NCBI GenBank assembly: GCA_017983495.1 | Contig: JAGOBH010000002.1 | Span: 620,001-684,000, forward strand | Length of the DNA: 64,000 bases | Origin: Pyrinomonadaceae bacterium | GTDB lineage: Bacteria; Acidobacteriota; Blastocatellia; Pyrinomonadales; Pyrinomonadaceae | Direction of reading: 5' to 3' | Translations under genes and position numbers: made by a program | In this document: in pieces, positions 1 to 64,000 of the stretch | How the letters are laid out: each line of letters begins with the position of its first letter | Numbering within the stretch: position 1 is the stretch's first letter | Notes under the pieces: generated by a model | What the model saw: only the letters and a program-made list of their open reading frames with translations | The model's database searches: none | What the model was told of the DNA's origin: nothing

Positions 1-1
1 G

Positions 2-190
2 AATGAAAAGGGCTATCGAGGTCTCTATATATTTAACGTGGCGACAATTGATGATGCGCGAAAGATCGCCGACACCGACCCGGCGGTGAAAGCCGGCATT
101 CTCGTTCCGGATCTGACTCTCTGGTATGGCTCGGCATCATTGCTGGCGACGCCTGAGATACATAAGACGATCGCGAAGACTAACCCATAA
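2..190 (+). CDS. YCII-related domain protein, C-terminal part
   Basis: An open frame enters from the left edge and ends at TAA 188-190, giving about 62 residues. It carries a run like the YCII/dimeric alpha-beta-barrel family: an aromatic strand (GLYIFNVAT), then an acidic helix with the typical ARKIADTDPAVKAGIL pattern and a final WYGSASL strand. The family comprises small proteins of mostly unknown or enzyme-like function. The stop overlaps the hutI start by one base (TAATG), so the two are probably co-transcribed and translationally coupled. The N-terminus, including any catalytic His/Asp, lies outside the window. Family assignment is moderate; no specific function is proposed. Confidence 0.6.
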   Translation, partial: NEKGYRGLYIFNVATIDDARKIADTDPAVKAGILVPDLTLWYGSASLLATPEIHKTIAKTNP

Positions 191-1464
191 TGCAGCAGGC
201 AGACCTTATCATCTGCAATGCCGGCGAACTCGTCACGTGTGCATCAGACGGACGGCCAAAGCGCGGAGGCGAGATGACTAATGTTGGCGTCATCAATGGC
301 GGAGCTGTGGCCGTTGTGGATGGAAAGTTCGTTGCTATTGGCACGACCGAGACGATTTTTGATGAGTTTTCGGCCGATAATATCATCGACGCCGAGGGCA
401 GGGTGGTGTGTCCGGGATTTGTCGATCCGCATACGCATATTGTCTATGCGGGTGACCGGCTCAATGAGTTTGAACTGAAGATCAAGGGTGCGGATTATCT
501 CGAAATACTGCTCAGCGGCGGCGGTATCATTTCGACTGTCGAAAAGACTCGCGCGGCGTCGGTCGATGAACTTATTGAATCGGGCCTTCGACGCCTTGAC
601 CGAATGCTGGCTTGTGGTACTACCACGTGTGAGATCAAGACCGGTTACGGACTCGACACCGCAACCGAATTGAAAATGCTGAGCGTGATCGAAGAACTTG
701 ACCGGTCACACGCCATCGGCATCGTTCCCACGCTTTTGGCGGCCCACGCCGTGCCGCCCGAATTCAAAGGCGACACCGACGGATACGTCGAACTTATTTG
801 TTCGGAGATTCTCCCGCTAGCGTGGGAGTGGTATCAGGTATCGCACTTTGCCGCCGCAGGCACGCCATTTTTTGCAGACGTTTTCACCGAACGAAATGCA
901 TACGATATTGACCAATCGCGGGGTGTTCTCGAAACAGCCCGCGATCTTGGATTTGGCATAAAGGCTCACGTCGATCAGTTTACAAACCTTGGCGGCTCGC
1001 GGCTTGCCATCACAACCGGCGCCGTGTCTATTGATCATCTTGACGCAATTTCCGACGATGAGATCGCGATGCTTGCCGCGAGCGACACGGTCGGCGTGGT
1101 CATCCCGACCGAGAATTTTAGTGCCGGTAAGACACAGTTTGCGAACGCAAGAAAACTGATTGATTCGGGCTGCGTCGTCGCACTCTCGACCGACTATAAT
1201 CCCGGCTCCGCTCCGTGCCCATCACAGCCGATGGCAATGGCGATCGCATGTCGTTATCAGAAGCTATTACCAGCCGAAGCTTTGAATGCCGCGACAATAA
1301 ATGCGGCGTTTGCGATCGGACTCGGCTCTAGTGTCGGGTCGATCGAGGTTGGTAAAGATGCGGATCTGACCATCGTTGACGCGTCGGATTATAGAGCGAT
1401 CAGCTATGAGTTTGGAGGCAATCTTGTTCGGCAAACATTTGCGAAAGGTTTTCTAGTTTCCTAA
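190..1464 (+). CDS. hutI: Imidazolonepropionase
   Basis: Hydrolyses 4-imidazolone-5-propanoate to N-formimino-L-glutamate, the third step of cytoplasmic histidine degradation. At 424 residues it has family length. Visible amidohydrolase features are the metal-binding HxH after DP (His81 and His83), the KTGYGL substrate loop, HAVPPEF, HVDQF, SIDHLDAIS and the late STDYNPGSAPCPSQP motif with the metal-ligand Asp. The ATG start overlaps the stop of the upstream YCII-like gene. hutH follows 36 bp downstream on the same strand, so this is a partial hut operon; hutU and the formiminoglutamate-degrading enzyme are not in the window. No divergence from the family is obvious. Confidence 0.96.
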   Translation: MQQADLIICNAGELVTCASDGRPKRGGEMTNVGVINGGAVAVVDGKFVAIGTTETIFDEFSADNIIDAEGRVVCPGFVDPHTHIVYAGDRLNEFELKIKGADYLEILLSGGGIISTVEKTRAASVDELIESGLRRLDRMLACGTTTCEIKTGYGLDTATELKMLSVIEELDRSHAIGIVPTLLAAHAVPPEFKGDTDGYVELICSEILPLAWEWYQVSHFAAAGTPFFADVFTERNAYDIDQSRGVLETARDLGFGIKAHVDQFTNLGGSRLAITTGAVSIDHLDAISDDEIAMLAASDTVGVVIPTENFSAGKTQFANARKLIDSGCVVALSTDYNPGSAPCPSQPMAMAIACRYQKLLPAEALNAATINAAFAIGLGSSVGSIEVGKDADLTIVDASDYRAISYEFGGNLVRQTFAKGFLVS

Positions 1465-1500
1465 ATCAATCTTTCAATTTGTGGTAATCTCTCATTGTTT

Positions 1501-3039
1501 ATGACCCCTCAGATCATCATTGACGGCGAAAGCCTTACATTTGAACAAGTCGTTGCCGTTGCGTACGGCAAGCCGGGTACACCAAGGGTTGTCTTGTCGG
1601 ATCCTGCAAAGACGGCAGTTGACCGTGCGGCCGCGGCGGTGCAGTCACTGCTTGACCGCGGAGAGATCGCGTATGGAATTACGACTGGTTTCGGAGCGTT
1701 TAAGGACAAGATCATCAGCCGGGCGGAGGTCGAACTGCTACAGCGAAATATCGTGATCAGTCACGCGGTCGGCGTTGGTTCTTCGTTCGATATCCCGACG
1801 GTGCGGGCGATCATGCTTATTCGGGCAAATACGCTTGCCCGCGGTTTTTCTGGTATCCGGCTCGCAACGCTCGAGATGATCCTTGAATTACTAAATCGCG
1901 GCATCCATCCGTCGATCCCTGAAAAGGGAAGTTTGGGTGCCAGCGGTGATCTAGCCCCGCTTGCACATTTTGCCTGCGTCCTGATCGGCGAGGGCGAGGC
2001 CGAATATCAGGGTGAAACCATTAGCGGCTCGGATGCACTGCGTCGGGCCGGGCTCGAACCGATCACACTTGCCGCCAAAGAAGGTCTAGCTCTCACCAAC
2101 GGAACGACGATAATGACCGCGGTCGGTCTGCTCGAAACCTGGAAAGCAAAACGCCTTGCGGATCTCGCCGACGTGGCCGGATCTCTAAGTCTTGAGGCTC
2201 TCCACGGCACGGTCTCGGCATTTGACGAACGCATTCACGCCCTCAGGCCGCACCCGCGACAGGTCGAATGTGCCAAAAATCTGCGTGAACTGCTCAGTGA
2301 AAGCGAGTTTGTCCGTGCATTCGATCCATCCAACGTTCAGGATGCCTATACGCTTCGCTGCATGCCCCAGGTGCACGGAGCCTGCCGCGACGCCATTGCG
2401 TACGCTGAGTGGCTGATAAAACTCGAATTGAATTCGGTCACGGATAACCCGCTCATCTTCATCGACGATGAGAGCGGCAAGATCGAGGTGATCAGCGGAG
2501 GCAATTTCCACGGCGAACCGCTCGCACTTGCCTTTGATTACCTGACGATAGCTCTTTCGGAACTCGGCAACATTTCGGAACGGCGGATCATGCGTCTGAC
2601 AGACGAATCGTCTAACGCACACGTCCTGCCTGCGTTTCTTACGGAAAAGGGTGGCCTCAATTCGGGGTTCATGATCGTCCAGTACACGGCCGCCGCTCTC
2701 TGTACCGAGAATAAGGTACTTGCCCATCCGGCGAGCGTCGATACGATCCCGAGTTCCGCAAATGTCGAAGATCACGTGTCAATGGGGGCAACCGCTGCGC
2801 TCAAATTACGCGTCGTAGCAGATAATCTCGAGACGATCCTGAGTCTCGAGTCGTTTTGTGCCGCACAGGGCATCGATTTTCGAAAAAAGGTACTTGGGGC
2901 CGACAAGCAGCTTGGGGTCGGCACACGCGGCCTTTATGAGAAATTGCGTACGGTCATCCCGTTCATCGAGAGCGATGTTTATATGAAGCCGCACATAGAA
3001 TCAGCGATCACCGCTGTTCGCGAATTTTGCTCAAGGTAG
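1501..3039 (+). CDS. hutH: Histidine ammonia-lyase
   Basis: Deaminates L-histidine to urocanate, the first step of histidine catabolism. The Ala147-Ser148-Gly149 triplet in GSLGASGDLAPLAH is the precursor of the self-formed MIO electrophile. Other family marks are YGITTGFG near the N-terminus, QRNIVISHAVG, LTNGTTIM, the SVTDNPL segment and the SSANVEDHVSMG loop. Length (512 residues) is normal. I chose ATG 1501; an in-frame TTG at 1495 would add only two residues, and no strong Shine-Dalgarno separates the options. It lies just after hutI in the same direction, so the two probably act together to feed histidine carbon and nitrogen into glutamate metabolism. Confidence 0.96.
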   Translation: MTPQIIIDGESLTFEQVVAVAYGKPGTPRVVLSDPAKTAVDRAAAAVQSLLDRGEIAYGITTGFGAFKDKIISRAEVELLQRNIVISHAVGVGSSFDIPTVRAIMLIRANTLARGFSGIRLATLEMILELLNRGIHPSIPEKGSLGASGDLAPLAHFACVLIGEGEAEYQGETISGSDALRRAGLEPITLAAKEGLALTNGTTIMTAVGLLETWKAKRLADLADVAGSLSLEALHGTVSAFDERIHALRPHPRQVECAKNLRELLSESEFVRAFDPSNVQDAYTLRCMPQVHGACRDAIAYAEWLIKLELNSVTDNPLIFIDDESGKIEVISGGNFHGEPLALAFDYLTIALSELGNISERRIMRLTDESSNAHVLPAFLTEKGGLNSGFMIVQYTAAALCTENKVLAHPASVDTIPSSANVEDHVSMGATAALKLRVVADNLETILSLESFCAAQGIDFRKKVLGADKQLGVGTRGLYEKLRTVIPFIESDVYMKPHIESAITAVREFCSR

Positions 3040-3048
3040 GTAGATCTT

Positions 3049-3978
3049 ATGAGATTTGTTCGTTCTGTTTCAGTCACCGCCGTATTTATGATCGGCGTCG
3101 GATGTTGGTCGATGGGCTCGACGACGCCGGCTTCGGCCGATCGGGTGACGCCGACGCCATATACGGCAGCGGCGACACCAACGCCAAAAGCTTCGACTTC
3201 TCCAAAAGGTACGCCGAACATGAATGAAACCAAGACGTCCGGCGATTTTGTAAAGAATCTCGCGGCGGATTTTGAGCAGCCGCAAACCGACGCCGCGAAA
3301 TTGCTTTTTCGCGAATACGGTTCATTGTTCGTCGCCCGTAATGGGGCCACACCACCGAAAAAGGTGGTGTTTTCCGACGACGCTGACGTTACCGCGTTCC
3401 AGACATCTGTTGGGTCATCGACGGAGCGGATTGGTGCCCATAATGTCGAACTCCAAACTGCGGCAATGACCGCGTTACGGGCAGCGATCGCCGAAGCAAG
3501 AGCTGCCGGAGCTTCGATCACTCCTCGCGGTGCCGATTCGGCAAAACGCGGTTACAAGCAGACGGTGACGCTTTGGGCAAGTCGCGTCAATCCCGGTCTT
3601 GTTCATTGGGTCGGCAAAGGGCGTATTACCCAAAAGGACGCAAATCGGATCAAAGCGTTGACGCCTTTCGAACAAGTTCCTGAAATTTTGGCACTTGAGC
3701 AGCAGGGGATCTACTTTGCAAAAGACCTTTCGAAATCCATCATTTATTCAGTGGCTCCGCCCGGAACATCTCAGCATCTATCGATGCTTGCCCTGGATGT
3801 TGCCGAGTTTGAGAATCCACGCGTTCGGGCCATCCTGGCAAACAACGGTTGGTTTCAGACCGTCTCGTCGGATCTACCGCACTTTACATATCTCGGCGTG
3901 ACAGAGGCCGAACTGCCCGGACTTGGACTCAAATCAGTGACGAATTCGGGTCGAACATTTTGGGTCCCGGACATCTAG
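3049..3978 (+). CDS. Exported M15/VanY-like peptidase-type protein
   Basis: A 309-residue protein with a hydrophobic N-terminal export signal (residues 4-19) and a Thr/Pro-rich linker (about 30-60). The C-terminal third resembles D-Ala-D-Ala carboxypeptidases of family M15: SQH-(6)-D (His243, Asp250) matches the first two zinc ligands of SxHxxGxAxD, and DLPHFTYLG (His278) sits where the ExxH/W-H-F-R-Y motif falls. The usual Gly of the first motif is replaced and the catalytic Glu position reads Asp275, so activity is uncertain. A cell-wall role in the periplasm is the likely theme. It begins 9 bp after hutH but its function is unrelated, so it may merely be transcribed with it. Alternative: an enzymatically inactive M15-fold protein. 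Confidence 0.5.
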   Translation: MRFVRSVSVTAVFMIGVGCWSMGSTTPASADRVTPTPYTAAATPTPKASTSPKGTPNMNETKTSGDFVKNLAADFEQPQTDAAKLLFREYGSLFVARNGATPPKKVVFSDDADVTAFQTSVGSSTERIGAHNVELQTAAMTALRAAIAEARAAGASITPRGADSAKRGYKQTVTLWASRVNPGLVHWVGKGRITQKDANRIKALTPFEQVPEILALEQQGIYFAKDLSKSIIYSVAPPGTSQHLSMLALDVAEFENPRVRAILANNGWFQTVSSDLPHFTYLGVTEAELPGLGLKSVTNSGRTFWVPDI

Positions 3979-4002
3979 CTAGCAAACTAACAGTATGAAA
4001 AA

Positions 4003-4024
4003 GCGGCAGCCAGATGACTGCCGC
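4003..4024 (-). terminator. Hairpin terminator after the DUF4344 gene
   Basis: A 7-bp perfect stem (GCGGCAG / CTGCCGC) with an 8-base loop lies between two convergent genes. Read on the minus strand it is followed by TTTTTC, as an intrinsic terminator for the gene ending at 4051 would be. The plus-strand tail is a weaker TCTCGTTT. Confidence 0.6.
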
Positions 4025-4050
4025 TCTCGTTTGTGAGTATTTATTATCAA

Positions 4051-4914
4051 CTATTTGATGATATACGGTTCAAGCAGTTTCATCCACGAGCGATTCGCTC
4101 GCTCATATTCCTCGGTGCATCTGACGGCCCTCTGTTCCGGCAACAGATCCGGGCCGACCAACCCGGAGTATTGATCAGGATTACTGCCGTATACAAGACA
4201 TACCATATCGAAGAATCGTGTTTTGCTGAACGAATGTTCGTCCCAAAAGAGCATGTCGCCCTTGTCCTGATCACGTGATGCGATCTCGAATTCGAGGGCA
4301 GCGTTGATCGCCGAATTTGCTCCTTCCGGTGAACCGTCAAGCATCAGGATCGTCGCCAGTTGATCGACGGCGTCTTCTTCGCGACCGGTAGCGGGCAAGT
4401 CCCAAACGTCGATCAAACAATGGCCAAGTTCGTGAAATAGCGTTTGGATCAGCGTGTCTTCGACCATTTCATCGACTTTCTTCTGGTTCTTCTCGATCGA
4501 CTTAAATTCCTCTTCATATTGAACTAATAGCTCGTAGCAAAAGGTGATCTCCGATGTATCTGGGCTGTAATACGCGTTTGGCTCGCCGCAGGTATCCATA
4601 TTCAAGTAAATATCCTTGGGCATCGCGATAAGCTCATTAAGTGCGGTCGCAATTTCCTGAAACACCTCCTTTTCATCCTTAGGCATGTCCTTTTTTGGAT
4701 TTTGCGATTTTGTCTTCGGTGAAAATCCAACCTTGAAATCGCCCTTGTCGAGCGGATGCTTGACGGGTTTGGCCACGGTCGGCGTTGGCCCCGGTCCGTT
4801 AACATTTCGCGCAGTCTGGGCGGTAGTGGATGGGGTGAAGCGACTAACTCCCAAAAACAGGCCCAATGCGGCCAATGCGATTACACCAATTGCTATTCTT
4901 TTCATAGTTTTCAA
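4051..4914 (-). CDS. Exported DUF4344-type metallopeptidase
   Basis: A 287-residue protein with an N-terminal hydrophobic signal or anchor (residues 6-24), a Pro/Thr/Lys-rich spacer (about 30-85), then a domain with HELGH (His161, Glu162, His165) followed by the D-x-P-A-T-G-R-E-E-D-A-V-D-Q-L-A stretch that defines the DUF4344 family of putative zinc peptidases. The Glu of REED is the probable third ligand. A Cys pair lies upstream of the active site in the CGEPNAYY and ITFCYELL regions, which would suit an oxidising compartment. It stands alone, convergent with the M15-like gene. Substrates are unknown; the fold assignment is firm and the enzymatic role is inferred. Confidence 0.8.
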   Translation of the reverse strand: MKTMKRIAIGVIALAALGLFLGVSRFTPSTTAQTARNVNGPGPTPTVAKPVKHPLDKGDFKVGFSPKTKSQNPKKDMPKDEKEVFQEIATALNELIAMPKDIYLNMDTCGEPNAYYSPDTSEITFCYELLVQYEEEFKSIEKNQKKVDEMVEDTLIQTLFHELGHCLIDVWDLPATGREEDAVDQLATILMLDGSPEGANSAINAALEFEIASRDQDKGDMLFWDEHSFSKTRFFDMVCLVYGSNPDQYSGLVGPDLLPEQRAVRCTEEYERANRSWMKLLEPYIIK

Positions 4915-5087
4915 CGGGACGGTCTTACATTACGGATCAACCTACATTTTTTCAATCATTCGCACAAGCCAATCGTTTGGGTGCAGTTTCGGCTGCGATA
5001 GATCGTCTTTCGGAGTTTCACGGATTATAAATGAGTCTTATGCTAATGTCCACAAGAAAATGTTCGGTTTCAGGATCAGAGATTCTG

Positions 5088-5783
5088 CTACCGAACCGAG
5101 CTCATTCCGCCGTCAATGTGCAATATCTGACCTGTCATCCACGCCCCCGAATCTGATAGTAGAAATGCTGCCATAGATGCAATATCAGAAGGCTTTCCGA
5201 TTGACTTCAGCGGATGAAGAATGGCTGACGCCTCCCGCTTCTCGGGCGTGTTCAGCAGCCTTTCGGCGAGCGGCGTGTCGGTTAGGGACGGAGCAATGCA
5301 GTTCACTCGAATCTTTGGGGCGAACTCCGACGCGAGCGACCGCGTAAGACCCTCAACCGCTCCTTTTGCCGCGGCGACCGAAGCATGAAATCCCATTCCC
5401 GTCTGAACGGCTACGGTGCTGAACAAAACGATCGAGGCATGCTCCACTTCTTTGAGGTTTGGAAGAAGTTTCTGGATCACTGTAACGGCTCCAAGGGCAT
5501 TAACCGTAAAATCATCGAGAAAGTCTTTTTCAGTGAGGCGATGAAACGGCTTGAGATTTATCGTACCCGGGCAATAGACCAGACCGTCGATTGGACCCGT
5601 GACGGCAGGGAACTCGCTTGCATTTGTTACGTCAAATTCGAATGTACTTACGTTTGCCAGGCCCTGAGGCTCATCTGCCGTACGGTTAAATGCGAGCACC
5701 TCGTCGCCTTGAGCCGACAGTTGCCTGGCCAACTCCAGCCCGATCCCTTTACTCGCTCCGATGATCACGTATCTTTTATTCAT
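5088..5783 (-). CDS. SDR-family protein lacking the catalytic Tyr
   Basis: A 231-residue short-chain dehydrogenase/reductase fold. The N-terminal GASKGIG nucleotide-binding loop, the NALGA segment and the C-terminal TGQILHIDGG motif are intact, so NAD(P) binding is likely. The active site is not classical: Ser122 and Lys140 are present, but the Tyr of YxxxK is Val136 (the motif reads VAAAK). The same HASVAAAKGA context is, from memory, found in a subgroup of bacterial SDRs, so it is probably a real variant and not a sequencing error. The start codon overlaps the stop of the DUF2256 gene (ATGA), implying translational coupling. Substrate unknown; ordinary SDR redox chemistry should not be assumed. 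Confidence 0.85.
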   Translation of the reverse strand: MNKRYVIIGASKGIGLELARQLSAQGDEVLAFNRTADEPQGLANVSTFEFDVTNASEFPAVTGPIDGLVYCPGTINLKPFHRLTEKDFLDDFTVNALGAVTVIQKLLPNLKEVEHASIVLFSTVAVQTGMGFHASVAAAKGAVEGLTRSLASEFAPKIRVNCIAPSLTDTPLAERLLNTPEKREASAILHPLKSIGKPSDIASMAAFLLSDSGAWMTGQILHIDGGMSSVR

Positions 5784-5932
5784 TTGTTTTCCTTTTTTGA
5801 CGCTGATCTACAGGCATCGCTGCAGTATTTGACATTATCCCATTCCCGCAGCCATTTCCGCCGCCACGTGTTTGGTCGCGAACAGCTCACGCAGATCTTG
5901 GACGGCAAATGTTGCTTATAAACTCGCTTCAC
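5780..5932 (-). CDS. DUF2256 small zinc-ribbon-like protein
   Basis: A 50-residue gene read on the minus strand from GTG at 5932 to TGA at 5782-5780. The protein begins MKRVYKQHLPSKICVSC and continues with a TWRRKW block and VKYCSDACR. That is the DUF2256 signature: CxxC, a Trp/Arg/Lys-rich middle (usually TWRKKW) and a second CxxxC, suggesting one bound zinc. The nearest upstream in-frame stop leaves GTG as the only ordinary start. Its stop overlaps the ATG of the SDR gene (ATGA). From general knowledge, DUF2256 genes often sit beside SDR or photolyase/cryptochrome genes; no photolyase is seen here. Function unknown. Confidence 0.85.
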   Translation of the reverse strand: MKRVYKQHLPSKICVSCSRPNTWRRKWLREWDNVKYCSDACRSASKKENK

Positions 5933-6179
5933 AGAAATGTTGAGTTCGGTGCAGATGCGTGGTCGGATTCAAGATCGGTTACGGAGAATATGGAAACCAC
6001 TTTTGTCAGGGTTAGCCTCGAATGATTTGCGGGTCTAAATGCGGGCGATTGGCAGGCTCCAGAATATATGCGGTCGCCGTTTCGGCGCATTTCGTTCCGG
6101 GAACATGCAATTTCCTGAGGACATTCAGTGACGTGTTAACGTGACGAGGGTACGGAACACCGGTTGCGCGGCTTTTTGT

Positions 6180-6851
6180 TTACGTGGATTTCTCAAACTT
6201 GTGTTTGATGAACTCCGCCTCGATCATGTATACAGTTAGCTCGCATATGTCGGTGACGTAATCGCCGATACGCTCAAGATGCTTGGCAACAAATAACAAC
6301 TGCATGAAACGGATCGACGTCGCCGGTTCGGAGCGCATATTATGCATCAGTTCCCGGACGATCTTGTGGTATATCGAATCGATCTCCTGATCCATGGCAA
6401 TAATGTGCCTCGCAAGGCCGGCGTCGCCTTGATTAAAGGCATCGATTGCCTTCGCAAGCATTTCCGATGCCCGCTCCGCCATTCGCGGTAGGTCTACATA
6501 TTTGTCCAGTTGAGGCTCGTTGTTAAGTTCGATCGCGGCACTGGCTATGTTGCCGGCGTGGTCTGCGATACGTTCAAGGATCGGCGTTATCTTCGCCACC
6601 GCGATCACGAACCTTAGATCGCGAGCCGTAGGCTGCAGCAACGCAAAGATCTCGATGACCTCGCGGTCCATCTGAAGTTCGAGATCATTGATCACGGCGT
6701 CGTGACCCAGTACCTCAGCCGCAAGATCGCTGTCCCGGTCCACTATCGACCTCATTGCACGATCAACCGCAACGCGGGCCTCGCTGCCCATGTTTATGAT
6801 CATGGTACGAAGTTCTTCGAGCCGTTTGTCAATTAATCGATGCTCTTCCAT
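6180..6851 (-). CDS. phoU: Phosphate transport regulator PhoU
   Basis: A cytoplasmic 223-residue all-helical protein with two PhoU repeats. Each repeat has the acidic metal-binding pattern: D-x-E-x-x-x-D around LELQMDREV and D-Q-E-I-D-S-I in the second half. It ends with the ERIGDYVTDICE motif. Known role: it links Pst transport activity to the PhoR/PhoB-type sensor and restrains uptake when phosphate is plentiful. It is the last gene of the pst operon, 27 bp after pstB on the same strand. No clear terminator is seen in the 250 bp after it. No unusual features. Confidence 0.95.
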   Translation of the reverse strand: MEEHRLIDKRLEELRTMIINMGSEARVAVDRAMRSIVDRDSDLAAEVLGHDAVINDLELQMDREVIEIFALLQPTARDLRFVIAVAKITPILERIADHAGNIASAAIELNNEPQLDKYVDLPRMAERASEMLAKAIDAFNQGDAGLARHIIAMDQEIDSIYHKIVRELMHNMRSEPATSIRFMQLLFVAKHLERIGDYVTDICELTVYMIEAEFIKHKFEKST

Positions 6852-6878
6852 ATTCCTAGTTTATGCCAAATTCGCGTT

Positions 6879-7724
6879 CTAGCCGAATCGGCCGGTAATA
6901 TAGTCTTCAGTTATTTTTTCAACAGGGCTGGTGAACATCCTGGTCGTCGGGTTGGACTCGATCAGTTTTCCAAGTAAAAAGAATGAAGTCCGGTCCGACA
7001 CTCGGGCCGCCTGCTGCATGTTGTGTGTGACGATAACTATCGTGTAGTCCTTTTTCAGTTCGACGATCAGTTCCTCGATCTTTTGCGTGGCACTAGGGTC
7101 GAGAGCAGATGCGGGTTCATCCATCAGGACTACTTCGGGCTCTACGGCTAACGCTCTCGCGATACATAAACGCTGCTGTTGCCCACCTGACAGTCCAAAT
7201 GCCGATGCCTTGAGCCTGTCTTTCACCTCATCCCAAAGTGCTGCGTTTCTAAGGGCCCGTTCGACGCGTTCCTGAAGGTCAGCATTACCCGATGCCATTC
7301 GGTTGATCCGGATGCCGTAAGCGACATTCTCGAAGATCGATTTAGGGAAAGGGTTGGATTTCTGAAAGACCATCCCCACTTTTCGTCTGAGCGAAACGAC
7401 ATCGGTGCCCGGCGAATAGATGTCTTGACCATCGATCAACACGGTTCCGTCGAGCCTTGTGCCGAGGATCGTGTCGTTCATGCGGTTCAGCGTCCTCAGA
7501 AAGGTCGATTTGCCGCAGCCGGACGGGCCGATGAACGCCATTACCTCGCGTGCTGGTATATCGAGGGAAATGTCATGCAGTGCTTGCGTCTTTCCGTAGT
7601 AGAAATTTAGGTTGCGGACGCTGATCGTCGCCTCGGGCAGAGGGCCCGTCGGGGTCATCTCAGGCGCGACTTCAGATTCAGTATGAATTGACGCGACTTT
7701 TTCCTCAGTATTCATTTCTAGCAT
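6879..7724 (-). CDS. pstB: Phosphate ABC transporter ATP-binding protein
   Basis: Energises phosphate import through PstC and PstA at the inner membrane. Visible are Walker [10 protein letters not shown] (about residues 66-74), the Q-loop FQKSNPFP typical of PstB, the signature [14 protein letters not shown], Walker [13 protein letters not shown] and the switch His in [14 protein letters not shown]. The roughly 30-residue N-terminal extension before the ABC fold is acidic and Thr/Pro-rich. Two starts are possible (ATG 7724 and ATG 7715, sequence MLEM). It begins 6 bp after pstA. Confidence 0.96.
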
Positions 7725-7730
7725 ATTAGC

Positions 7731-8648
7731 CTAGTATTTCTTTCTTGTCAGGAATCGCACGATCACGTTTATGATCAGGATCAGAAGCATCAGGATCAGG
7801 GTCGCCGCCCACGCCATCTGCCATTCGACCTCAAACGGTCCGGTCGCGTAGTTAAAGATCTGGACCGTCAGCGATGCCATCGGCTGATCCATGTAAAAGT
7901 TGTAAAAACGACTATTTAGTGCCGTAAACAGCAGCGGAGCCGTTTCGCCCGAGACGCGTGCGATCGCTAGCATCGCTCCGGTCGCAATGCCGGTTTTCGC
8001 CGCCGGGAGCACGATATCCCATGTTACTCGCCAATCTGGTGCTCCGAGAGCAAGAGCTCCTTCGCGCATTGCCTTTGGCACCAGTAAGATCATTTCCTCC
8101 GTCGTTCTTGCGACAATTGGAAGCATGATGATCGCAAGGGCGATGCTCCCTGCAAGGCCCGATTGCCGGCCCATCGGGAGCACGAATAGCGTAAAAACGA
8201 ATATTCCTACGATGATCGAGGGCACACCGGTCATCGTGTCCGCGACAAAGCGGACCATCTGGCCAAACCGGCTTTTGCCGTATTCGGCAAGATAAACGCC
8301 TGCTGCGATGCCGATCGGCAGTCCCAACAAACTCGCAAGCCCGGTCATTAGAAATGAGCCAAGTATCGCATTACCGATACCGCCGCCCTCGCCAACCGGT
8401 TTTGGAGTATCGATAAGAAATTGAAAGCTGATCGCTGAAAGTCCGCGGAATGCGATATATCCCAAAATTATCAGAAGGATCGCGATCGTGAAAAAAGTGC
8501 AAGCGGCCGTGAGTCCCGTCATTAACAGGTTCACGCCCTTGCGGCGGCCGCTCAGGGCAGCTGAATTTGCGGGACGCTTCGGACGCGGGCCGTTTTCAGT
8601 AACAGTTGCGAAACTATCCACCGACTGTGCCCTCCCGTCTTCTGACAC
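7731..8648 (-). CDS. pstA: Phosphate ABC transporter permease PstA
   Basis: Inner-membrane permease, six predicted transmembrane segments between about residues 35 and 300. The cytoplasmic coupling loop EGALALGAPDWRVTWDIVLPAAKTG carries the EAA motif that contacts PstB. The assigned start is GTG at 8648, which overlaps the end of pstC by 35 bp; the first ATG (residue 43) falls inside the first membrane segment, so GTG is preferred, with a second in-frame GTG at 8621 as an alternative. Works with PstC, PstB and PstS. Confidence 0.93.
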   Translation of the reverse strand: MSEDGRAQSVDSFATVTENGPRPKRPANSAALSGRRKGVNLLMTGLTAACTFFTIAILLIILGYIAFRGLSAISFQFLIDTPKPVGEGGGIGNAILGSFLMTGLASLLGLPIGIAAGVYLAEYGKSRFGQMVRFVADTMTGVPSIIVGIFVFTLFVLPMGRQSGLAGSIALAIIMLPIVARTTEEMILLVPKAMREGALALGAPDWRVTWDIVLPAAKTGIATGAMLAIARVSGETAPLLFTALNSRFYNFYMDQPMASLTVQIFNYATGPFEVEWQMAWAATLILMLLILIINVIVRFLTRKKY

Positions 8649-9555
8649 CCATCACGAGCAGCTTGGCGATCGCGTTTACCACGAAAGTGACCAGGAAAAG
8701 GATCAATCCGATCTCGATCAATGCACTCAGATACATACCGCCGGTCGCGTCGGCAAAGTTGCTCGCGAGTACGGAAGCGATGGTGTAAGCAGGCTCAAAT
8801 AGAGATAGCGAGATCTGCGGGGTATTTCCAATGACCATCGTAACCGCCATCGTTTCGCCGATCGCTCGCCCAAGACCGAGTACGACGGCTCCCGCGATGC
8901 CCGGAGCCGCGTTAACCAACACGACCTGAGTGGTCTCCCATTTTGTCGCGCCTAGTGCCAAAGCCGCTTCGCGTTGGGTTGCGGGAACGGCTTCGAGTAC
9001 GTCGCGAACCACGGCCGTTACGATTGGCGTTATCATGATCGCCAAAATGATGCCGCCGGTCAGCATTCCGATCCCGGTCAGACGACCTTGAAAGAACGGC
9101 AGAAAACCGAGGTAATCCTGGAGGAAGGCTCCAAGATACTCCCGAATGAAAGGAGCAAGGACGAAAATTCCCCAGAGTCCGTAAACGACTGAGGGGATTG
9201 CCGCCAATAATTCGACAAGGAAAGCGATTGGACGGGCGACCCGCCCAGGAGCCTGTTCGGTCAGGTAAACCGCCACACCGAGCGAAATGGGAACCGAGAT
9301 CAGGAGAGCCATCAGCGACGAAATAACGGTGCCGTACACAAACGGCAAGGCACCATATTTATCCATTGCCGGATTCCATTCGGAACCTGTCAAAAAGCTA
9401 AAACCGAAACGTTGAATAGAAGGAAGCGAGTTGTAGAACATCATCGCGATCATGCCGCCGACAATAATTAGTAACACCGCCGCCGCGATGAACAATATTG
9501 ACCGGAACAACTTGTCGCCTATACTGTTTGCCTGTCCCACTCCCCGCTTCCTCAC
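8614..9555 (-). CDS. pstC: Phosphate ABC transporter permease PstC
   Basis: A 313-residue inner-membrane permease with about six membrane spans and the EAA loop REAALALGATKWETTQVVLVNAAPG. The periplasmic loop FGFSFLTGSEWNPAMDKYGALPFVYGT is diagnostic for PstC. The start is GTG at 9555, 9 bp after the pstS stop. It is translationally linked to pstA by overlap. Confidence 0.95.
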   Translation of the reverse strand: MRKRGVGQANSIGDKLFRSILFIAAAVLLIIVGGMIAMMFYNSLPSIQRFGFSFLTGSEWNPAMDKYGALPFVYGTVISSLMALLISVPISLGVAVYLTEQAPGRVARPIAFLVELLAAIPSVVYGLWGIFVLAPFIREYLGAFLQDYLGFLPFFQGRLTGIGMLTGGIILAIMITPIVTAVVRDVLEAVPATQREAALALGATKWETTQVVLVNAAPGIAGAVVLGLGRAIGETMAVTMVIGNTPQISLSLFEPAYTIASVLASNFADATGGMYLSALIEIGLILFLVTFVVNAIAKLLVMGVRRREGTVGG

Positions 9556-9564
9556 TTTTCGCGA

Positions 9565-10656
9565 CTACTGTCTGACCGCTTTGCCGCCGACCGTGATCGA
9601 AAGCAGTTTTTCTTCGACCTTTTTGACCAGATCGGCCGGGAGCGGCGAATAATGCAGATCCTTGGTAAACGCCTGGCCGTCGTGGGTCGCCCACCAGAGA
9701 AAGTCTACCATCGGTTTGGCCTTGCCAGCATCCTTCTGATCCTTGAAAATAAGAGCATAGACAATACCCGAGATCGGATAGGAATTAGCACCGCCGGCAT
9801 TGGTGATTTGCATTCGCAGGTCAGCCGGAGCACTCGCCAGCATTCCTGAGGCAGCTGCCGTAACCGTCTCGGGGCTCGGTTCAACAAATGTTCCGGCCGA
9901 GTTCTTGATCAACGCGACGGGAAGATTGTTCGCTTTTGCAAACGTGAGCTCGACGTACCCGATAGTATTCGGGGTCTGTTTGACCTGGCCCATCACGCCT
10001 TCGTTACCCTTCGCTCCCATTCCGACACCGGCCGGCAACTGGGGGTTCTTGGTACGCCCTACTTTCTCCTTCCATTCAGGATTGACCTTTGACAGGAAAT
10101 CGGTAAAAACGTCGGATGTGCCGCTGCCGTCTGAGCGATAGACCGGCGTGATGTCGTTTGACGGAAGGGCTGCCGTCGGGTTATCAGCTTTGATCCTGGG
10201 GTCGTCCCATTTCTTGATCTTACCGAGGAATATGTCGGCGATGACTTCCGGTGAGAGCTTTAGCGGTTCTTTAACGCCCTCAAGGTTGTAGGTCAGTACG
10301 ACCGCGCCCAATACCACCGGAATGTGGACGATCTCGGCGGGGGACTGCTTCATTTCGTCTTCGGTCATCGCAGCGTCAGTTGCACCAAAATCAACCGTTT
10401 GACTCTGGATCGCCTTGATCCCTGCGCCCGAACCGGTTGATTGATAATCAGCTTTAACATTCGGGTGAGCTTTTCCGTATTCGCTCATCCATTTGTCCAT
10501 TATGGGTTTAACAAATGTCGATCCCGACCCTTGCAGTCGAACTGAACCGCCCGAACTGTCGCCGGTCGCGTTTCCAACCTTTTGTCCGCTGCATCCCACC
10601 AATGTAATTGATGCAGTAAGCACCAACACCAAATAATAAAAAGTTTTTAGTCCCAT
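9565..10656 (-). CDS. pstS: Phosphate-binding lipoprotein PstS
   Basis: The periplasmic phosphate receptor of the Pst system. The 363-residue precursor has a signal peptide ending in the lipobox LVGC (Cys at about residue 22), so the mature protein is lipid-anchored. Phosphate-binding segments are visible: GSGSTFVKPIMDKW near the N-terminus, STGSGAGIKA, DFGATDAAM and YRSDGSGTSDVFTDFLS. A strong Shine-Dalgarno AAGGAG lies about 10 bases before the ATG. It is the first gene of pstSCAB-phoU and is preceded by four 11-bp-phased Pho-box-like repeats. Confidence 0.97.
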   Translation of the reverse strand: MGLKTFYYLVLVLTASITLVGCSGQKVGNATGDSSGGSVRLQGSGSTFVKPIMDKWMSEYGKAHPNVKADYQSTGSGAGIKAIQSQTVDFGATDAAMTEDEMKQSPAEIVHIPVVLGAVVLTYNLEGVKEPLKLSPEVIADIFLGKIKKWDDPRIKADNPTAALPSNDITPVYRSDGSGTSDVFTDFLSKVNPEWKEKVGRTKNPQLPAGVGMGAKGNEGVMGQVKQTPNTIGYVELTFAKANNLPVALIKNSAGTFVEPSPETVTAAASGMLASAPADLRMQITNAGGANSYPISGIVYALIFKDQKDAGKAKPMVDFLWWATHDGQAFTKDLHYSPLPADLVKKVEEKLLSITVGGKAVRQ

Positions 10657-10730
10657 TTTGTATTGTCTCCTTAAGAATCATGCGCCCTCGACGGTCGAAT
10701 GGCTTTGATAATAACTATCAGTTGGGCGGG

Positions 10731-10774
10731 AGCGACTGTCAAAAATCTGAAACCTGCAGTTAACGTTTTTGTAA
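10731..10774 (-). promoter_or_regulatory. pstS: Pho-box-like repeat block facing pstS
   Basis: On the minus strand four TTAC-like half sites follow each other with an exact 11-bp period: TTAC (from 10774), TTAA (10763), TTTC (10752) and TGAC (10741). Read on the plus strand the last part is CTGTCAAAAATCTGAAAC, close to the E. coli Pho box (CTGTCATAAAnCTGTCAC). Eleven-bp direct repeats are the known binding pattern of PhoB/PhoP response regulators. A TATTAT-like -10 element on the minus strand lies about 20 bp closer to pstS. Confidence 0.7.
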
Positions 10775-10810
10775 CATAGAGAAATGTCGCGGAACATGGC
10801 GCTCGATACG

Positions 10811-10882
10811 TTACAGCAGTCTTACGAGTTTTGGAAGTTGTAGCATTCTTTACGTAAATGTTACGACAGTGTTACATCTGCC
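10811..10882 (+). promoter_or_regulatory. Pho-box-like repeat block facing the porin gene
   Basis: TTAC occurs at 10811 and 10822, then at 10850, 10861 and 10872. The spacing within each group is exactly 11 bp, the period of PhoB/PhoP direct repeats, with a 28-bp gap between groups. The block ends about 60 bp before the porin ATG, a suitable distance for an activator. With the block facing pstS it suggests one regulator drives both divergent transcripts under phosphate limitation. Confidence 0.65.
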
Positions 10883-10940
10883 TGGCGCAATTTTTACAGA
10901 AAGAGATAGTTTATGACAAATTGTTGCAAAGGAGCTTCTT

Positions 10941-12341
10941 ATGAACATGAATAGAACGTTTTTTTTGTCGCTTTGCCTTTTCTTGATCGTCGGTGTCGCA
11001 ATAGAGGCATCGGGGCAACAGGTTGCCTCGAATGACAAAGGACAGGTCGGGAACACTAAAACCGATGCGGTCCGAACACAGGACGCCGAGATCGAGGAAC
11101 TCAAACAGGAGCTTCGCCGGGAGATCGAAATGAGGAAGCGGCAAGAGATACTATTAGAAGCACTTGCAAAAAAGGTCGAGTCGCTCGAAGGATTTGCGGC
11201 CAAGATGTCATCACCGGCGTCGCCCGCTGTGACAACCACCGCCATTTCGGCGGCCCCGGCGAATACGGTGCCGGTAACTGATGGGGCGGTTGCAAAGACT
11301 GACAAGCCCGCTGCGGCACCTTCCAAAAGTCAGGCCGCGGCCGCCAGTCCGGTCGAAAGCGGCTTTGGTAAGATCAAATTTAACGGTCTTCTTCAGGGCT
11401 TTTACGGTGCAGGCGACCAGGGCCTTAACGACACGTTTCGAGTGCGGCGTGCCGAGTTGAAATTCTCCGGCGACCTTATCCCGAAAGTTCGCTGGACAGT
11501 AATGTTCGACCTTGCCAAGGCACTTTCGCTCAACACGACAACAACGAACATTGGAGGGGCGACGGCTGTCAGCAGCGTGAGTGTCAATCAATCGGGCCGC
11601 ATACTACAGGAGGCTTTTATAACGCTCAGCCACTTCAAACGAGCGAATATCAGCGTTGGCCAGTTCAAGATCCCGCTAAGTCAGGAAGGGCCGCAATCTT
11701 CAGCCGCTCTGGACACTGTGGAACGTGCCTTATTTCTCAGCGACCGTGCCCGCGGTGGGGCATTTGGCGATGTCCGCGATCAGGGCATTATGGCCTTTGG
11801 CCCGTTGAATAAGAGCGTGGATTATTCGATCGGCATCTTCAACGGCGTCGGCGAATCGCAGAATGATCTTGATCAGAATGAACGCAAAGCGCTGGTCGGC
11901 CGCCTTGTGTTTCGGCCCTCGTTTATCAAGGGGCTGCAGATCGGCGGATCCGGAGCTTACGGCAACGGAGGAAAGACATCGAATCCTCGCCGCGATCGTT
12001 TGGGGGCCGAATTGGTCTACGAACGCGACAAGTTAAGGATCAAGAGCGAATTTATGGGCGGCGTCGACGGCGACGTGCATCGCCGCGGATATTACGCCCA
12101 CGCGGGTTACCGGTTTCTTCCCAAATTGGAAACGATCTTTCGTTTTGACACTTTCGACCCGGACATTCGACGTGAAACCTCCGCGGCCAACGTCACGGAA
12201 CGAGACTATATTGTCGGCATCAACTATTACTTTAAGGGTAATAACTTCAAGTTCCAGCTGAACTACTTGCGGAAAACCTTTGCCGACAACATCAGCCCTG
12301 CGAGAAACATACTGCTCGCAAACCTTCAGACCTCGTGGTAA
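10941..12341 (+). CDS. Phosphate-selective porin, OprP/OprO-like
   Basis: A 466-residue outer-membrane protein with a signal peptide (about residues 1-25, cleaved near EASGQ), a coiled-coil segment (about 45-80, QDAEIEELKQELRREIE and on) that probably trimerises or reaches the wall, an Ala/Pro-rich linker, and from about residue 130 a beta-barrel with the family pattern of VRRAELKFSGDLIPKVRW, QEAFITLSH and VGQFKIPLSQE. The final residue is an outer-membrane-type aromatic (W). A good Shine-Dalgarno (AAAGGAG) precedes the ATG. It is divergent from pstS with phased Pho-box repeats between, which supports phosphate or polyphosphate uptake over a generic porin. A perfect terminator follows. Confidence 0.88.
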   Translation: MNMNRTFFLSLCLFLIVGVAIEASGQQVASNDKGQVGNTKTDAVRTQDAEIEELKQELRREIEMRKRQEILLEALAKKVESLEGFAAKMSSPASPAVTTTAISAAPANTVPVTDGAVAKTDKPAAAPSKSQAAAASPVESGFGKIKFNGLLQGFYGAGDQGLNDTFRVRRAELKFSGDLIPKVRWTVMFDLAKALSLNTTTTNIGGATAVSSVSVNQSGRILQEAFITLSHFKRANISVGQFKIPLSQEGPQSSAALDTVERALFLSDRARGGAFGDVRDQGIMAFGPLNKSVDYSIGIFNGVGESQNDLDQNERKALVGRLVFRPSFIKGLQIGGSGAYGNGGKTSNPRRDRLGAELVYERDKLRIKSEFMGGVDGDVHRRGYYAHAGYRFLPKLETIFRFDTFDPDIRRETSAANVTERDYIVGINYYFKGNNFKFQLNYLRKTFADNISPARNILLANLQTSW

Positions 12342-12360
12342 CTCCGCTGAATGAAGCAAC

Positions 12361-12388
12361 AAAAGGCGAGCCAAACGGCTCGCCTTTT
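12361..12388 (+). terminator. Intrinsic terminator after the porin gene
   Basis: A perfect 12-bp stem (AAAAGGCGAGCC / GGCTCGCCTTTT) with a 4-base AAAC loop follows the porin stop by about 20 bases. The A and T ends make it usable from both strands, so it may also end transcription of the tRNA-Arg gene coming from the right. Confidence 0.9.
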
Positions 12389-12399
12389 GCGTTTAAGAC

Positions 12400-12476
12400 T
12401 GGTACACCCGGCAAGATTCGAACTTGCGACCCTCTGATTCGAAGTCAGATACTCTATCCAGCTGAGCTACGGGTGC
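12400..12476 (-). tRNA. tRNA-Arg (anticodon TCG)
   Basis: The minus strand folds as a 77-nt tRNA. The acceptor GCACCCG pairs with CGGGTGT, and discriminator A plus encoded CCA follow. The D arm contains AGCTCAGCTGGATAGAGT, the anticodon arm TCTGA-CTTCGAA-TCAGA has TCG at positions 34-36, and the T arm carries GTTCGAATC. The first acceptor pair is a G-U. TCG reads CGA and other CGN arginine codons. Confidence 0.95.
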
Positions 12477-12531
12477 TCGAATTAAGATTCTAGGTTCGCC
12501 CGCGGTTATTTGCAAACACGCGGCCGCCAAA

Positions 12532-12963
12532 CTACTTTTGTAGCGTTCGAACGTGCTTGACGATCAGATTGATCTCTTCCGGCTTGAGTTTGTCTTTGAA
12601 TGAGGGCATCCCATCGTCAGGAAAGCCATCTGAGATATAGCCGTAGATCTTTTCATCGGGCTTAGCTTTTTGCTTTGCGGTCGTGATGTCGTCCGGGTTG
12701 ATCTCTTTGCCGTCGACGGTGGTCTTGCCGCCCTTGCCGGTTGCCTTATGACAGGTCATACAGTTGACGGTATATAGATTCTCGGCTTTTGCGATGTCGT
12801 TCACGACTGCGGGCGTTGCCGCCGGAGCGTTCGGGGACGGAGCGTTGACAGCGGACTTATTGTCGTTTTTGGCAGTGTTGGTTGTCGGCGTCGACGCTTG
12901 ACCGCAGGCGGCGATAAAAGCAGCCAGCACCGAGATGATCAGAAATAATTTCAACTTATTCAT
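12532..12963 (-). CDS. Cytochrome c lipoprotein
   Basis: A 143-residue exported monohaem c-type cytochrome. The signal peptide ends in the lipobox FIAAC (Cys20), so it is membrane-anchored; an Asn/Thr/Pro/Ala-rich linker (about 22-56) precedes the haem domain. The haem is bound by Cys68-x-x-Cys71-His72 and the distal ligand is probably Met119 in DDGMPSF. The C-terminal helix (EEINLIVKHVRTLQ) is typical of class I cytochrome c. It lies between tRNA-Arg and the divergent penicillin acylase gene, so the partner is not given by context; electron shuttling to an oxidase is inferred. Confidence 0.9.
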   Translation of the reverse strand: MNKLKLFLIISVLAAFIAACGQASTPTTNTAKNDNKSAVNAPSPNAPAATPAVVNDIAKAENLYTVNCMTCHKATGKGGKTTVDGKEINPDDITTAKQKAKPDEKIYGYISDGFPDDGMPSFKDKLKPEEINLIVKHVRTLQK

Positions 12964-13049
12964 AACTAAAGACTTCCTCCGGATTGAATACGAATTTGAA
13001 AAAGTTTAACGTAAGGTCGTAAATTAATCCAACACGTTCGGATATCAAT

Positions 13050-15386
13050 ATGAAACAACGCTTCGCCGCAACCCTTTTCATCGCTGTTTTTTCGTCAATA
13101 TCGGTCTTTACACAGACCGCTCCGACTCGGACTAGCTTAACGGGACTCAAATCCGAAGTAACCATTAGACGCGATGCCCGCAGCATTCCGTATATCGAAG
13201 CAGCGAACGATGCGGATCTTTATTTTGCCCAAGGGTATTCGACCGCGAGCGACCGGCTCTTTCAAATGGACCTGATGCGGCGTGTTGCCCGGGGTGAGAC
13301 CGCCGAGCTATTCGGCAATCTCACGCTCGAGGAGGACAAGCGTTGGCGTCGTTTCAATTTTTCCCGGATCGTGGATGACAGCATAAAGTTTCTATCGCCA
13401 GAGCTCGTCGCCGCCCTTGACGCTTATGCCAGGGGCGTCAACGCATATATCGCGACGCTTGACGAAAGATCGCTGCCGGTCGAATTTCGCATCCTCCAGT
13501 ATCGGCCTAAGGACTGGCGGTCGTCCGACTCGCTTATTATCGGCAAGATACTCTCGGATGCTCTCAGCACGACGTGGCGTAATGACCTCATGCGGGCATC
13601 GATGCAGGGTGTCTCGCCTCAGAAACTTGCTGACGTGACTAATCAGGTGACGCCGTATGACGTGATCCTCTTCGGAACCGATGCCAAGGCCGCAACTCCT
13701 AAGATGGCATCGAAAGCCGTCGCACCATCGATCGAAACGCTTGCCGCTGCCGATGCGGCCGACCAGATCCGACGCACATCGCTCGAACGTCTCGGCCTTT
13801 ATGCCGAAGAGCTTGCGGCAAGCAACAACTGGGTCATTTCCGGTAAACGCACCGCCGACGGACGTGCCATTTTAGCAAACGACCCGCATCTTGCCGCGAC
13901 CGCTCCGGGCATCTGGTATATGGCACATCTTTCAACGCCGACTATGCGTGTCTCGGGCGTGACGCTGCCTGGTTCGCCGGGCATCATTTTGGGCCACAAC
14001 GCCGATATCGCTTGGGGTGCGACAAATGTTGGGCCGGACGTTCAGGATCTTTTCATCGAAACGTTCAACGACAAAGGCGAGTACAAAACACCTACGGGTT
14101 GGCAGGCGGCGACCGTCCGCAAAGAGGTCATCAACGTCCGCGGAAATATCGTCAAGCCCGCGACGACGCCCGTCGAATTTGAGGTCACTGAAACCCGTAA
14201 CGGCCCGATCATTCTTGAGGACGGCGGAAAGCGGTACGCCCTCAAATGGACCGCATTTGACCCTAAGAACAATGAGATCGCGACATTTTACCGTTGGAAT
14301 CGGGCTCGTAACTGGCAGGATTTCACCGACGCACTCAAATCGTACGGCGGTGCGGCCCAGAATTTCATCTACGCCGACACAAAAGGCAACATCGGTTGGT
14401 ACGCAGCCAGCCGCATTCCCATTAGGCGTGTGGGTGACGGTGCGTTGCCATATGACGGTTCGACGACCGACGGCGATTGGGTCAGCAATATTCCGTTTGA
14501 TGAGCTGCCGCACCTATATAATCCGCCTTCCGGGATGATCATCACCGCCAATCAGCGCATTGTCGGCACATCATTCAAATACACACAGATGTCGCGTGAC
14601 GCGGCTCCACCGTGGCGGGCACGCGCGATCGTAAACAAGATCGGCGACAAACAAAAGATCACGTTTGACGATGTCCGCGACGCTCAGCACGATACACACA
14701 ATATCCCGCTCGAACTGCTTGCTAAAGAGATCGTCCGGATCGGCGGGCCGTCTGCCGAGACGCTGGCAGTGCTCAAAGCCTGGGACGGCCGTATGGAGCC
14801 CGATTCGCGAGGTGCGTTACTGGCAAATGAGCTGCGGGTCTGTATCGCCAACAAGATCGCGGAGGACAATAAACCGATTCCGGCTTACATCATCCGCGAG
14901 CGTATTCTCGAACGTGCGATCCGCGAAAAGCTCGACCGCTGGCTGCCCAAGGGCTTTTCGACCGACGAAGAGCTTTATCGTGTATGCGATCAGTCGGTGC
15001 GGGCCACGCTTTCCGATCCCAAACGCCTGGGACCCGACGATACAAAATGGACGTGGGGAACGACCTGGGTCTCCCGTTTTCAGCATCCGCTCGCTGCTGT
15101 ACCGCTCATCGGCGGCCAGTTCAAAACTCCGTCGGTCGCTATCAGCGGCAGCGGCCAGACGCCAAATGTCGGTTCGGCTGTCTCGATGCGCCACATCGCC
15201 AGCCCCGGAAACTGGGACGTCACACGCCACGTGATCCCGCTCGGACAAAGCGGTGACCCCGCGTCACCCCATTTCCGCGACCAATTCGACCTATGGCGAA
15301 CCGGCCAACCCGCCATCTTCCCATTCACCAAACCCGCAGTCGAAAAAGCCGCGGCGGTGATCATGGTGATGTCGCCAAAAAAATAG
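13050..15386 (+). CDS. Penicillin acylase family (S45) exported hydrolase
   Basis: A 778-residue periplasmic Ntn-hydrolase precursor. A signal peptide (residues 1-22) is followed by the alpha chain with the RRDARSIPYIEA and AQGYSTASDRLFQMDLMRR motifs. Ser258 in ASNNWVISG is the autocatalytic cleavage site and N-terminal nucleophile of the beta chain; downstream NDPHLA, PGSPGIILGHN and the Asn of TANQR agree with the family. Members cleave amide bonds of penicillins, acyl-homoserine lactones or other N-acyl amines, and the substrate cannot be told from sequence. It is transcribed alone, divergent from the cytochrome c gene. Confidence 0.92.
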   Translation: MKQRFAATLFIAVFSSISVFTQTAPTRTSLTGLKSEVTIRRDARSIPYIEAANDADLYFAQGYSTASDRLFQMDLMRRVARGETAELFGNLTLEEDKRWRRFNFSRIVDDSIKFLSPELVAALDAYARGVNAYIATLDERSLPVEFRILQYRPKDWRSSDSLIIGKILSDALSTTWRNDLMRASMQGVSPQKLADVTNQVTPYDVILFGTDAKAATPKMASKAVAPSIETLAAADAADQIRRTSLERLGLYAEELAASNNWVISGKRTADGRAILANDPHLAATAPGIWYMAHLSTPTMRVSGVTLPGSPGIILGHNADIAWGATNVGPDVQDLFIETFNDKGEYKTPTGWQAATVRKEVINVRGNIVKPATTPVEFEVTETRNGPIILEDGGKRYALKWTAFDPKNNEIATFYRWNRARNWQDFTDALKSYGGAAQNFIYADTKGNIGWYAASRIPIRRVGDGALPYDGSTTDGDWVSNIPFDELPHLYNPPSGMIITANQRIVGTSFKYTQMSRDAAPPWRARAIVNKIGDKQKITFDDVRDAQHDTHNIPLELLAKEIVRIGGPSAETLAVLKAWDGRMEPDSRGALLANELRVCIANKIAEDNKPIPAYIIRERILERAIREKLDRWLPKGFSTDEELYRVCDQSVRATLSDPKRLGPDDTKWTWGTTWVSRFQHPLAAVPLIGGQFKTPSVAISGSGQTPNVGSAVSMRHIASPGNWDVTRHVIPLGQSGDPASPHFRDQFDLWRTGQPAIFPFTKPAVEKAAAVIMVMSPKK

Positions 15387-15444
15387 TTGAAGAGGTGAAC
15401 AGGATAAGAGGAGAAGAAGAGACGCGAACTGAAGTCATTTGTTC

Positions 15445-15480
15445 GATCTGCGTCATCTGCGTTGATCTGCGGCAAAATTC
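15445..15480 (+). repeat. Dispersed-type repeat, copy A
   Basis: Plus-strand sequence of repeated ATCTGCG(T/G) units: GATCTGCGTCATCTGCGT, then TGATCTGCGGCAAAATTC. It matches, in inverted orientation, the copy at 15578-15614. Similar degenerate CTGCG/GCGGAT tracts are, from memory, common between genes in this and some related phyla. Confidence 0.7.
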
Positions 15481-15577
15481 TTTCTTTTCGCATTTTAGCC
15501 GCAGGTGACCTTAACCGGCCCACGGCCTTAATCTTTAGACATTGATCGGTTTCATCGTTACCGAGTAGTCAATGCCG

Positions 15578-15614
15578 AACTTTTGCCGCAGGTAAACGCG
15601 GATGACGCGGATAA
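15578..15614 (-). repeat. Dispersed-type repeat, copy B (inverted)
   Basis: Read on the minus strand this gives TTATCCGCGTCATCCGCGTT followed by TACCTGCGGCAAAAGTT, which aligns along its whole length with copy A, with only a few substitutions. The two copies could form a large foldback about 170 nt across. A partial third piece (GCCGCAGGTGACC) lies near 15500. Confidence 0.7.
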
Positions 15615-15849
15615 GGCTCAGATTTGTTCGCTGGGCTCGACTCGGATTTGAAGAAAGTCGTTGAATAACGAACTGCATATAAAATATAATAAGCGTTTCA
15701 ATGGTGATCATTTGTGTCAATCGACCGTAGTTGCAGGCAATTGTGATCGGACATGATCTGAGTTTGCTGTTGATTGAAAATTCAAATTGGCTCCCTGAAA
15801 ATGGTCTGCGCCGGATGGCGCCGGATACGGAAAAAAATTTGAAAAACGG

Positions 15850-16010
15850 TGGGACAATGGGACATTTGGCGTAACTTCGGCACTTAGAACGTTTAGCCTG
15901 TCCCAATTAAGGTAAAGTATCTGTCCCAGATGCGTAAAGTATTGATAGAAGAGATGATAATAATGATTCGCTTTATTAAAGATTCCTACTTGGTAGGAAA
16001 TAGTAGGAAT
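15850..16010 (+). repeat. TGGGACA/TGTCCCA cluster and nested palindrome
   Basis: TGGGACA occurs at 15850 and again within a few bases, and CTGTCCCA occurs at 15898 and 15921, each of the latter followed 13-14 bases on by GTAAAGTAT (15912, 15934). The inverted pairs could form a stem. Further on, TTCCTAC (15983) is followed by GTAGGAA (15993) and GTAGGAAT (16003), giving two alternative short hairpins. No known element was recognised. Confidence 0.5.
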
Positions 16011-16079
16011 TGTTATTAAGGATTAATAAATCGGGTGAAATGAACGGGACTCTCGGTATTTGTGGATCAGGTAACCATA

Positions 16080-16559
16080 CTAGGTTTTTGGGGGCAGGCG
16101 GTCGAGGAAATCGGCCAGGATGATGGCGGCGGCGGCCGAGTCGACGCGGTCGCGGGCGTCGGCGGGCGAGCCTTCGGACCATAGACGGGATTTGGCTTCG
16201 TATGAGGTGTTGCGTTCGTCCTGAAGAAAGACTGGCACACCGAGCGAAAGCGCAAACTTTCGTGCGAGATCGCGAGCATAGGTGCTCATTTCGCTTTCCG
16301 AACCGTCCGATTCGAGCGGCAAACCAATTACGAGTGCCTTGGCATCAAAGTCCGAGACGATGGTTTTGACAGTTAAAAGTAAACTTTTCCAGCTCGAACG
16401 CGTTATAACGTCGAGCGGGCGAGTGGTGACGCGGAGTTCGTCGCAGATGGCAACGCCGATGCGTTTTGTGCCGGGGTCGATGGCGACAAGGCGGCCCGTG
16501 TCCGGAACGTTGGAAATGTCTGCAAAGTCGTTTGTATTAACTGTATCTATCTGTTGCAC
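16080..16559 (-). CDS. ruvX: YqgF/RuvX putative pre-16S rRNA nuclease
   Basis: A 159-residue RNase H-fold cytoplasmic protein. The first strand carries the catalytic Asp in VAIDPGTKRIGVAIC, the middle has VIGLPLESDGSES and the third acidic site is LQDERNTS followed by the late RVDSAAAAIILADFL with the final Asp. In E. coli the family trims the 5' end of 16S rRNA; an older name is Holliday junction resolvase-like. The start is GTG at 16559, giving an unusually long N-terminal leader of about 22 residues; no clear Shine-Dalgarno confirms it. Divergent from the S41-like gene. Confidence 0.9.
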   Translation of the reverse strand: MQQIDTVNTNDFADISNVPDTGRLVAIDPGTKRIGVAICDELRVTTRPLDVITRSSWKSLLLTVKTIVSDFDAKALVIGLPLESDGSESEMSTYARDLARKFALSLGVPVFLQDERNTSYEAKSRLWSEGSPADARDRVDSAAAAIILADFLDRLPPKT

Positions 16560-16622
16560 GAATATTTTTGTTGTCGGATAATTCTTTAACGTCGCTGTAC
16601 GTGTTTTGGTTAGGGGTATTAT

Positions 16623-17924
16623 ATGTCATTTCGCGGAAAACTTTGGGTAATGGTGCTCTCCGGAGCAATTTCGGTCTACGCTGTGATCGGCGGCCTGCCG
16701 TTCGTCGGTGCCGTTCTGACCACGCAGGCGCAGCAGCCGACCAATGACCCTGGCTCACAGCTCAGGATCGTCGAATCGGTGCTCCAGCACATTCAGAACG
16801 ACTATGTGGACACGCCGGACATGGACAAGGTCCGCGTCGGCGCCTTGCGCGGACTCGCCTCCGGTCTCGACCCGTATACATCGTATCTGACACCCGAACA
16901 GGTCAAGGAATATCAGTCCGGCGGCGCCGCTAAAAAAAGCGGCATTGGTGCCGAATTTTCTCAGGTCGCGGGCTACGTCTACGTTATCGCAGTTACCAAG
17001 GGCGGTCCGGCTGAAAAGGCCGGCCTCAAAGCCGGTGACGTCATCGAATACGTGGATACCAAGGCAACTCGTGATATTTCGCTTTACGACGCACGACAGG
17101 CGATCAGCGGTGATGCCGGTTCGGTAGTTAGCTTGCGTGTACTGCGTTCGGGCGAAAAGCCGCAGACGATCAAGGTGACTCGCGGTGCGGTCAAGACTCC
17201 GGTTGCCGAATCTCGTATCGAAGCCGGCAAGATCGGCGTGATCAAAGTAAACAGTCTCGACAGCGGCGAGGCCAACGACATTCGCGAGCAGGTCGCGTCT
17301 TTGGTGAAGCAGGGTGCCGTCAAGGTCATCCTAGATCTCCGGGGCGTTGCCGGCGGCACGATAGACGAAGGCGTTGCGGTGGCAAATATCTTTATTAGGG
17401 AAGGCGAGATCGCTAAGGTCATAGGCCGCGAAGGCAAAGTCACCAAGACATTTACCGCGGACCCGTCGAAAGCCGCATTTGACGGCGAGATGGTGGTTCT
17501 GATCGACCTCGGTACCGCCGGTGCGGCTGAGGTGGTCGCCGCGGCAGTACTTGAACGCAAACGCGGAGAGGTCATCGGCGAACGAAGCTTCGGTGCCGGT
17601 ACGGAACAGCAGCTTTTCCCGATGTCGACCGGTGCCGGCTACCTTCTGACGGTTGCCAAATGGGCCGCCCCGTCAGGCACACCGTTTTTTGGCGAAGAAC
17701 GCACCGCGATGGGCGTTAAGCCCTCGATAGAGGTCAAACGCCCCGATACGCCTGAGCCGCTGGCAGTTGAGGACATGCTTGACCAACAGGAACGACAGGC
17801 AACCGATCCGGCTGCGACACCGACCCCAACGCCAAAGCCGAAGGCGGTCGTGACCGAGGACATACAACTCAAGAAAGCCATTGAGGTACTCAGCGGCAAG
17901 GCCGAGCCCGCAAAGGCGGCCTGA
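16623..17924 (+). CDS. S41 (CtpA-like) protein without catalytic Ser/Lys
   Basis: A 433-residue exported protein: a hydrophobic signal or anchor (about residues 7-27), the S41 N-terminal helical region (residues 45-100, with LASGLDPYTSYLTPEQ), a PDZ domain (about 105-185, AEKAGLKAGDVIEYVD), then the S41 core. The fold motifs ILDLRGVAGG, VVLIDL and GERSFG are there, but the catalytic positions are not. Where active CtpA proteins read TASASE, this reads Thr298-Ala-Gly300-Ala-Ala-Glu, and the Lys of FGKG is Ala325, with the normal spacing of 25 kept. It should therefore be a pseudopeptidase, perhaps a PDZ-based binding or scaffolding protein. A Pro/Thr-rich linker precedes the C-terminus. The S41 protein at 30735-32474 keeps both residues. 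Confidence 0.85.
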   Translation: MSFRGKLWVMVLSGAISVYAVIGGLPFVGAVLTTQAQQPTNDPGSQLRIVESVLQHIQNDYVDTPDMDKVRVGALRGLASGLDPYTSYLTPEQVKEYQSGGAAKKSGIGAEFSQVAGYVYVIAVTKGGPAEKAGLKAGDVIEYVDTKATRDISLYDARQAISGDAGSVVSLRVLRSGEKPQTIKVTRGAVKTPVAESRIEAGKIGVIKVNSLDSGEANDIREQVASLVKQGAVKVILDLRGVAGGTIDEGVAVANIFIREGEIAKVIGREGKVTKTFTADPSKAAFDGEMVVLIDLGTAGAAEVVAAAVLERKRGEVIGERSFGAGTEQQLFPMSTGAGYLLTVAKWAAPSGTPFFGEERTAMGVKPSIEVKRPDTPEPLAVEDMLDQQERQATDPAATPTPTPKPKAVVTEDIQLKKAIEVLSGKAEPAKAA

Positions 17925-17956
17925 CCGTAAGTTGTTGAAAACACATTGATAATCGG

Positions 17957-17988
17957 AGCGGTCGGAGATATTATTTTCGGCCGCTTTT
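17957..17988 (+). terminator. Probable intrinsic terminator
   Basis: A stem of about 10 bp (AGCGGTCGGA pairing with TTCGGCCGCT, including G-T pairs) with a 9-base loop is followed by TTTAAG. It lies 32 bp after the stop of the S41-like gene. Confidence 0.55.
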
Positions 17989-18032
17989 AAGTTGTTGTCG
18001 TAAATTCTCAAGACTGCTAAAATCTTCTTCCA

Positions 18033-18491
18033 ATGAATGAACCGAATATTAGCATCCGCCCTCTTCAGGAGGAAGATCTGAGCGAGTGGTTCCGGCTCAG
18101 ACAATTGCTCTGGGACGAAACCCATCAGGACGACCACCAGTCTGAAATGATGGACATCCTCGAGCACGTCGATACGCAGTTCGTGGCGGTAGCTGACGCC
18201 GGCGACGGCCGCTTGGCGGGTTTTCTCGAAGCGAGCCTTCGGCCCTTTGTTGAAGACTGTGAAAGCGATAACGTTGGCTATTTAGAAGGTTGGTACGTCG
18301 ATAAAGAACATCGCCGTCAGGGCGTCGGTACCGGACTCGTGAGTCTTGCCGAACGTTGGGCTCGAAGCAAAGGCTGTTCCGAGATGGCCTCGGACGCCGA
18401 GATCGACAACGCCGGCAGCATAGCGGCCCACTCGCAGCTCGGTTACGCCGAGACATCGCGGCTGGTGCATTTTCGCAAGGAACTAGGGTAA
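18033..18491 (+). CDS. GNAT acetyltransferase, AAC(6')-I-like
   Basis: A 152-residue GNAT-fold enzyme. The acetyl-CoA loop is RRQGVGTGL (about residues 91-99). The pattern around it resembles aminoglycoside 6'-N-acetyltransferases of the AAC(6')-Iy type: LRQLLW near the N-terminus, FLEASLRPFV, YLEGWYVDKEHR, KGCSEMASDAEIDN and a final LGYAETSRLVHFRK. Members of this branch may acetylate aminoglycosides or simply resemble those that do; activity cannot be decided here. There is no mobile element nearby and base composition matches the surroundings, so it looks native. It ends 3 bp before the following secreted-protein gene. Confidence 0.85.
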   Translation: MNEPNISIRPLQEEDLSEWFRLRQLLWDETHQDDHQSEMMDILEHVDTQFVAVADAGDGRLAGFLEASLRPFVEDCESDNVGYLEGWYVDKEHRRQGVGTGLVSLAERWARSKGCSEMASDAEIDNAGSIAAHSQLGYAETSRLVHFRKELG

Positions 18492-18494
18492 GTT

Positions 18495-19421
18495 GTGAAG
18501 TCCACAGTATTCATTTTTTCAGTTTTCGTTTTGGCGATCCTCTTGGGCGCCGGATCGGTTCACGGTCAGTCAAATGATCAGGCTTTTCCTACTGCCGTAA
18601 GATCTAACGAGATCAGCGGTACCATCAAAGCGCGCGATATTGGCGATAATCGCCTGACCACCTACTTTTACACTTTTGATGGCAGCCAAGGGGATATTTT
18701 CGTCAACGTCGTTACAAAGAACTTTGACGGTGATATTGATATTTTTACTACCGATGGACTTCGCCCCCTGACCAAGGTCGTGATCTACTCGGACACGGGA
18801 ACGAACGAAACCGGCCGGATCGTCTATTTGCGAAAGCCAGAGCGGCTGCTGCTCCGCATTCAAGGCCGGACGCCGAATGATGACGCGGCAACGTTTCGTA
18901 TCAAGTTCGCCGGTAGTTTTGTCGCCTCAAACGCGTCCGGTGAGGACGAGGTCAAGGCTCCGGTACTCGAAAAGACGGCCGATTCAGGTGTCACGGTCAA
19001 CTCGGTCGGGACGATCGTCGAGCGGCCCGCTGTGAAAGCTCCTGAGGCGGTTGCGAAGGTACCGCCAACGGCGGCCGAAAGGCCCAAATCGACGACGACG
19101 AAAACAGGGGCTACTGGTGCAAAGAAACCCGCAGCCGAATCAGCCGCAGGCAAAGCCGATCCGCCGACAAAACGTCCGCCGACGGTGAAAAAGCCGAAAC
19201 CCGCCGCGATCGCAAAGGAACCCGCGAATACTGATGCAGAAGTCGATCCGATGGCGGCGTTTCGCCTGATCATCATTTTCAAGGACGGAAAAACGATAGA
19301 ACGCCCCATGACGGAAGTCTTACGCTTCGGCGTCGACAAGGGCGTCCTGACATTGATAACTAAAGAGGGCTTTGTGGGGCGATACTCGATGGCAAATATC
19401 GCCCGCGTGACGGTTGAATAG
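18495..19421 (+). CDS. Secreted protein with PPC-like domain
   Basis: A 308-residue protein starting at GTG 18495, just after the acetyltransferase stop. A signal peptide (about residues 1-24, ending HGQ) is followed by a beta-sandwich of about 110 residues with the TYFYTFDGSQGDIFVNVV pattern, similar to bacterial pre-peptidase C-terminal domains. Then comes a Lys/Pro/Ala-rich disordered stretch (about 165-245) and a small C-terminal beta domain of about 50 residues (from FRLIIIFKDGKTIERP) that would fit a binding module. No catalytic motif. Its stop codon directly abuts the stop of ccsA on the other strand. Function unknown. Confidence 0.6.
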   Translation: MKSTVFIFSVFVLAILLGAGSVHGQSNDQAFPTAVRSNEISGTIKARDIGDNRLTTYFYTFDGSQGDIFVNVVTKNFDGDIDIFTTDGLRPLTKVVIYSDTGTNETGRIVYLRKPERLLLRIQGRTPNDDAATFRIKFAGSFVASNASGEDEVKAPVLEKTADSGVTVNSVGTIVERPAVKAPEAVAKVPPTAAERPKSTTTKTGATGAKKPAAESAAGKADPPTKRPPTVKKPKPAAIAKEPANTDAEVDPMAAFRLIIIFKDGKTIERPMTEVLRFGVDKGVLTLITKEGFVGRYSMANIARVTVE

Positions 19422-21017
19422 CTACGCGTAACTGTGCAATCCCTTGAGCAGATAGCTGACTCCGAGGTATGTAAAGATCACAAGTAGAAATCCGAGGATC
19501 GCGAAATACGCCGAGCTGCGGCCTTTCCACCCGCGTGATATGCGTGTGTGCAGGAACGCGGCATAGGTCAGCCAGGCAACGAGTGCACCGGTTTCCTTTG
19601 AGTCGAACCCCCATGGACGTCCCCAAGATTCGTTCGCCCAGATGGCACCCGTGATCAAAAGCATCGCGAGGCCCGCAAATGCGAGACATGCGGTCTTGTA
19701 CATTAGATTGTCGAGCGATTCGAGACTCGGCAGCCGCTCAATGATCTTTTCGGTCCGGAACCCGAACAATATGACGAAAATGGTTCCGACGAGTGCAGTA
19801 AGCAAAGCCGCAAGCTCGACGGGATTGGTGTTCAGACTGAGGAACATCTTTTCGCCCGCGTTTACCACGTAGTTCTTTGCCATTTGCTCATACTGCGACG
19901 GCCGCATCTGAGACAGTTCTTGAGCACTAAGATTTTGCGTTTCGGCTATTGCCATACCGGCTACTAAATACTGGCTCGGATCGGCGGCAAGTTGGGTGAC
20001 GAGTTTAGGCAGCGGTTCGGTCGTATTCCTGATTCCGCTGACGAGCAGGCCGATAGACGCGATCTGGGCCACGAGGGCGAGTTTGAGCAAGATGTGGCCA
20101 AATTTCCTCGCACCGCCGTTGTCACGATAGATGTAGATCGTAAACGCGATGACCGCCCCAAGTAGCAGGACACCCGCGACCGCAAGTGCTGGGCCGACGA
20201 AAGGTATCTCAAGGCGAAAGGGTGCCGAAAAAGGCTTTTTGCCGACCTCATTTTCGACAAACAGGCCGGCACGATATACGAACTGAGTAAATACCGAGAA
20301 TTTGCTAACCGTCGCAATAACGGCGATACCAAACAAGCTTGACCATATCGCCATTGCCTCTACTTTTACCTTGTCTTTGAGCAGATAAATGACGGCCACG
20401 GCGAAACATACAAGAGCAATTCCATAGCTGAGGCTGGCGACACCGACATGGATCGGCCGCCAATACGAATCGAGTACGGGCGGAAGATCGATGAACTCGC
20501 CGCCGATAAAACGGGCAAGAATCAGAATCAAGGCAGCGAGAGGCAGCGTAAAGGCCGTAAGAACGCGAAAATTACTACGACGGGCAAACACCAGCGTGGT
20601 GATCCCGGCGCCGAATGCGAACGCAAGACTAAGGTCGTATAAATTGGCAAAAGGGATATACCGGAATAGCCATGGCGTCGCCATATTTCCGTTCTCTCGC
20701 ATCATCGCAAGTTCTCGGTCGTAGGCGGCAACCCAACGCACGAGCCAGCTTGCGAGATTGAAAAATACACCGAGTGCGGCACCGACCAGGCCGATCTTCT
20801 CGGCCATCGATGACGGCGCGTAAAGATTGGTCAACTGGAACAATGCAGCCAAAATGTAACAGGCCAGAGCGAGCATCATCAGTGCTTCGTCCGAGATGAA
20901 CGCCGCTCCGATCTGGATCCTGAGGCCAAGCATTATAAATGCTCCGACGATCACGAGGATCGACGGAAGATAGCTTTTAAGGTCGTTTCGTGTTTCGATT
21001 CTGTCGAGTTCTTTCAT
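19422..21017 (-). CDS. ccsA: Cytochrome c biogenesis protein CcsA/ResC
   Basis: A 531-residue multi-spanning inner-membrane protein of system II cytochrome c maturation. The WWD haem-handling segment is visible near the C-terminus (ANESWGRPWGFDSKE followed by LVAWLTYAAFLHTR), with conserved His residues in the flanking membrane segments. It works with Ccs1/ResB to export haem and ligate it to CxxCH motifs outside the membrane. The long N-terminal half adds several spans beyond the minimal CcsA. The start overlaps the end of ccs1 by 4 bp (ATGA), so the two are translationally coupled. Clients in this window include the lipoprotein cytochrome at 12.5 kb and the di-haem protein at 60 kb. Confidence 0.9.
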   Translation of the reverse strand: MKELDRIETRNDLKSYLPSILVIVGAFIMLGLRIQIGAAFISDEALMMLALACYILAALFQLTNLYAPSSMAEKIGLVGAALGVFFNLASWLVRWVAAYDRELAMMRENGNMATPWLFRYIPFANLYDLSLAFAFGAGITTLVFARRSNFRVLTAFTLPLAALILILARFIGGEFIDLPPVLDSYWRPIHVGVASLSYGIALVCFAVAVIYLLKDKVKVEAMAIWSSLFGIAVIATVSKFSVFTQFVYRAGLFVENEVGKKPFSAPFRLEIPFVGPALAVAGVLLLGAVIAFTIYIYRDNGGARKFGHILLKLALVAQIASIGLLVSGIRNTTEPLPKLVTQLAADPSQYLVAGMAIAETQNLSAQELSQMRPSQYEQMAKNYVVNAGEKMFLSLNTNPVELAALLTALVGTIFVILFGFRTEKIIERLPSLESLDNLMYKTACLAFAGLAMLLITGAIWANESWGRPWGFDSKETGALVAWLTYAAFLHTRISRGWKGRSSAYFAILGFLLVIFTYLGVSYLLKGLHSYA

Positions 21018-22528
21018 TCTTTTGTACTACCAGACCGCTCTCGTAGATGATCGGCGATCTTTTTGAATTTATCTTCAAAACCAAACTGGTTCCTGTTAGC
21101 TTCACCAGCAATGACCAGTTCCAGTGATCCGTCGTCACGAGGTGTGATCATTGCCCATATACGTTTGTGAGAAAAGAAAAAGACGAACATCAATGCGAAC
21201 ATGAGTCCGAAGCCACCAAAGTACCACGCGATAAAGGCACCGCTGAACGGATCGTATTTGATCGAAAGGATGTGGGCCATCGGTGATTTCTCAAATCCGG
21301 CAAGCTTCCATTTGAATCCGGCTTTGGGCGCGTTGATCGGAATGTTGTCCGGCATCTTGTTAGCGAATGCATATACACGTACCGGGTCGCCTTGAGGCGA
21401 CGTTACCGTCAGAACGGCAGCCGGATTGTTGTACTCGCCGGATCGGGTCTCAGGATTGCCACCTTGGCCGATAGAAAAGTCGGCGAGGAATTGATCGAAC
21501 CTGATCTTGGTGCCGTCAGCCAATGCGGCCGAGGCGTTACGGTCAATACTGATCGTTGTCGGATCTCCGCCGGCCACCGGAGTGAGTTCGAGTTTGATAT
21601 TGCGGGCACTACCGACAGGTATGGTTTGTGCCTGAAAAAAGCGGTAACCGCGATAATTTAATGGAGCGTTGAGACTTACGTCAGCGGTCATCACGCCGTA
21701 CTGCGGATCATCGATACGCAACTGCGTACGCCAATCCATGGTATTCGTCACATCTATCGATCCGGTTGGGTCGATGAGACTTTGCTGAATGTCGGTGCAT
21801 TCCATCGAGAAGGGAAGTTTGACGTTAAACTTCTCTTTCTTATCCAGATCGAATTCGATCATCTGGATCTCGTCCGTCTTTTCGCCCGGCACCATCTTGA
21901 CGTCGGCGTCGAAACCGGTTCGGAGAGCGACGAAATGGCCTAGAAACAGCGTTAATAGGGCAACGTGGACAATATACGCACCAATTCGGTTCCACTTGCC
22001 ATTTTCACCAAATACAGTGGTAACACCATCTTTCTCGGTAATGATCGTCTTAAAGCCCGAATCTTTGAGTACGGAAGAAATTTCGGATGCCGCGTCTGAC
22101 TGCGACGATGTCGAAAGGTCTATGATATCGTTCTCTTTTCGTGCGAGAAGCCACGCCTTGGTCGCAGTCACCTTTGGCTTAACGATGTAACTCCATGCTG
22201 ATGGAAACCGGTCGATCGAGGCAAGCACGATGTTCAACGAGAGAACGAGCAGGAGCATGTTGAAATACCACGTATGATATATGTCAAACAGTCCGAGAGC
22301 ACCAAACACGGTTCGCTCTGCCGGAGTTAGCGACACAAAATACGCGTCAAACCCCTGTACGTTTTGCTGGAGTATGAGCATTCCGGCAATTGACAGGGCG
22401 ACAAGTATACAAAGTAATACGACGCCAAAGCGCACCGAACTGAAGAAATCGAGGATTCGATTTACGATCGGGGCGGACTTAGGCTTAAATGCCTCTTTAG
22501 GCTCAATGACGCTCTCGGCAGCTGGCAT
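21014..22528 (-). CDS. resB: Cytochrome c biogenesis protein Ccs1/ResB
   Basis: A 504-residue partner of CcsA. Three N-terminal membrane spans (about residues 30-50, 85-105, 185-205) are followed by a large extracytoplasmic domain (about 210-430) and a final span near 440-465. Family features are SVRFGVVLLCILVALSI, DIYHTWYFNMLLLVLSLN, and the NYRGYRFFQA segment in the soluble domain. The short cytoplasmic tail after the last span is charged. It is the first gene of the pair, with ctaB divergent 160 bp away. Confidence 0.92.
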   Translation of the reverse strand: MPAAESVIEPKEAFKPKSAPIVNRILDFFSSVRFGVVLLCILVALSIAGMLILQQNVQGFDAYFVSLTPAERTVFGALGLFDIYHTWYFNMLLLVLSLNIVLASIDRFPSAWSYIVKPKVTATKAWLLARKENDIIDLSTSSQSDAASEISSVLKDSGFKTIITEKDGVTTVFGENGKWNRIGAYIVHVALLTLFLGHFVALRTGFDADVKMVPGEKTDEIQMIEFDLDKKEKFNVKLPFSMECTDIQQSLIDPTGSIDVTNTMDWRTQLRIDDPQYGVMTADVSLNAPLNYRGYRFFQAQTIPVGSARNIKLELTPVAGGDPTTISIDRNASAALADGTKIRFDQFLADFSIGQGGNPETRSGEYNNPAAVLTVTSPQGDPVRVYAFANKMPDNIPINAPKAGFKWKLAGFEKSPMAHILSIKYDPFSGAFIAWYFGGFGLMFALMFVFFFSHKRIWAMITPRDDGSLELVIAGEANRNQFGFEDKFKKIADHLRERSGSTKE

Positions 22529-22689
22529 AACTTATTAACGAGGATAGCCCAGCGAAAAAGGTTTGTCACCCTGCTTATAATTAGTTCGACTTGTGATGAA
22601 AAAAATACATCATTATCAGAACTTAATTTGGAATATCAATTTCTAGACGCTATTCTCTAGCTTAAAGTTGCAGCATTTAGTTGTTTTGA

Positions 22690-23592
22690 ATGGATACTAT
22701 TACCGTCGACATTGAAGAGATCAGGAGTGCGACCGCCCGCGACAAGGCGGTAGCATATTTCGAGTTAACTAAGCCACGCATAGCATTTTTGTTGGTGCTG
22801 ACCTCAGCCGCTGGTTTTTATTTGGGCACAAAAGGTCCGTTCGACTATATTCTTTTCGCAAATGCGATGGCCGGGATCACGTTACTGGCGTTCGGCGTCG
22901 CGACCCTTAATCAATTTGTTGAACGTGCGATCGATCCGTTAATGGACCGCACCGCCACTCGGCCGCTACCAACGAGTCGGGTGTCGTCGGCCGAGGCCTT
23001 CATATTCGGCGTTGCATTATGTGCAGGGGCTGAAGCTTATTTACTCTTTCTGGTAAATGGCCTTACGGCATTGCTTGGCCTTGTCGTGATCGTTGGCTAC
23101 GTTTTGATCTATACGCCGTTGAAGACTCGAACCAGCGCGTCAACCGCAATCGGAGCGATTCCCGGGGCACTTCCACCGTTGATGGGCTATACCGCCGCCG
23201 CGAATGGGATTGACTTGTTTGCATGGGCATTGTTCGCTATGCAGTTCTTATGGCAATTTCCTCATTTTCTGGCGATCGCCTGGATGTATCGCGATCAGTA
23301 TAGGGCTGCAGGAATCAAGATGCTGCCTGCTGTCGAACCCGAAGGGCGGATAACATTTCGGCAGATAGTGTTGTTCACCATCATGTTGGTGCCGGTGAGT
23401 TTGGCTCCGTTCTTTTTTGGAAGGGCCGGCTTTATATTTTTGGTTGGGGCGTCGATCCTCGGTCTCTGGTTTTTAGTCGAGAGCATCAGAACCGCTCGAT
23501 CGAAGACCAACGGCTCGGCTAAGCGCCTTCTGATGGTCTCCGTTATCTATCTACCGCTTCTGCTTCTGCTGATGGTTGCTGATAACCGCTAA
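22690..23592 (+). CDS. ctaB: Protohaem IX farnesyltransferase (haem O synthase)
   Basis: Adds a farnesyl group to protohaem to make haem O for the haem-copper oxidase. A 300-residue UbiA-type membrane protein of about eight or nine spans. The first Asp-rich site reads NQFVERAIDPLMDRTATRPLP (first Asp of the common NxxxDxxxD replaced by Glu), and the second site includes the WMYRDQYRAAGIKMLP loop. It starts the plus-strand group ctaB - subunit III - DUF420, with only 4 bp before the next gene. Confidence 0.93.
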   Translation: MDTITVDIEEIRSATARDKAVAYFELTKPRIAFLLVLTSAAGFYLGTKGPFDYILFANAMAGITLLAFGVATLNQFVERAIDPLMDRTATRPLPTSRVSSAEAFIFGVALCAGAEAYLLFLVNGLTALLGLVVIVGYVLIYTPLKTRTSASTAIGAIPGALPPLMGYTAAANGIDLFAWALFAMQFLWQFPHFLAIAWMYRDQYRAAGIKMLPAVEPEGRITFRQIVLFTIMLVPVSLAPFFFGRAGFIFLVGASILGLWFLVESIRTARSKTNGSAKRLLMVSVIYLPLLLLLMVADNR

Positions 23593-23596
23593 ACAC

Positions 23597-24304
23597 ATGA
23601 AGATCGGTACTGCTGACATCCAAGACAGAATCGGCGATCCCGATCCGATTAGGCCGCCGGTTGGCGGAGGCTCGTCGGCTGGCGGATATGATCCCGGTGG
23701 CGATCCCGGGCATCGGGGTGGTGACGATGATGTTGATACCCAGTTGTTTACGCCTGAAAAGTTTCGCATTCTGACGTACTTTTTGCTATTGATCGTGCTA
23801 ATGACATTCGGCGGGTTGATCGGCGCGTATGTGGTGATCGCAACGAATAACGTAGCGGAATGGACACCGTTCGCGTTGCCGGTTCAGGTTTGGCTTAGCA
23901 CTTTGCTGATATTTGCTAGCAGTGTGACTTACTACCTCGCCGAAAGAGCAGTTAGAATCAATGACCATACTAAAGGCAAGAACTTTCTCCTTGCAACAAC
24001 GATACTTGGGGGCGTCTTCATTGCTTCGCAACTACTAGCTTGGATCGAGTTGTCGCGCCGCGGACTGTATATGCAAGGCAATCCTTATGTCGGATTCTTT
24101 TACTTGCTGACTGCGGTTCATGCTGTGCACGTTATAGGTGGTATTACTGCATTGGCCACCATTTTGTTACGTTCGTGGTATCCAACGTCGTCAGACGAGA
24201 TCATTGCAAAACGCGTTAACCTGGCCCAAGTCGTTGGATGGTATTGGCACTTTATGGGGCTGCTCTGGATCGTGCTCTTTGTTCTACTTGGCTACTGGAA
24301 GTAA
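23597..24304 (+). CDS. Haem-copper oxidase subunit III
   Basis: A membrane protein of 235 residues from ATG 23597 (an upstream in-frame TTG inside ctaB is unlikely). The first 50 residues are hydrophilic, Gly/Asp/Pro-rich and unusual for the family. Five membrane spans follow, with the characteristic YFLLLIVLMTFGGLIGAYVV, the lipid-site region GFFYLLTAVHAVHVIGG and the ending WYWHFMGLLWIVLFVLLGYW. It is a structural subunit of a terminal oxidase; subunits I and II are not in the window. Confidence 0.9.
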   Translation: MKIGTADIQDRIGDPDPIRPPVGGGSSAGGYDPGGDPGHRGGDDDVDTQLFTPEKFRILTYFLLLIVLMTFGGLIGAYVVIATNNVAEWTPFALPVQVWLSTLLIFASSVTYYLAERAVRINDHTKGKNFLLATTILGGVFIASQLLAWIELSRRGLYMQGNPYVGFFYLLTAVHAVHVIGGITALATILLRSWYPTSSDEIIAKRVNLAQVVGWYWHFMGLLWIVLFVLLGYWK

Positions 24305-24305
24305 A

Positions 24306-24755
24306 ATGTTTGACCTTTTAGCAATTTTCCCGCATCTCAATGCTGCCCTTAACGCCCTGTCGGGTGTGTTTCTGGTGGTCGGCCTCTACTTCATCCTTAG
24401 CAAGCAGGTCGCTCGACACCGCTTCTGCATGCTGGCCGCATGCACGGTGTCCGTCGTCTTCCTAACATCGTATCTGACCCATCACGCTATTAGAACTTAC
24501 TATTTCGGACTGGGCCCTACGAAATTTACAGGCGAGGGGATCATCAGACCGATCTATTTCACGATTTTGACCTCGCATACGATACTTGCTGCCTTAGTCA
24601 CCCCCTTTGTCATTTGGACGCTAAGGCGTGCCTTAATGGGCACATTTGACCTCCACAAGCGAATGGCAAGGTTGGTATATCCAGTATGGTTATATGTGTC
24701 AATCACGGGGGTCGCCGTGTATTTGCTCCTTTATCAACTATATCCAGGCCGCTAG
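24306..24755 (+). CDS. DUF420 membrane protein, oxidase-associated
   Basis: A 149-residue protein with four membrane spans beginning at ATG 24306, one base after the subunit III stop. The conserved DUF420 pattern is present: HLNAALNALSGVFL, two histidines in YLTHHAIRTYY, YFTILTSHTILA and LHKRMARLVYPVWLYVSITGV. The His residues are arranged like metal ligands, and DUF420/CtaM-type proteins are needed for maturation of some haem-copper oxidases. Last gene of the ctaB group. Confidence 0.85.
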   Translation: MFDLLAIFPHLNAALNALSGVFLVVGLYFILSKQVARHRFCMLAACTVSVVFLTSYLTHHAIRTYYFGLGPTKFTGEGIIRPIYFTILTSHTILAALVTPFVIWTLRRALMGTFDLHKRMARLVYPVWLYVSITGVAVYLLLYQLYPGR

Positions 24756-24777
24756 CCAAAAAGTTTACATTTTTCTC

Positions 24778-24807
24778 TTGTACTGCCCGTTCCTTAGGTG
24801 GTATTCT
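24778..24807 (+). promoter_or_regulatory. Candidate promoter for the riboswitch RNA
   Basis: TTGTAC (24778-24783) and TATTCT (24802-24807) are separated by 18 bp, a fair sigma-70-type match. Transcription would start near 24814, just before the riboswitch. Not tested; read-through from the oxidase genes is possible as well. Confidence 0.45.
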
Positions 24808-24821
24808 ATCAATGTTGAAAA

Positions 24822-24972
24822 GTTGATCACCGAAGCCGTCTCACTGTGAGACGACACGGGGGAACCATTGGTATGGCGAATTTCGCACTACCGGGGGCGA
24901 AGCGTTCCGAATAGCGGACGCAGGGATACTCTTTCGTTCCTAGCCCGACAGCTAACCTCGTAGGTGTTGCAA
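24822..24972 (+). ncRNA. Cyclic di-AMP riboswitch (ydaO/yuaA class)
   Basis: The plus strand carries the conserved blocks of the ydaO/yuaA aptamer in the right order: ATCACCGAAGCC, ACGGGGGAACCA (24855-24866), CGGGGGCGAAGC (24892-24903), CGCAGGGATACTC, then CCCGACAGCTAACCTCG ending in TAGGTGTTG. The 5' CACC can pair with the 3' GGTG to close P1. This class binds c-di-AMP and normally sits in front of cell-wall hydrolase or transporter genes and switches them off. Here nothing is encoded downstream on the same strand: the next gene is convergent. The orientation is certain from the motif order. A candidate promoter is just upstream and a terminator about 100 nt downstream. Confidence 0.88.
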
Positions 24973-25013
24973 AGAAGTTACAGCAAGAGATTATGCCGAA
25001 TCGGCGCGATTTT

Positions 25014-25056
25014 GATGTGCTTCCCGCTCTGAACTTTCAACATGGAAGCAGACATC
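25014..25056 (+). other. Hairpin whose loop complements the RNA 5' end
   Basis: GATGTGCTTCC (25014-25024) can pair with GGAAGCAGACATC (25044-25056), with a small internal bulge. The enclosed loop contains AACTTTCAACAT (25032-25043), which is complementary, with one bulged base, to AATGTTGAAAAGTT at 24811-24824, immediately 5' of the riboswitch. This may be part of the expression platform or of a stand-alone RNA fold. Seen directly; the function is inferred. Confidence 0.5.
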
Positions 25057-25071
25057 CGGTCTTCTCAAAGG

Positions 25072-25107
25072 AAAAAGTTCCGTCAAGCGATTGACGGAAC
25101 TTTTTTT
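25072..25107 (+). terminator. Bidirectional intrinsic terminator
   Basis: A 14-bp perfect stem (AAAAAGTTCCGTCA / TGACGGAACTTTTT) with a 6-base loop AGCGAT is followed by more T. It ends the riboswitch transcript on the plus strand and, by symmetry, the M1 peptidase transcript coming from the right. Confidence 0.9.
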
Positions 25108-25120
25108 GCTTGTATCCCCT

Positions 25121-26830
25121 TTATTTGCGAACGTATCTGATCGGGAGAACCTTTACGTCCATTGCCGGAACTTTTGACAACGGGTCGATCTCGATAGACA
25201 GTGGCCGGGCCATCGACTTGAGCGAGAAGGTCTCAGTTCGTGCGGTTACAATTATGGGCGTTGTCTGCGACGCCCGATCCATCTTCAACACCACGTCGAT
25301 TGGCAATCGAAATGCCGCCGGGACTAACCGGTCTGTCTTCTGCAATTGCGTTACGGTCAACCTTAAGAGTTTGGTGCTCGAGCTGTAAACGCCGCTGACA
25401 GTAATCTTCGGGACCCCCGCTTTATAGACCCACTGATCGAAGAACCAATCGAGTTTTTGCCCGGACGTTTCCTCCATAGCCTTTTGCAGGTCGACGGTCT
25501 CTACTGACCCAAACTTGTGTCGGTTAAGATAAAGGGTGACAGCCTTCCAGAATGCGGCATTTCCGATCTCTTCACGCAGCATGTGCAGCACAACTCCCCC
25601 CTTGTTGTAGGTCACCGACGCATTATCGAAAAGCTTATCGACTTCGCCCGCCCGCTGGTTGAAAAGACCATGCCGGCGCTTAGTTACGGCGTCGTCACCA
25701 ATAAAGGTTGCTGCATCCGACTTTACCTTTTTGATATAATCCTCGCGGCCGATCCTGGCTTCCCGGTAAACTGCTTCCATATAGGTTGCGAACCCTTCGT
25801 TAAGCCAAAGCTCTGCCCAGTTCCTGCAGGTGACAAGATTTCCAAACCAGGAGTGTGCGAGTTCGTGGGAGACCAGGTCCGTAACGATTGGCTTTCCAAA
25901 ATCGAAGTCACCGAAGAATATCTCGTTATCCGACATCGTCGTAGCCGTAATATTCTCCATTCCCCCAAACTGGAATGACGCGACAATAGTTTGGTCATAC
26001 TTGTTAAACGGGAACTTAACACGGGTGAACTGCTCGAATATCGGGATCATCTCTTTTGTCTGAGTAAATGCGTTACGACCGGTTGTTTCTTTACCTGGGT
26101 AAACGTAATAGCCCAACGGAATTTCACCCATCGTATCGTCTAAGCGAACGTATTTGCCGATTACGAATGAGACCAAATAGGTCGAGTGAGGCACCGGCAT
26201 CTTTAAATGCCAAGTCGTAGTGCCATTTCCATTGTCGGTCTTACCGAGAAACTCGCCATTACCTATAACGGTCTCGCCGCTTTCTGCAGTTATCAATGCC
26301 TCGGTCGTTGCCTTGTCGCTTGGAAAATCAAACGACGGAAACCAATGCCTTGCCTCCTCAGGCTCTCCCTGGGTCCATATCTGCGCCGAATGATTCACCC
26401 GATTCGGATCATCGACCGCATCGACAAAATAGACGCCTTTTTTAGGCGTGGCTGAGTACTTAAATCGGACCGAGATCGTATCCATTGGCCCGTAACTTCG
26501 GTCGAGAATGACACGAATCGTGTCAGCTCTGACGGTATATTTCAGCTCAGCACCGCCGGGATCCAGTGTTACTGATTGAAAAGCCAACCCAACTGCGTCG
26601 AGTTCAAACTCCCTGAACCCTTCCGCCAATGGTTTCAGAACGACGGTTGTATCGCCCAATACACTTTTCGCGCTACGGTCAAAACTCACTCTGAGAGTAT
26701 AGTGTTGGGCATCGAACGTGGAAGAACGGTTAAAATTCGGAAGGCCAGCGGGCTGACCGAAAGAAAAAACGGCCGCAAACAATGCGATTGCGGCCGTAAG
26801 GAACAATTTCCTAATATGAATGGATCTCAT
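25121..26830 (-). CDS. Exported M1-family aminopeptidase
   Basis: A zinc aminopeptidase of 569 residues from ATG 26830 (an in-frame TTG at 26839 would add three residues). The signal peptide is about residues 1-23 (ends FSFGQ). GGMENITATT is the substrate-anchoring GxMEN variant, and the zinc site is His322-Glu323-x-x-His326 with Glu345 18 residues on (HELAH...NEGF). A catalytic Tyr is expected in the VTYNKGGVVLHML stretch. It lacks the long C-terminal helical domain of PepN, so it is a short M1 form ending in a beta domain. It lies 17 bp after the S9 peptidase gene in the same operon and would trim exported peptides. Confidence 0.93.
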   Translation of the reverse strand: MRSIHIRKLFLTAAIALFAAVFSFGQPAGLPNFNRSSTFDAQHYTLRVSFDRSAKSVLGDTTVVLKPLAEGFREFELDAVGLAFQSVTLDPGGAELKYTVRADTIRVILDRSYGPMDTISVRFKYSATPKKGVYFVDAVDDPNRVNHSAQIWTQGEPEEARHWFPSFDFPSDKATTEALITAESGETVIGNGEFLGKTDNGNGTTTWHLKMPVPHSTYLVSFVIGKYVRLDDTMGEIPLGYYVYPGKETTGRNAFTQTKEMIPIFEQFTRVKFPFNKYDQTIVASFQFGGMENITATTMSDNEIFFGDFDFGKPIVTDLVSHELAHSWFGNLVTCRNWAELWLNEGFATYMEAVYREARIGREDYIKKVKSDAATFIGDDAVTKRRHGLFNQRAGEVDKLFDNASVTYNKGGVVLHMLREEIGNAAFWKAVTLYLNRHKFGSVETVDLQKAMEETSGQKLDWFFDQWVYKAGVPKITVSGVYSSSTKLLRLTVTQLQKTDRLVPAAFRLPIDVVLKMDRASQTTPIIVTARTETFSLKSMARPLSIEIDPLSKVPAMDVKVLPIRYVRK

Positions 26831-26847
26831 AGTAATCAATTAACGAT

Positions 26848-28896
26848 CTATTTCAGGTGGCGTTTGAACCAGTCCATGACTTGGCCGTACCAAAATTCGG
26901 AGTTCTGCGGCTTGAGGATCCAATGACCTTCGTCCGGAAAGATAACCAGTTTTGAAGGTACGTTCCTAAGCTGCAGCGTCGTATAAAGCTGAAGACTCTG
27001 ATCAACGGGAACCCGATAGTCGAGTTCGCCGGCTGTGACTAGTGTCGGAGTGGCGAAATTCTTGGCAAATTTGTGAGGCGACCATCTGTTGTAGTTTATC
27101 GGATTTTCCCAAGGCATTCCCTTAAACTCCCAATTGACAAACCAAAGTTCTTCAGTAGCCGTTGCCATGCTTTCTAGATTGTAAACGCCAGCATGGGAAA
27201 CAAATGCACTATATTTGAATCGGGGATCGTTGTTATGGCCTAACAGCCAATTGACCATGTATCCTCCGTAACTTGCACCAGCCGCTCCGATATTAGACTT
27301 GTCGATGTACGGGCGTTTGATGATTTCCGCCACACCATTCTGGATGTCAACGAAGGCTTTTCCACCCCAATCGCCGGAAATGTCATTTACAAACTTCTGA
27401 CCATACCCGGTAGAACCGCGTGGATTCGGCATAAAAACGACATACCCTGCGTTAGCAAAGATCTGAGGATTCCACCTATATCCCCAATTGTCGTTCCACG
27501 CTCCCTGTGGCCCGCCATGGATCAATACGATGAGCGGATATTTCTTAGCGGCATCAAAATTTGCCGGTTTCAAGAAGAACCCATGCATGCTGGTGTTCAA
27601 AGCGCCCTTCCATTCAACTTCTTCCGCCTTCTGCAATTGGAAAGCCCTCAATGCATCTTGGTTTGCCTTCGTCAAAGCGATTAGGCCGGAACCATCCGTA
27701 TTTACCCGCATGATATCTGCCGGTGAGTTCATTGAACTCCACGCGAAGATGATCGATCTTCCATCCGGAGTTACGTTGAGACCGCTAGCAAAGCCAACAT
27801 CGGCAACCTTTCTGACATGCGTGGCAATTCGCGTTCTAAGATCCGGTTCGACCGGGACACTAAAGATGGGGGCCTTGCCGCGTTCGCCAGCGGTAAAGTA
27901 AATGGTCTTGCTGTCGGCCGATACAGCAAATTCGTCAACCTGTTGGTCAAACCCCCGTGTAAGTTCCACGATCTCACCCGACTGCGGGCTATATCGCATT
28001 ATTCGCCAACGATCGGCTTCGAACGTTGGTGTTGCCTGCGAGCGGAACAAAAGATATTTGCCATCCGGTGTGTAAGTCGGTGAAGCATCATAGCCGTTCA
28101 TGCCCGCAGTAATATTCCTGGAGCCACCGTCACCGCCGGCGATCTTTGTGATGAAAATATCACTGTTGGTCGACATTGCCTCGACTTTGTCCGGATTTCG
28201 CAGATAGACGATACTGCTGCCGTCAGGCGAAAATGCGTAATCTACACCGGTCGACGCTGCATAAGGCGGCGAATCGAAATCCCCGGGTGTTACGTTTCGT
28301 GCCGGGCCCCCTTTTGCCGAGACAACAAAAACATTTGTTCTTTTGCGATCCCGCCATTCGACCCAGTGTTTGAATAGAAGCCGCTCAGTAACCTTCGCTT
28401 GGACTTTGCTCTTTTCGGCCTTCGCATCTTCCGCCGCGTTGCAGTCATCTGTTTTACATTCGGGATAAACTTCTGAGGAGAACGCGATCCAGTTGCCGTC
28501 CGGCGACCAGACCGGTCCTCCGGCACCGGTTGAAATTACGGTGACTTTCTCCTTGTCGCTCCCATCGGGTTTCATAGTCCAAATCTGTCCGCCGGTGGAA
28601 AAGGCGATCCTTTTCCCATCAGGTGACCATCTTGGGCCGCTACTGGAGGACGTTCCATTGGTGATCTGCCGCTGGTCGTTGCCGTCAACTGACATTGTGT
28701 ATATCTGGTTCAATGTCCGGTTGGCCTCTTTGTTGACGACACCGATCGTAAACGCAACCGTTCGTCCGTCCGGCGAAAGTTGCGGATCTGCGATGCGTTT
28801 TAAGTTAATGAGATCATTGACTGAAAAGGTGAGTTGTGCCGACACCGAAAAGGTCAGCAAAACGACAAAAGCAAACGAAAAGAGTAAGCGTTTCAT
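26848..28896 (-). CDS. S9-family (prolyl oligopeptidase-type) exported peptidase
   Basis: A 682-residue protein with a signal peptide (about residues 1-20), an N-terminal beta-propeller of PD40/WD40-like repeats (repeated SPDGR/SPDGK turns, about 35-410) and a C-terminal alpha/beta hydrolase (about 430-682). The catalytic triad is Ser542 in GASYGGY, Asp626 in ELDYRVP and His658 in DEGHW. The family cleaves short peptides, often as dipeptidyl- or acylaminoacyl-peptidases. First gene of a two-gene operon with the M1 aminopeptidase; together they suit degradation of peptides outside the cytoplasm. Confidence 0.95.
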   Translation of the reverse strand: MKRLLFSFAFVVLLTFSVSAQLTFSVNDLINLKRIADPQLSPDGRTVAFTIGVVNKEANRTLNQIYTMSVDGNDQRQITNGTSSSSGPRWSPDGKRIAFSTGGQIWTMKPDGSDKEKVTVISTGAGGPVWSPDGNWIAFSSEVYPECKTDDCNAAEDAKAEKSKVQAKVTERLLFKHWVEWRDRKRTNVFVVSAKGGPARNVTPGDFDSPPYAASTGVDYAFSPDGSSIVYLRNPDKVEAMSTNSDIFITKIAGGDGGSRNITAGMNGYDASPTYTPDGKYLLFRSQATPTFEADRWRIMRYSPQSGEIVELTRGFDQQVDEFAVSADSKTIYFTAGERGKAPIFSVPVEPDLRTRIATHVRKVADVGFASGLNVTPDGRSIIFAWSSMNSPADIMRVNTDGSGLIALTKANQDALRAFQLQKAEEVEWKGALNTSMHGFFLKPANFDAAKKYPLIVLIHGGPQGAWNDNWGYRWNPQIFANAGYVVFMPNPRGSTGYGQKFVNDISGDWGGKAFVDIQNGVAEIIKRPYIDKSNIGAAGASYGGYMVNWLLGHNNDPRFKYSAFVSHAGVYNLESMATATEELWFVNWEFKGMPWENPINYNRWSPHKFAKNFATPTLVTAGELDYRVPVDQSLQLYTTLQLRNVPSKLVIFPDEGHWILKPQNSEFWYGQVMDWFKRHLK

Positions 28897-28982
28897 ATAT
28901 TTATCCTGACATTAGAGAATTAGTTCCGTTTAATTATTGCACACAATTTTGGAACTATGTAAGCATCCGTTAGTATGAATCC

Positions 28983-30419
28983 ATGAAAATACCATTGATC
29001 TTTGTTTTTGCTGTACTGCACACCTTGATCGCGTTTGCACAGGTGCCATCACAGGCTCTGACACCGACACTCTATTCGCCGGAGGCCATCAAGAATATGG
29101 GCGTGATCCAGCGGGCTGCGATGTCGAGCAATTATGGGTATGAACAAACTGGTTATCTTTCGAACAACATTGGTCCGCGACTTTCCGGTTCCGCTCAGGC
29201 GGCGCGAGCGGTTGAATACGTGGCAGCGGAGATGAGGAAGATTGGCCTCGATGTCAGGCTTCAGAAGTGTATGGTACCCCAGTGGGTACGCGGGGAAGAG
29301 CGTGGTGAGATCGTGGAGTTCCCGGGCATGGCTCCCGGGACAACACAGAAGATCGTGTTAACCGCTTTGGGTGGCAGCGTCGCAACACCGGCCACCGGAC
29401 TCACCGCAGAGATCGTAGTCGTGAGTAGTTTCGAAGAACTTGCCGCGTTGGGGCGCGGGAAGATTGAGGGAAAGATCGTCCTTTTCAACTACGCTTTCGA
29501 CCGTGAACTGCAGTCGTCGGGATTTGGATCTGCAGCGTACGGACAGGCGGTACAGTTCCGATTCGGAGGAGCGATGGCGGCTGCGAGATTTGGCGCGGTG
29601 GCGTCATTAAATCGTTCGGCCGGAGGCTCCCAAAACCGACTGGCTCACACCGGGTCGATGGGATATGCGGATGGTGTTCCTAAGATCCCTGGAGCTGCCG
29701 TGTCTTTTGAAGACGCCGAGACGCTGGCCTATCTGGCAAAACAGGGCAAAGTCCGCGTCAAGCTAACGTTGACACCACAGACTCTCCCTGATGTTGAGAG
29801 TTTTAATGTCATTGGGGATTTGAAAGGAAGCGAGAAGCCGGACGAGGTCGTGATCGTCTCAGGCCACCTTGATTCGTGGGACCTCGGGACTGGGGCGATT
29901 GACGATGCATCAGGCGTTGCCGCGTCAATGCAGGTTGCTTTCCTCCTAAATCAGCTGAAGATCCGGCCGAAACGCACAATACGCGTTATCGCCTGGATGA
30001 ACGAGGAGAACGGCGGTCGCGGCTCTGCGGCCTACGAAAAAGAGCAGGCGGCGAACATTGGCAAACATTTTGCGGCGGTCGAGGCCGATCTTGGAGCTTC
30101 GCACCCGATCGGAATTTTGTTTACCGGGCGACCGGAGATCGCATCTTTCCTAGGACCGATCTCACAAGCTCTTGCTCCACAGGGAGCGACCCAAACCCAA
30201 TTGCAGGTCGGCGGTGTTGGGGCAGATATTGGGCCGCTGACCCGAGCCGGCGTACCGTCGTTTGCTCCCTGGTTCAATATGCAGACGTACTTCAATTATC
30301 ATCACACGGCAGCAGATACGTTTGACAAGATCTCACTTAGGGAAATGCGCGAACTTGGGGGTGTTGTCGCTGTCCTCACATACGGATTAGCAGACCTCGA
30401 ACAACCGTTGCCCCGCTAG
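28983..30419 (+). CDS. Exported M28-family peptidase with PA domain
   Basis: A 478-residue secreted zinc peptidase. Signal peptide residues 1-19 (ends AFAQ), a PA insertion domain (about 130-250) and the M28 core with the two-zinc ligands in SGHLDSWD (His295), GAIDDASG, the catalytic MNEENGG and the final His in YHHTAADT. Length and order match M28 aminopeptidase/carboxypeptidase Q-like proteins. Divergent from the S9-M1 operon and adding a third exported exopeptidase to the locus. Confidence 0.94.
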   Translation: MKIPLIFVFAVLHTLIAFAQVPSQALTPTLYSPEAIKNMGVIQRAAMSSNYGYEQTGYLSNNIGPRLSGSAQAARAVEYVAAEMRKIGLDVRLQKCMVPQWVRGEERGEIVEFPGMAPGTTQKIVLTALGGSVATPATGLTAEIVVVSSFEELAALGRGKIEGKIVLFNYAFDRELQSSGFGSAAYGQAVQFRFGGAMAAARFGAVASLNRSAGGSQNRLAHTGSMGYADGVPKIPGAAVSFEDAETLAYLAKQGKVRVKLTLTPQTLPDVESFNVIGDLKGSEKPDEVVIVSGHLDSWDLGTGAIDDASGVAASMQVAFLLNQLKIRPKRTIRVIAWMNEENGGRGSAAYEKEQAANIGKHFAAVEADLGASHPIGILFTGRPEIASFLGPISQALAPQGATQTQLQVGGVGADIGPLTRAGVPSFAPWFNMQTYFNYHHTAADTFDKISLREMRELGGVVAVLTYGLADLEQPLPR

Positions 30420-30489
30420 ATTGAGGCAAGTGTCGGAAGTTGGGCGAGGCGGTGATGCTGATACGCGTGAACCTTGTTATAATAAATAT

Positions 30490-30657
30490 ATGTTAAATAG
30501 ACCGCCGCCATATTTTCCGCAGAATCAGCTTTCGCCACCTGACGAGAGTCGATATAAAAAATTTAAGCTCGTTATTGTTGCTCTCGGCCTGGTTCTGTTA
30601 TTAGCCCTCACCGGACTGGGATTTGGCCTCTTTTATTTGATCCGCTGGCTGTTTTAG
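30490..30657 (+). CDS. Small single-span membrane protein
   Basis: A 55-residue protein from ATG 30490. It has a Pro/Gln-rich N-terminus (RPPPYFPQNQLSPP), a short basic patch and one strongly hydrophobic helix (about residues 28-52), ending in RWLF. An in-frame TTG at 30421 exists but sits directly after the M28 stop and is less likely. Frame use after ATG is clean and a terminator follows at once, so it is probably real. No known family; function unknown. Confidence 0.5.
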   Translation: MLNRPPPYFPQNQLSPPDESRYKKFKLVIVALGLVLLLALTGLGFGLFYLIRWLF

Positions 30658-30679
30658 TCGGCCTGTATATTCTCAGAAA

Positions 30680-30717
30680 AAAGGGCACGAACACCTGCTA
30701 CAGTGTTCGTGCCCTTT
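30680..30717 (+). terminator. Bidirectional intrinsic terminator
   Basis: A perfect 15-bp stem (AAAGGGCACGAACAC / GTGTTCGTGCCCTTT) with an 8-base loop, flanked by A-rich and T-containing ends, lies between the small membrane protein gene and the convergent S41 peptidase gene. Confidence 0.92.
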
Positions 30718-30734
30718 CGTGTGATCATTAAAAC

Positions 30735-32474
30735 TTAGCGGTTCAGGGGACTTTTTTGCTGTTTCTGGGCATTGCTCTTGACGCTTTCCGCAGCAAGCTG
30801 ACGGGCTTGCGGCATGAGTTCGATCGCTTTAAGCAACTGGTCGTCATATTCATTAAATACCTGACCGGAGGTTTCAGAGCCGTACGCCGCGGTCACCATT
30901 TCCGTCCGCAAGATACGTTCTAAGAACTCCCGTTCACGTTCTATCTGAGCCGCAGTAAACTTGAATTTGTCCCCCGCAAACTTTTTGAAACTAGAAAACA
31001 ATGGCTCGGTAATGGGGAAGTCCTGCTTTTTAATGTCGTAATCGAAGAGTATCGGTTTATCTACCTTGTACGTTTCGAAACCCTTTACTTTTCCTGCAAC
31101 GAGTTCGAGTGCAAAAGCGAATACAGGATTTACAAGTTTCGCCTGAAATCGGGCCCGTTCGATAGGTATAGTTTCCGGTTTGATCTCGACATCGGGATTA
31201 ATGCCACCACCGCTAAAAACGGTTCGGCCAGCGTCCGTTTTGCTTTCAGTGCCTTTCGGCTTCTTATCAACGGGTAGCTCGTCTTTCAGACTGCCGCCGT
31301 CCGTGTAATATCCGTAAAGGCTCCCATCGGAATAATCTTTCTGAATAAGTCTTCCTGCGGGCGTCTCGTACTTAGCAATCACGAGCATCAGCATTGTTCC
31401 ATATTCCAACTGGAACGGGTTAGAGACCAGTCCCTTTCCGAACGTGCTTTCACCAACGATGAGAGCCCGATCGTGATCCTGAAGAGCACCGGCCAGGATC
31501 TCCGAGGCACTTGCGGTACTTCGGTTCACCAATAGAACAACCGGCGATTTGTCAGGAGTCGGATTATCGGCCGGATAACGCTCTGTGACGCCTTCAATTC
31601 GGCCTTTCTGAGTAAAGACTGTTTGACCGTTTTGTAAAAACGAGTTTGCTACCCGATAAGCCTGGCTAACCAATCCGCCGCCGTTATCGCGCAGGTCGAT
31701 CACCAGTTGCTGCATCCCCTGAGCTTTCAGCGAGCGCATCGCCGTAGCAAACTCGCCATAGGTAGTCGTGTTAAATCCACCTCGCATAGCCATGTAACCC
31801 ACGCCCGGTCGGATCATGTAGAATTCGCTGATCGACGGTTGAGAAACTGCATCACGGATGATCTCCACTGTCTCTCGTTTGCCAGATGCGAGCCGCTCGA
31901 CGACGAGCTTTGCCGTTGTGCCCCGGGGACCTCGAAGAAACGTTCTAACGTCGGCAAATGGTTTGCCAAGCATCGATGTGCCGTTGACCTCCACGATCTT
32001 GTCGCCGTATCTAAGTCCCGCCCGATGTGCGGGGGCACCATCGAAAGTTGCTTTAATGAAGGTTGCAACCACCTTACCGTTTTCATCACTCAGGTCGCCA
32101 ATGGTTGCTCCAATGCCAAAATATCGCGAACTCTGCTCGGTGCGAAAGGCTTCGAATTCTTTGGCGTCATAGTAATTAGAATGTGGATCGAGTGTATGCA
32201 GCATCGAGTCGATCGATGACTTGAACAACTCATTATAGTCGAGCTTTTTCGTCCCGCCGTAGTTCCGCTCAATTATTGTGACAGCTTCGGCGATCTCCTT
32301 TTCGACGTCCTCAACTTTAACGACTTTCTTTGGCGTGTCGCTAGATACGATATTTGACGGTTTCGTGATACCAGCGCGAGTCGAACCGGTTGGCTGTTGG
32401 CTAAGGCCGGAAACAACCAACACAAAAATAAATGTGATTAAGAGAATGCCGCTAAATCTTTGCTTCACTAACAC
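30735..32474 (-). CDS. S41-family C-terminal processing peptidase
   Basis: A 579-residue exported protease. Signal sequence about residues 5-25; N-terminal helical region with LHTLDPHSNYY (about 93); PDZ domain about 115-200 (APAHRAGLRYGDKIVEVNG); S41 core with LVIDLRDNGGG, the catalytic Ser322 in TASASE and the general-base Lys347 in TFGKG, spaced by 25 as in CtpA/Prc. The C-terminal extension (about 450-579) is helical. Start is GTG 32474 or GTG 32468. The intact active site contrasts with the S41-like protein at 16623-17924. Confidence 0.93.
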   Translation of the reverse strand: MLVKQRFSGILLITFIFVLVVSGLSQQPTGSTRAGITKPSNIVSSDTPKKVVKVEDVEKEIAEAVTIIERNYGGTKKLDYNELFKSSIDSMLHTLDPHSNYYDAKEFEAFRTEQSSRYFGIGATIGDLSDENGKVVATFIKATFDGAPAHRAGLRYGDKIVEVNGTSMLGKPFADVRTFLRGPRGTTAKLVVERLASGKRETVEIIRDAVSQPSISEFYMIRPGVGYMAMRGGFNTTTYGEFATAMRSLKAQGMQQLVIDLRDNGGGLVSQAYRVANSFLQNGQTVFTQKGRIEGVTERYPADNPTPDKSPVVLLVNRSTASASEILAGALQDHDRALIVGESTFGKGLVSNPFQLEYGTMLMLVIAKYETPAGRLIQKDYSDGSLYGYYTDGGSLKDELPVDKKPKGTESKTDAGRTVFSGGGINPDVEIKPETIPIERARFQAKLVNPVFAFALELVAGKVKGFETYKVDKPILFDYDIKKQDFPITEPLFSSFKKFAGDKFKFTAAQIEREREFLERILRTEMVTAAYGSETSGQVFNEYDDQLLKAIELMPQARQLAAESVKSNAQKQQKSPLNR

Positions 32475-32744
32475 AACCCCCCAAATAATACGTTTACGCT
32501 CTATCTGCGTGGAATCTGAAAAAGAATAACATCCCTTTGAGGAAAAAGCGACGGGTTACGTTGCCTCTGTTTCCGCTTCTACTATCGATTGTTACGTTCT
32601 TTTGCCCCAATAAGTTTTAGGTTAAACTCTCAGTGTATTAAGTTCGCAATACGGTAGATAACTACCTTCGATCTATTGCTGTTCGCATGGATAGTGAGCT
32701 TTCTCAAGATTTGATCGCAATGAGGACCTAATCCTCGTAAAGCC

Positions 32745-33770
32745 ATGAGCCAACTTTTAGAAGTGAAAGATCTTCAGACACAATTTCCGACCAGATCGGG
32801 ACTTGTTAAGGCGGTTGACGGCGTGAGCTTTGAGATCGGAGAGGGCGAATTACTCGGGCTTGTCGGCGAGTCAGGCTGCGGTAAGTCGATAACGGCACTT
32901 TCCATAATGCGTTTGATCTATCCGCCCGGCGAAATAATACAAGGTTCGATCAAATTTAAGGGCGAGGAGCTTACATCAGCGAGCGAGGACCGTCTGCGAC
33001 AGATTCGCGGCAACGACATCGCGATGATCTTTCAGGACCCAATGACATCGCTCAATCCTGTTTTCACAGTTGGAGAGCAGATCGCCGAGGCTCTGCGTCT
33101 GCACCGTAAACTGGACAAGAAACAGGCATGGCAGTCGGCGATCGAAGCAATGCAGGAGGTTGCCATACCGGCCCCGGATCGCCGTGCCAATGATTACCCA
33201 CATCAGCTTTCAGGCGGGATGCGACAGCGTGTGATGATAGCTATGGCTCTGGCGTGTAACCCGGAACTACTTATCGCGGATGAACCGACAACTGCGTTGG
33301 ATGTGACCATCCAGGCGCAGATACTCGAGTTACTTGACGAGTTGCGACGCACTCGTAAACTTGCAGTATTACTCATCACGCATGACCTTGGCGTAGTCGC
33401 GGAGGTAGCCGATCGGGTATGTGTCATGTATACCGGCAAAATAGTTGAGGAGTCTGGCGTCACCGAATTGTTCGCTGATCCAAAGCACCCTTATACCCGA
33501 GGCCTGATTCGCTCGGTTCCAAAACTGTCCGAGGCCGGTATTGCTAAGACTGTGAGGCTAAAAACAATCGACGGAACGGTGCCGAGTCCGACGGATCTGC
33601 CGAAAGGCTGTCATTTTGCTCCGCGATGTGAATTTCGCATTGATGCATGCTTCGCCGGGCCGATTCCACTTTTGGAGTTGGCGAATGATACAAAGGTGCG
33701 TTGCATATTGTTTGATGAAAAGCGGAAATTCGATATCGCTCGGCAGAGGGTCCTTGCCGAATCGGCCTAA
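32745..33770 (+). CDS. Oligopeptide/dipeptide ABC transporter ATPase (OppD/DppD type)
   Basis: A 341-residue ABC ATPase: Walker A GESGCGKS (about 40-47), Q-loop [12 protein letters not shown], signature [15 protein letters not shown], Walker [19 protein letters not shown], and the OppD-type C-terminal Cys region [11 protein letters not shown]. It pairs with the following OppF-type gene 6 bp on. Such pairs drive peptide or nickel import, but no permease or binding-protein gene is next to them here. Confidence 0.92.
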
Positions 33771-33776
33771 TTATTG

Positions 33777-34781
33777 ATGGAAACAGCTACGCCATTGATC
33801 GAATCGAAAAGCCTGGTTGAGGTCAAACATCTCGTCAAGCATTTTCCTGTCGAAAACAGCGACGATCTAGTTCAAGCAGTCGACGACGTTTCTTTCGAGA
33901 TAATCGCCGGGGAGACTCTTGGCCTGGTTGGTGAATCAGGGTGTGGTAAATCGACTGTAGGACGTTGTCTGCTGCGGCTGCACGAACCGACGAGCGGCGA
34001 AGTTCTATTCGACGGTAAGAACATCATTGGACTGCCAAATAACGAGATGCAGTCGCTGCGACGCGAAATGCAGATCATCTTCCAGGACCCTTATGCAAGT
34101 CTGAATCCCAGGCTAAGCATACGGTCGATCGTATCTGAACCACTCAAGATCCATAAGATCGGAAGCAAGGCCGATCAAAATGATCGAGTTTCTGATCTGC
34201 TTGAGAAGGTTGGTTTGGATCCGAAATACGCCGACCGGTATCCGCATGAGTTTTCCGGGGGGCAGCGACAGCGGATCGGCATTGCACGTGCGTTGGCATT
34301 AAATCCAAAACTAATAATTTGTGATGAGCCAGTTTCGGCACTCGACGTGTCGGTGCAAGCTCAGGTTGTCAATCTGTTGCAGGATCTTCAGGATGAATTT
34401 GGGCTGACTTATCTTTTTATTTCACACGGACTTGCGGTGGTCGAGCATATTTCCGATCGCGTCGCCGTCATGTATCTCGGAAAGATCGTTGAAATATGTG
34501 ATGCACGCGAGTTGTACGAATTACCCCTTCATCCTTATACAAAAGCACTTCTCTCTGCGATCCCGAATCCTGACCCGGCACAAAAGCGCGATCGAATAGT
34601 CCTGACCGGGGACGTCCCGACGCCGATCAACCCTCCATCAGGTTGTTGTTTTCGAACGAGATGTCCGTTGGCATCGGAAGAATGTGCCGAGATAATTCCG
34701 GAGCTTCGAGAGATCATACCGGGCCATTTTGCCGCGTGTATAAAGGTTGACGGATACGAACTGGCGTCAACACGAAGTTAG
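33777..34781 (+). CDS. Oligopeptide/dipeptide ABC transporter ATPase (OppF/DppF type)
   Basis: A 334-residue ABC ATPase from ATG 33777 (a TTG three bases earlier is not needed). Walker [11 protein letters not shown]-loop [12 protein letters not shown], signature [15 protein letters not shown], Walker [19 protein letters not shown] and the C-terminal Cys-rich [15 protein letters not shown]. It forms a heterodimer with the preceding ATPase. The permease subunits must be encoded elsewhere. Confidence 0.92.
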
Positions 34782-34884
34782 TTGAAACGCAAGGTCATTA
34801 TTCGTCGTATCAGATGTGAAATCAACACATTTTCTTTCTCTTTATGCATTTAAGCCCATTCTGTAACTACCAAAAGGAGACTCT

Positions 34885-35667
34885 ATGAACGACGAAAGTG
34901 AAGTAATGCCACTCGCACCAACACCAAAGGCGGCCGCAATCGAGGAATCACCTCAAATGTCTGAACTGGCGATGATCGGGAACGTTTTCTTCGAACCAGG
35001 AAGCGTTTTTGATGATCAACGCCGGAAGGCTCGTTTCATCATTGGCGGGATCTTAGTCGTGTTGGCAATCTCAGTTTTTCAAATCGCTTTTGTTGAAAAA
35101 TTCGGTTTGCAGAAGATCGTGGAAGCCAGGATCGAATCCAGCAGCCGCACTGCAGACATGTCAAATGAACAAAAGCGGACCATCATTGAGCAGCAAAGCG
35201 GACCGATCGCAAAGTACATTACCTACGCGGCAACGCCGATCGTCATGTTCATTGTGTTCCTTATCGGAGGCCTGATCTACTGGCTTGGGGCCAATGCTAT
35301 GGGCGGATCCGCAACTTTCACGCGTGGGGTTGCAGTCTGGGTCTACTCCAGTTTGCCGCCAACATTGTTATTTATGGCAGGCAATCTGCTCGTGATGTTT
35401 CTTAAGGATCCTGAGACGATCGATCTTGTAAGTAGTCAGGGCGGTTTGCTCAAGGCTAATCTAGGGTTTTTCTCGGACCCGAAATCGATGCCCGTAGTTT
35501 ATGCTCTAGTCAGTTCTATCGATCTTTTTGCAATTTGGGGCTGGGTATTGGCTGCGATAGGACTTCAGAGGGTTGCAAAGATCGGATCCGGAGCTGCCTG
35601 GGCGGTGGTGCTCATGCTTGGCCTCATTGGTATAGCAGCCAAGGTTGTCGGGGCTGTATTTTTCTAG
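34885..35667 (+). CDS. Yip1-domain membrane protein
   Basis: A 260-residue protein with a good Shine-Dalgarno (AAAGGAG) before ATG. The 45-residue cytoplasmic N-terminus is Pro/Ala-rich; five membrane spans (about 52-70, 117-140, 160-180, 208-228, 238-258) follow the Yip1-family pattern, including FFEPGSVFDDQRR and the RGVAVWVYSSLPP segment. Function in bacteria is not established. Its stop abuts the stop of the last MacB-type permease on the other strand. Confidence 0.75.
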   Translation: MNDESEVMPLAPTPKAAAIEESPQMSELAMIGNVFFEPGSVFDDQRRKARFIIGGILVVLAISVFQIAFVEKFGLQKIVEARIESSSRTADMSNEQKRTIIEQQSGPIAKYITYAATPIVMFIVFLIGGLIYWLGANAMGGSATFTRGVAVWVYSSLPPTLLFMAGNLLVMFLKDPETIDLVSSQGGLLKANLGFFSDPKSMPVVYALVSSIDLFAIWGWVLAAIGLQRVAKIGSGAAWAVVLMLGLIGIAAKVVGAVFF

Positions 35668-36927
35668 TTACTCGTATCTAAGCGATTCGATCGGGTCGAG
35701 ACGAGCTGCCTTCCACGCTGGCAGCAGTCCGAAGATAACGCCAATGGCGACGCTCGCGACAAAGCCGGCTACGGGAGCCCACAAAGGCACATATGATGGT
35801 AGAAAGATCTTGACCGCTAGCGTCAGTGCCCAGCCGATCAGTAGGCCCACGATGCCGCCAATGCCTGTCAGCGAGGCGGCCTCGATCAGGAATTGCTGCA
35901 AGATGTCTGACCGCCTCGCTCCGACCGCCTTTCGCACGCCGATCTCGCGTGTTCGTTCGGTGACCGAGACCAGCATTATGTTCATTACACCGATGCCGCC
36001 GATCAGGAGGCCAATGGACGAGATGACGATCATCGCCAGAGCCACGCCGGCAGTGATAGATTGAAATTGGTCAATGATGCTGTCCGCCGTCGCGAGCGAA
36101 AAGTTGTTCACGTCGCCGTATGCAACCTTGCGCCTTATCCGCAGCATGTCCTCGACCTGGTACTGTGCCTGTGTCAGGCGGCCTTCTTTCGCGATCGCCA
36201 TGATGTTCATATCCTCGGCCGACGGCTTCATTCGACGGGCCGATTCGAACGGCATGTAGATCGTGTTGCTCTGGTCGCCGCGTCCGCCACCGCCGCCGAG
36301 AAATTGCTCCTTTTTCTGAAGCATTCCGACAACGGTAAAGACCCGGCCGCCTATATCAAGCTTTTCGCCGAGCGCCGATTCGCTGGGGAAAAAGGTCTCT
36401 TTGACGGAATCACCGATCAGGCAGACGTCTTGACGCAGATGGTTCTCTTCGTTGGTGAACCATCTGCCCTCGACGATCTCTTCGACACCGGCGGCATCGA
36501 TCTCGGGCAATGTTCCTTTGATGTTAATGTTTGATGACTGTACGCCCTTTGCCGAGACGATGGTATCGCTGCCGCCGGGCCCGCTTGAGACATCGAGTTG
36601 CGGCACTGCTGTTTCGAGTTCCGAGAGCGTCCGGAGTGCCATCGCGTCATCGAGTGTAAGATTTGGCCGCATTCGCTGCTCGCGTGTCGGACGGCTCAGA
36701 CGGATACCGACATCCATCTTGTAAACGAATATCGACCGCGTGCCGAACGATTTGACCTGATCCTCGACCGCCACCTCGATACCGCTGATGATTGACGAGA
36801 TGAGCATCACGGTGATGACACCAACTACCACGCCGACGATGGTCAGGGCCGAGCGCAGCTTATTTGCTCGCAGTGTGTCCCACGCCATCAGAAAATTCTC
36901 GCCAAATCGTGAGGTTACAGCAGTCAT
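35668..36927 (-). CDS. MacB-type permease, type B, second copy
   Basis: A 419-residue ABC exporter permease of the FtsX/MacB family: a TM helix near residues 28-50, a periplasmic MacB_PCD domain (about 55-270), and three C-terminal TM helices (about 290-400) with the conserved GGIGVMNIMLVSVTERTREIGVRKAVGAR loop and the ending AARLDPIESLRYE. A run of five Gly lies in the periplasmic domain. Clearly paralogous to the gene at 38266-39528. Last gene of the export operon, 3 bp after the type A copy. Confidence 0.92.
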   Translation of the reverse strand: MTAVTSRFGENFLMAWDTLRANKLRSALTIVGVVVGVITVMLISSIISGIEVAVEDQVKSFGTRSIFVYKMDVGIRLSRPTREQRMRPNLTLDDAMALRTLSELETAVPQLDVSSGPGGSDTIVSAKGVQSSNINIKGTLPEIDAAGVEEIVEGRWFTNEENHLRQDVCLIGDSVKETFFPSESALGEKLDIGGRVFTVVGMLQKKEQFLGGGGGRGDQSNTIYMPFESARRMKPSAEDMNIMAIAKEGRLTQAQYQVEDMLRIRRKVAYGDVNNFSLATADSIIDQFQSITAGVALAMIVISSIGLLIGGIGVMNIMLVSVTERTREIGVRKAVGARRSDILQQFLIEAASLTGIGGIVGLLIGWALTLAVKIFLPSYVPLWAPVAGFVASVAIGVIFGLLPAWKAARLDPIESLRYE

Positions 36928-36930
36928 ATG

Positions 36931-38166
36931 TCAGTCAAACCTCATCGATTCGATCGGATCGAGCCTCGCCGCCTTTGTGGCAGGGAAAAGCCCCGCGATG
37001 ATCCCGACGGCAGCCGACACCGCAATCGAAATTACCACCGACCACCACGGTATTCGTGTTGGAAATACAAATTTCGTGATCATCCATCCTGCAACGTAAG
37101 CGACTAGCAGTCCGATCACACCTCCGATCAACGACAGCGTCGCCGATTCGAAAAGGAACTGCCGCAGTATGTCCTTTTCACGTGCACCGACGGCTTTGCG
37201 AATGCCGATCTCCTTTGTTCGTTCGGTCACGGAGACTAGCATTATGTTCATGATCACGATGGCACCAACCAACAACGCGATGGCGGGCACAACGAGTATC
37301 GCGGTCGAGATGGTGCCGAAGATCTGGTTACGTATGCTGCTGATCGCATCGGGTGTCGAGATGCCGAAATTGTCCTTGTCGTCGGTCGTGAGTTTTCGCT
37401 TTATCCGCAGCAAGGTCCGGACTTCGTCAACGGCCAGGTCCATAGTTGAATCGGACGACGGAGTCCCGCTGAATGTCGGGGCACGGTTAAACTTTAGTCC
37501 GCCAAAACCGGTTGCGAATGTTCGAATTGGCAGTAATATAAAATTGTCCTGAGACTGGCCAAAGACGGTGCCTTTCGCCACCTGCACACCGATGATCTTG
37601 TACGGCAGCCCGCCGATGTTGATCTCGCTGCCGACGGCTCCGCCTTGCGGAAACAGCTTCGTCTGAACATCCGCTCCGATGAATGCCACACGGAGCGAAT
37701 TACGGTTGTCGGAGTCGCTGAAGTACCGGCCATTGGCCACGTCGACCATTTCGATCTCACCGATGACGGGTTCGACGCCGGCAATGGAAACATCAGCCAG
37801 AGCCTCGCCCTCGTATCGTACCTCACGCGTTACGCCGCCGGCTTTAGCACCGATCTGGCCGACGAGGCGCATATTTCTGCGTATGAAATCGAGTTCGTCC
37901 AGGTCGAGGTCAGGATTACGCCGTCGTGCGGCAGCCATAGCGTCGCTGTTGCCGAAATCCGCAAAACTGAATCGCGAGACCGTGAATGAATTTGATCCGA
38001 TGCCGGCAATTTTTTCGTCGACGTAGGTGTTAAAGCCTTGCAGTATCGACAGGACGATCATAAAGGAGCTCATCCCGATAATCATGCCGAGAAGTGTAAG
38101 GAACGACCGGAGAGGATGCTCACGAACTGACGTGAGCGCGAGGTTAAACGTATCTGTAAGCCGCAT
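36931..38166 (-). CDS. MacB-type permease, type A, second copy
   Basis: An FtsX/MacB-family permease of 411 residues from ATG 38166. A longer frame reaches GTG 38232, but the first 22 residues of that have no counterpart in the paralogue at 39533-40768, whose start (MNFSETFRLAF) aligns with MRLTDTFNLAL here; ATG 38172 is also possible. One N-terminal TM, a periplasmic domain with GIGSNSFTVSRFSF, and three C-terminal TMs with IMNIMLVSVTERTKEIGIRKAVGAR. Next to the type B copy. Confidence 0.9.
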   Translation of the reverse strand: MRLTDTFNLALTSVREHPLRSFLTLLGMIIGMSSFMIVLSILQGFNTYVDEKIAGIGSNSFTVSRFSFADFGNSDAMAAARRRNPDLDLDELDFIRRNMRLVGQIGAKAGGVTREVRYEGEALADVSIAGVEPVIGEIEMVDVANGRYFSDSDNRNSLRVAFIGADVQTKLFPQGGAVGSEINIGGLPYKIIGVQVAKGTVFGQSQDNFILLPIRTFATGFGGLKFNRAPTFSGTPSSDSTMDLAVDEVRTLLRIKRKLTTDDKDNFGISTPDAISSIRNQIFGTISTAILVVPAIALLVGAIVIMNIMLVSVTERTKEIGIRKAVGAREKDILRQFLFESATLSLIGGVIGLLVAYVAGWMITKFVFPTRIPWWSVVISIAVSAAVGIIAGLFPATKAARLDPIESMRFD

Positions 38167-38265
38167 GCCCATATTTGGAACCTGCTTGATTACAGAATAC
38201 ATCATCGGCCACAAAAGAATGTGACCAAACACACACTATCGTCTCTGGAAGCGGATCTGATCTGC

Positions 38266-39528
38266 CTATTCGTATCTGAGAGATTCGATCGGGTCAAGCC
38301 TGGCCGCCTTCCACGCGGGAAACAGTCCGAAAACGAGACCGATCAGTACGCTTGCTCCAAACCCCATCGGCGGAGCCCACCAGGGCACGTACGATGGAAA
38401 TACTAACCTGATCAAAAGTGAGATCAGCCATCCGACCAGTAGGCCCACTAACCCTCCAAATCCCGTCAGCGTGGCCGCTTCGATCAAGAACTGGAGGAGT
38501 ATGTCCTTTTGTTTTGCCCCGATCGCCTTTCGGATGCCGATCTCACGCGTGCGTTCTGTGACGGACACGAGCATTATGTTCATCACCCCAATTCCGCCGA
38601 TCATCAGTCCGACTGAAGAAATTACGATCATCGCTATGAACACACCGTTCGAAATAGCCGCAAATTGGTCAATGATACTTGCAGCTGTTTCCATTGCAAA
38701 GTTATTCTTTTCCCCAAACGGAACCTGACGCCTCACCCTTAAGAGATCTTGTACATCGTCCTTGGCCTTTTCCAGTTGTCCCTCACGGGCAATGGCAAGG
38801 ACAAAAAGATCATCGGCATTGGGTTTGAGTTTTAACGCAGCGCCCATCGGCATGTAGATAGTATTTGACTGATCATTATTACCGCCGCCGCCGCCAAAAA
38901 GTTGCTCACGTTTTTCTAGAAGACCAATTACGCGAAACTCAGTTCCGCCAATCTCAAGCGTTTCGCCCACGGGAGACTGATATGTAAAGTAAGCTTCTTT
39001 GACTGAGTCGCCAATTATGCACACGTTGGCCTTTGTCTCGTTTTCAGATTGCGAAAACCAACGTCCCTCAACAAGAACCTCACCGGGAGCCTTCTCTGCA
39101 TCCGGCATTGTGCCGTTTAACTGAACGGAAGAAGATGTCTTACCATTCTTGCCGGTAACATTTATCTTCTGGCCAAAAAAATTATTTGAAATATCTAGAT
39201 AGGGTACGGCTAATTCGATCGTGCTCAGTCTGCTCACGGCGTCCGCGTCCTCCATCGTAAGCGGTTTGCGCATTCGCTCTTCGCGTGTCGGGGCGCTCGT
39301 CCGTATACCGATATCCTGCTTATAAAGGAAGATCGAACGCGTTCCGAATGACTCAACCTGTTTCTCGACCGCGATCTTGATCCCGCTTATCATCGACGAA
39401 ATTACCATCACGGTAACGACTCCGATAACAACGCCAAAGATGGTAAGGAACGAGCGCAGCTTACTGCCGCGAAGCGTGTCGATCGCCATCTTGAAGTTTT
39501 CAAGGAATGAGCTTGTTACGAGTTTCAT
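38266..39528 (-). CDS. MacB-type permease, type B, first copy
   Basis: A 420-residue MacB/FtsX-type permease with the same layout as the gene at 35668-36927: LRSFLTIFGVVIGVVTVMVISSMISG at the first TM, FGTRSIFLYKQDIG, a poly-Gly stretch in the periplasmic domain followed by DQSNTIYMP, and GGIGVMNIMLVSVTERTREIGIRKAIGA before the last helices. It begins 4 bp after the type A copy at 39533. Confidence 0.92.
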   Translation of the reverse strand: MKLVTSSFLENFKMAIDTLRGSKLRSFLTIFGVVIGVVTVMVISSMISGIKIAVEKQVESFGTRSIFLYKQDIGIRTSAPTREERMRKPLTMEDADAVSRLSTIELAVPYLDISNNFFGQKINVTGKNGKTSSSVQLNGTMPDAEKAPGEVLVEGRWFSQSENETKANVCIIGDSVKEAYFTYQSPVGETLEIGGTEFRVIGLLEKREQLFGGGGGNNDQSNTIYMPMGAALKLKPNADDLFVLAIAREGQLEKAKDDVQDLLRVRRQVPFGEKNNFAMETAASIIDQFAAISNGVFIAMIVISSVGLMIGGIGVMNIMLVSVTERTREIGIRKAIGAKQKDILLQFLIEAATLTGFGGLVGLLVGWLISLLIRLVFPSYVPWWAPPMGFGASVLIGLVFGLFPAWKAARLDPIESLRYE

Positions 39529-39532
39529 CGGA

Positions 39533-40768
39533 TCAATCGGCCCTCAGTGCTTCGATCGGGTCAAGCCGTGCCGCTTTCCAGGCAGGATAAAGCCCGGCTA
39601 GTGCTCCAACAATTGCAGAAAAGGCAATGGCAAAAAATGCTGCCAATAATGATATTCGCGTCGGGAAAAAGATCGCAGTAATTACAAATCCGGCAATTTC
39701 GGCCAATATAAGTCCTATTAGCCCACCAAGGGCCGAAAGTGTTACGGATTCATATAAGAACTGCTTTAGAATGTCGGACTGGCGGGCGCCGAGACTCTTT
39801 CGGATCCCAATTTCCCGCGTACGTTCGGTGACGGCGACGAGCATGATGTTCATGATCACGATACCTCCGACGACAAGTGCGATCGCCGGAACGATCAAGA
39901 TAACGGTCGCAATTGGGCCAGTTACGCCGCCGATCAACTTTTGGATCGCATCCGGCGTCAATATTCCAAACGAATCCTTTTCGCCGAAAGGTATCTTTCT
40001 CTTGATTCGCATCAGCATGCGAACCTCTTCGACCGCATCCGCAAACTTCTTGTCGTCCTTTGCTGTGACCACGAAATAGGGAGCCCTTTGACGCGTCAAC
40101 CCGCCAAATGCCGAACCGAATGTCTTGATAGGTAGTGTGATGAAATTATCTTGTGGCTGGCCAAAAACAGTGCCTTTCGCCGTTTGCACACCTATCACCC
40201 GATAGGGTATTCCGGAAATGGTTATTTCTTCACCAACTGCACTTCGGGAAGGAAACAACTTCTTTGCCACGTCCATACCGATATATGCGACGCGAACGGC
40301 ATTATTGTTTTCGGGCTCCGAAAAATAACGCCCTTCCGCGATATCGAGCTTGTCAATGATCGCAATGATCGGCTCAGCACCGTTTATCTGAACTGAACTT
40401 ATCGACTGCCCGCCGCCCCTCACCTCGCGAGAATTGCCGCCGGCTTTTGCACCAATGAGGCCAATAAGCTGGGAGCGTTCCCGAATAAAATCCATTTCTT
40501 CGAAAGTAAGCTCCTTGTTACGACGCTGAGCTGCGGCTATAGTGTCGGTATCTTTAAAATCGTCGAAACTAAACCTGCGAACGGTAAAGGAATTGGAGCC
40601 GATTCCGGCAAGTTTTTCGTCGACATACGAACTGAAACCTTGCAGGAGCGATAGGACGATCATAAATGCCGTCACTCCAATGATCATTCCTAACAATGTC
40701 AGAAATGACCGCAGCTTATGCGCCCAGATCGCGTCAAACGCAAGTCTAAATGTCTCGGAGAAATTCAT
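39533..40768 (-). CDS. MacB-type permease, type A, first copy
   Basis: A 411-residue MacB/FtsX-type permease. First TM within LRSFLTLLGMIIGVTAFMIVLSLLQG, periplasmic domain with GIGSNSFTVRRFSF and VFGQPQDNF, and C-terminal TMs after MNIMLVAVTERTREIGIRKSLGAR. It is the first permease after the ATPase and the 237-residue membrane protein, separated from the latter by 95 bp. With the type B copy it forms the first of two duplicated pairs. Confidence 0.92.
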   Translation of the reverse strand: MNFSETFRLAFDAIWAHKLRSFLTLLGMIIGVTAFMIVLSLLQGFSSYVDEKLAGIGSNSFTVRRFSFDDFKDTDTIAAAQRRNKELTFEEMDFIRERSQLIGLIGAKAGGNSREVRGGGQSISSVQINGAEPIIAIIDKLDIAEGRYFSEPENNNAVRVAYIGMDVAKKLFPSRSAVGEEITISGIPYRVIGVQTAKGTVFGQPQDNFITLPIKTFGSAFGGLTRQRAPYFVVTAKDDKKFADAVEEVRMLMRIKRKIPFGEKDSFGILTPDAIQKLIGGVTGPIATVILIVPAIALVVGGIVIMNIMLVAVTERTREIGIRKSLGARQSDILKQFLYESVTLSALGGLIGLILAEIAGFVITAIFFPTRISLLAAFFAIAFSAIVGALAGLYPAWKAARLDPIEALRAD

Positions 40769-40863
40769 CGCTTATTAGCTTAACTAAATCAAATGCTTGT
40801 TACGAGTTACGGGCTTTAAAAGTTTCGGGCAACTAGTGCGTTTCATACATAATTCGTGAAGTG

Positions 40864-41577
40864 TCATTGTTGTTTGAATTGCTCTGTTTGGCGAAGTAGC
40901 CGGAGTAAGCTTACGAGATGAGCAAAAAGTACGATCGGAACTACAATGGTCGGAAGAAAGACATACGGAAATTCCAAAACAGCTCTGTTCGGCTGATCAA
41001 AATTTAGTAGCTGGAATGCCGACGGCAGTGACAGAGCCGCTATCGAGATGATATTCAGGAGTAGCAAAAGGGAAATGGTGTTAAAGCCTATCAGAATACC
41101 CCGACGTACTTTCCCCCCGCGAAATCCGGCGACCGCAATAAATGGGGCCGCGAGCCCGGCTAACATGTCGAAATTGAGACCGTAGAACGTCATCATTTGC
41201 GGAACCTGCCCCGCAAACGAAAGCCAGAGTAACACTAGTTCGATCGGGATTCGCACAACGTGGAGTAAGGTGAGCATTCGAAGCGGTAAGCGATCTACAT
41301 ACTGCCGCCGAAATGCCGTCAAATAGAGGATTACTAGGAACAGAGCAGGCATGATGCCGGTCAAGATCAGCCGGGGCGGAACGGAGGTAAGATCTTCATA
41401 GAAGCCCGTGATCGAAAGTGCCGCCTGGAAAAAGATCCAAAGCGGCAACAGAAAAACGATCAATTTCGCCGGAAGGGTTTGCAGACCCGCTACCCTAGTA
41501 GCTCTTATCAGAAAGGCAATCGCGGCAAAAGTTGAAAGGATGAAAGTGATCGATACGTAAGCGGGAACCGTCTCCAT
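40864..41577 (-). CDS. Seven-span membrane protein of the export operon
   Basis: A 237-residue hydrophobic protein with about seven membrane helices spread over its length, short loops and a basic C-terminal tail (RLLRQTEQFKQQ). No catalytic motif or known family was recognised. Its ATG overlaps the TAA of the ATPase gene by one base (TAATG), so it is made together with it. It may be an accessory membrane component of the MacAB-like exporter; this is inferred only from position. Confidence 0.6.
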   Translation of the reverse strand: METVPAYVSITFILSTFAAIAFLIRATRVAGLQTLPAKLIVFLLPLWIFFQAALSITGFYEDLTSVPPRLILTGIMPALFLVILYLTAFRRQYVDRLPLRMLTLLHVVRIPIELVLLWLSFAGQVPQMMTFYGLNFDMLAGLAAPFIAVAGFRGGKVRRGILIGFNTISLLLLLNIISIAALSLPSAFQLLNFDQPNRAVLEFPYVFLPTIVVPIVLFAHLVSLLRLLRQTEQFKQQ

Positions 41578-42329
41578 TATCTGATTCGTTCGTCTTTTTC
41601 GATCAGGCCGTCACGAATGGTGATCACCCGATGTGCTCGTTCAGCAATGTCGTGCTCGTGGGTCACAAGGATGATCGTGTTTCCCTCAGCGTGTAGCTTT
41701 TCAAACAGCGCCATGATCTCGTGACTCGTTTTCGTATCCAAAGCACCGGTCGGCTCATCTGCCAAAAGGATCGATGGGTGATTTACAAGTGCCCGAGCGA
41801 TAGCAACGCGCTGCCGCTGCCCGCCAGATAATTCATTTGGTCGGTGCATCACACGGTCGCCAAGTTCCACTGATGCGAGTGCGGCCTGAGCTTTGTCGTG
41901 ACGTTCGCCGGCACGCATCCCCGCGTAGATCAGCGGCAGTTCGACGTTATGGAGCGCCGTTGCCCGGGCAAGGAGGTTAAATGTTTGAAATACAAATCCC
42001 ACCTCTTTGTTCCGGATCCGGGCGAGTTCGTCGTCCGTCATATCTGAAACAAGATTGCCGTTTATCCAATAATCGCCCTGCGTGGGCGAATCCAGACAGC
42101 CGATCAGGTTCATCAATGTTGATTTACCCGAACCGGAAGGCCCGATGATCGCGAGATATTCGTTTCGTTTCACATCGAAGGACACGCCCTGCAATGCGTG
42201 CAGCTGTTCAGTTCCCATCTGGTACGTCTTCCAGATGTTACGCATTGTAATGATCGAGTCTGGAGCAGCCGGCTGCGTATTTAATGTCGCCTGCCCGTTT
42301 CCGTTTTCTTCATCCATAAATCTATACAT
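41577..42329 (-). CDS. MacB/LolD-type ABC exporter ATPase
   Basis: A 250-residue ATPase: Walker [11 protein letters not shown]-loop [12 protein letters not shown], signature [15 protein letters not shown], Walker [13 protein letters not shown] and the switch His in [10 protein letters not shown]. These are the standard features of the LolD/MacB/FtsE group that work with FtsX-type permeases. It is the only ATPase for the four permeases downstream. It starts 5 bp after the adaptor gene. Confidence 0.94.
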
Positions 42330-42334
42330 CGACC

Positions 42335-43873
42335 CTACTTGTTAGCGTTCTCACCCTCTTTCTTGGTCTGCCTCTTAACAACAGTTCCTTCTTTCAACGT
42401 GTTAAGCACTCGGCTTGGTCCCGTTATCACCTCGTCATCAGCCTTTAACCCACTCGTGATCTCACGATCTGATTCGCCGACGATACCGGTCGTAACCTCA
42501 ACAAATTTCGCTTTGTTTCCGTCGAGTATAAAGACCCCGGTGACTGTCTTTGGTTTATCCGACGGGGGCGGGGCGTCTCCCTGAACGGTCGGAGATGGCG
42601 AGCCTTCCGGTTTCTTTTCGATCACTGCCTGAAGCGGGACGACGATCACGTTGTTTACCGTTTTAGTCGTGATAGTCGCGGTGGCGCTCATACCTGGACG
42701 AAGTCCGGACCTCAGATCTTCCGGAAGTTCGGTGAGCTTGATAACTACACGGAACTCTTTCGCTTCCTGAACATTGATATTCACTGAAAGGCCGCCGCTT
42801 GTTTGTGACTTACCAACGGCCAGTGGGGTCTTCTGCGTTACTTCACCGTCGATCTCTTTATCACCGAACGCATCGACTTTTATCTTGGCCTTTTGGCCGA
42901 CTTCGACCTTGTCGATCTCAGTTTCGTCGACCTTGACCTCGACGTTGATCTGTGACATATCGGCGATCGTTAACAAAGCCGTTGTCGAAAGACCGGCGAC
43001 GGCAAAAGTTCCGACCTTAGATGGGATCTCGGCAATGACGCCATTGATCGGAGCAACCTGAAGCGTCTTGTCGCGTTGATTCTTTTGACCACGAAGAACG
43101 GCGGACTGTTGATTAGCCCTCGACTGACTGCTTTCAACGCTGATCGATGCTGTTTCTACACCGCGTTTGGCATCCTTCACCGCCACCGCTTGTTGATTTC
43201 GCCGAGCGATCGTTTCGTTGACATTTAGACGGGCTGATTCGAGCCGTGCCTTGGCGTTCTTTAGAGCGACCGTGGCCTGTTCAAGTTGGTCCTTCTTTTG
43301 GTCGTACTCGAGACGCGAAATAACCCCTGACTCAAGCAATTGAGCGTTACGGTTCAATTCTCGTTGAGCCGTATTCACATCAACCTGAGCACGATCGACA
43401 TCCGTCTGCGACGTAACAACATTCTGACGTGCGGTGGTTACAGCCGCATCCGTCGCATTCAGACCCTGCTGAGCCTGAGAAAGTTGATTCTGAGCCGCCG
43501 TGACCTGAGATTGTGATACTCGTACCTCATCCTGCGCGGTCTGAAACGCTGCAATTTGGGCGTCGGTATTTGATTGGAGCTGATTCGGGTCAAGCTTAAC
43601 AAGCGGCTGGCCCTTTGTTACCGTATCGCCTTCCTTGACGTAAATCTCTTCGATGCGTCCCTGAACTTCACTCGTGAGATTCATGAACTGGATCGGTCGT
43701 ATCTCGCCGGACGAGGTTACGGTCGAACGGAGTTCCTTACGTGTCTCGAGCTTTACAGTCGTGACCTCCGGAGTATCGGTTCGGGTAGCGAATACGCTAA
43801 CAGCTATAATTATCGCCAGCAATACTACGGCCGACACACCAATGATGATCTTCTTTTTGCGGCTCAATGCCAT
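42335..43873 (-). CDS. MacA/HlyD-type periplasmic adaptor
   Basis: A 512-residue membrane-fusion protein: N-terminal membrane anchor (about 7-28), first half of the lipoyl domain with [20 protein letters not shown] (about 70-95), a long coiled-coil hairpin (about 105-270, Gln/Ala/Asn-rich heptads), second lipoyl half (about 272-300), a beta-barrel domain (about 300-400) and a membrane-proximal domain. The coiled coil is longer than in typical MacA and should reach an outer-membrane TolC-like protein, which is not in the window. First gene of the operon adaptor - ATPase - membrane protein - four permeases. Confidence 0.92.
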
Positions 43874-44153
43874 AATCTAATCTTACCCTCGCAGCTAGAA
43901 TCTGAAATTCCAAAAATAAACAAATATTAATTAATTACGGGTCAACAAGCAGGTATTACGACCGCTTTTCCCCGCAAGTTTCAAAAAAAGTGATCGCTCC
44001 TTGCGGTCAATAATTGAGTGCTCAGAACTATATTTTCTGAATTGACGTAATCCTGCCGTGGATTTACGATTTACGAACATTAAATTACACGGTAAGATGT
44101 CAATAGTCGAATACGACAAAAGTCGAAGGCGGTTGCCGTGTCACAAAGGAACA

Positions 44154-44732
44154 ATGAATAAGTGTCACACCTGTGGAACTGACAATCTCGATTCATCGCG
44201 ATTTTGCGATGAATGCGGGACCCGTTTGATCAATGCGGTCGAGGCCTTAACGCCGCCGCTATACAAAGCTCCGATGACGACGGACGCTCCGCCGATGCGA
44301 TCGGTCAGCGTGACCTCCGTTGGAATACCTGCCGTTAATGGAGAGGTGCAGGCACCGGAACAAGTTGTGCCCGCTGCGGCGCCCGCAGCGTTTGGCCAAA
44401 TGCATGCTAAGTTAGTGATCGAGCGTGGAGATTCACCCGGAGTTGAGTTTCGCCTAGCTGGCACAGAAGCGATCATAGGGCGTTGGGACGCTGATAATGG
44501 AATTTTTCCTGACGTTGACCTCGACGCCCATGATGCCGAGGCGAAGGTTTCACGGCGTCATGCCCGCATTGTCTATAAGGACGGGAAGTACGCTATCGAG
44601 GATCTTGGTTCCACGAACGGAACTTACGTCAATCGAGGGCGACGACTTCTTCCCGGAAACTCGCACGTGCTGGCAAGCGGCGACGAAGTCATCGTCGGGA
44701 AGACGTTTATGCGGTTTCACGTAATAGCCTAG
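44154..44732 (+). CDS. Zinc ribbon-FHA protein
   Basis: A 192-residue cytoplasmic protein starting at ATG 44154 after the Shine-Dalgarno AAAGGA; a longer frame from 44058 has no support. Residues 3-24 form a zinc ribbon (CHTCGTD, then CDECGTRL). A Pro/Ala-rich linker leads to an FHA domain (about residues 85-192) with the phosphothreonine-binding IIGRWD, VSRRHARI and EDLGSTNGTYVN motifs. It resembles the FHA at the C-terminus of the kinase encoded 22 bp downstream. A phosphothreonine reader, probably for that kinase. Confidence 0.87.
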   Translation: MNKCHTCGTDNLDSSRFCDECGTRLINAVEALTPPLYKAPMTTDAPPMRSVSVTSVGIPAVNGEVQAPEQVVPAAAPAAFGQMHAKLVIERGDSPGVEFRLAGTEAIIGRWDADNGIFPDVDLDAHDAEAKVSRRHARIVYKDGKYAIEDLGSTNGTYVNRGRRLLPGNSHVLASGDEVIVGKTFMRFHVIA

Positions 44733-44754
44733 TTAGCGATAGATACTAAAAACA

Positions 44755-47091
44755 ATGTCGACCTGTCACGAATGCGGCTCCGAAGTGGCCGAACAAGACA
44801 TATTTTGCCCATATTGCGGTATTTCACTGCGTCCAATGCCCGTAGGTGATTCGCCGGCGGATGCATTCGAACGGACCATAGTTATCCAGGCTCCACCGGC
44901 ACCGGCGATACTTGGCGAGCTGCCAGATATCAACGCCGAACCACTATCCTCCGATCCGTCTTTAGCAGATGTGCCATCGCCACCGATTGAAGCAGCCGTC
45001 GACGAGCCAGGAATTGATACGAAAGAGGCGGTCGCTGACGAACCTGTAAGCTTACCGGTCGCTATGCCCGAGAAAACCGAAGAAGAGGTTTCGATGTCAG
45101 AGCCTAACGAGACGAGAGCAGAGGAAGACAGATCTTCTGAAGCTGAGCCGGAAGTCACGGCTGACTCGAATCCCTCAGATCTACTTCCGCCATTTGAGAC
45201 TGATGTTTCACATTTGGGGCTCGAACCGGCCAACGAAGAGCATTCTGCGGTCAATCACCTTGAAGAAGCTGCGGTCGAGCGTGAAGACGTCTTCCTCCTG
45301 GAAAATGAACCGGATTTGCCGCTCATTATTGAGGAAGTAGAAGCGCCTGCATTTGTTCACGCTGATCCTGATCCGATTTCTGACGCATCCGTACGTGATT
45401 CTGTAGTTATCGAAGAAGAACATCATTTTGAACTTGCCGAAGTCGGGGCGATGATCGACGTTGAACAGTCTATCGAGCCGGCCTCGTTGAATACTGATTT
45501 GTCTGCTGAAGATGCGTCGCGAAAATCCCAGGAAGGGGTGGTTATAGGTAGTTTGGCTTCGAGCGAGTCCGGCACACTGCACAATGCAGAAGGTATAGAT
45601 CGGGACAACCCGACAAATGGCGGCGATATCCCATCCGGCGAGATGTCTGACGCGGAAAAACATTCTTTGACGTCGCCGAATTTGGAGGGCAGTACCGATG
45701 GTCGAAAATCGGGTCTCAAACCATTGCCGGAAGGCACGCTTTTAAATTCTCGCTATCAGATCGTCAAGAAGATCGGTGGCGGCGGAATGGGTGCGGTCTA
45801 TCTTGCGATCGACCAAAATCTTGGCGGTACGCAGAGGGCCGTCAAAGAGATGGTTCAGTCGCACATCGAGGAAGAGCAACAGGCAAAGGCGATAGAGGAT
45901 TTTAAGCGTGAATCGATGATCTTGTCGACGCTGGACCATCCCTCGATCCCAACGATTTACGATTATTTCTACGATGCGGCGGAAGGTCGATTCTACCTCG
46001 TAATGAAATACATTTCCGGTGGAGACTTGGCAGCCCGTCTGCGTTCGGCTCCCGAGGGCCGAATCGACGAACGCTCTGTGACAGAATGGGCACTGCAGGT
46101 TGTTGATGTCCTTCATTACTTACATTCGCTGCCTACGACCATCGTCTATCGCGACCTGAAACCGTCAAATGTGATGATCGACGGCAACACGGGCCGGATA
46201 ATGCTCATTGATTTCGGGATCGCTCGGTCGATCAATCAGACACAGGAAAAGGGCGTGACAGCTGTGGGCACCATGGGTTACGCTCCTCCAGAACTTTTCA
46301 GTGGGCAAGTGGAACCGAGGTCCGATATTTATAGTCTCGGGTCGACGATGTTTCATCTTCTGACCGGGGCAGATCCTCAAAACAATCCGCTCCTTATCTT
46401 TGACTTCCAGAAGAATCCGCGTCCAAGACAGATCAATCCGCGGCTTTCGGATCAGATCGAACGAATATTGATGCGGTCTGTCGAGTATAGTGCCGAGGCC
46501 AGATTCTCAAGTGCACTCGAAATGAAGTTAGCTCTACAGATGCATCTTGAGGATCTGCGGAATGGAAACGTGACCTACGGCATCACCGAAGCTCCTGCGG
46601 CAGTAAGCCTTGCTAATCAGAACGTTTTTTGTGGATTTTGCGGCCAGCGCATTGTTGCTACGGATCTGTTTTGTGCATTTTGCGGTTCCAAGCAGCCACT
46701 TGCACAACACGGAGTGCACTCGGAGATCTACAGTTCCGGGGCAGTTTCGACCGCGCGCCTGGTCATAGACGGAACGAGCGAATTGATCGCTCCCGCTTAT
46801 GCCATAGAAAAAAGTGAGAATCTCGTAGGACGCCGCGATCCGACATCGAACATTTTCCCCGAGGTTGACTTATCAAAATACGACCCGCAGACAAAAATAT
46901 CGCGTCGCCATGCCCGTATCTGGCGTGACGGTACGGCATTTCTTGTCGAGGACTTGGGATCCTCAAACGGTACAATTTTGCTTTCATCGGTTAGTGATAC
47001 GTTGAGACTGGTCCCTCATCAGCCGCACCCGCTAGCTAATGGTGACCGGATCCGTGTCGGCGATACTACCTTGCACTTTATTGTTGGATAA
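44755..47091 (+). CDS. Zinc ribbon-Ser/Thr kinase-zinc ribbon-FHA protein
   Basis: A 778-residue cytoplasmic protein with no membrane span. Order: N-terminal zinc ribbon (CHECGSE, CPYCGISL, residues 4-23); a long acidic low-complexity region (about 30-325); a protein kinase domain (about 334-590) with GGGGMGAVY, Lys364, Asp467 in YRDLKPSN (Tyr465 replaces the usual His of HRD), Asp486-Phe-Gly and the APPE substrate-site motif; a second zinc ribbon (Cys626, Cys629, Cys640, Cys643); and an FHA domain (about 680-778) with SRRHARI and DLGSSNGT. The catalytic Lys and both Asp are present, so it should be active. The acidic tract may be a scaffold or autophosphorylation region. Neighbours include FHA proteins and a PP2C phosphatase. 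Confidence 0.92.
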   Translation: MSTCHECGSEVAEQDIFCPYCGISLRPMPVGDSPADAFERTIVIQAPPAPAILGELPDINAEPLSSDPSLADVPSPPIEAAVDEPGIDTKEAVADEPVSLPVAMPEKTEEEVSMSEPNETRAEEDRSSEAEPEVTADSNPSDLLPPFETDVSHLGLEPANEEHSAVNHLEEAAVEREDVFLLENEPDLPLIIEEVEAPAFVHADPDPISDASVRDSVVIEEEHHFELAEVGAMIDVEQSIEPASLNTDLSAEDASRKSQEGVVIGSLASSESGTLHNAEGIDRDNPTNGGDIPSGEMSDAEKHSLTSPNLEGSTDGRKSGLKPLPEGTLLNSRYQIVKKIGGGGMGAVYLAIDQNLGGTQRAVKEMVQSHIEEEQQAKAIEDFKRESMILSTLDHPSIPTIYDYFYDAAEGRFYLVMKYISGGDLAARLRSAPEGRIDERSVTEWALQVVDVLHYLHSLPTTIVYRDLKPSNVMIDGNTGRIMLIDFGIARSINQTQEKGVTAVGTMGYAPPELFSGQVEPRSDIYSLGSTMFHLLTGADPQNNPLLIFDFQKNPRPRQINPRLSDQIERILMRSVEYSAEARFSSALEMKLALQMHLEDLRNGNVTYGITEAPAAVSLANQNVFCGFCGQRIVATDLFCAFCGSKQPLAQHGVHSEIYSSGAVSTARLVIDGTSELIAPAYAIEKSENLVGRRDPTSNIFPEVDLSKYDPQTKISRRHARIWRDGTAFLVEDLGSSNGTILLSSVSDTLRLVPHQPHPLANGDRIRVGDTTLHFIVG

Positions 47092-47106
47092 TCAGAACTG
47101 ATTTTT

Positions 47107-47592
47107 ATGACGACCGAAGCAAAAGAAGTCCTGTCGGGCACGAGTGAGAGAATAATTGGATTTTCACCCGAGGAAATGCACGCTCCATTTTTTTTGCGGA
47201 TCGGAGCCCTACTAATCGACTACATGGTATTGATGATCCTACCGGTGCTAGAACTGTTTTCCAGTAAAACATTTGGGGATATGCATATTGTGACCGATCG
47301 GACGATCTGGTTTATTTCTGCAATTCTCTTTCTTTTTAATATTGTTGTTCTTCCTTCGTTGGCGGGACGGAGTATAGGTAAGATGCTGACGGGTCTTCGC
47401 ATAGTAAACCGGGATGGTACCATCCCTTATCATCGGACAATGTTCTTTCGACAAACGATTGGGCTACTCGTTTCCGCGGTAACACTTGGTTTGGGATGCG
47501 TATTGAGTCTTTTCAATGCTAAAGGCAGGGCCTTGCATGATTATATGGCGGGAACGGTGGTCGTGCAGGGCCGCAGGCGGGTAGTTAATTAG
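47107..47592 (+). CDS. RDD-family membrane protein
   Basis: A 161-residue inner-membrane protein with three hydrophobic segments. The family signature Arg then Asp-Asp-like positions appear as FFLRIGALLIDYMVLM in the first helix and SIGKMLTGLRIVNRDG before the third. RDD proteins are small and of unknown or transport-related function. Lies between the kinase (15 bp) and the phosphatase (6 bp), so it is part of the signalling operon; it could be a membrane anchor or target. Confidence 0.85.
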   Translation: MTTEAKEVLSGTSERIIGFSPEEMHAPFFLRIGALLIDYMVLMILPVLELFSSKTFGDMHIVTDRTIWFISAILFLFNIVVLPSLAGRSIGKMLTGLRIVNRDGTIPYHRTMFFRQTIGLLVSAVTLGLGCVLSLFNAKGRALHDYMAGTVVVQGRRRVVN

Positions 47593-47598
47593 AGATAA

Positions 47599-49257
47599 AT
47601 GGCGCATCTAGTGATAAAAAGTGCGGGAGTTGCGGACGAGCAAATTCCGCTGTCGCGGCTTCGAACTACGATAGGGCGGTCGGCACGCAGCGACGTGTGT
47701 ATTCCGGACGCTTTTGCGTCGCGGCTTCATGCTGAGGTTCGTCAAGAAGGCGACTCGTTTTGGCTTCATGACCTCGGTTCCGCAAATGGTACCCGCTACA
47801 ACGGTAATCCGGTCGCAGCGCCAATTCCTCTCGTTAGTGGCGGAATTGTTCAAATCGGCGAAACGGTGATTGTCTTTCATGACGATCGCGAGACGTTGCC
47901 TAGTATCAGCGCGACGTTGATTGGCGATGCGACGTCGGCGCTTGATCCGTCTAAAACGATCGCCCTTAGCGGAAAGCGTAATCCGACTATCGAATTTCTT
48001 GATTCGACGATGACTAGTCGTACCGACTTGCTTGGCCTAATAAGCAAGGTCGGCGTCGCCCTGCTTTCATCAAGCGGTTTGGACGAGACGCTAAATCAGG
48101 TAGCATCACTAGTTTTTGACGCTGTTCCTGCGGAACGCGTCGTCATCATGCTCCGAGACGAAAAGTCCGATGGGGGAATGCAGATCAAGGTTGCACGTGA
48201 ACGGGGCAAGGAAACTCCGCTCGAAGAGATCCGTATTAGCCGGAACATCATGAATGAGGTCGTCGAGAATGGCAAATCGGTCCTGACCTCCGATGCCCAG
48301 CAAGATCCCCGTTTTGCGAGCCAGACTATTGTCCTCCAGGGAATACGTTCGGTTCTTGCAGTGCCGCTCTGCGTTGATGAACGTCACATTTTGGGATTGA
48401 TCTACGCGGATTCACCAACATATGCGACTACATTTAAGGAAGAACACCTTGATATCCTCACAACGCTCGCATCGGTTGCATCAATTCGAGTTGAGAACGC
48501 GAGTTTACTTGACGAACGTCTGAATCGTGAGCGAATGGAACGCGAGCTTGAACTCGCGACTGAGATCCAGCAGCGATTTCAACCATCCGGTCCTCCGTCA
48601 ATAAACGGATACGAATTCCAGGGCATTTCCTTTTCCTGCTACGAGATCGGTGGTGACTATTACGACTTCATCCCTCGTCACGATGGAAAAATGTTGGTTG
48701 CTCTAGGTGACGTTTCTGGCAAAGGCACCTCGGCGTCGCTTCTGATGTCCAGTCTTCATGCCGCGATTCACGCTCAGGTGGCGGCAAAGACCCCAATCGC
48801 CGAGATGGTAACGTCGGTGAACGTTTACTTAGCGGAAAATACTCCAGCGAATAGATTTATAACGCTTTTTGTTGCCGAATTGGAGATAGAAACAGGTAGA
48901 TTCAGCTTTATCAATGCAGGCCACAATCCGCCATTGATCGCTCGGTCAGATGGGTCGATCGAGTTGCTCGCATCCGGCGGATTGCCACTCGGACTAATGG
49001 GATTTGCTCAGTATGAAACCGGACACGCTCATCTTGGTTCCGGTGATGTTCTGTTCATATACTCTGACGGAGTTTCCGAGGCGAACAACATTAACGAGGA
49101 CGAGTTTGGTATGGAGCGGCTAAAGGCGGTGATCAGCTCGAATGTCGGCCGCTCCGCTTCAGGTATTCGCGATAAAGTCGAATCGGCACTTTCCGATTTC
49201 ACCGGTACTGCAGCACCGAATGACGATATTACGCTTGTAATTGTAAAGCGGTTGTAA
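47599..49257 (+). CDS. FHA-GAF-PP2C (SpoIIE/RsbU-type) phosphatase
   Basis: A 552-residue cytoplasmic regulator. FHA domain residues about 20-95 (TIGRSARSD, SRLHAEV, DLGSANGTRYN); a GAF domain about 140-300; a short coiled coil (ERMERELELATEIQQRFQP), then a PP2C-type Ser/Thr phosphatase about 335-552. Metal-binding Asp residues are in EIGGDYYDF, LGDVSGKGTSASLL and the terminal NDDITLVIV. Such enzymes often act on anti-sigma-factor antagonists; here the kinase upstream offers a likely opposite number. The GAF may bind a small ligand or serve dimerisation. Confidence 0.92.
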   Translation: MAHLVIKSAGVADEQIPLSRLRTTIGRSARSDVCIPDAFASRLHAEVRQEGDSFWLHDLGSANGTRYNGNPVAAPIPLVSGGIVQIGETVIVFHDDRETLPSISATLIGDATSALDPSKTIALSGKRNPTIEFLDSTMTSRTDLLGLISKVGVALLSSSGLDETLNQVASLVFDAVPAERVVIMLRDEKSDGGMQIKVARERGKETPLEEIRISRNIMNEVVENGKSVLTSDAQQDPRFASQTIVLQGIRSVLAVPLCVDERHILGLIYADSPTYATTFKEEHLDILTTLASVASIRVENASLLDERLNRERMERELELATEIQQRFQPSGPPSINGYEFQGISFSCYEIGGDYYDFIPRHDGKMLVALGDVSGKGTSASLLMSSLHAAIHAQVAAKTPIAEMVTSVNVYLAENTPANRFITLFVAELEIETGRFSFINAGHNPPLIARSDGSIELLASGGLPLGLMGFAQYETGHAHLGSGDVLFIYSDGVSEANNINEDEFGMERLKAVISSNVGRSASGIRDKVESALSDFTGTAAPNDDITLVIVKRL

Positions 49258-49280
49258 GTATTAGTCACCGTTAAAACCTG

Positions 49281-49310
49281 TTGACCTTTTCCTGCCCAAT
49301 ATTCTACAAT
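49281..49310 (+). promoter_or_regulatory. Sigma-70-type promoter for the HD-GYP gene
   Basis: TTGACC (49281-49286) and TACAAT (49305-49310) are 18 bp apart, a close match to the vegetative consensus. It lies in the 86-bp gap between the phosphatase and HD-GYP genes, so the second half of the cluster can be transcribed independently. Confidence 0.6.
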
Positions 49311-49311
49311 A

Positions 49312-49337
49312 GGAGGTGGCGTAATCCTGCCGCCTCC
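49312..49337 (+). other. 5' UTR hairpin before the HD-GYP start
   Basis: GGAGGTGGC (49312-49320) pairs with GCCGCCTCC (49329-49337) around an 8-base loop, with one G-T pair. It begins right at the expected transcription start and stops 6 bases before ATG 49344, so the ribosome site is partly within or beside a stable stem. It lacks a T tract and so is not a good terminator; a stabilising or translation-limiting role is possible. Confidence 0.5.
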
Positions 49338-49343
49338 CCGTAG

Positions 49344-51155
49344 ATGCCTTCAACTCGTAAAAAGATCAGCCTCATTTATTTTGTCGTCGCCACACTCTTG
49401 GTCGTCGGCCTTGTTCCGGTTGTATTGACCGGGTGGTTTCTCTCGGATAAGACCGGCCGGGAACTTCGTTCTGCGGAGAATCGGTATCAGATCCAACTTG
49501 TACAAGAAAAGGCACGGCAGATCGAAATGTTCGGGAAGCGTAATGCTGACCTCGTCAGCGGTATTGCTAACGCAATAGAACTGTCGAACAACTCGGGAGT
49601 GTTTTCTAGCCCTCATATCGAAGCCAAACTTGGAGCCATCCTCGCCGAAAACCCCGATATTCTCGCGCTATATGTTAAACCGGACGATGGCGACTCACTC
49701 TCAGTCTTCCGTTCAACCGGCCTCAATCGCGATGATGTGGAGAAGATCGCCAGTGAAACAGAATCCGGCGACAAGAACGGCAGGGTTCGTATTGGTGAAC
49801 ATCAATACATCGGATCGTCAGGCGAGCGTGTGATCACGTTCGCGACGAATACGTCGGTCAATGGTTCATCATCTGCAAAGATCGTCTCAGTGGTCTCCTT
49901 GCGGGATATTACACGAACGACCGTTGGATTTTCGGCCGTAAAAGAAGAGGATCTGTGGCGGCTCGGACTACCGATCATTTTTGTTGTTGACGAGGACGGT
50001 AACGCCGTCTTTCATCCGGATAGTCGCCTCGCCGCCTCGGGTCGCACCCTCAATGACCTAAAGATAGTCGCGGAATGGCGTGAATCCGGCAGACAAGTGC
50101 AGTCTGCTCTTGTGCCGTTCAGTGCCGAGTATGAGGGTCTTACTCATGAAATGATCGGTGCCTATTCGACCGCCAGTGTCAACGCTGACAAATTCTTTGG
50201 CGTCATCACGATGCAGGACGAGCGCACGGCTCTTGCGTCGGTGGGCGAAATGCGAAATCAAACATGGCTGATCAGCATGGCCTTCGCGGTTTTTGCATTG
50301 ATCGCCGGGCTTGTACTGTCGCGTTTTATGACCGCACCGTTGTTGCACCTCGTAACGGCCGCCAAACGAATTGCTGATGGTGATTTTACGTCCAGGGTCG
50401 ATGCAAGGAATATTACCGAGATCGGTACGCTTGGCAAGACATTCAACATCATGACCGACAAGGTCGAGGAGCAAATTGCCAATCTTGCGAAGGCTGCCGC
50501 TGAGAATCGTGAGTTGTTCGTGGGAACTGTAAAAGCCCTTGCCGCGGCCATCGATGGAAAAGACAAATATACGCGGGGCCATTCGGAACGCGTTGCACGG
50601 ATCTCCGTTGCGATGGGCCGAAGGCTCGGAATGAACGAGGACGAACTGGATACTCTCAGAATGAGTGCCTTGCTGCACGACATCGGCAAGATCGCGATCG
50701 ATGACGCGATCCTGAAAAAGCCCGCAGCACTTACAGACGAAGAATTTGAGATCATGAAGACCCATCCGCAACGTGGGTATAAGATCATGTCACAAATCCC
50801 GGCAATGAAGGACTTTCTCCCGGGAATGTATATGCATCATGAGATGGTCAATGGTAAAGGCTATCCCCAGGGGCTCACCGCCGATCAAATACCCCTACAA
50901 GCGAAGATCATATCTGTTGCCGATACATTTGACGCAATGACGATAGACCGTCCGTATTCCAAGGGAATGGACCTGCCTTCGTCACTCACTCGCATAAGGA
51001 GCTTTGTTGGGACCCGATATGATCATGATGTCGTTGAAGCTCTCGTGGATGCGTGTGCGGCGGGCGAAGTCGCGAATGGGATCGTCCGGCAACTTGCTTC
51101 GATACGAGCTAGCGGTGCCGAAGACACAAAAGCTCTTGATCGGCTCGTAGCATAG
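49344..51155 (+). CDS. Membrane sensor HD-GYP phosphodiesterase
   Basis: A 603-residue inner-membrane sensor. TM1 about residues 9-29, a periplasmic dCache-type sensing domain (about 35-295), TM2 about 300-320, a HAMP linker (about 320-372) and a C-terminal HD-GYP domain (about 395-590). Catalytic residues are visible: His445-Asp446 in HDIGK, His498-His499 in HHEM, Gly506-Tyr-Pro508 (GYP) and DTFDAMTIDRPY. HD-GYP enzymes hydrolyse cyclic di-nucleotides, usually c-di-GMP. A periplasmic signal would thus lower or tune a cyclic dinucleotide pool. Own promoter plus co-orientation with the kinase/phosphatase genes. Confidence 0.93.
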   Translation: MPSTRKKISLIYFVVATLLVVGLVPVVLTGWFLSDKTGRELRSAENRYQIQLVQEKARQIEMFGKRNADLVSGIANAIELSNNSGVFSSPHIEAKLGAILAENPDILALYVKPDDGDSLSVFRSTGLNRDDVEKIASETESGDKNGRVRIGEHQYIGSSGERVITFATNTSVNGSSSAKIVSVVSLRDITRTTVGFSAVKEEDLWRLGLPIIFVVDEDGNAVFHPDSRLAASGRTLNDLKIVAEWRESGRQVQSALVPFSAEYEGLTHEMIGAYSTASVNADKFFGVITMQDERTALASVGEMRNQTWLISMAFAVFALIAGLVLSRFMTAPLLHLVTAAKRIADGDFTSRVDARNITEIGTLGKTFNIMTDKVEEQIANLAKAAAENRELFVGTVKALAAAIDGKDKYTRGHSERVARISVAMGRRLGMNEDELDTLRMSALLHDIGKIAIDDAILKKPAALTDEEFEIMKTHPQRGYKIMSQIPAMKDFLPGMYMHHEMVNGKGYPQGLTADQIPLQAKIISVADTFDAMTIDRPYSKGMDLPSSLTRIRSFVGTRYDHDVVEALVDACAAGEVANGIVRQLASIRASGAEDTKALDRLVA

Positions 51156-51185
51156 CTTTTCATATTGTTCGCTTATTCGGTGCTT

Positions 51186-52802
51186 ATGAACCCTGAACAG
51201 ACACAGGAAATATGGCAGGTTGATGCAAACGGGCAGATCTTTGAGACCGATTTTGCCGAAATGACGTCCTGGATCGACCAGGGCACGTTATTACGCGGCG
51301 ACAAGGTGCGGAAGGGAAATCTCCGTTGGATCGAAGCCGGCAGGGTGCCGTCGCTGATCGCCGTATTCAATGCTAAGGACAATGGGCAGCCCATTGCCCC
51401 GGTCATAACAACAACAAAATTAGAGCCTACTCAGTTAGCAGGCAGACCGCAGGCGACGCTGCCCACTCCAGGCACGAACCAAAGAGCGGATTCACTTCAG
51501 CCGCCATGCAGCATGCATCCTGACGTTCCGGCGGTCTTCGTATGCGGAACATGCATGAACGAGTTTTGCCGTGCCTGTCCAAGTTCGTACGGGGGAAATG
51601 TCAAGATCTGTCCATACTGCGGAGCGATGTGTAAACCACTTGCCGAGGCCTCGCAGGCGGAATATAGGGAAGTGCGAATACGCTCAGCTATTAGCGAGGG
51701 CTTTGGATTCGGTGATTTCATAAAAGCTCTTTCTCACCCATTTCGGTTCAAGACCAGTCTCGTCATCGGGGCCGTCATGTATATGCTGTTCACGCTTGGA
51801 CAGTCCATCGTTTCTGTCGGAGGGATCTTCATGATGGTTTCGGGTCTCTTTTGCTTACTGCTCGCAAACATGCTGACGGTGGGGATCCTGACGAACACGG
51901 TCGAGAATTTCGCTCAAGGAAGGTTGGATGAGAACTTTATGCCGTCGTTCGATGACTTCTCCGTGTGGGACGATGTCGTTCATCCTTTCTTCTTGAGTAT
52001 CGGCGTCTATCTGGCGTCATTCGGCCCATTTCTAGCCGTCGCTCTTATAGCGATCTTTATGATGATGGGTGCAGTGAAAACCGAGATGAACGCGGTGCAA
52101 TCAGACGCCGCACGAACTGCCTCACCGGGGCTTCCATACGCCGCGAACGCGGCCCAACAGAGTGAGCGAGTTCGCGAGATCCTCAAGAGAGATGCTGACG
52201 AGCAGCAGAAACGGGTCGCGGCGATGGATGACCCATCGGGTATTCCGGACCAATTCCCCACCCGAGGATCCGTTGCAGACGCCGATAGGTTTAACGAAGA
52301 TAATTTCGAGGAAATGAATCGGATGATCGGCGAACAGCGGAAAGCACAACTCGAGTCGGCCATAGGCAAGACGCCTGAAACCGTGGCGAAAGAACGGTCT
52401 GAATTACTTGGCAGCTTTCTAAAATATGGCACCTTTTTTATCCTCATGGGCGGAATAACGTTTCTCTGGGGTCTGTTTTATTTCCCGGCGGCCTGTGCGG
52501 TGGCGGGATATACGAGGTCATTCATGGCAACCATGAATCCGGCGGTTGGACTCGACACCATTCGCCGCCTGGGAGGTTCGTATGTACTCATCCTTGTGAT
52601 GGGGCTATTGTTGGTTATCGCATCCTCAATCGTCGGTGGTGTACTCGGCATGATCCTCGTTCCATTTGATATGCCGAGCGTCGGCAATTTACCGGCAAAG
52701 GCTATCGGGAGCCTTTTCGGATTTTACCTTTCGGTAGTATTCTCATGCATCATCGGATACGCATTGTTCAAGGCTTCAGATCGGCTTCAATTGGCTCGTT
52801 AG
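51186..52802 (+). CDS. GYF-like/B-box zinc finger multi-span membrane protein
   Basis: A 538-residue protein from ATG 51186 (a TTG at 51165 is not preferred). The first 60 residues (EIWQVDANGQIFETDFAEMTSWIDQG) look like a GYF_2-type domain, followed by a B-box-like zinc finger (about 110-155: CSMHPDVPAVFVCGTC, CRACP, CPYCGAMC). The rest holds about six membrane helices in two groups (about 195-300 and 410-530) around a charged cytoplasmic or periplasmic insert of about 100 residues. Function unknown; position at the end of the signalling cluster, followed by a terminator, suggests it belongs to it. Confidence 0.65.
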   Translation: MNPEQTQEIWQVDANGQIFETDFAEMTSWIDQGTLLRGDKVRKGNLRWIEAGRVPSLIAVFNAKDNGQPIAPVITTTKLEPTQLAGRPQATLPTPGTNQRADSLQPPCSMHPDVPAVFVCGTCMNEFCRACPSSYGGNVKICPYCGAMCKPLAEASQAEYREVRIRSAISEGFGFGDFIKALSHPFRFKTSLVIGAVMYMLFTLGQSIVSVGGIFMMVSGLFCLLLANMLTVGILTNTVENFAQGRLDENFMPSFDDFSVWDDVVHPFFLSIGVYLASFGPFLAVALIAIFMMMGAVKTEMNAVQSDAARTASPGLPYAANAAQQSERVREILKRDADEQQKRVAAMDDPSGIPDQFPTRGSVADADRFNEDNFEEMNRMIGEQRKAQLESAIGKTPETVAKERSELLGSFLKYGTFFILMGGITFLWGLFYFPAACAVAGYTRSFMATMNPAVGLDTIRRLGGSYVLILVMGLLLVIASSIVGGVLGMILVPFDMPSVGNLPAKAIGSLFGFYLSVVFSCIIGYALFKASDRLQLAR

Positions 52803-52823
52803 CATTGATCCGATCAATGTACG

Positions 52824-52859
52824 AATATCGCACGTTGTTCAGCGTGCGATATTTTTTTA
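52824..52859 (+). terminator. Intrinsic terminator of the signalling cluster
   Basis: An 11-bp perfect stem (AATATCGCACG / CGTGCGATATT) with an 8-base loop is followed by a run of T. It ends the transcript containing the HD-GYP and B-box genes, 22 bp after the last stop, and precedes ftsY. Confidence 0.93.
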
Positions 52860-52898
52860 TACTCTTAAGTTCGTTGCGGTGTTAATTAGGCAATAAAT

Positions 52899-53933
52899 AT
52901 GGCGTTCTTTTGGCGTAGAAAAAAAGAAGATACATTTTCGAGCTCGGTTCTCGGACTGGATAGGTCGGTCGAAGAGCTTAAAGCTCAGGAAGAAGCTGTC
53001 GAACGGGAGATCGGTGTACGGTTCACGAAAGCGATCGCTAAGACCCGCGATACGATCAATAATCGGCTCGACACGATATTCGAGGGACGGAAACAGATCG
53101 ACGAGGCGTTTCTTGACGAACTTGAGGAAATGCTCATCTCAACCGACATCGGTGTTGCCACGACGATGCAGGTCCTCGACAGCGTTCGTCGTGGCGTTTC
53201 TCGACAAGAGATCAACGATCTGGACGCTCTCAAGCGTGCTATGAAGCACGAGTTGCTTGGAATATTGCACCACTCAACAGAACGCGGAGTCGCGGATGAA
53301 CGAAGCATCGACGAGAGTATCAAACCATATGTCCTGATGGTCGTCGGAGTTAACGGCGTTGGTAAGACGACGACCATCGGCAAACTTGCTCAACGCATTA
53401 AGAACGAAGGAAACGATGTTCTAATCTGCGCGGCTGATACATTTCGAGCGGCGGCAAGTGATCAGCTCGAAATATGGGCAGATCGAGCCGGGGTTCAGAT
53501 CGTCCAGCAAAAGCAGGGAACTGACCCGGCTGCGGTGCTTTTTGACGCTCTGGCTGCTGCCAAGGCGCGAAATTCAGATGTACTCATCGTTGACACTGCC
53601 GGGAGGCTTCATAATAAGGCGAATCTGATGGCTGAATTGGAGAAAATGAAACGCATTTCGGCTCGAGAGGTTGCCGGTGCTCCGCACGAAACTTTGCTTG
53701 TGATCGATGCTGTTACCGGTCAGAACGGTCTTGAACAGGCTCGTCAGTTTATGAAAACAGCCGACGTTACAGGCATTGTGTTGACAAAGCTGGATGGCAC
53801 AGCAAAGGGCGGTATAGCCGTCGCCATTGCAAAGGAGCTGAATCTTCCGATCCGCTATGTCGGTATTGGTGAGCAGGTAGACGATCTGATGGTCTTTGAC
53901 GCGGAAAGCTACGTGAACGGACTATTTAACTAG
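52899..53933 (+). CDS. ftsY: Signal recognition particle receptor FtsY
   Basis: A 344-residue GTPase that docks SRP-ribosome complexes at the membrane. The N domain is helical (about 30-120); the NG GTPase core has G1 [10 protein letters not shown] (about 149-158), the insertion box [12 protein letters not shown]3 DTAGRLHNK, and G4/G5 [10 protein letters not shown]. The acidic A domain is very short (about 25 residues, basic first: FFWRRKKED), so membrane binding probably uses a reduced amphipathic helix. Monocistronic after a terminator. Confidence 0.96.
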
Positions 53934-53970
53934 ATTTAGCATCGCCGGTTCGCATTCGCTTGGGAACATT

Positions 53971-54429
53971 ATGAAAAAGTTTCTTCTTCTTGGATTTTTG
54001 GTGATTTTATACTTTGCGTCCGCAGTTGACGTACAGGCGTGCTCGTGTGTGGTTCCGGCTCCGGGCGTTAGTGTCGGACAACAGGTCGCGGATGCAAAGC
54101 GATCGGCCACCGCGATATTTGAGGGCAGGGTTGTTTCAATACGCTATTCGGAAGAGAAGATGAACGACACACCGGTCAAGGCTTATGCGATGATCCAAGT
54201 TGAAAGATCCTGGAAAGGCCGGGTAACCGAAACGGTTGAAGTCGAAACCGCCAATATCTGCTGCATTTGCGGCTTCACGTTTAAGCAAGGCGAGACGTAC
54301 ATGATCTACTCTAATTCGCCCGATGGTAAATCGCTCAGCGTCTCGAGCTGCAGCCGTACCCAGCTGATCGGCGGCAAAAACGGCGATGCAAAATATCTCG
54401 GCAAAGCCAAGGTGGTAAGAAAGCGATAA
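53971..54429 (+). CDS. Secreted NTR/TIMP-like domain protein
   Basis: A 152-residue exported protein. Signal peptide residues 1-22 (ends VDVQA), after which the mature chain starts with CSC, as in TIMP and other NTR-domain proteins. The OB-like core includes ATAIFEGRVVSIRYSE, ERSWKGRVTETVEVETA, CCICGF-(2)-KQGETYMIYS and the terminal SSCSRTQLI, matching bacterial NTR/TIMP-like proteins that fold with disulphides. In animals the group inhibits metalloproteases; for bacterial members this is not established, but the window encodes many exported metallopeptidases. It ends directly upstream of ribD. Confidence 0.7.
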   Translation: MKKFLLLGFLVILYFASAVDVQACSCVVPAPGVSVGQQVADAKRSATAIFEGRVVSIRYSEEKMNDTPVKAYAMIQVERSWKGRVTETVEVETANICCICGFTFKQGETYMIYSNSPDGKSLSVSSCSRTQLIGGKNGDAKYLGKAKVVRKR

Positions 54430-55547
54430 TTGCGACAAGACAAAATTCGACTGAGCAAATCGAGGCCTACCTTCACCGGGCCCTCGAACTCGCGCGTCTC
54501 GGGACCGGGCTTGTCAGCCCTAACCCTCTGGTTGGCTGCGTTATTGTTTCCGCTGGTGGCGACGTCGTTGGTGAAGGCACATATATTTATAGCAACGTCG
54601 TTCACGCGGAGGCGATTGCTCTCGGCCAGGCAGGTGAGAGAGCTCGCGGCGGAACGGCTTATGTGTCACTTGAGCCCCACGACCATCATGGGAAGACCCC
54701 ACCTTGCACCGAAGTCCTGATAGATGCCGGGATAAAAAGGGTTGTGTGTCCCATCAACGATCCAAATCCACTAGTATCCGGTCGCGGATTTGAACACCTG
54801 AGAACCGCAGGTGTCGAGATCGTTGCCGGTGTCCTATCAGACGAGGCCGCAAAAATAAACGAGAAGTTCATCTGCTGGCATCGGAAACAACGGCCCTTTG
54901 TTCACCTCAAACTAGCGATGTCTTTGGACGGCCGCATCTCCGTCGACAACAGTGTCTCAACTGCGATTTCGGGTGAATCGGCGCGTATGCGCGTTCAGGA
55001 CCTAAGGCATGAACACGATGCTATCCTTGTTGGAGGAAACACCGCATATGTGGATAACCCAAGTCTCACAGACCGAAGCGGCAGGCCGAGGCGACGTCCT
55101 CTTGTTCGAGTGATCCTCGACAACCGCCTCCAGACGCCGACCGACTCGATCGTTGTTTCCACTGCAACTGTTACGCCGACACTCATTTTCACAAATAGCC
55201 ATGACGAAGCAAAAAAGTCGGCGTTAAGGGAGCGAGGCGTCGATGTGATCGAACTTGAGCTTGGGGGCCGCGACCTGAAGGAAGTTTTGAACGAGCTGAA
55301 GAAGCGGGAACTGCAAAGCGTTTTGGTTGAAGGCGGAACGGAGATCGCCGGAGCGTTTATCGATGCCCGGCTCGTCGATAAAGTTTCTCTTATTGCCGCG
55401 CCTTTAATAATTGGTGGCCGCGAGGCTCCGACAGCTATTGGCGGCATGGGAGCGATCTCTATTGCCGAAGCACTTCGGCTGACCGATATTACGGTCACGC
55501 CGTTCGGCGATGACATTGAGATCACGGGATATCCTAAGGCTGCATAA
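54429..55547 (+). CDS. ribD: Riboflavin biosynthesis deaminase/reductase RibD
   Basis: Converts the GTP-cyclohydrolase product to 5-amino-6-ribitylaminouracil phosphate in two steps. The deaminase domain reads SPNPLVGCVIV, then HAE (His59), EPHDHHG and TPPC (Cys93); the reductase domain starts at about residue 157 (HLKLAMSLDGRIS) and ends with ITGYP. Two oddities are visible. First, no ATG, GTG or TTG exists in frame between the upstream stop (54327) and the core; I used ATT 54429, which follows AAGGTGG and overlaps the previous stop codon, with ATC 54459 as an alternative. Second, His84 replaces the zinc-ligand Cys (position 74 in B. subtilis RibG), with spacing 25 and 9 to the other ligands unchanged. 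The end overlaps the convergent DUF1501 gene by 14 bp. Confidence 0.85.
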   Translation: MATRQNSTEQIEAYLHRALELARLGTGLVSPNPLVGCVIVSAGGDVVGEGTYIYSNVVHAEAIALGQAGERARGGTAYVSLEPHDHHGKTPPCTEVLIDAGIKRVVCPINDPNPLVSGRGFEHLRTAGVEIVAGVLSDEAAKINEKFICWHRKQRPFVHLKLAMSLDGRISVDNSVSTAISGESARMRVQDLRHEHDAILVGGNTAYVDNPSLTDRSGRPRRRPLVRVILDNRLQTPTDSIVVSTATVTPTLIFTNSHDEAKKSALRERGVDVIELELGGRDLKEVLNELKKRELQSVLVEGGTEIAGAFIDARLVDKVSLIAAPLIIGGREAPTAIGGMGAISIAEALRLTDITVTPFGDDIEITGYPKAA

Positions 55548-57009
55548 ACCCGAGATCCAACTGAGTAAAATTATCGAGATTCGGAAACACATAAGGCATA
55601 TCCGCCTGCGGTAAACCAAACCACTTTGCCAACGTGGCCGCATATTGCTCGACACCGGTGGTTGGTATCCATCGTCCCCGGGCGTTCGACCCCATATCTG
55701 CATCATCGGGCCCGTTTTGAGCTATCGTTTGAAATGGCGTTCCATTCGACGTGTTCATTCCGTAGAAATTTCCACCGATGACTGCATCGCCGACGATGAA
55801 CGAATGATTACCCCAGGCGTGGTCACTTCCGACATTCATGCCTGATCCGGCGGGATTATAAGTTCTGCCAAAATCTGACAATGTGAATTGCGTAACGCTA
55901 TTCCCAAGTGCCTGAGCAGTCATTTCATCATAAAATGCCCGCATCGCCTGGCTAAGCTGAAGAAATAGCCCATTCTGAGCCCCCAATTGGCCGGCATGAG
56001 TATCGTACCCGTCCTGTGCACAGAAAAATACCTGTCGTTTCATTCCAAGAACGGCCCGGTTCTTGATCAGTCTAGCGATCTGTTTGAGCTGATTGCCGAT
56101 CTCGGTATTCGGAAAGGCGACGGTGACCTCAGAACTGTTATTCAGCGACGCCGATATCGTGATCGCTTCGCGGTGGACCGCGTTTGACGCCGATACCAGG
56201 TCGTTTAGGTCCGTGAGTGCGATCCCGCCATTCAACGCCGCGAGACGGGCGTTGGAAGCCGCGGAACCGTTAAACCCGGTTAAGGATAGAACTGTACTTA
56301 GTGCTGTCGGGGCGGGCCCTATCGCAAGGGGTTGTTCGATCTCGCCGACGGTAAAAAGTCGCTGTCCGTTTATCGAAGCCACCGACGGGATCAGGGCATC
56401 CGGATTATTTGAATCGGTCATCCGGTCTGACATTCGTCCGCCCCACCCGGACTGGATGATCGCTTCAGCCTGGGCGTTCATCTGTTGATTGGCCTGATCT
56501 GTGTGTGAGAACAGCTGTCGCGGACGCGGTACTGAGCCGCTTTGGTATTCGGCCCGGGTCATCGGTTGCACAAGCGTTCCAACGTTAGTAACAGCAGCGA
56601 TCTTACCGGATGCCCAGAGTGGATGGAGTCCAGGATTGATCCCGCCCGTGACAGTCCCAAAATTCGGATGCAGTCCGTACGTAAGTCCTCCGATTCTCGG
56701 AACAGCAATTGGCAACAGCGTTCCCTGAGCCAGAGCAAGTCCCTGAGCAGAACGACCAGCGCTGTATGCGGCGTAGTTGCTTACATTGGCATCCGAGTGA
56801 TTCGGAATGATCATGTTGTTGCCGTCATTTCCGCCGCCCAAAAAGATGCAGACCAATGCCCGATAATCACTTGGTGCGTCAGCTTCTTCGCTTTTTGCCT
56901 TCTGGGCAAGTACACCCATCCTGGATAGGTAACCGGCCTGAGCGGCGAAGGCGGTCGTCGTAAGGGCGGCGGCCGATCTGCACAAAAAATCTCTGCGTGT
57001 ATTTTTCAT
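55534..57009 (-). CDS. DUF1501 family Tat-exported protein
   Basis: A 491-residue protein with a twin-arginine signal (NTRRDFLCRSAAALTTTAF). The body has the DUF1501 features of a sulfatase/alkaline-phosphatase-like fold: VCIFLGGGNDGNNMI at the first strand, a central QDGYDTHAGQL and the late TLSDFGRTYNPAGSGMNVGSDHAWGNH segment with potential metal ligands. No substrate is known. Begins 4 bp after DUF1800; such pairs are co-transcribed in many Bacteria and are thought to act together outside the membrane. Confidence 0.9.
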   Translation of the reverse strand: MKNTRRDFLCRSAAALTTTAFAAQAGYLSRMGVLAQKAKSEEADAPSDYRALVCIFLGGGNDGNNMIIPNHSDANVSNYAAYSAGRSAQGLALAQGTLLPIAVPRIGGLTYGLHPNFGTVTGGINPGLHPLWASGKIAAVTNVGTLVQPMTRAEYQSGSVPRPRQLFSHTDQANQQMNAQAEAIIQSGWGGRMSDRMTDSNNPDALIPSVASINGQRLFTVGEIEQPLAIGPAPTALSTVLSLTGFNGSAASNARLAALNGGIALTDLNDLVSASNAVHREAITISASLNNSSEVTVAFPNTEIGNQLKQIARLIKNRAVLGMKRQVFFCAQDGYDTHAGQLGAQNGLFLQLSQAMRAFYDEMTAQALGNSVTQFTLSDFGRTYNPAGSGMNVGSDHAWGNHSFIVGDAVIGGNFYGMNTSNGTPFQTIAQNGPDDADMGSNARGRWIPTTGVEQYAATLAKWFGLPQADMPYVFPNLDNFTQLDLGFMQP

Positions 57010-57013
57010 TTCT

Positions 57014-59164
57014 CTATTTCTGGATCTGGAACTGCGACGAACATGCGATCAAATATACAGCTGTCTTCACTCGCAAAAGCGGGTCAGTTGAAGGGACAAC
57101 CGTTACGGCCGACAAGATCAGTGAACGGTGAGCCGGCGACAAAGTACCGTGCATCATCTTCGCGTTCAGTGCGTCAAGGAGTTGGTTCGCGGATGGATCG
57201 CCCTGGGCCAATGGCACGAATTCCGAGTAATCGAGAGCAGTACCGCGAAGCGAGTCGGTTGCATTAGGCCCAATACCCTCAAATGTGAAGATGTAGAGAA
57301 AATTGGTACGCTTTACAGCCGTGCCGCTATTAAATATCTCAAATTCCGGGGCAATTATCGTTGTACCCGGAACAACATGGTCCGGGAGAAAATAGTTAAA
57401 TACGGTTGGCGAATAAAAGGGATTCTGTCCCATCGGGGTGGTGAAAGGGGCCAGGCCTCCATCCGAGTTTCCGCCGCTATTGAACGCAACCGCGGGAAAG
57501 ATACGAGCGAGATTGGTTACCAACTGAACAGGTTCACGCAATTTTCCGTAACGAGGGGCAGTCTTTATGTCCCCGCGAGCTTCCGGGTCAAGTAATACAG
57601 CCCTAATGACGGCTTTCATGTCGCCGCGAACCCCGTTGCCGTTGTCAGCAAATGCCGCTGCCACACGAGCGACATAAGCCGGTGACGGGTCGCTCATTAC
57701 CATGTGTTGGATCATCAGCTTACCGATATACGGTCCGACATTTGGATGATTGAAAATATTGTTGATCGCCTGTTGAAGCGACGTTTCTGCGTAAAGAGCC
57801 GTTCTGGAATCATCTGTACAGTTCGAGCATGCGGGAATTACATTATTTACAGCACCAGGGTAAGTGAGCAAGGTCTTTGTCCCTGTGTCATGATTTCCGG
57901 GGATCAGGATCATCGGGTCCTTATAGTTAACGACCCCGGGAACCGCGTTCGGACATCCTGACGTATTGCAATACGTCCAGCCGGTGAAAACCCTCGACAA
58001 GTTGTTTATTAGATTCTGGTCAAACGTCGGTATCGGATTGCCTTGCGAGTCTAGCATTTGAGTGCCGTCCGGATTCAGCATAAAGAGCCCGATCGAGAAC
58101 AACTGGAGTATTTCACGCGGGTAATTCTCATTCGGATTCACTTTCGTGCTCCGAACCATATCGAGATAATTACCCATCGTAGGGCTCAGCGTGACGTCGC
58201 TAAGCAGTTCTTTGTAGCTGCCAAAGGCATTTTCCTGAAGGATCTTGTGGTAGGCGATCGCGTGACTCGATTGCGTCGTCGTAATACCGGAGGTTACCAG
58301 TATCTGACTAAGAGCCCACGCTGTCCGGTGACGCAGTTGAGCATTTCCGTAGAACGCTTCTTTGAAGAACCATTGCTGTAATGGCATCAAGGTGTACCTG
58401 TCACGATAACAACTTTGATTTGTCGCAAGTTGGCAATCGGACGGCGGCGAAGTCGGCATTTGCGGAGGATTGGGTAGCGGGATGTACGGATATGGTGCGT
58501 CAAACTGTTCGGTTAACCATGAACGGATTCCGATACGCCGCAATCTCTGGTCCGTGATTGTAGACGGGCCAAAAGTTGCCTGTTCGAGAAACCGGGAACG
58601 GTCGCCGGACCAACGATAACCTACATACTCCGGGGCAAGGTCTGCAATGGAGCCTTCGACAACCGGTTTCGCACCCATCTTCCCGCCTGTCGATCCTATC
58701 CCGAACTTTAGGATATTACTCGCAAGGCCACGCCACGTTACATATAGCCATGAATCGCCCGAAGCAGTTGGTTGGCCCCGAAATCGGGCCACATCGAACA
58801 ATCTAACTCTCAGAGCGATAAAATCGCGGCTCGTCGGAATGATCTCTTCGGACCTCAGCTCAAAGGTCCGGCCGTTGTTTTGCTTGAGGTAAATACGAAA
58901 TGCATTTGCACCCTCACCTGGAAGGAGCGGCAATGGCCGAAGAAACAAAATAAACGATCTATCTGGTCCTGGCTCGAAGGCGGATCTGCCGGATAACGGC
59001 AGGCGTCCCCGAAATGCCCCGGCGTCAACAGCCAAAGCCCTATCAATAGTTGCTTCTGATATCAGAATTGGCGACGGTGAATTCGGATCGGGATCGTCCT
59101 GGCCAAACGCCGGTACGAGGAAACAGAGAATGATCAGATATTGAACAAATAGCAAACGTTTCAT
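57014..59164 (-). CDS. DUF1800 family exported protein
   Basis: A 716-residue protein with a signal peptide (residues 1-21), a beta-rich N-terminal part of about 170 residues that includes repeated short strands, and the DUF1800 core from about residue 190 (RFLEQATFGPSTITDQ) through LRHRTAWALSQILV, NPNENYPREILQLFSIGL and a metal-binding-like HDTGTKTLL. Cys pairs (CNTSGCPN, CSNCT) suggest disulphides. Partner of the DUF1501 protein; function is not known. Confidence 0.9.
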   Translation of the reverse strand: MKRLLFVQYLIILCFLVPAFGQDDPDPNSPSPILISEATIDRALAVDAGAFRGRLPLSGRSAFEPGPDRSFILFLRPLPLLPGEGANAFRIYLKQNNGRTFELRSEEIIPTSRDFIALRVRLFDVARFRGQPTASGDSWLYVTWRGLASNILKFGIGSTGGKMGAKPVVEGSIADLAPEYVGYRWSGDRSRFLEQATFGPSTITDQRLRRIGIRSWLTEQFDAPYPYIPLPNPPQMPTSPPSDCQLATNQSCYRDRYTLMPLQQWFFKEAFYGNAQLRHRTAWALSQILVTSGITTTQSSHAIAYHKILQENAFGSYKELLSDVTLSPTMGNYLDMVRSTKVNPNENYPREILQLFSIGLFMLNPDGTQMLDSQGNPIPTFDQNLINNLSRVFTGWTYCNTSGCPNAVPGVVNYKDPMILIPGNHDTGTKTLLTYPGAVNNVIPACSNCTDDSRTALYAETSLQQAINNIFNHPNVGPYIGKLMIQHMVMSDPSPAYVARVAAAFADNGNGVRGDMKAVIRAVLLDPEARGDIKTAPRYGKLREPVQLVTNLARIFPAVAFNSGGNSDGGLAPFTTPMGQNPFYSPTVFNYFLPDHVVPGTTIIAPEFEIFNSGTAVKRTNFLYIFTFEGIGPNATDSLRGTALDYSEFVPLAQGDPSANQLLDALNAKMMHGTLSPAHRSLILSAVTVVPSTDPLLRVKTAVYLIACSSQFQIQK

Positions 59165-59322
59165 AGCCGTTCCGTTGAAATAAATTGTGTCGATTTACGC
59201 CTATATATAGAAAAGTTACTTAGTTTATAAACGAAAAATGATCGTATTTCAAATTTTTCGTCGGCACGCTTTCATTGTGGCCTGATTGAATCTGGGACAG
59301 CGTAGGAATAGAATCGTTCTCA

Positions 59323-60132
59323 ATGGCCAAATATAAGGGAGACCAGCACCGAGCAAAACGTTCATTTGGGCAGAATTTTCTGGTCGACGAACGTTACATT
59401 GGCCAGATCGCTGCGGCGCTCCAGGTCTCGGGTGATGACGTTATCATTGAGATCGGGGCCGGTCAGGGAGCGTTAACAGAGGCCCTGTTGGCAACCGGTA
59501 AACGTGTACTTGCCATCGAGATAGACCGTGACCTGCATCCACTTTTATTAGATAAGTTTCGCGACAACGAGCGATTTTCATTAATTGCCGGTGACATACT
59601 GAAGGTTGATCTTGTTGACGTTTTGAATGAGGCTCAGATCACATCGGTCGCTAAGCTAGCAGGGAATTTGCCGTATAATATCTCGACGGCAATACTGGAA
59701 AGAGTCGCGGCCGCAAGGCATCATTTTTCCACGATCATTTTTATGTTTCAGCGGGAAGTGGTTGAACGGATAACCGCGGCCCCGGGCAACAGCGATCGCG
59801 GATACCTGACCGTACTGGTAGAAAGTGCGTTTGCAAGTGAGTATCTTTTTGACGTACCGCCCGAGGCGTTCAGCCCCCGTCCGAGGGTGATGAGCTCGGT
59901 GGTTCGCCTAAAGCCAAAACCAGCGTCACCCGGAGATGACGCTGTGTTTAGAAAACTAGTCAGCGTAGCATTTCTGCAAAAGCGAAAAACGATCCTCAAC
60001 AACCTAAAACACTCGTTCCCGGACGCTGAAGCGTTTCTCGCCGCTGCAGAAATTGACTCGCGACGCCGTGCCGAGACTCTTACTATCGACGAATGGTACC
60101 GCCTGTTTGAGTCGACATACAAGAAGCTCTGA
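59323..60132 (+). CDS. rsmA: 16S rRNA dimethyladenosine transferase
   Basis: Dimethylates two adjacent adenosines in helix 45 of 16S rRNA during 30S maturation. A 269-residue Rossmann methyltransferase: AKRSFGQNFLVDE at the N-terminus, SAM loop EIGAGQGALTEALL (about 44-57), the catalytic NLPYNIST motif and the C-terminal helical domain with VSVAFLQKRKTILNNLK. Length is standard. Convergent with the FN3-peroxidase gene, only 15 bp apart. Confidence 0.97.
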   Translation: MAKYKGDQHRAKRSFGQNFLVDERYIGQIAAALQVSGDDVIIEIGAGQGALTEALLATGKRVLAIEIDRDLHPLLLDKFRDNERFSLIAGDILKVDLVDVLNEAQITSVAKLAGNLPYNISTAILERVAAARHHFSTIIFMFQREVVERITAAPGNSDRGYLTVLVESAFASEYLFDVPPEAFSPRPRVMSSVVRLKPKPASPGDDAVFRKLVSVAFLQKRKTILNNLKHSFPDAEAFLAAAEIDSRRRAETLTIDEWYRLFESTYKKL

Positions 60133-60147
60133 ACACGTTCTTCGAAT

Positions 60148-62943
60148 CTACGGCACGTATGCGGCCGGCACCGGCAAGTCGCCGCTGATGCCAAATGCCG
60201 AGATCAGTATCCCTTGCGTTGAACGATTGATGTACCAGGTTCCGGTCGATGGCCTGAATACAGCAGTGTCGGCCTTTCCGTCGCCGTCATAATCACCCGG
60301 CGCGGGAATGTCGGTCGACGAACCGAATGGAACTGCAAAGAAACTGCTGTCCTCGCTGCGCAAGATAAACCACTCACCGCTCGATGGCCTGAAAAAGCCA
60401 ATGTCAGCCTTACCGTCACCCGTGTAATCCATCGCAACCGGCATATCGGTCGATACACCGAACTGGGTTGCGAATAGACCGGCGGTTGAACGCTCGATCC
60501 ACCACTGGCCACTGGCCGGACGGTAGACCGCGATATCGGCCTTGCCGTCGGCATCATAGTCGCCAACCTGTGGAACATCACCGTTTGCACCGAACTGACG
60601 GATGATCGTGCCCTGTGTGCTTGCCTGAATAAACCAGGTTGCACTTGATGCACGAAATACGGCCATATCCGCCTTACCGTCCGCATCATAGTCCGCCGGT
60701 GCAGCACTGTCGCCACCGGCACCAAAGGGAACTGCGTAGTAGCTGCTGTCTTCGCTTCTCAGTACGATCCATTCGCCATTCAGCGGACGCCAGACCGCGA
60801 TGTCTGTCTTGCCGTCACCGGTAAAATCGGCCGGGACGATCTCATCCGTTCCGTTGCCAAACTGGGCACCGACAGACTGGCCATCAGAGCTGCGAGCATA
60901 CCACCATTGGCCATTCGAAGGCCGGAAGATCGATATATCAGTCTTACGGTCGCCGTCAAAGTCGACGTGGGCCGCATGGTTTACTGCGGGTGCTTCACCA
61001 AAGATCGTGAATCGGAAGGCTGGCGTAACTGCAAAACCGCCCGCTGCGCCCGGATCTGTTACGTACCACCTGCCGAAAAATGTCTGGCCGATCAACGCGA
61101 TATTGTTTGGTATTACTACGCTAACGGAACCATTGCCGTTTCCGGCTCCATTTCCCTGAAGAGTGAGCGTTTGTCGCAAAAACGATCCGGACGCGGGGAC
61201 ATTGCTGGTCCCGGGGTCCGTCGAATTGATCACAAGTATCGCATTAGCTCCGCCAAGTGCGTTCGAAACGGCCACCGTAAAGCTCGGATTTCCCACGAGC
61301 GGCGGCTCTATCGCCGTCGGCACCGGTATTTGAGCACTAGAACCGGCAACACCGGTACCAACGATCTGCGGAACACGATCGGATTGCGAAAAGAGAGTTG
61401 GTCGGTCAAAAGGCGGCAATTCCGCTGCTACGCGTGGGTCGGTGTGCGGACGTCGGAGAAAAGCGACGATCGCAGCCTGCTGTTGAGGATTTAATCCGCG
61501 AGGCCGAACCAGCGGATCCTTATTCGGTGCTGTGAAATCGCCGCCACGATTATAGAAGGCGACTACCTCCTCAAGGCTTGCAAATCGCCCCGTGTGAAAA
61601 TACGTACCCCTTAACTCGACATTTCGCAGATTCGGCGTTCTGAATCGCCCAAGATCTCCATTATTTCCCGTCACCTGAAAGCGGCCTGTGTCGTCGCCGG
61701 TCGGACGAACTCCAATGTACCGAAAACTATTATCGCTAGTCAGAGAGCCGCCATGGCACACTGCGCAATCGTTTTGAACAAATAAATTACGTCCGCCCTG
61801 TTCTTGCTGGGCTAGCGGTGCGATCCCCGCATTTGCGAGGTCAAGAGGCGTTTGATCCGAATACAAACTCCGTTCATAGGCCCCGATAGCCAGTGCTATT
61901 CGCGTCGGTGTCACTTCCGGAGTGCCAAACACTTCGTCGAATACTTCGCTATACGATCGTCCGCCGATCCACATCTTGAGTGCCGCCGGAACATTCGTTG
62001 CCACTGCCAGTGGTCTTGAATCCGTGATACGGGCTGCAACTTCATTCCAGTTGCGGCCGTTGTGGGCCATTTCCGAAGAACTGACCGGCGGTCCCAGGAC
62101 CTGGCTTTCTAACGCCCCGCCGTTGTTGATAATGATAGCGTTCGTTATCGGATCGCGAAACGTCCCGGTCGCACGGCCGTCCCAAAACAGCGTGGGCGAA
62201 TATCCCGCATCGATATATGAGACGGAACTGCGTCCGGTCACCTGCTCTCTAAAACCAAACAAGTTTGAAAAAGAATAAAGTCCATCTGCGTTTGAGGCTG
62301 GTACGCCCCTTGATGCGATGACGTCGTCCGCATTGCCGAAAAATTGATCAAGACCGGGGTTGGTCGAGATAGCCGGCGTATTCTTGGCCCGCAGATCGTC
62401 ACCGCCGGACGCCGCCTGATGGCAAGTTCCGCAGGAAACAGTACGCGTCGACGACATCTGCTCGTCCCAGAATAGTGCTTTGCCAAGGTAGACCTTGGCG
62501 GCGGTCATCGGGTTTGCCGGCGGAACGGGTGGCGGCTCCAGCGGCGGTATGGGGCCTTGCTGAGTTGTGTTTGCCCGTACGCCCTGATCAACCAGGCTCA
62601 TTGGACTAACGCCGGTCGAACTTTCGGCCCTGACCCAGTAGAAGAACGTTTGTCCCGGTGTCGCAGTCCCATCGAGAAAAGTATTTGCCGCGGTTGTGCC
62701 GATGTCTGTTGCCGAGCCTGGGGCGCTTGTCGAGCCGCGGAAAATGCGATAGGACGTGGCTCCGCGAATGGCATCCCACTCGATCCTGATCTTGTTGTTA
62801 TACTTATTATCCGACGCCATCAGTCCGGTCGGAGCCACGAGCGGACCGCCTGCCTGGCCCGACACCTGATCTGTCGAATAAAGGCTAAAACCCACAAACC
62901 CGGCTATAAATGCCGCAAATACAAGTAATTTAAGATTCTTCAT
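60148..62943 (-). CDS. FN3-di-haem peroxidase-VCBS repeat fusion
   Basis: A 931-residue exported protein. Signal peptide about residues 1-30; a fibronectin type III domain (about 37-128); a di-haem cytochrome c peroxidase/MauG-like part (about 140-500) with two CxxCH haem sites (SCGTCH and CAVCHGG), plus FGFREQVTGRSS, RFRTPNLRNVELRGTYFHTG and a late AAIVAFLRRPHTD; a beta region (about 500-650); and six VCBS/FG-GAP repeats (about 655-925) with DxDGDGKxD calcium loops. The repeats fall into two triplets (1-2-3 and 4-5-6) that match each other best, showing an internal duplication. The peroxidase part suggests electron transfer or tryptophan-type oxidation outside the cell; the propeller and FN3 suggest binding. 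25 bp after the ECF sigma gene. Confidence 0.9.
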   Translation of the reverse strand: MKNLKLLVFAAFIAGFVGFSLYSTDQVSGQAGGPLVAPTGLMASDNKYNNKIRIEWDAIRGATSYRIFRGSTSAPGSATDIGTTAANTFLDGTATPGQTFFYWVRAESSTGVSPMSLVDQGVRANTTQQGPIPPLEPPPVPPANPMTAAKVYLGKALFWDEQMSSTRTVSCGTCHQAASGGDDLRAKNTPAISTNPGLDQFFGNADDVIASRGVPASNADGLYSFSNLFGFREQVTGRSSVSYIDAGYSPTLFWDGRATGTFRDPITNAIIINNGGALESQVLGPPVSSSEMAHNGRNWNEVAARITDSRPLAVATNVPAALKMWIGGRSYSEVFDEVFGTPEVTPTRIALAIGAYERSLYSDQTPLDLANAGIAPLAQQEQGGRNLFVQNDCAVCHGGSLTSDNSFRYIGVRPTGDDTGRFQVTGNNGDLGRFRTPNLRNVELRGTYFHTGRFASLEEVVAFYNRGGDFTAPNKDPLVRPRGLNPQQQAAIVAFLRRPHTDPRVAAELPPFDRPTLFSQSDRVPQIVGTGVAGSSAQIPVPTAIEPPLVGNPSFTVAVSNALGGANAILVINSTDPGTSNVPASGSFLRQTLTLQGNGAGNGNGSVSVVIPNNIALIGQTFFGRWYVTDPGAAGGFAVTPAFRFTIFGEAPAVNHAAHVDFDGDRKTDISIFRPSNGQWWYARSSDGQSVGAQFGNGTDEIVPADFTGDGKTDIAVWRPLNGEWIVLRSEDSSYYAVPFGAGGDSAAPADYDADGKADMAVFRASSATWFIQASTQGTIIRQFGANGDVPQVGDYDADGKADIAVYRPASGQWWIERSTAGLFATQFGVSTDMPVAMDYTGDGKADIGFFRPSSGEWFILRSEDSSFFAVPFGSSTDIPAPGDYDGDGKADTAVFRPSTGTWYINRSTQGILISAFGISGDLPVPAAYVP

Positions 62944-62968
62944 AAACGTACCCTCGCCGTTCTCTCTA

Positions 62969-63610
62969 TCATCGGAACAAATGTGCGAACCTTGTCTTCA
63001 ATTGATTTCTGCACCGAAATAATCGCGATTTCAGGTTACTCGGCGTTATACCGATCGCGTCTGCTACCTCAGCCAATGAATATTCGTCGGAATACACAAG
63101 CGTCATAGCCAGCCTGTCCTGCGGGTCGAGCGTGGCAAGCATCTTCTCCGCAAGCTGCGAAGCAACAAGCGAATCGACTGCGTGCCTCTCGCGTCCGTCG
63201 ACAACTGTTTCGAGATAATCATTCTCGGTGTCACTCATCTCGGTAAAGAGGCTTTCTGACCTACGCTGTCGCCGGCGAAACTCGTCGTAGCAGACATTGA
63301 CCGCTATGCGCGTGATCCAAGCCTTGAAGGATCGTTCCTCTCTGCCGCGATAATTCTTGAGGGAAAAATACGTCTTGGTAAAGCACTGCTGCACAAACTC
63401 TTCGACGTCACTCTTTTCTCTGAAAAAGCGGCTGACAACCCTTGTCATCGGCCTCTTATACCTTTCAAAGATCTCTCCGAACGCCGCCTCGTCACCATTC
63501 ACTACCGCCTCGACGAGGCGTTCATCGGTGACCGGCGAAATGTCTGAGAATTCGACCGTCGGAAATTGAACTTTCGTTTGCAAGCTACTTGTTATAACCT
63601 CTCCGCTCAT
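62969..63610 (-). CDS. ECF-type RNA polymerase sigma factor
   Basis: A sigma-70 family protein of 213 residues from ATG 63610 (TTG 63619 would add three). Region 2 is about 28-100 (GDEAAFGEIFERYKRP, WITRIAVNVCYDEFRRRQ), region 4 about 150-207 with the LAEVADAIGITPSNLKSRLFR helix-turn-helix. No anti-sigma factor is adjacent within the window. It sits between a conserved exported protein and the FN3-peroxidase gene, all on one strand with small gaps, so it may control that operon. Confidence 0.88.
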   Translation of the reverse strand: MSGEVITSSLQTKVQFPTVEFSDISPVTDERLVEAVVNGDEAAFGEIFERYKRPMTRVVSRFFREKSDVEEFVQQCFTKTYFSLKNYRGREERSFKAWITRIAVNVCYDEFRRRQRRSESLFTEMSDTENDYLETVVDGRERHAVDSLVASQLAEKMLATLDPQDRLAMTLVYSDEYSLAEVADAIGITPSNLKSRLFRCRNQLKTRFAHLFR

Positions 63611-63637
63611 TTTCCTCAAGTCTCATCATTCCCTGAT

Positions 63638-64000
63638 CTACTGCATTTCCGGCCGCCTTTCGCGAGGTGTTTCGACCTTGTAGCCGCTCGGAATGCTGAA
63701 CAGGTCAGCAGCCGGCTCCGCTCGCTTGATGTTTACCAGCTTGAAGACGTGCTCGCCCGATAACGGATCGAGATGCCGCGACATTACCAATACTTGTAAT
63801 TCAGTTGAAAACCACCGTTCGCTTATTACCTGCATCGGCTTGTCATTGCCGATCTCGCCGGCCGGAATCTCAAAAGTCACACGGGTGCCCTCGACACTGA
63901 CGCCGTCGATCACCTTGGTTCCAAGCGATTCTGTCTTTGCGTCCCTCGGCTCTCCCGGCCCCTGCGGACCTGGACCGCGGCCGATCTGATCCTTGCGGGC
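63638..64000 (-). CDS. Conserved hypothetical protein, C-terminal part
   Basis: The last 120 residues of a gene entering from the right edge. Features: a Gly/Pro/Gln-rich segment (GRGPGPQGPGEP), then TFEIPAGEIGNDKPMQV, SERWFSTELQVLVM and VNIKRAEPAADLF. Repeats of this sort of ending are, from memory, common in uncharacterised exported proteins of Acidobacteriota, often next to ECF sigma factors. No function is proposed. The stop lies 27 bp before the chosen sigma-factor ATG start. Confidence 0.6.
   Translation of the reverse strand, partial: ARKDQIGRGPGPQGPGEPRDAKTESLGTKVIDGVSVEGTRVTFEIPAGEIGNDKPMQVISERWFSTELQVLVMSRHLDPLSGEHVFKLVNIKRAEPAADLFSIPSGYKVETPRERRPEMQ

Follow-up and report, generated by a model that had tools for sequence, protein, structure and literature searches.

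A conserved c-di-AMP aptamer RNA with its own promoter and terminator in Pyrinomonadaceae, predicted to act in trans

The aptamer locus and its elements

The window (the whole 64,000-nt stretch of Pyrinomonadaceae DNA analyzed here) carries a c-di-AMP aptamer of the ydaO/yuaA class on its plus strand, between a ctaB-cox3-DUF420 gene block and a convergent peptidase gene. The elements of the locus are the following.

22690-24755, plus strand: left neighbors ctaB (UbiA), cox3 and DUF420, assigned by Pfam, with synteny in nearly all relatives
24778-24807, plus strand: promoter, with -35 TTGTAC (24778-24783) and extended -10 TGgTATTCT (TG 24799-24800, TATTCT 24802-24807), at the same place in 63/63 homologues
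24813-24822, plus strand: likely RNA 5' end UGUUGAAAAG, pairing with the loop at 25035-25042
24818-24981, plus strand: c-di-AMP (ydaO/yuaA) aptamer, RF00379, full-length
24928-24936, plus strand: aptamer loop ACUCUUUCG, expected to form the class pseudoknot with the 3' tail, placed from the sequence and the solved construct (PMC5393176)
24971-24977, plus strand: aptamer 3' tail AAAGAAG, with CUUCU (25061-25065) as alternative partner (tail alignment, RNAalifold)
24994-25043, plus strand: variable hairpin region from the homologue alignment, containing the loop AACUUUCAACAU (25032-25043), a complement of the 5' end
25050-25062, plus strand: small hairpin AGAC-AUCCG-GUCU, present as GAC..GUC with a variable loop in 56/64 homologues
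25059-25070, plus strand: near-invariant GUCUUCUCAAAG, the signature of the RNA and a candidate seed or protein site
25072-25107, plus strand: intrinsic terminator with a 15-bp stem and U-run, usable by the convergent gene too
25121-26839, minus strand: convergent M1 family peptidase (Pfam PF01433, E 1.2e-51), the commonest right neighbor, outside the RNA

The only tRNA of the window, a tRNA-Arg (anticodon tcg), lies far to the left at 12400-12476 on the minus strand.

The aptamer was recognized in a first-pass annotation, which proposed a covariance-model search with RF00379. This search matched the locus over the entire model (positions 1-134 of 134; E 4.4e-16) with 76.8 bits, above the gathering score of 38 bits, so the locus belongs to the family. 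It is the single RF00379 copy found by a genome-wide covariance-model search of the 4.0-Mb genome. In this class, c-di-AMP binds the aptamer, and a solved construct shows a stable pseudoknot and two ligand sites (PMC5393176); from our own reading of the construct's sequence, the pseudoknot partners appear to be the loop and the 3' tail. The corresponding pairing has 5 bp (UCUUU/AAAGA) in the window and in most of its genus, and at least 7 bp in several other genera, with a group mean of 6.2 bp versus 5.9 bp after shuffling. Among 62 aptamer tails, AAGAAG is almost invariant.

A generic sigma-70 scan of the locus returned no promoter above the scan threshold, and the promoter call therefore rests on comparison among homologues. 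All 63 homologous loci have a -35-like TTG, a spacing of 17-19 nt and a -10 element, usually with the extended TG, that ends 4-7 nt before GTTGAA. Matches to the promoter consensus average 8.7/12 in these 63 loci versus 5.3 +/- 1.9 in shuffled flanks, which supports the promoter-like pair first noted upstream of the aptamer. GTTGAA itself marks the predicted 5' end in 63/63 group members and, as GUUGAA, pairs with a downstream UUCAAC; in the window, 24813-24820 pairs with 25035-25042 over 8 nt. The Watson-Crick run between 5' end and loop has a mean of 8.05, as opposed to 4.73 +/- 0.94 for shuffled 5' ends, reaches at least 7 bp in 53/62 loci, and survives a U-A to C-G change in L029, L031, and L057. 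The complementarity between hairpin loop and 5' end seen at first reading is thus real and retained in relatives.

Behind the aptamer follows a conserved 3' module of about 110 nt. Stem sequences of its variable hairpin are clade specific, yet TTCAAC is retained in 53/63 loci, with a clear hairpin presenting it in only about two-thirds of the homologous sequences. The CUUCUCAAAG stretch follows the small hairpin and precedes the terminator. With one mismatch allowed over its first eleven bases, the signature GTCTTCTCAAAG was found in 60/63 loci of the window type, in 0/26 transporter-type and 0/17 FAD-type riboswitches, and in 2/51 others, both of these being copies of this RNA from genus g24. 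The ordinary, cis-acting riboswitches for c-di-AMP in Pyrinomonadaceae lack both UUCAAC and GUCUUCUCAAAG. A hidden small protein was considered and rejected, as all three reading frames through GTCTTCTCAAAG are open at similar frequency (45, 39, and 41 of 62) and no conserved peptide is encoded.

The terminator reads AAAAAGTTCCGTCAA-GCGA-TTGACGGAACTTTTT followed by a T-run. Its hairpin is also present in homologues, and in the RNAalifold alignment, 10 of the 11 aligned stem pairs carry compensatory changes on both sides, in agreement with the strong terminator first proposed to end the unit at 25107. This hairpin was missed by a simple terminator scan of the locus, the likely reason being that the U-run belongs to the stem. 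The related loci L029, L030, and L057 retain the long hairpin with a poor U-run. The resulting 293-nt RNA folds with z = -3.45, and lengths across loci range from 211 to 321 nt (median, 292 nt). With its own promoter, an intrinsic terminator and no conserved reading frame, the RNA has the attributes of a small RNA.

Distribution and genomic neighborhood

RF00379 matches were obtained in 43 of 60 relatives and in 101 of 119 genomes of the family. Relatives with a name are Pyrinomonadaceae, Chloracidobacterium, and Acidobacteriota MAGs. Within the family, the matches split into ordinary cis copies and the type found in the window. The latter was searched with a covariance model built from the part behind the aptamer (the 3' module) and occurs in 65 of 162 genomes of the class, all of them Pyrinomonadaceae, spanning ten genera and including 38 of the 41 genomes of the window's own genus. 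Each carrying genome has essentially one copy; further matches to the 3' module in the window's genome were weak and resembled unrelated terminators. In genus g24, the tail model scored 57.0 and 45.5 bits, and the RNA lies at two other sites.

Cis copies precede genes for either a 665-aa transporter-like protein or an FAD/NAD(P)-binding protein; others, in some genera, are close to a KdpA or AA_permease_2 protein. One transporter-like protein was tested (L064:109-2106) and had no sequence match in Pfam, NCBIfam, or PDB. The window's genome encodes two homologues of this protein (L226, C16; L227, C7), neither with an RF00379 match. FAD/NAD(P)-binding genes are preceded by c-di-AMP riboswitches, most with clear terminators, in L060, L044, L045, L046, and other loci, and in L036 an AMP-binding enzyme follows; to our knowledge, no such target has been described for this riboswitch class. 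In some genomes of the family (G134, G069, and G077), the number of c-di-AMP riboswitches reaches four or five. In relatives, the first hairpin of the stand-alone RNA (GUGUGCUUCGC; 24994-25030 in the window) is similar to the FAD-type terminator (GUGUGCUUCAC), and judging from this likeness, the hairpin may be an old terminator that has since lost its role.

Nearly all window-type loci lie directly 3' of ctaB-cox3-DUF420. From the DUF420 stop codon to the RNA 5' end, the median distance is 54 nt (62 loci), which leaves space for the promoter only. The left neighbors are different in genus g24, where the RNA still faces convergent genes.

On the right, the 65 loci include two at contig ends, leaving about 63 with a neighbor. 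This neighbor is convergent in about 50 of 63, including the window, where the M1 peptidase gene is the convergent gene announced by the first-pass annotation and the co-directed downstream gene expected of a cis-acting riboswitch is missing. The M1 peptidases form a cluster of 36, all convergent and two of them more than 600 nt distant, in the window's genus and most other genera; their stop codon is at most about 40 nt from the terminator in most loci. The plus-strand call for L093 in the neighbor table is an open reading frame antisense to the M1 gene (tblastn). Other convergent neighbors are SpoIIE/GAF (n = 6), DUF3142-like (n = 3), and M48 peptidase (n = 2) genes and single genes for a DPP-type peptidase, an outer-membrane efflux protein, DUF2784, a deacetylase-domain protein, and an endonuclease/phosphatase-domain protein. 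About nine loci have a co-directed neighbor, and these neighbors fall into six or more unrelated kinds: D-Ala-D-Ala ligase (n = 3), FG-GAP (n = 2), M28, SRAP, a Panacea-containing region, and one gene 612 nt away. As the right neighbors vary while the RNA stays, no downstream gene accounts for its conservation. The comparison of relatives proposed at the outset produced no frame-shifted plus-strand gene, the convergent M1 peptidase being usual in most of the ten genera.

The three ligase loci (L022, L039, and L043) have ddl, a cell-wall gene, co-directed at 126-141 nt behind the RNA terminator. There, the 5' arm of the terminator is strongly complementary to the upstream RNA (-18 to -20 kcal/mol; z -1.7 to -2.4), and the RNA may have gained a target in cis in this clade.

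Possible modes of action

From comparative sequence evidence, we favor, with moderate confidence, the reading that the locus encodes a small RNA of about 290 nt, transcribed independently and ended by an intrinsic terminator; this RNA joins a c-di-AMP aptamer to a conserved 3' module and is predicted to act in trans. Since usually no gene lies behind the RNA, its target is probably located elsewhere in the cell; the RNA is also probably c-di-AMP responsive. Two readings had been offered initially, a stand-alone RNA and a relic of a cis riboswitch; the conservation of promoter, aptamer, tail, and terminator across the family favors the former and speaks against the latter.

In the proposed mechanism, c-di-AMP binding would lock P1 together with the pseudoknot of the aptamer, both the 5' end and the 3' module would refold in response, and the exposure of CUUCUCAAAG would change; this stretch would then work in trans by pairing with mRNAs or binding a protein. 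Competition of CUUCU for the AAGAAG of the aptamer tail might be the switch step, which is a guess: RNAalifold predicts the competing helix, and compared with shuffled tails it is not above chance (5.4 versus 5.5 bp). Hfq, which could assist such mRNA pairing, is encoded in the window's genome. The genome also has a diadenylate cyclase domain but no other c-di-AMP riboswitch, and the RNA may thus be the sole RNA route for the signal. A genus-wide search for perfect complements of the signature 12-mer gave no conserved site, with hits about as frequent as those of the reversed control pattern, and any mRNA pairing would therefore be shorter or imperfect.

Another explanation, unlikely in our assessment but least so for the ddl clade, is a riboswitch governing read-through, in which low c-di-AMP lets polymerase pass the terminator; the product would be an antisense RNA of the convergent gene, or a sense mRNA of ddl in some clades. 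The closeness of the M1 stop codon to the terminator at most loci, and the three genomes with a co-directed ligase gene and a terminator arm complementary to upstream RNA, are in line with this idea, as is the norm of the class, in which the ligand promotes termination (PMC9960051). Two actinobacterial c-di-AMP riboswitches without a canonical terminator have also been described (PMC9960051). Against read-through, the downstream gene varies freely while the RNA is constant, and the conserved motif is positioned outside the terminator. An arm-duplex test for an antiterminator gave no general signal in the group (mean z -0.8) and none in the cis-acting controls either, and therefore carries little weight.

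It is less probable still that the RNA is a 3'UTR element of the ctaB-cox3-DUF420 operon, serving the c-di-AMP-dependent ending, stabilization, or processing of that mRNA, or else a small RNA derived from that 3'UTR and provided with a promoter of its own. The operon precedes the RNA in nearly all relatives, and the approximately 54 nt in between are too short for another terminator, but this synteny could be passive, the RNA's own promoter is conserved, and genus g24 has other left neighbors.

A c-di-AMP sink or a purely structural RNA without a regulated target would suit the self-contained fold, the strong terminator, and the empty search for perfect 12-nt complements in the genus; we consider it very doubtful, as there is one copy per genome and the invariant GUCUUCUCAAAG would be unnecessary. 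A relic left by gene loss, suggested by the missing co-directed gene in the window, is very unlikely given the family-wide conservation, with ten genera maintaining the promoter, compensatory terminator changes, and near-invariant motifs.

Relation to known riboswitches

The usual view of riboswitches places them inside the messages under their control. An aptamer RNA that is conserved, starts and ends at signals of its own, and is tied to no fixed neighbor would show that the sensor can be an independent regulator. The stand-alone small RNA favored here could be, as a family-wide, ligand-gated, trans-acting RNA, the first c-di-AMP riboswitch that is its own gene and signals to distant mRNAs or a protein, although our confidence in this broader claim falls somewhat short of an even chance. 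A search of part of the literature turned up no c-di-AMP aptamer RNA that stands alone and is retained across a family. The aptamer class itself is already known, and so are aptamer-bearing trans-acting RNAs for B12 and SAM (PMC6794450). About 65 natural versions make the questions of ligand binding, target, and switching directly testable.

Known RF00379 members gate the adjoining gene, as in Bacillus subtilis ydaO/kimA and Corynebacterium glutamicum nlpC (PMC9960051). The present RNA shares with them the full-length aptamer above the cutoff, a downstream terminator and, as a candidate pairing, the class pseudoknot of loop and 3' tail, and differs in that it usually has no adjoining gene and adds the conserved 3' module of about 110 nt.

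In Listeria, Rli55/EutX contains a B12 riboswitch within a trans-acting RNA, and the ligand shortens Rli55, removing the EutV-binding part (PMC6794450). An aptamer in an RNA working away from an adjoining gene is common to both, for the present RNA as a prediction. Unlike in Rli55, terminator and aptamer here appear as one RNA of fixed length. SreA and SreB are leaders of real downstream genes, whereas the present RNA usually has none. These SAM riboswitches act in trans on prfA (PMC6794450), and in both cases a terminated riboswitch RNA acts on another mRNA, as is proposed for the present one. The Sinorhizobium meliloti RNA RZ, which derives from a SAM-II riboswitch, likewise combines an aptamer with a terminator and is classed as a small RNA, with the difference that RZ is the attenuated leader of metZ (PMC9373788).
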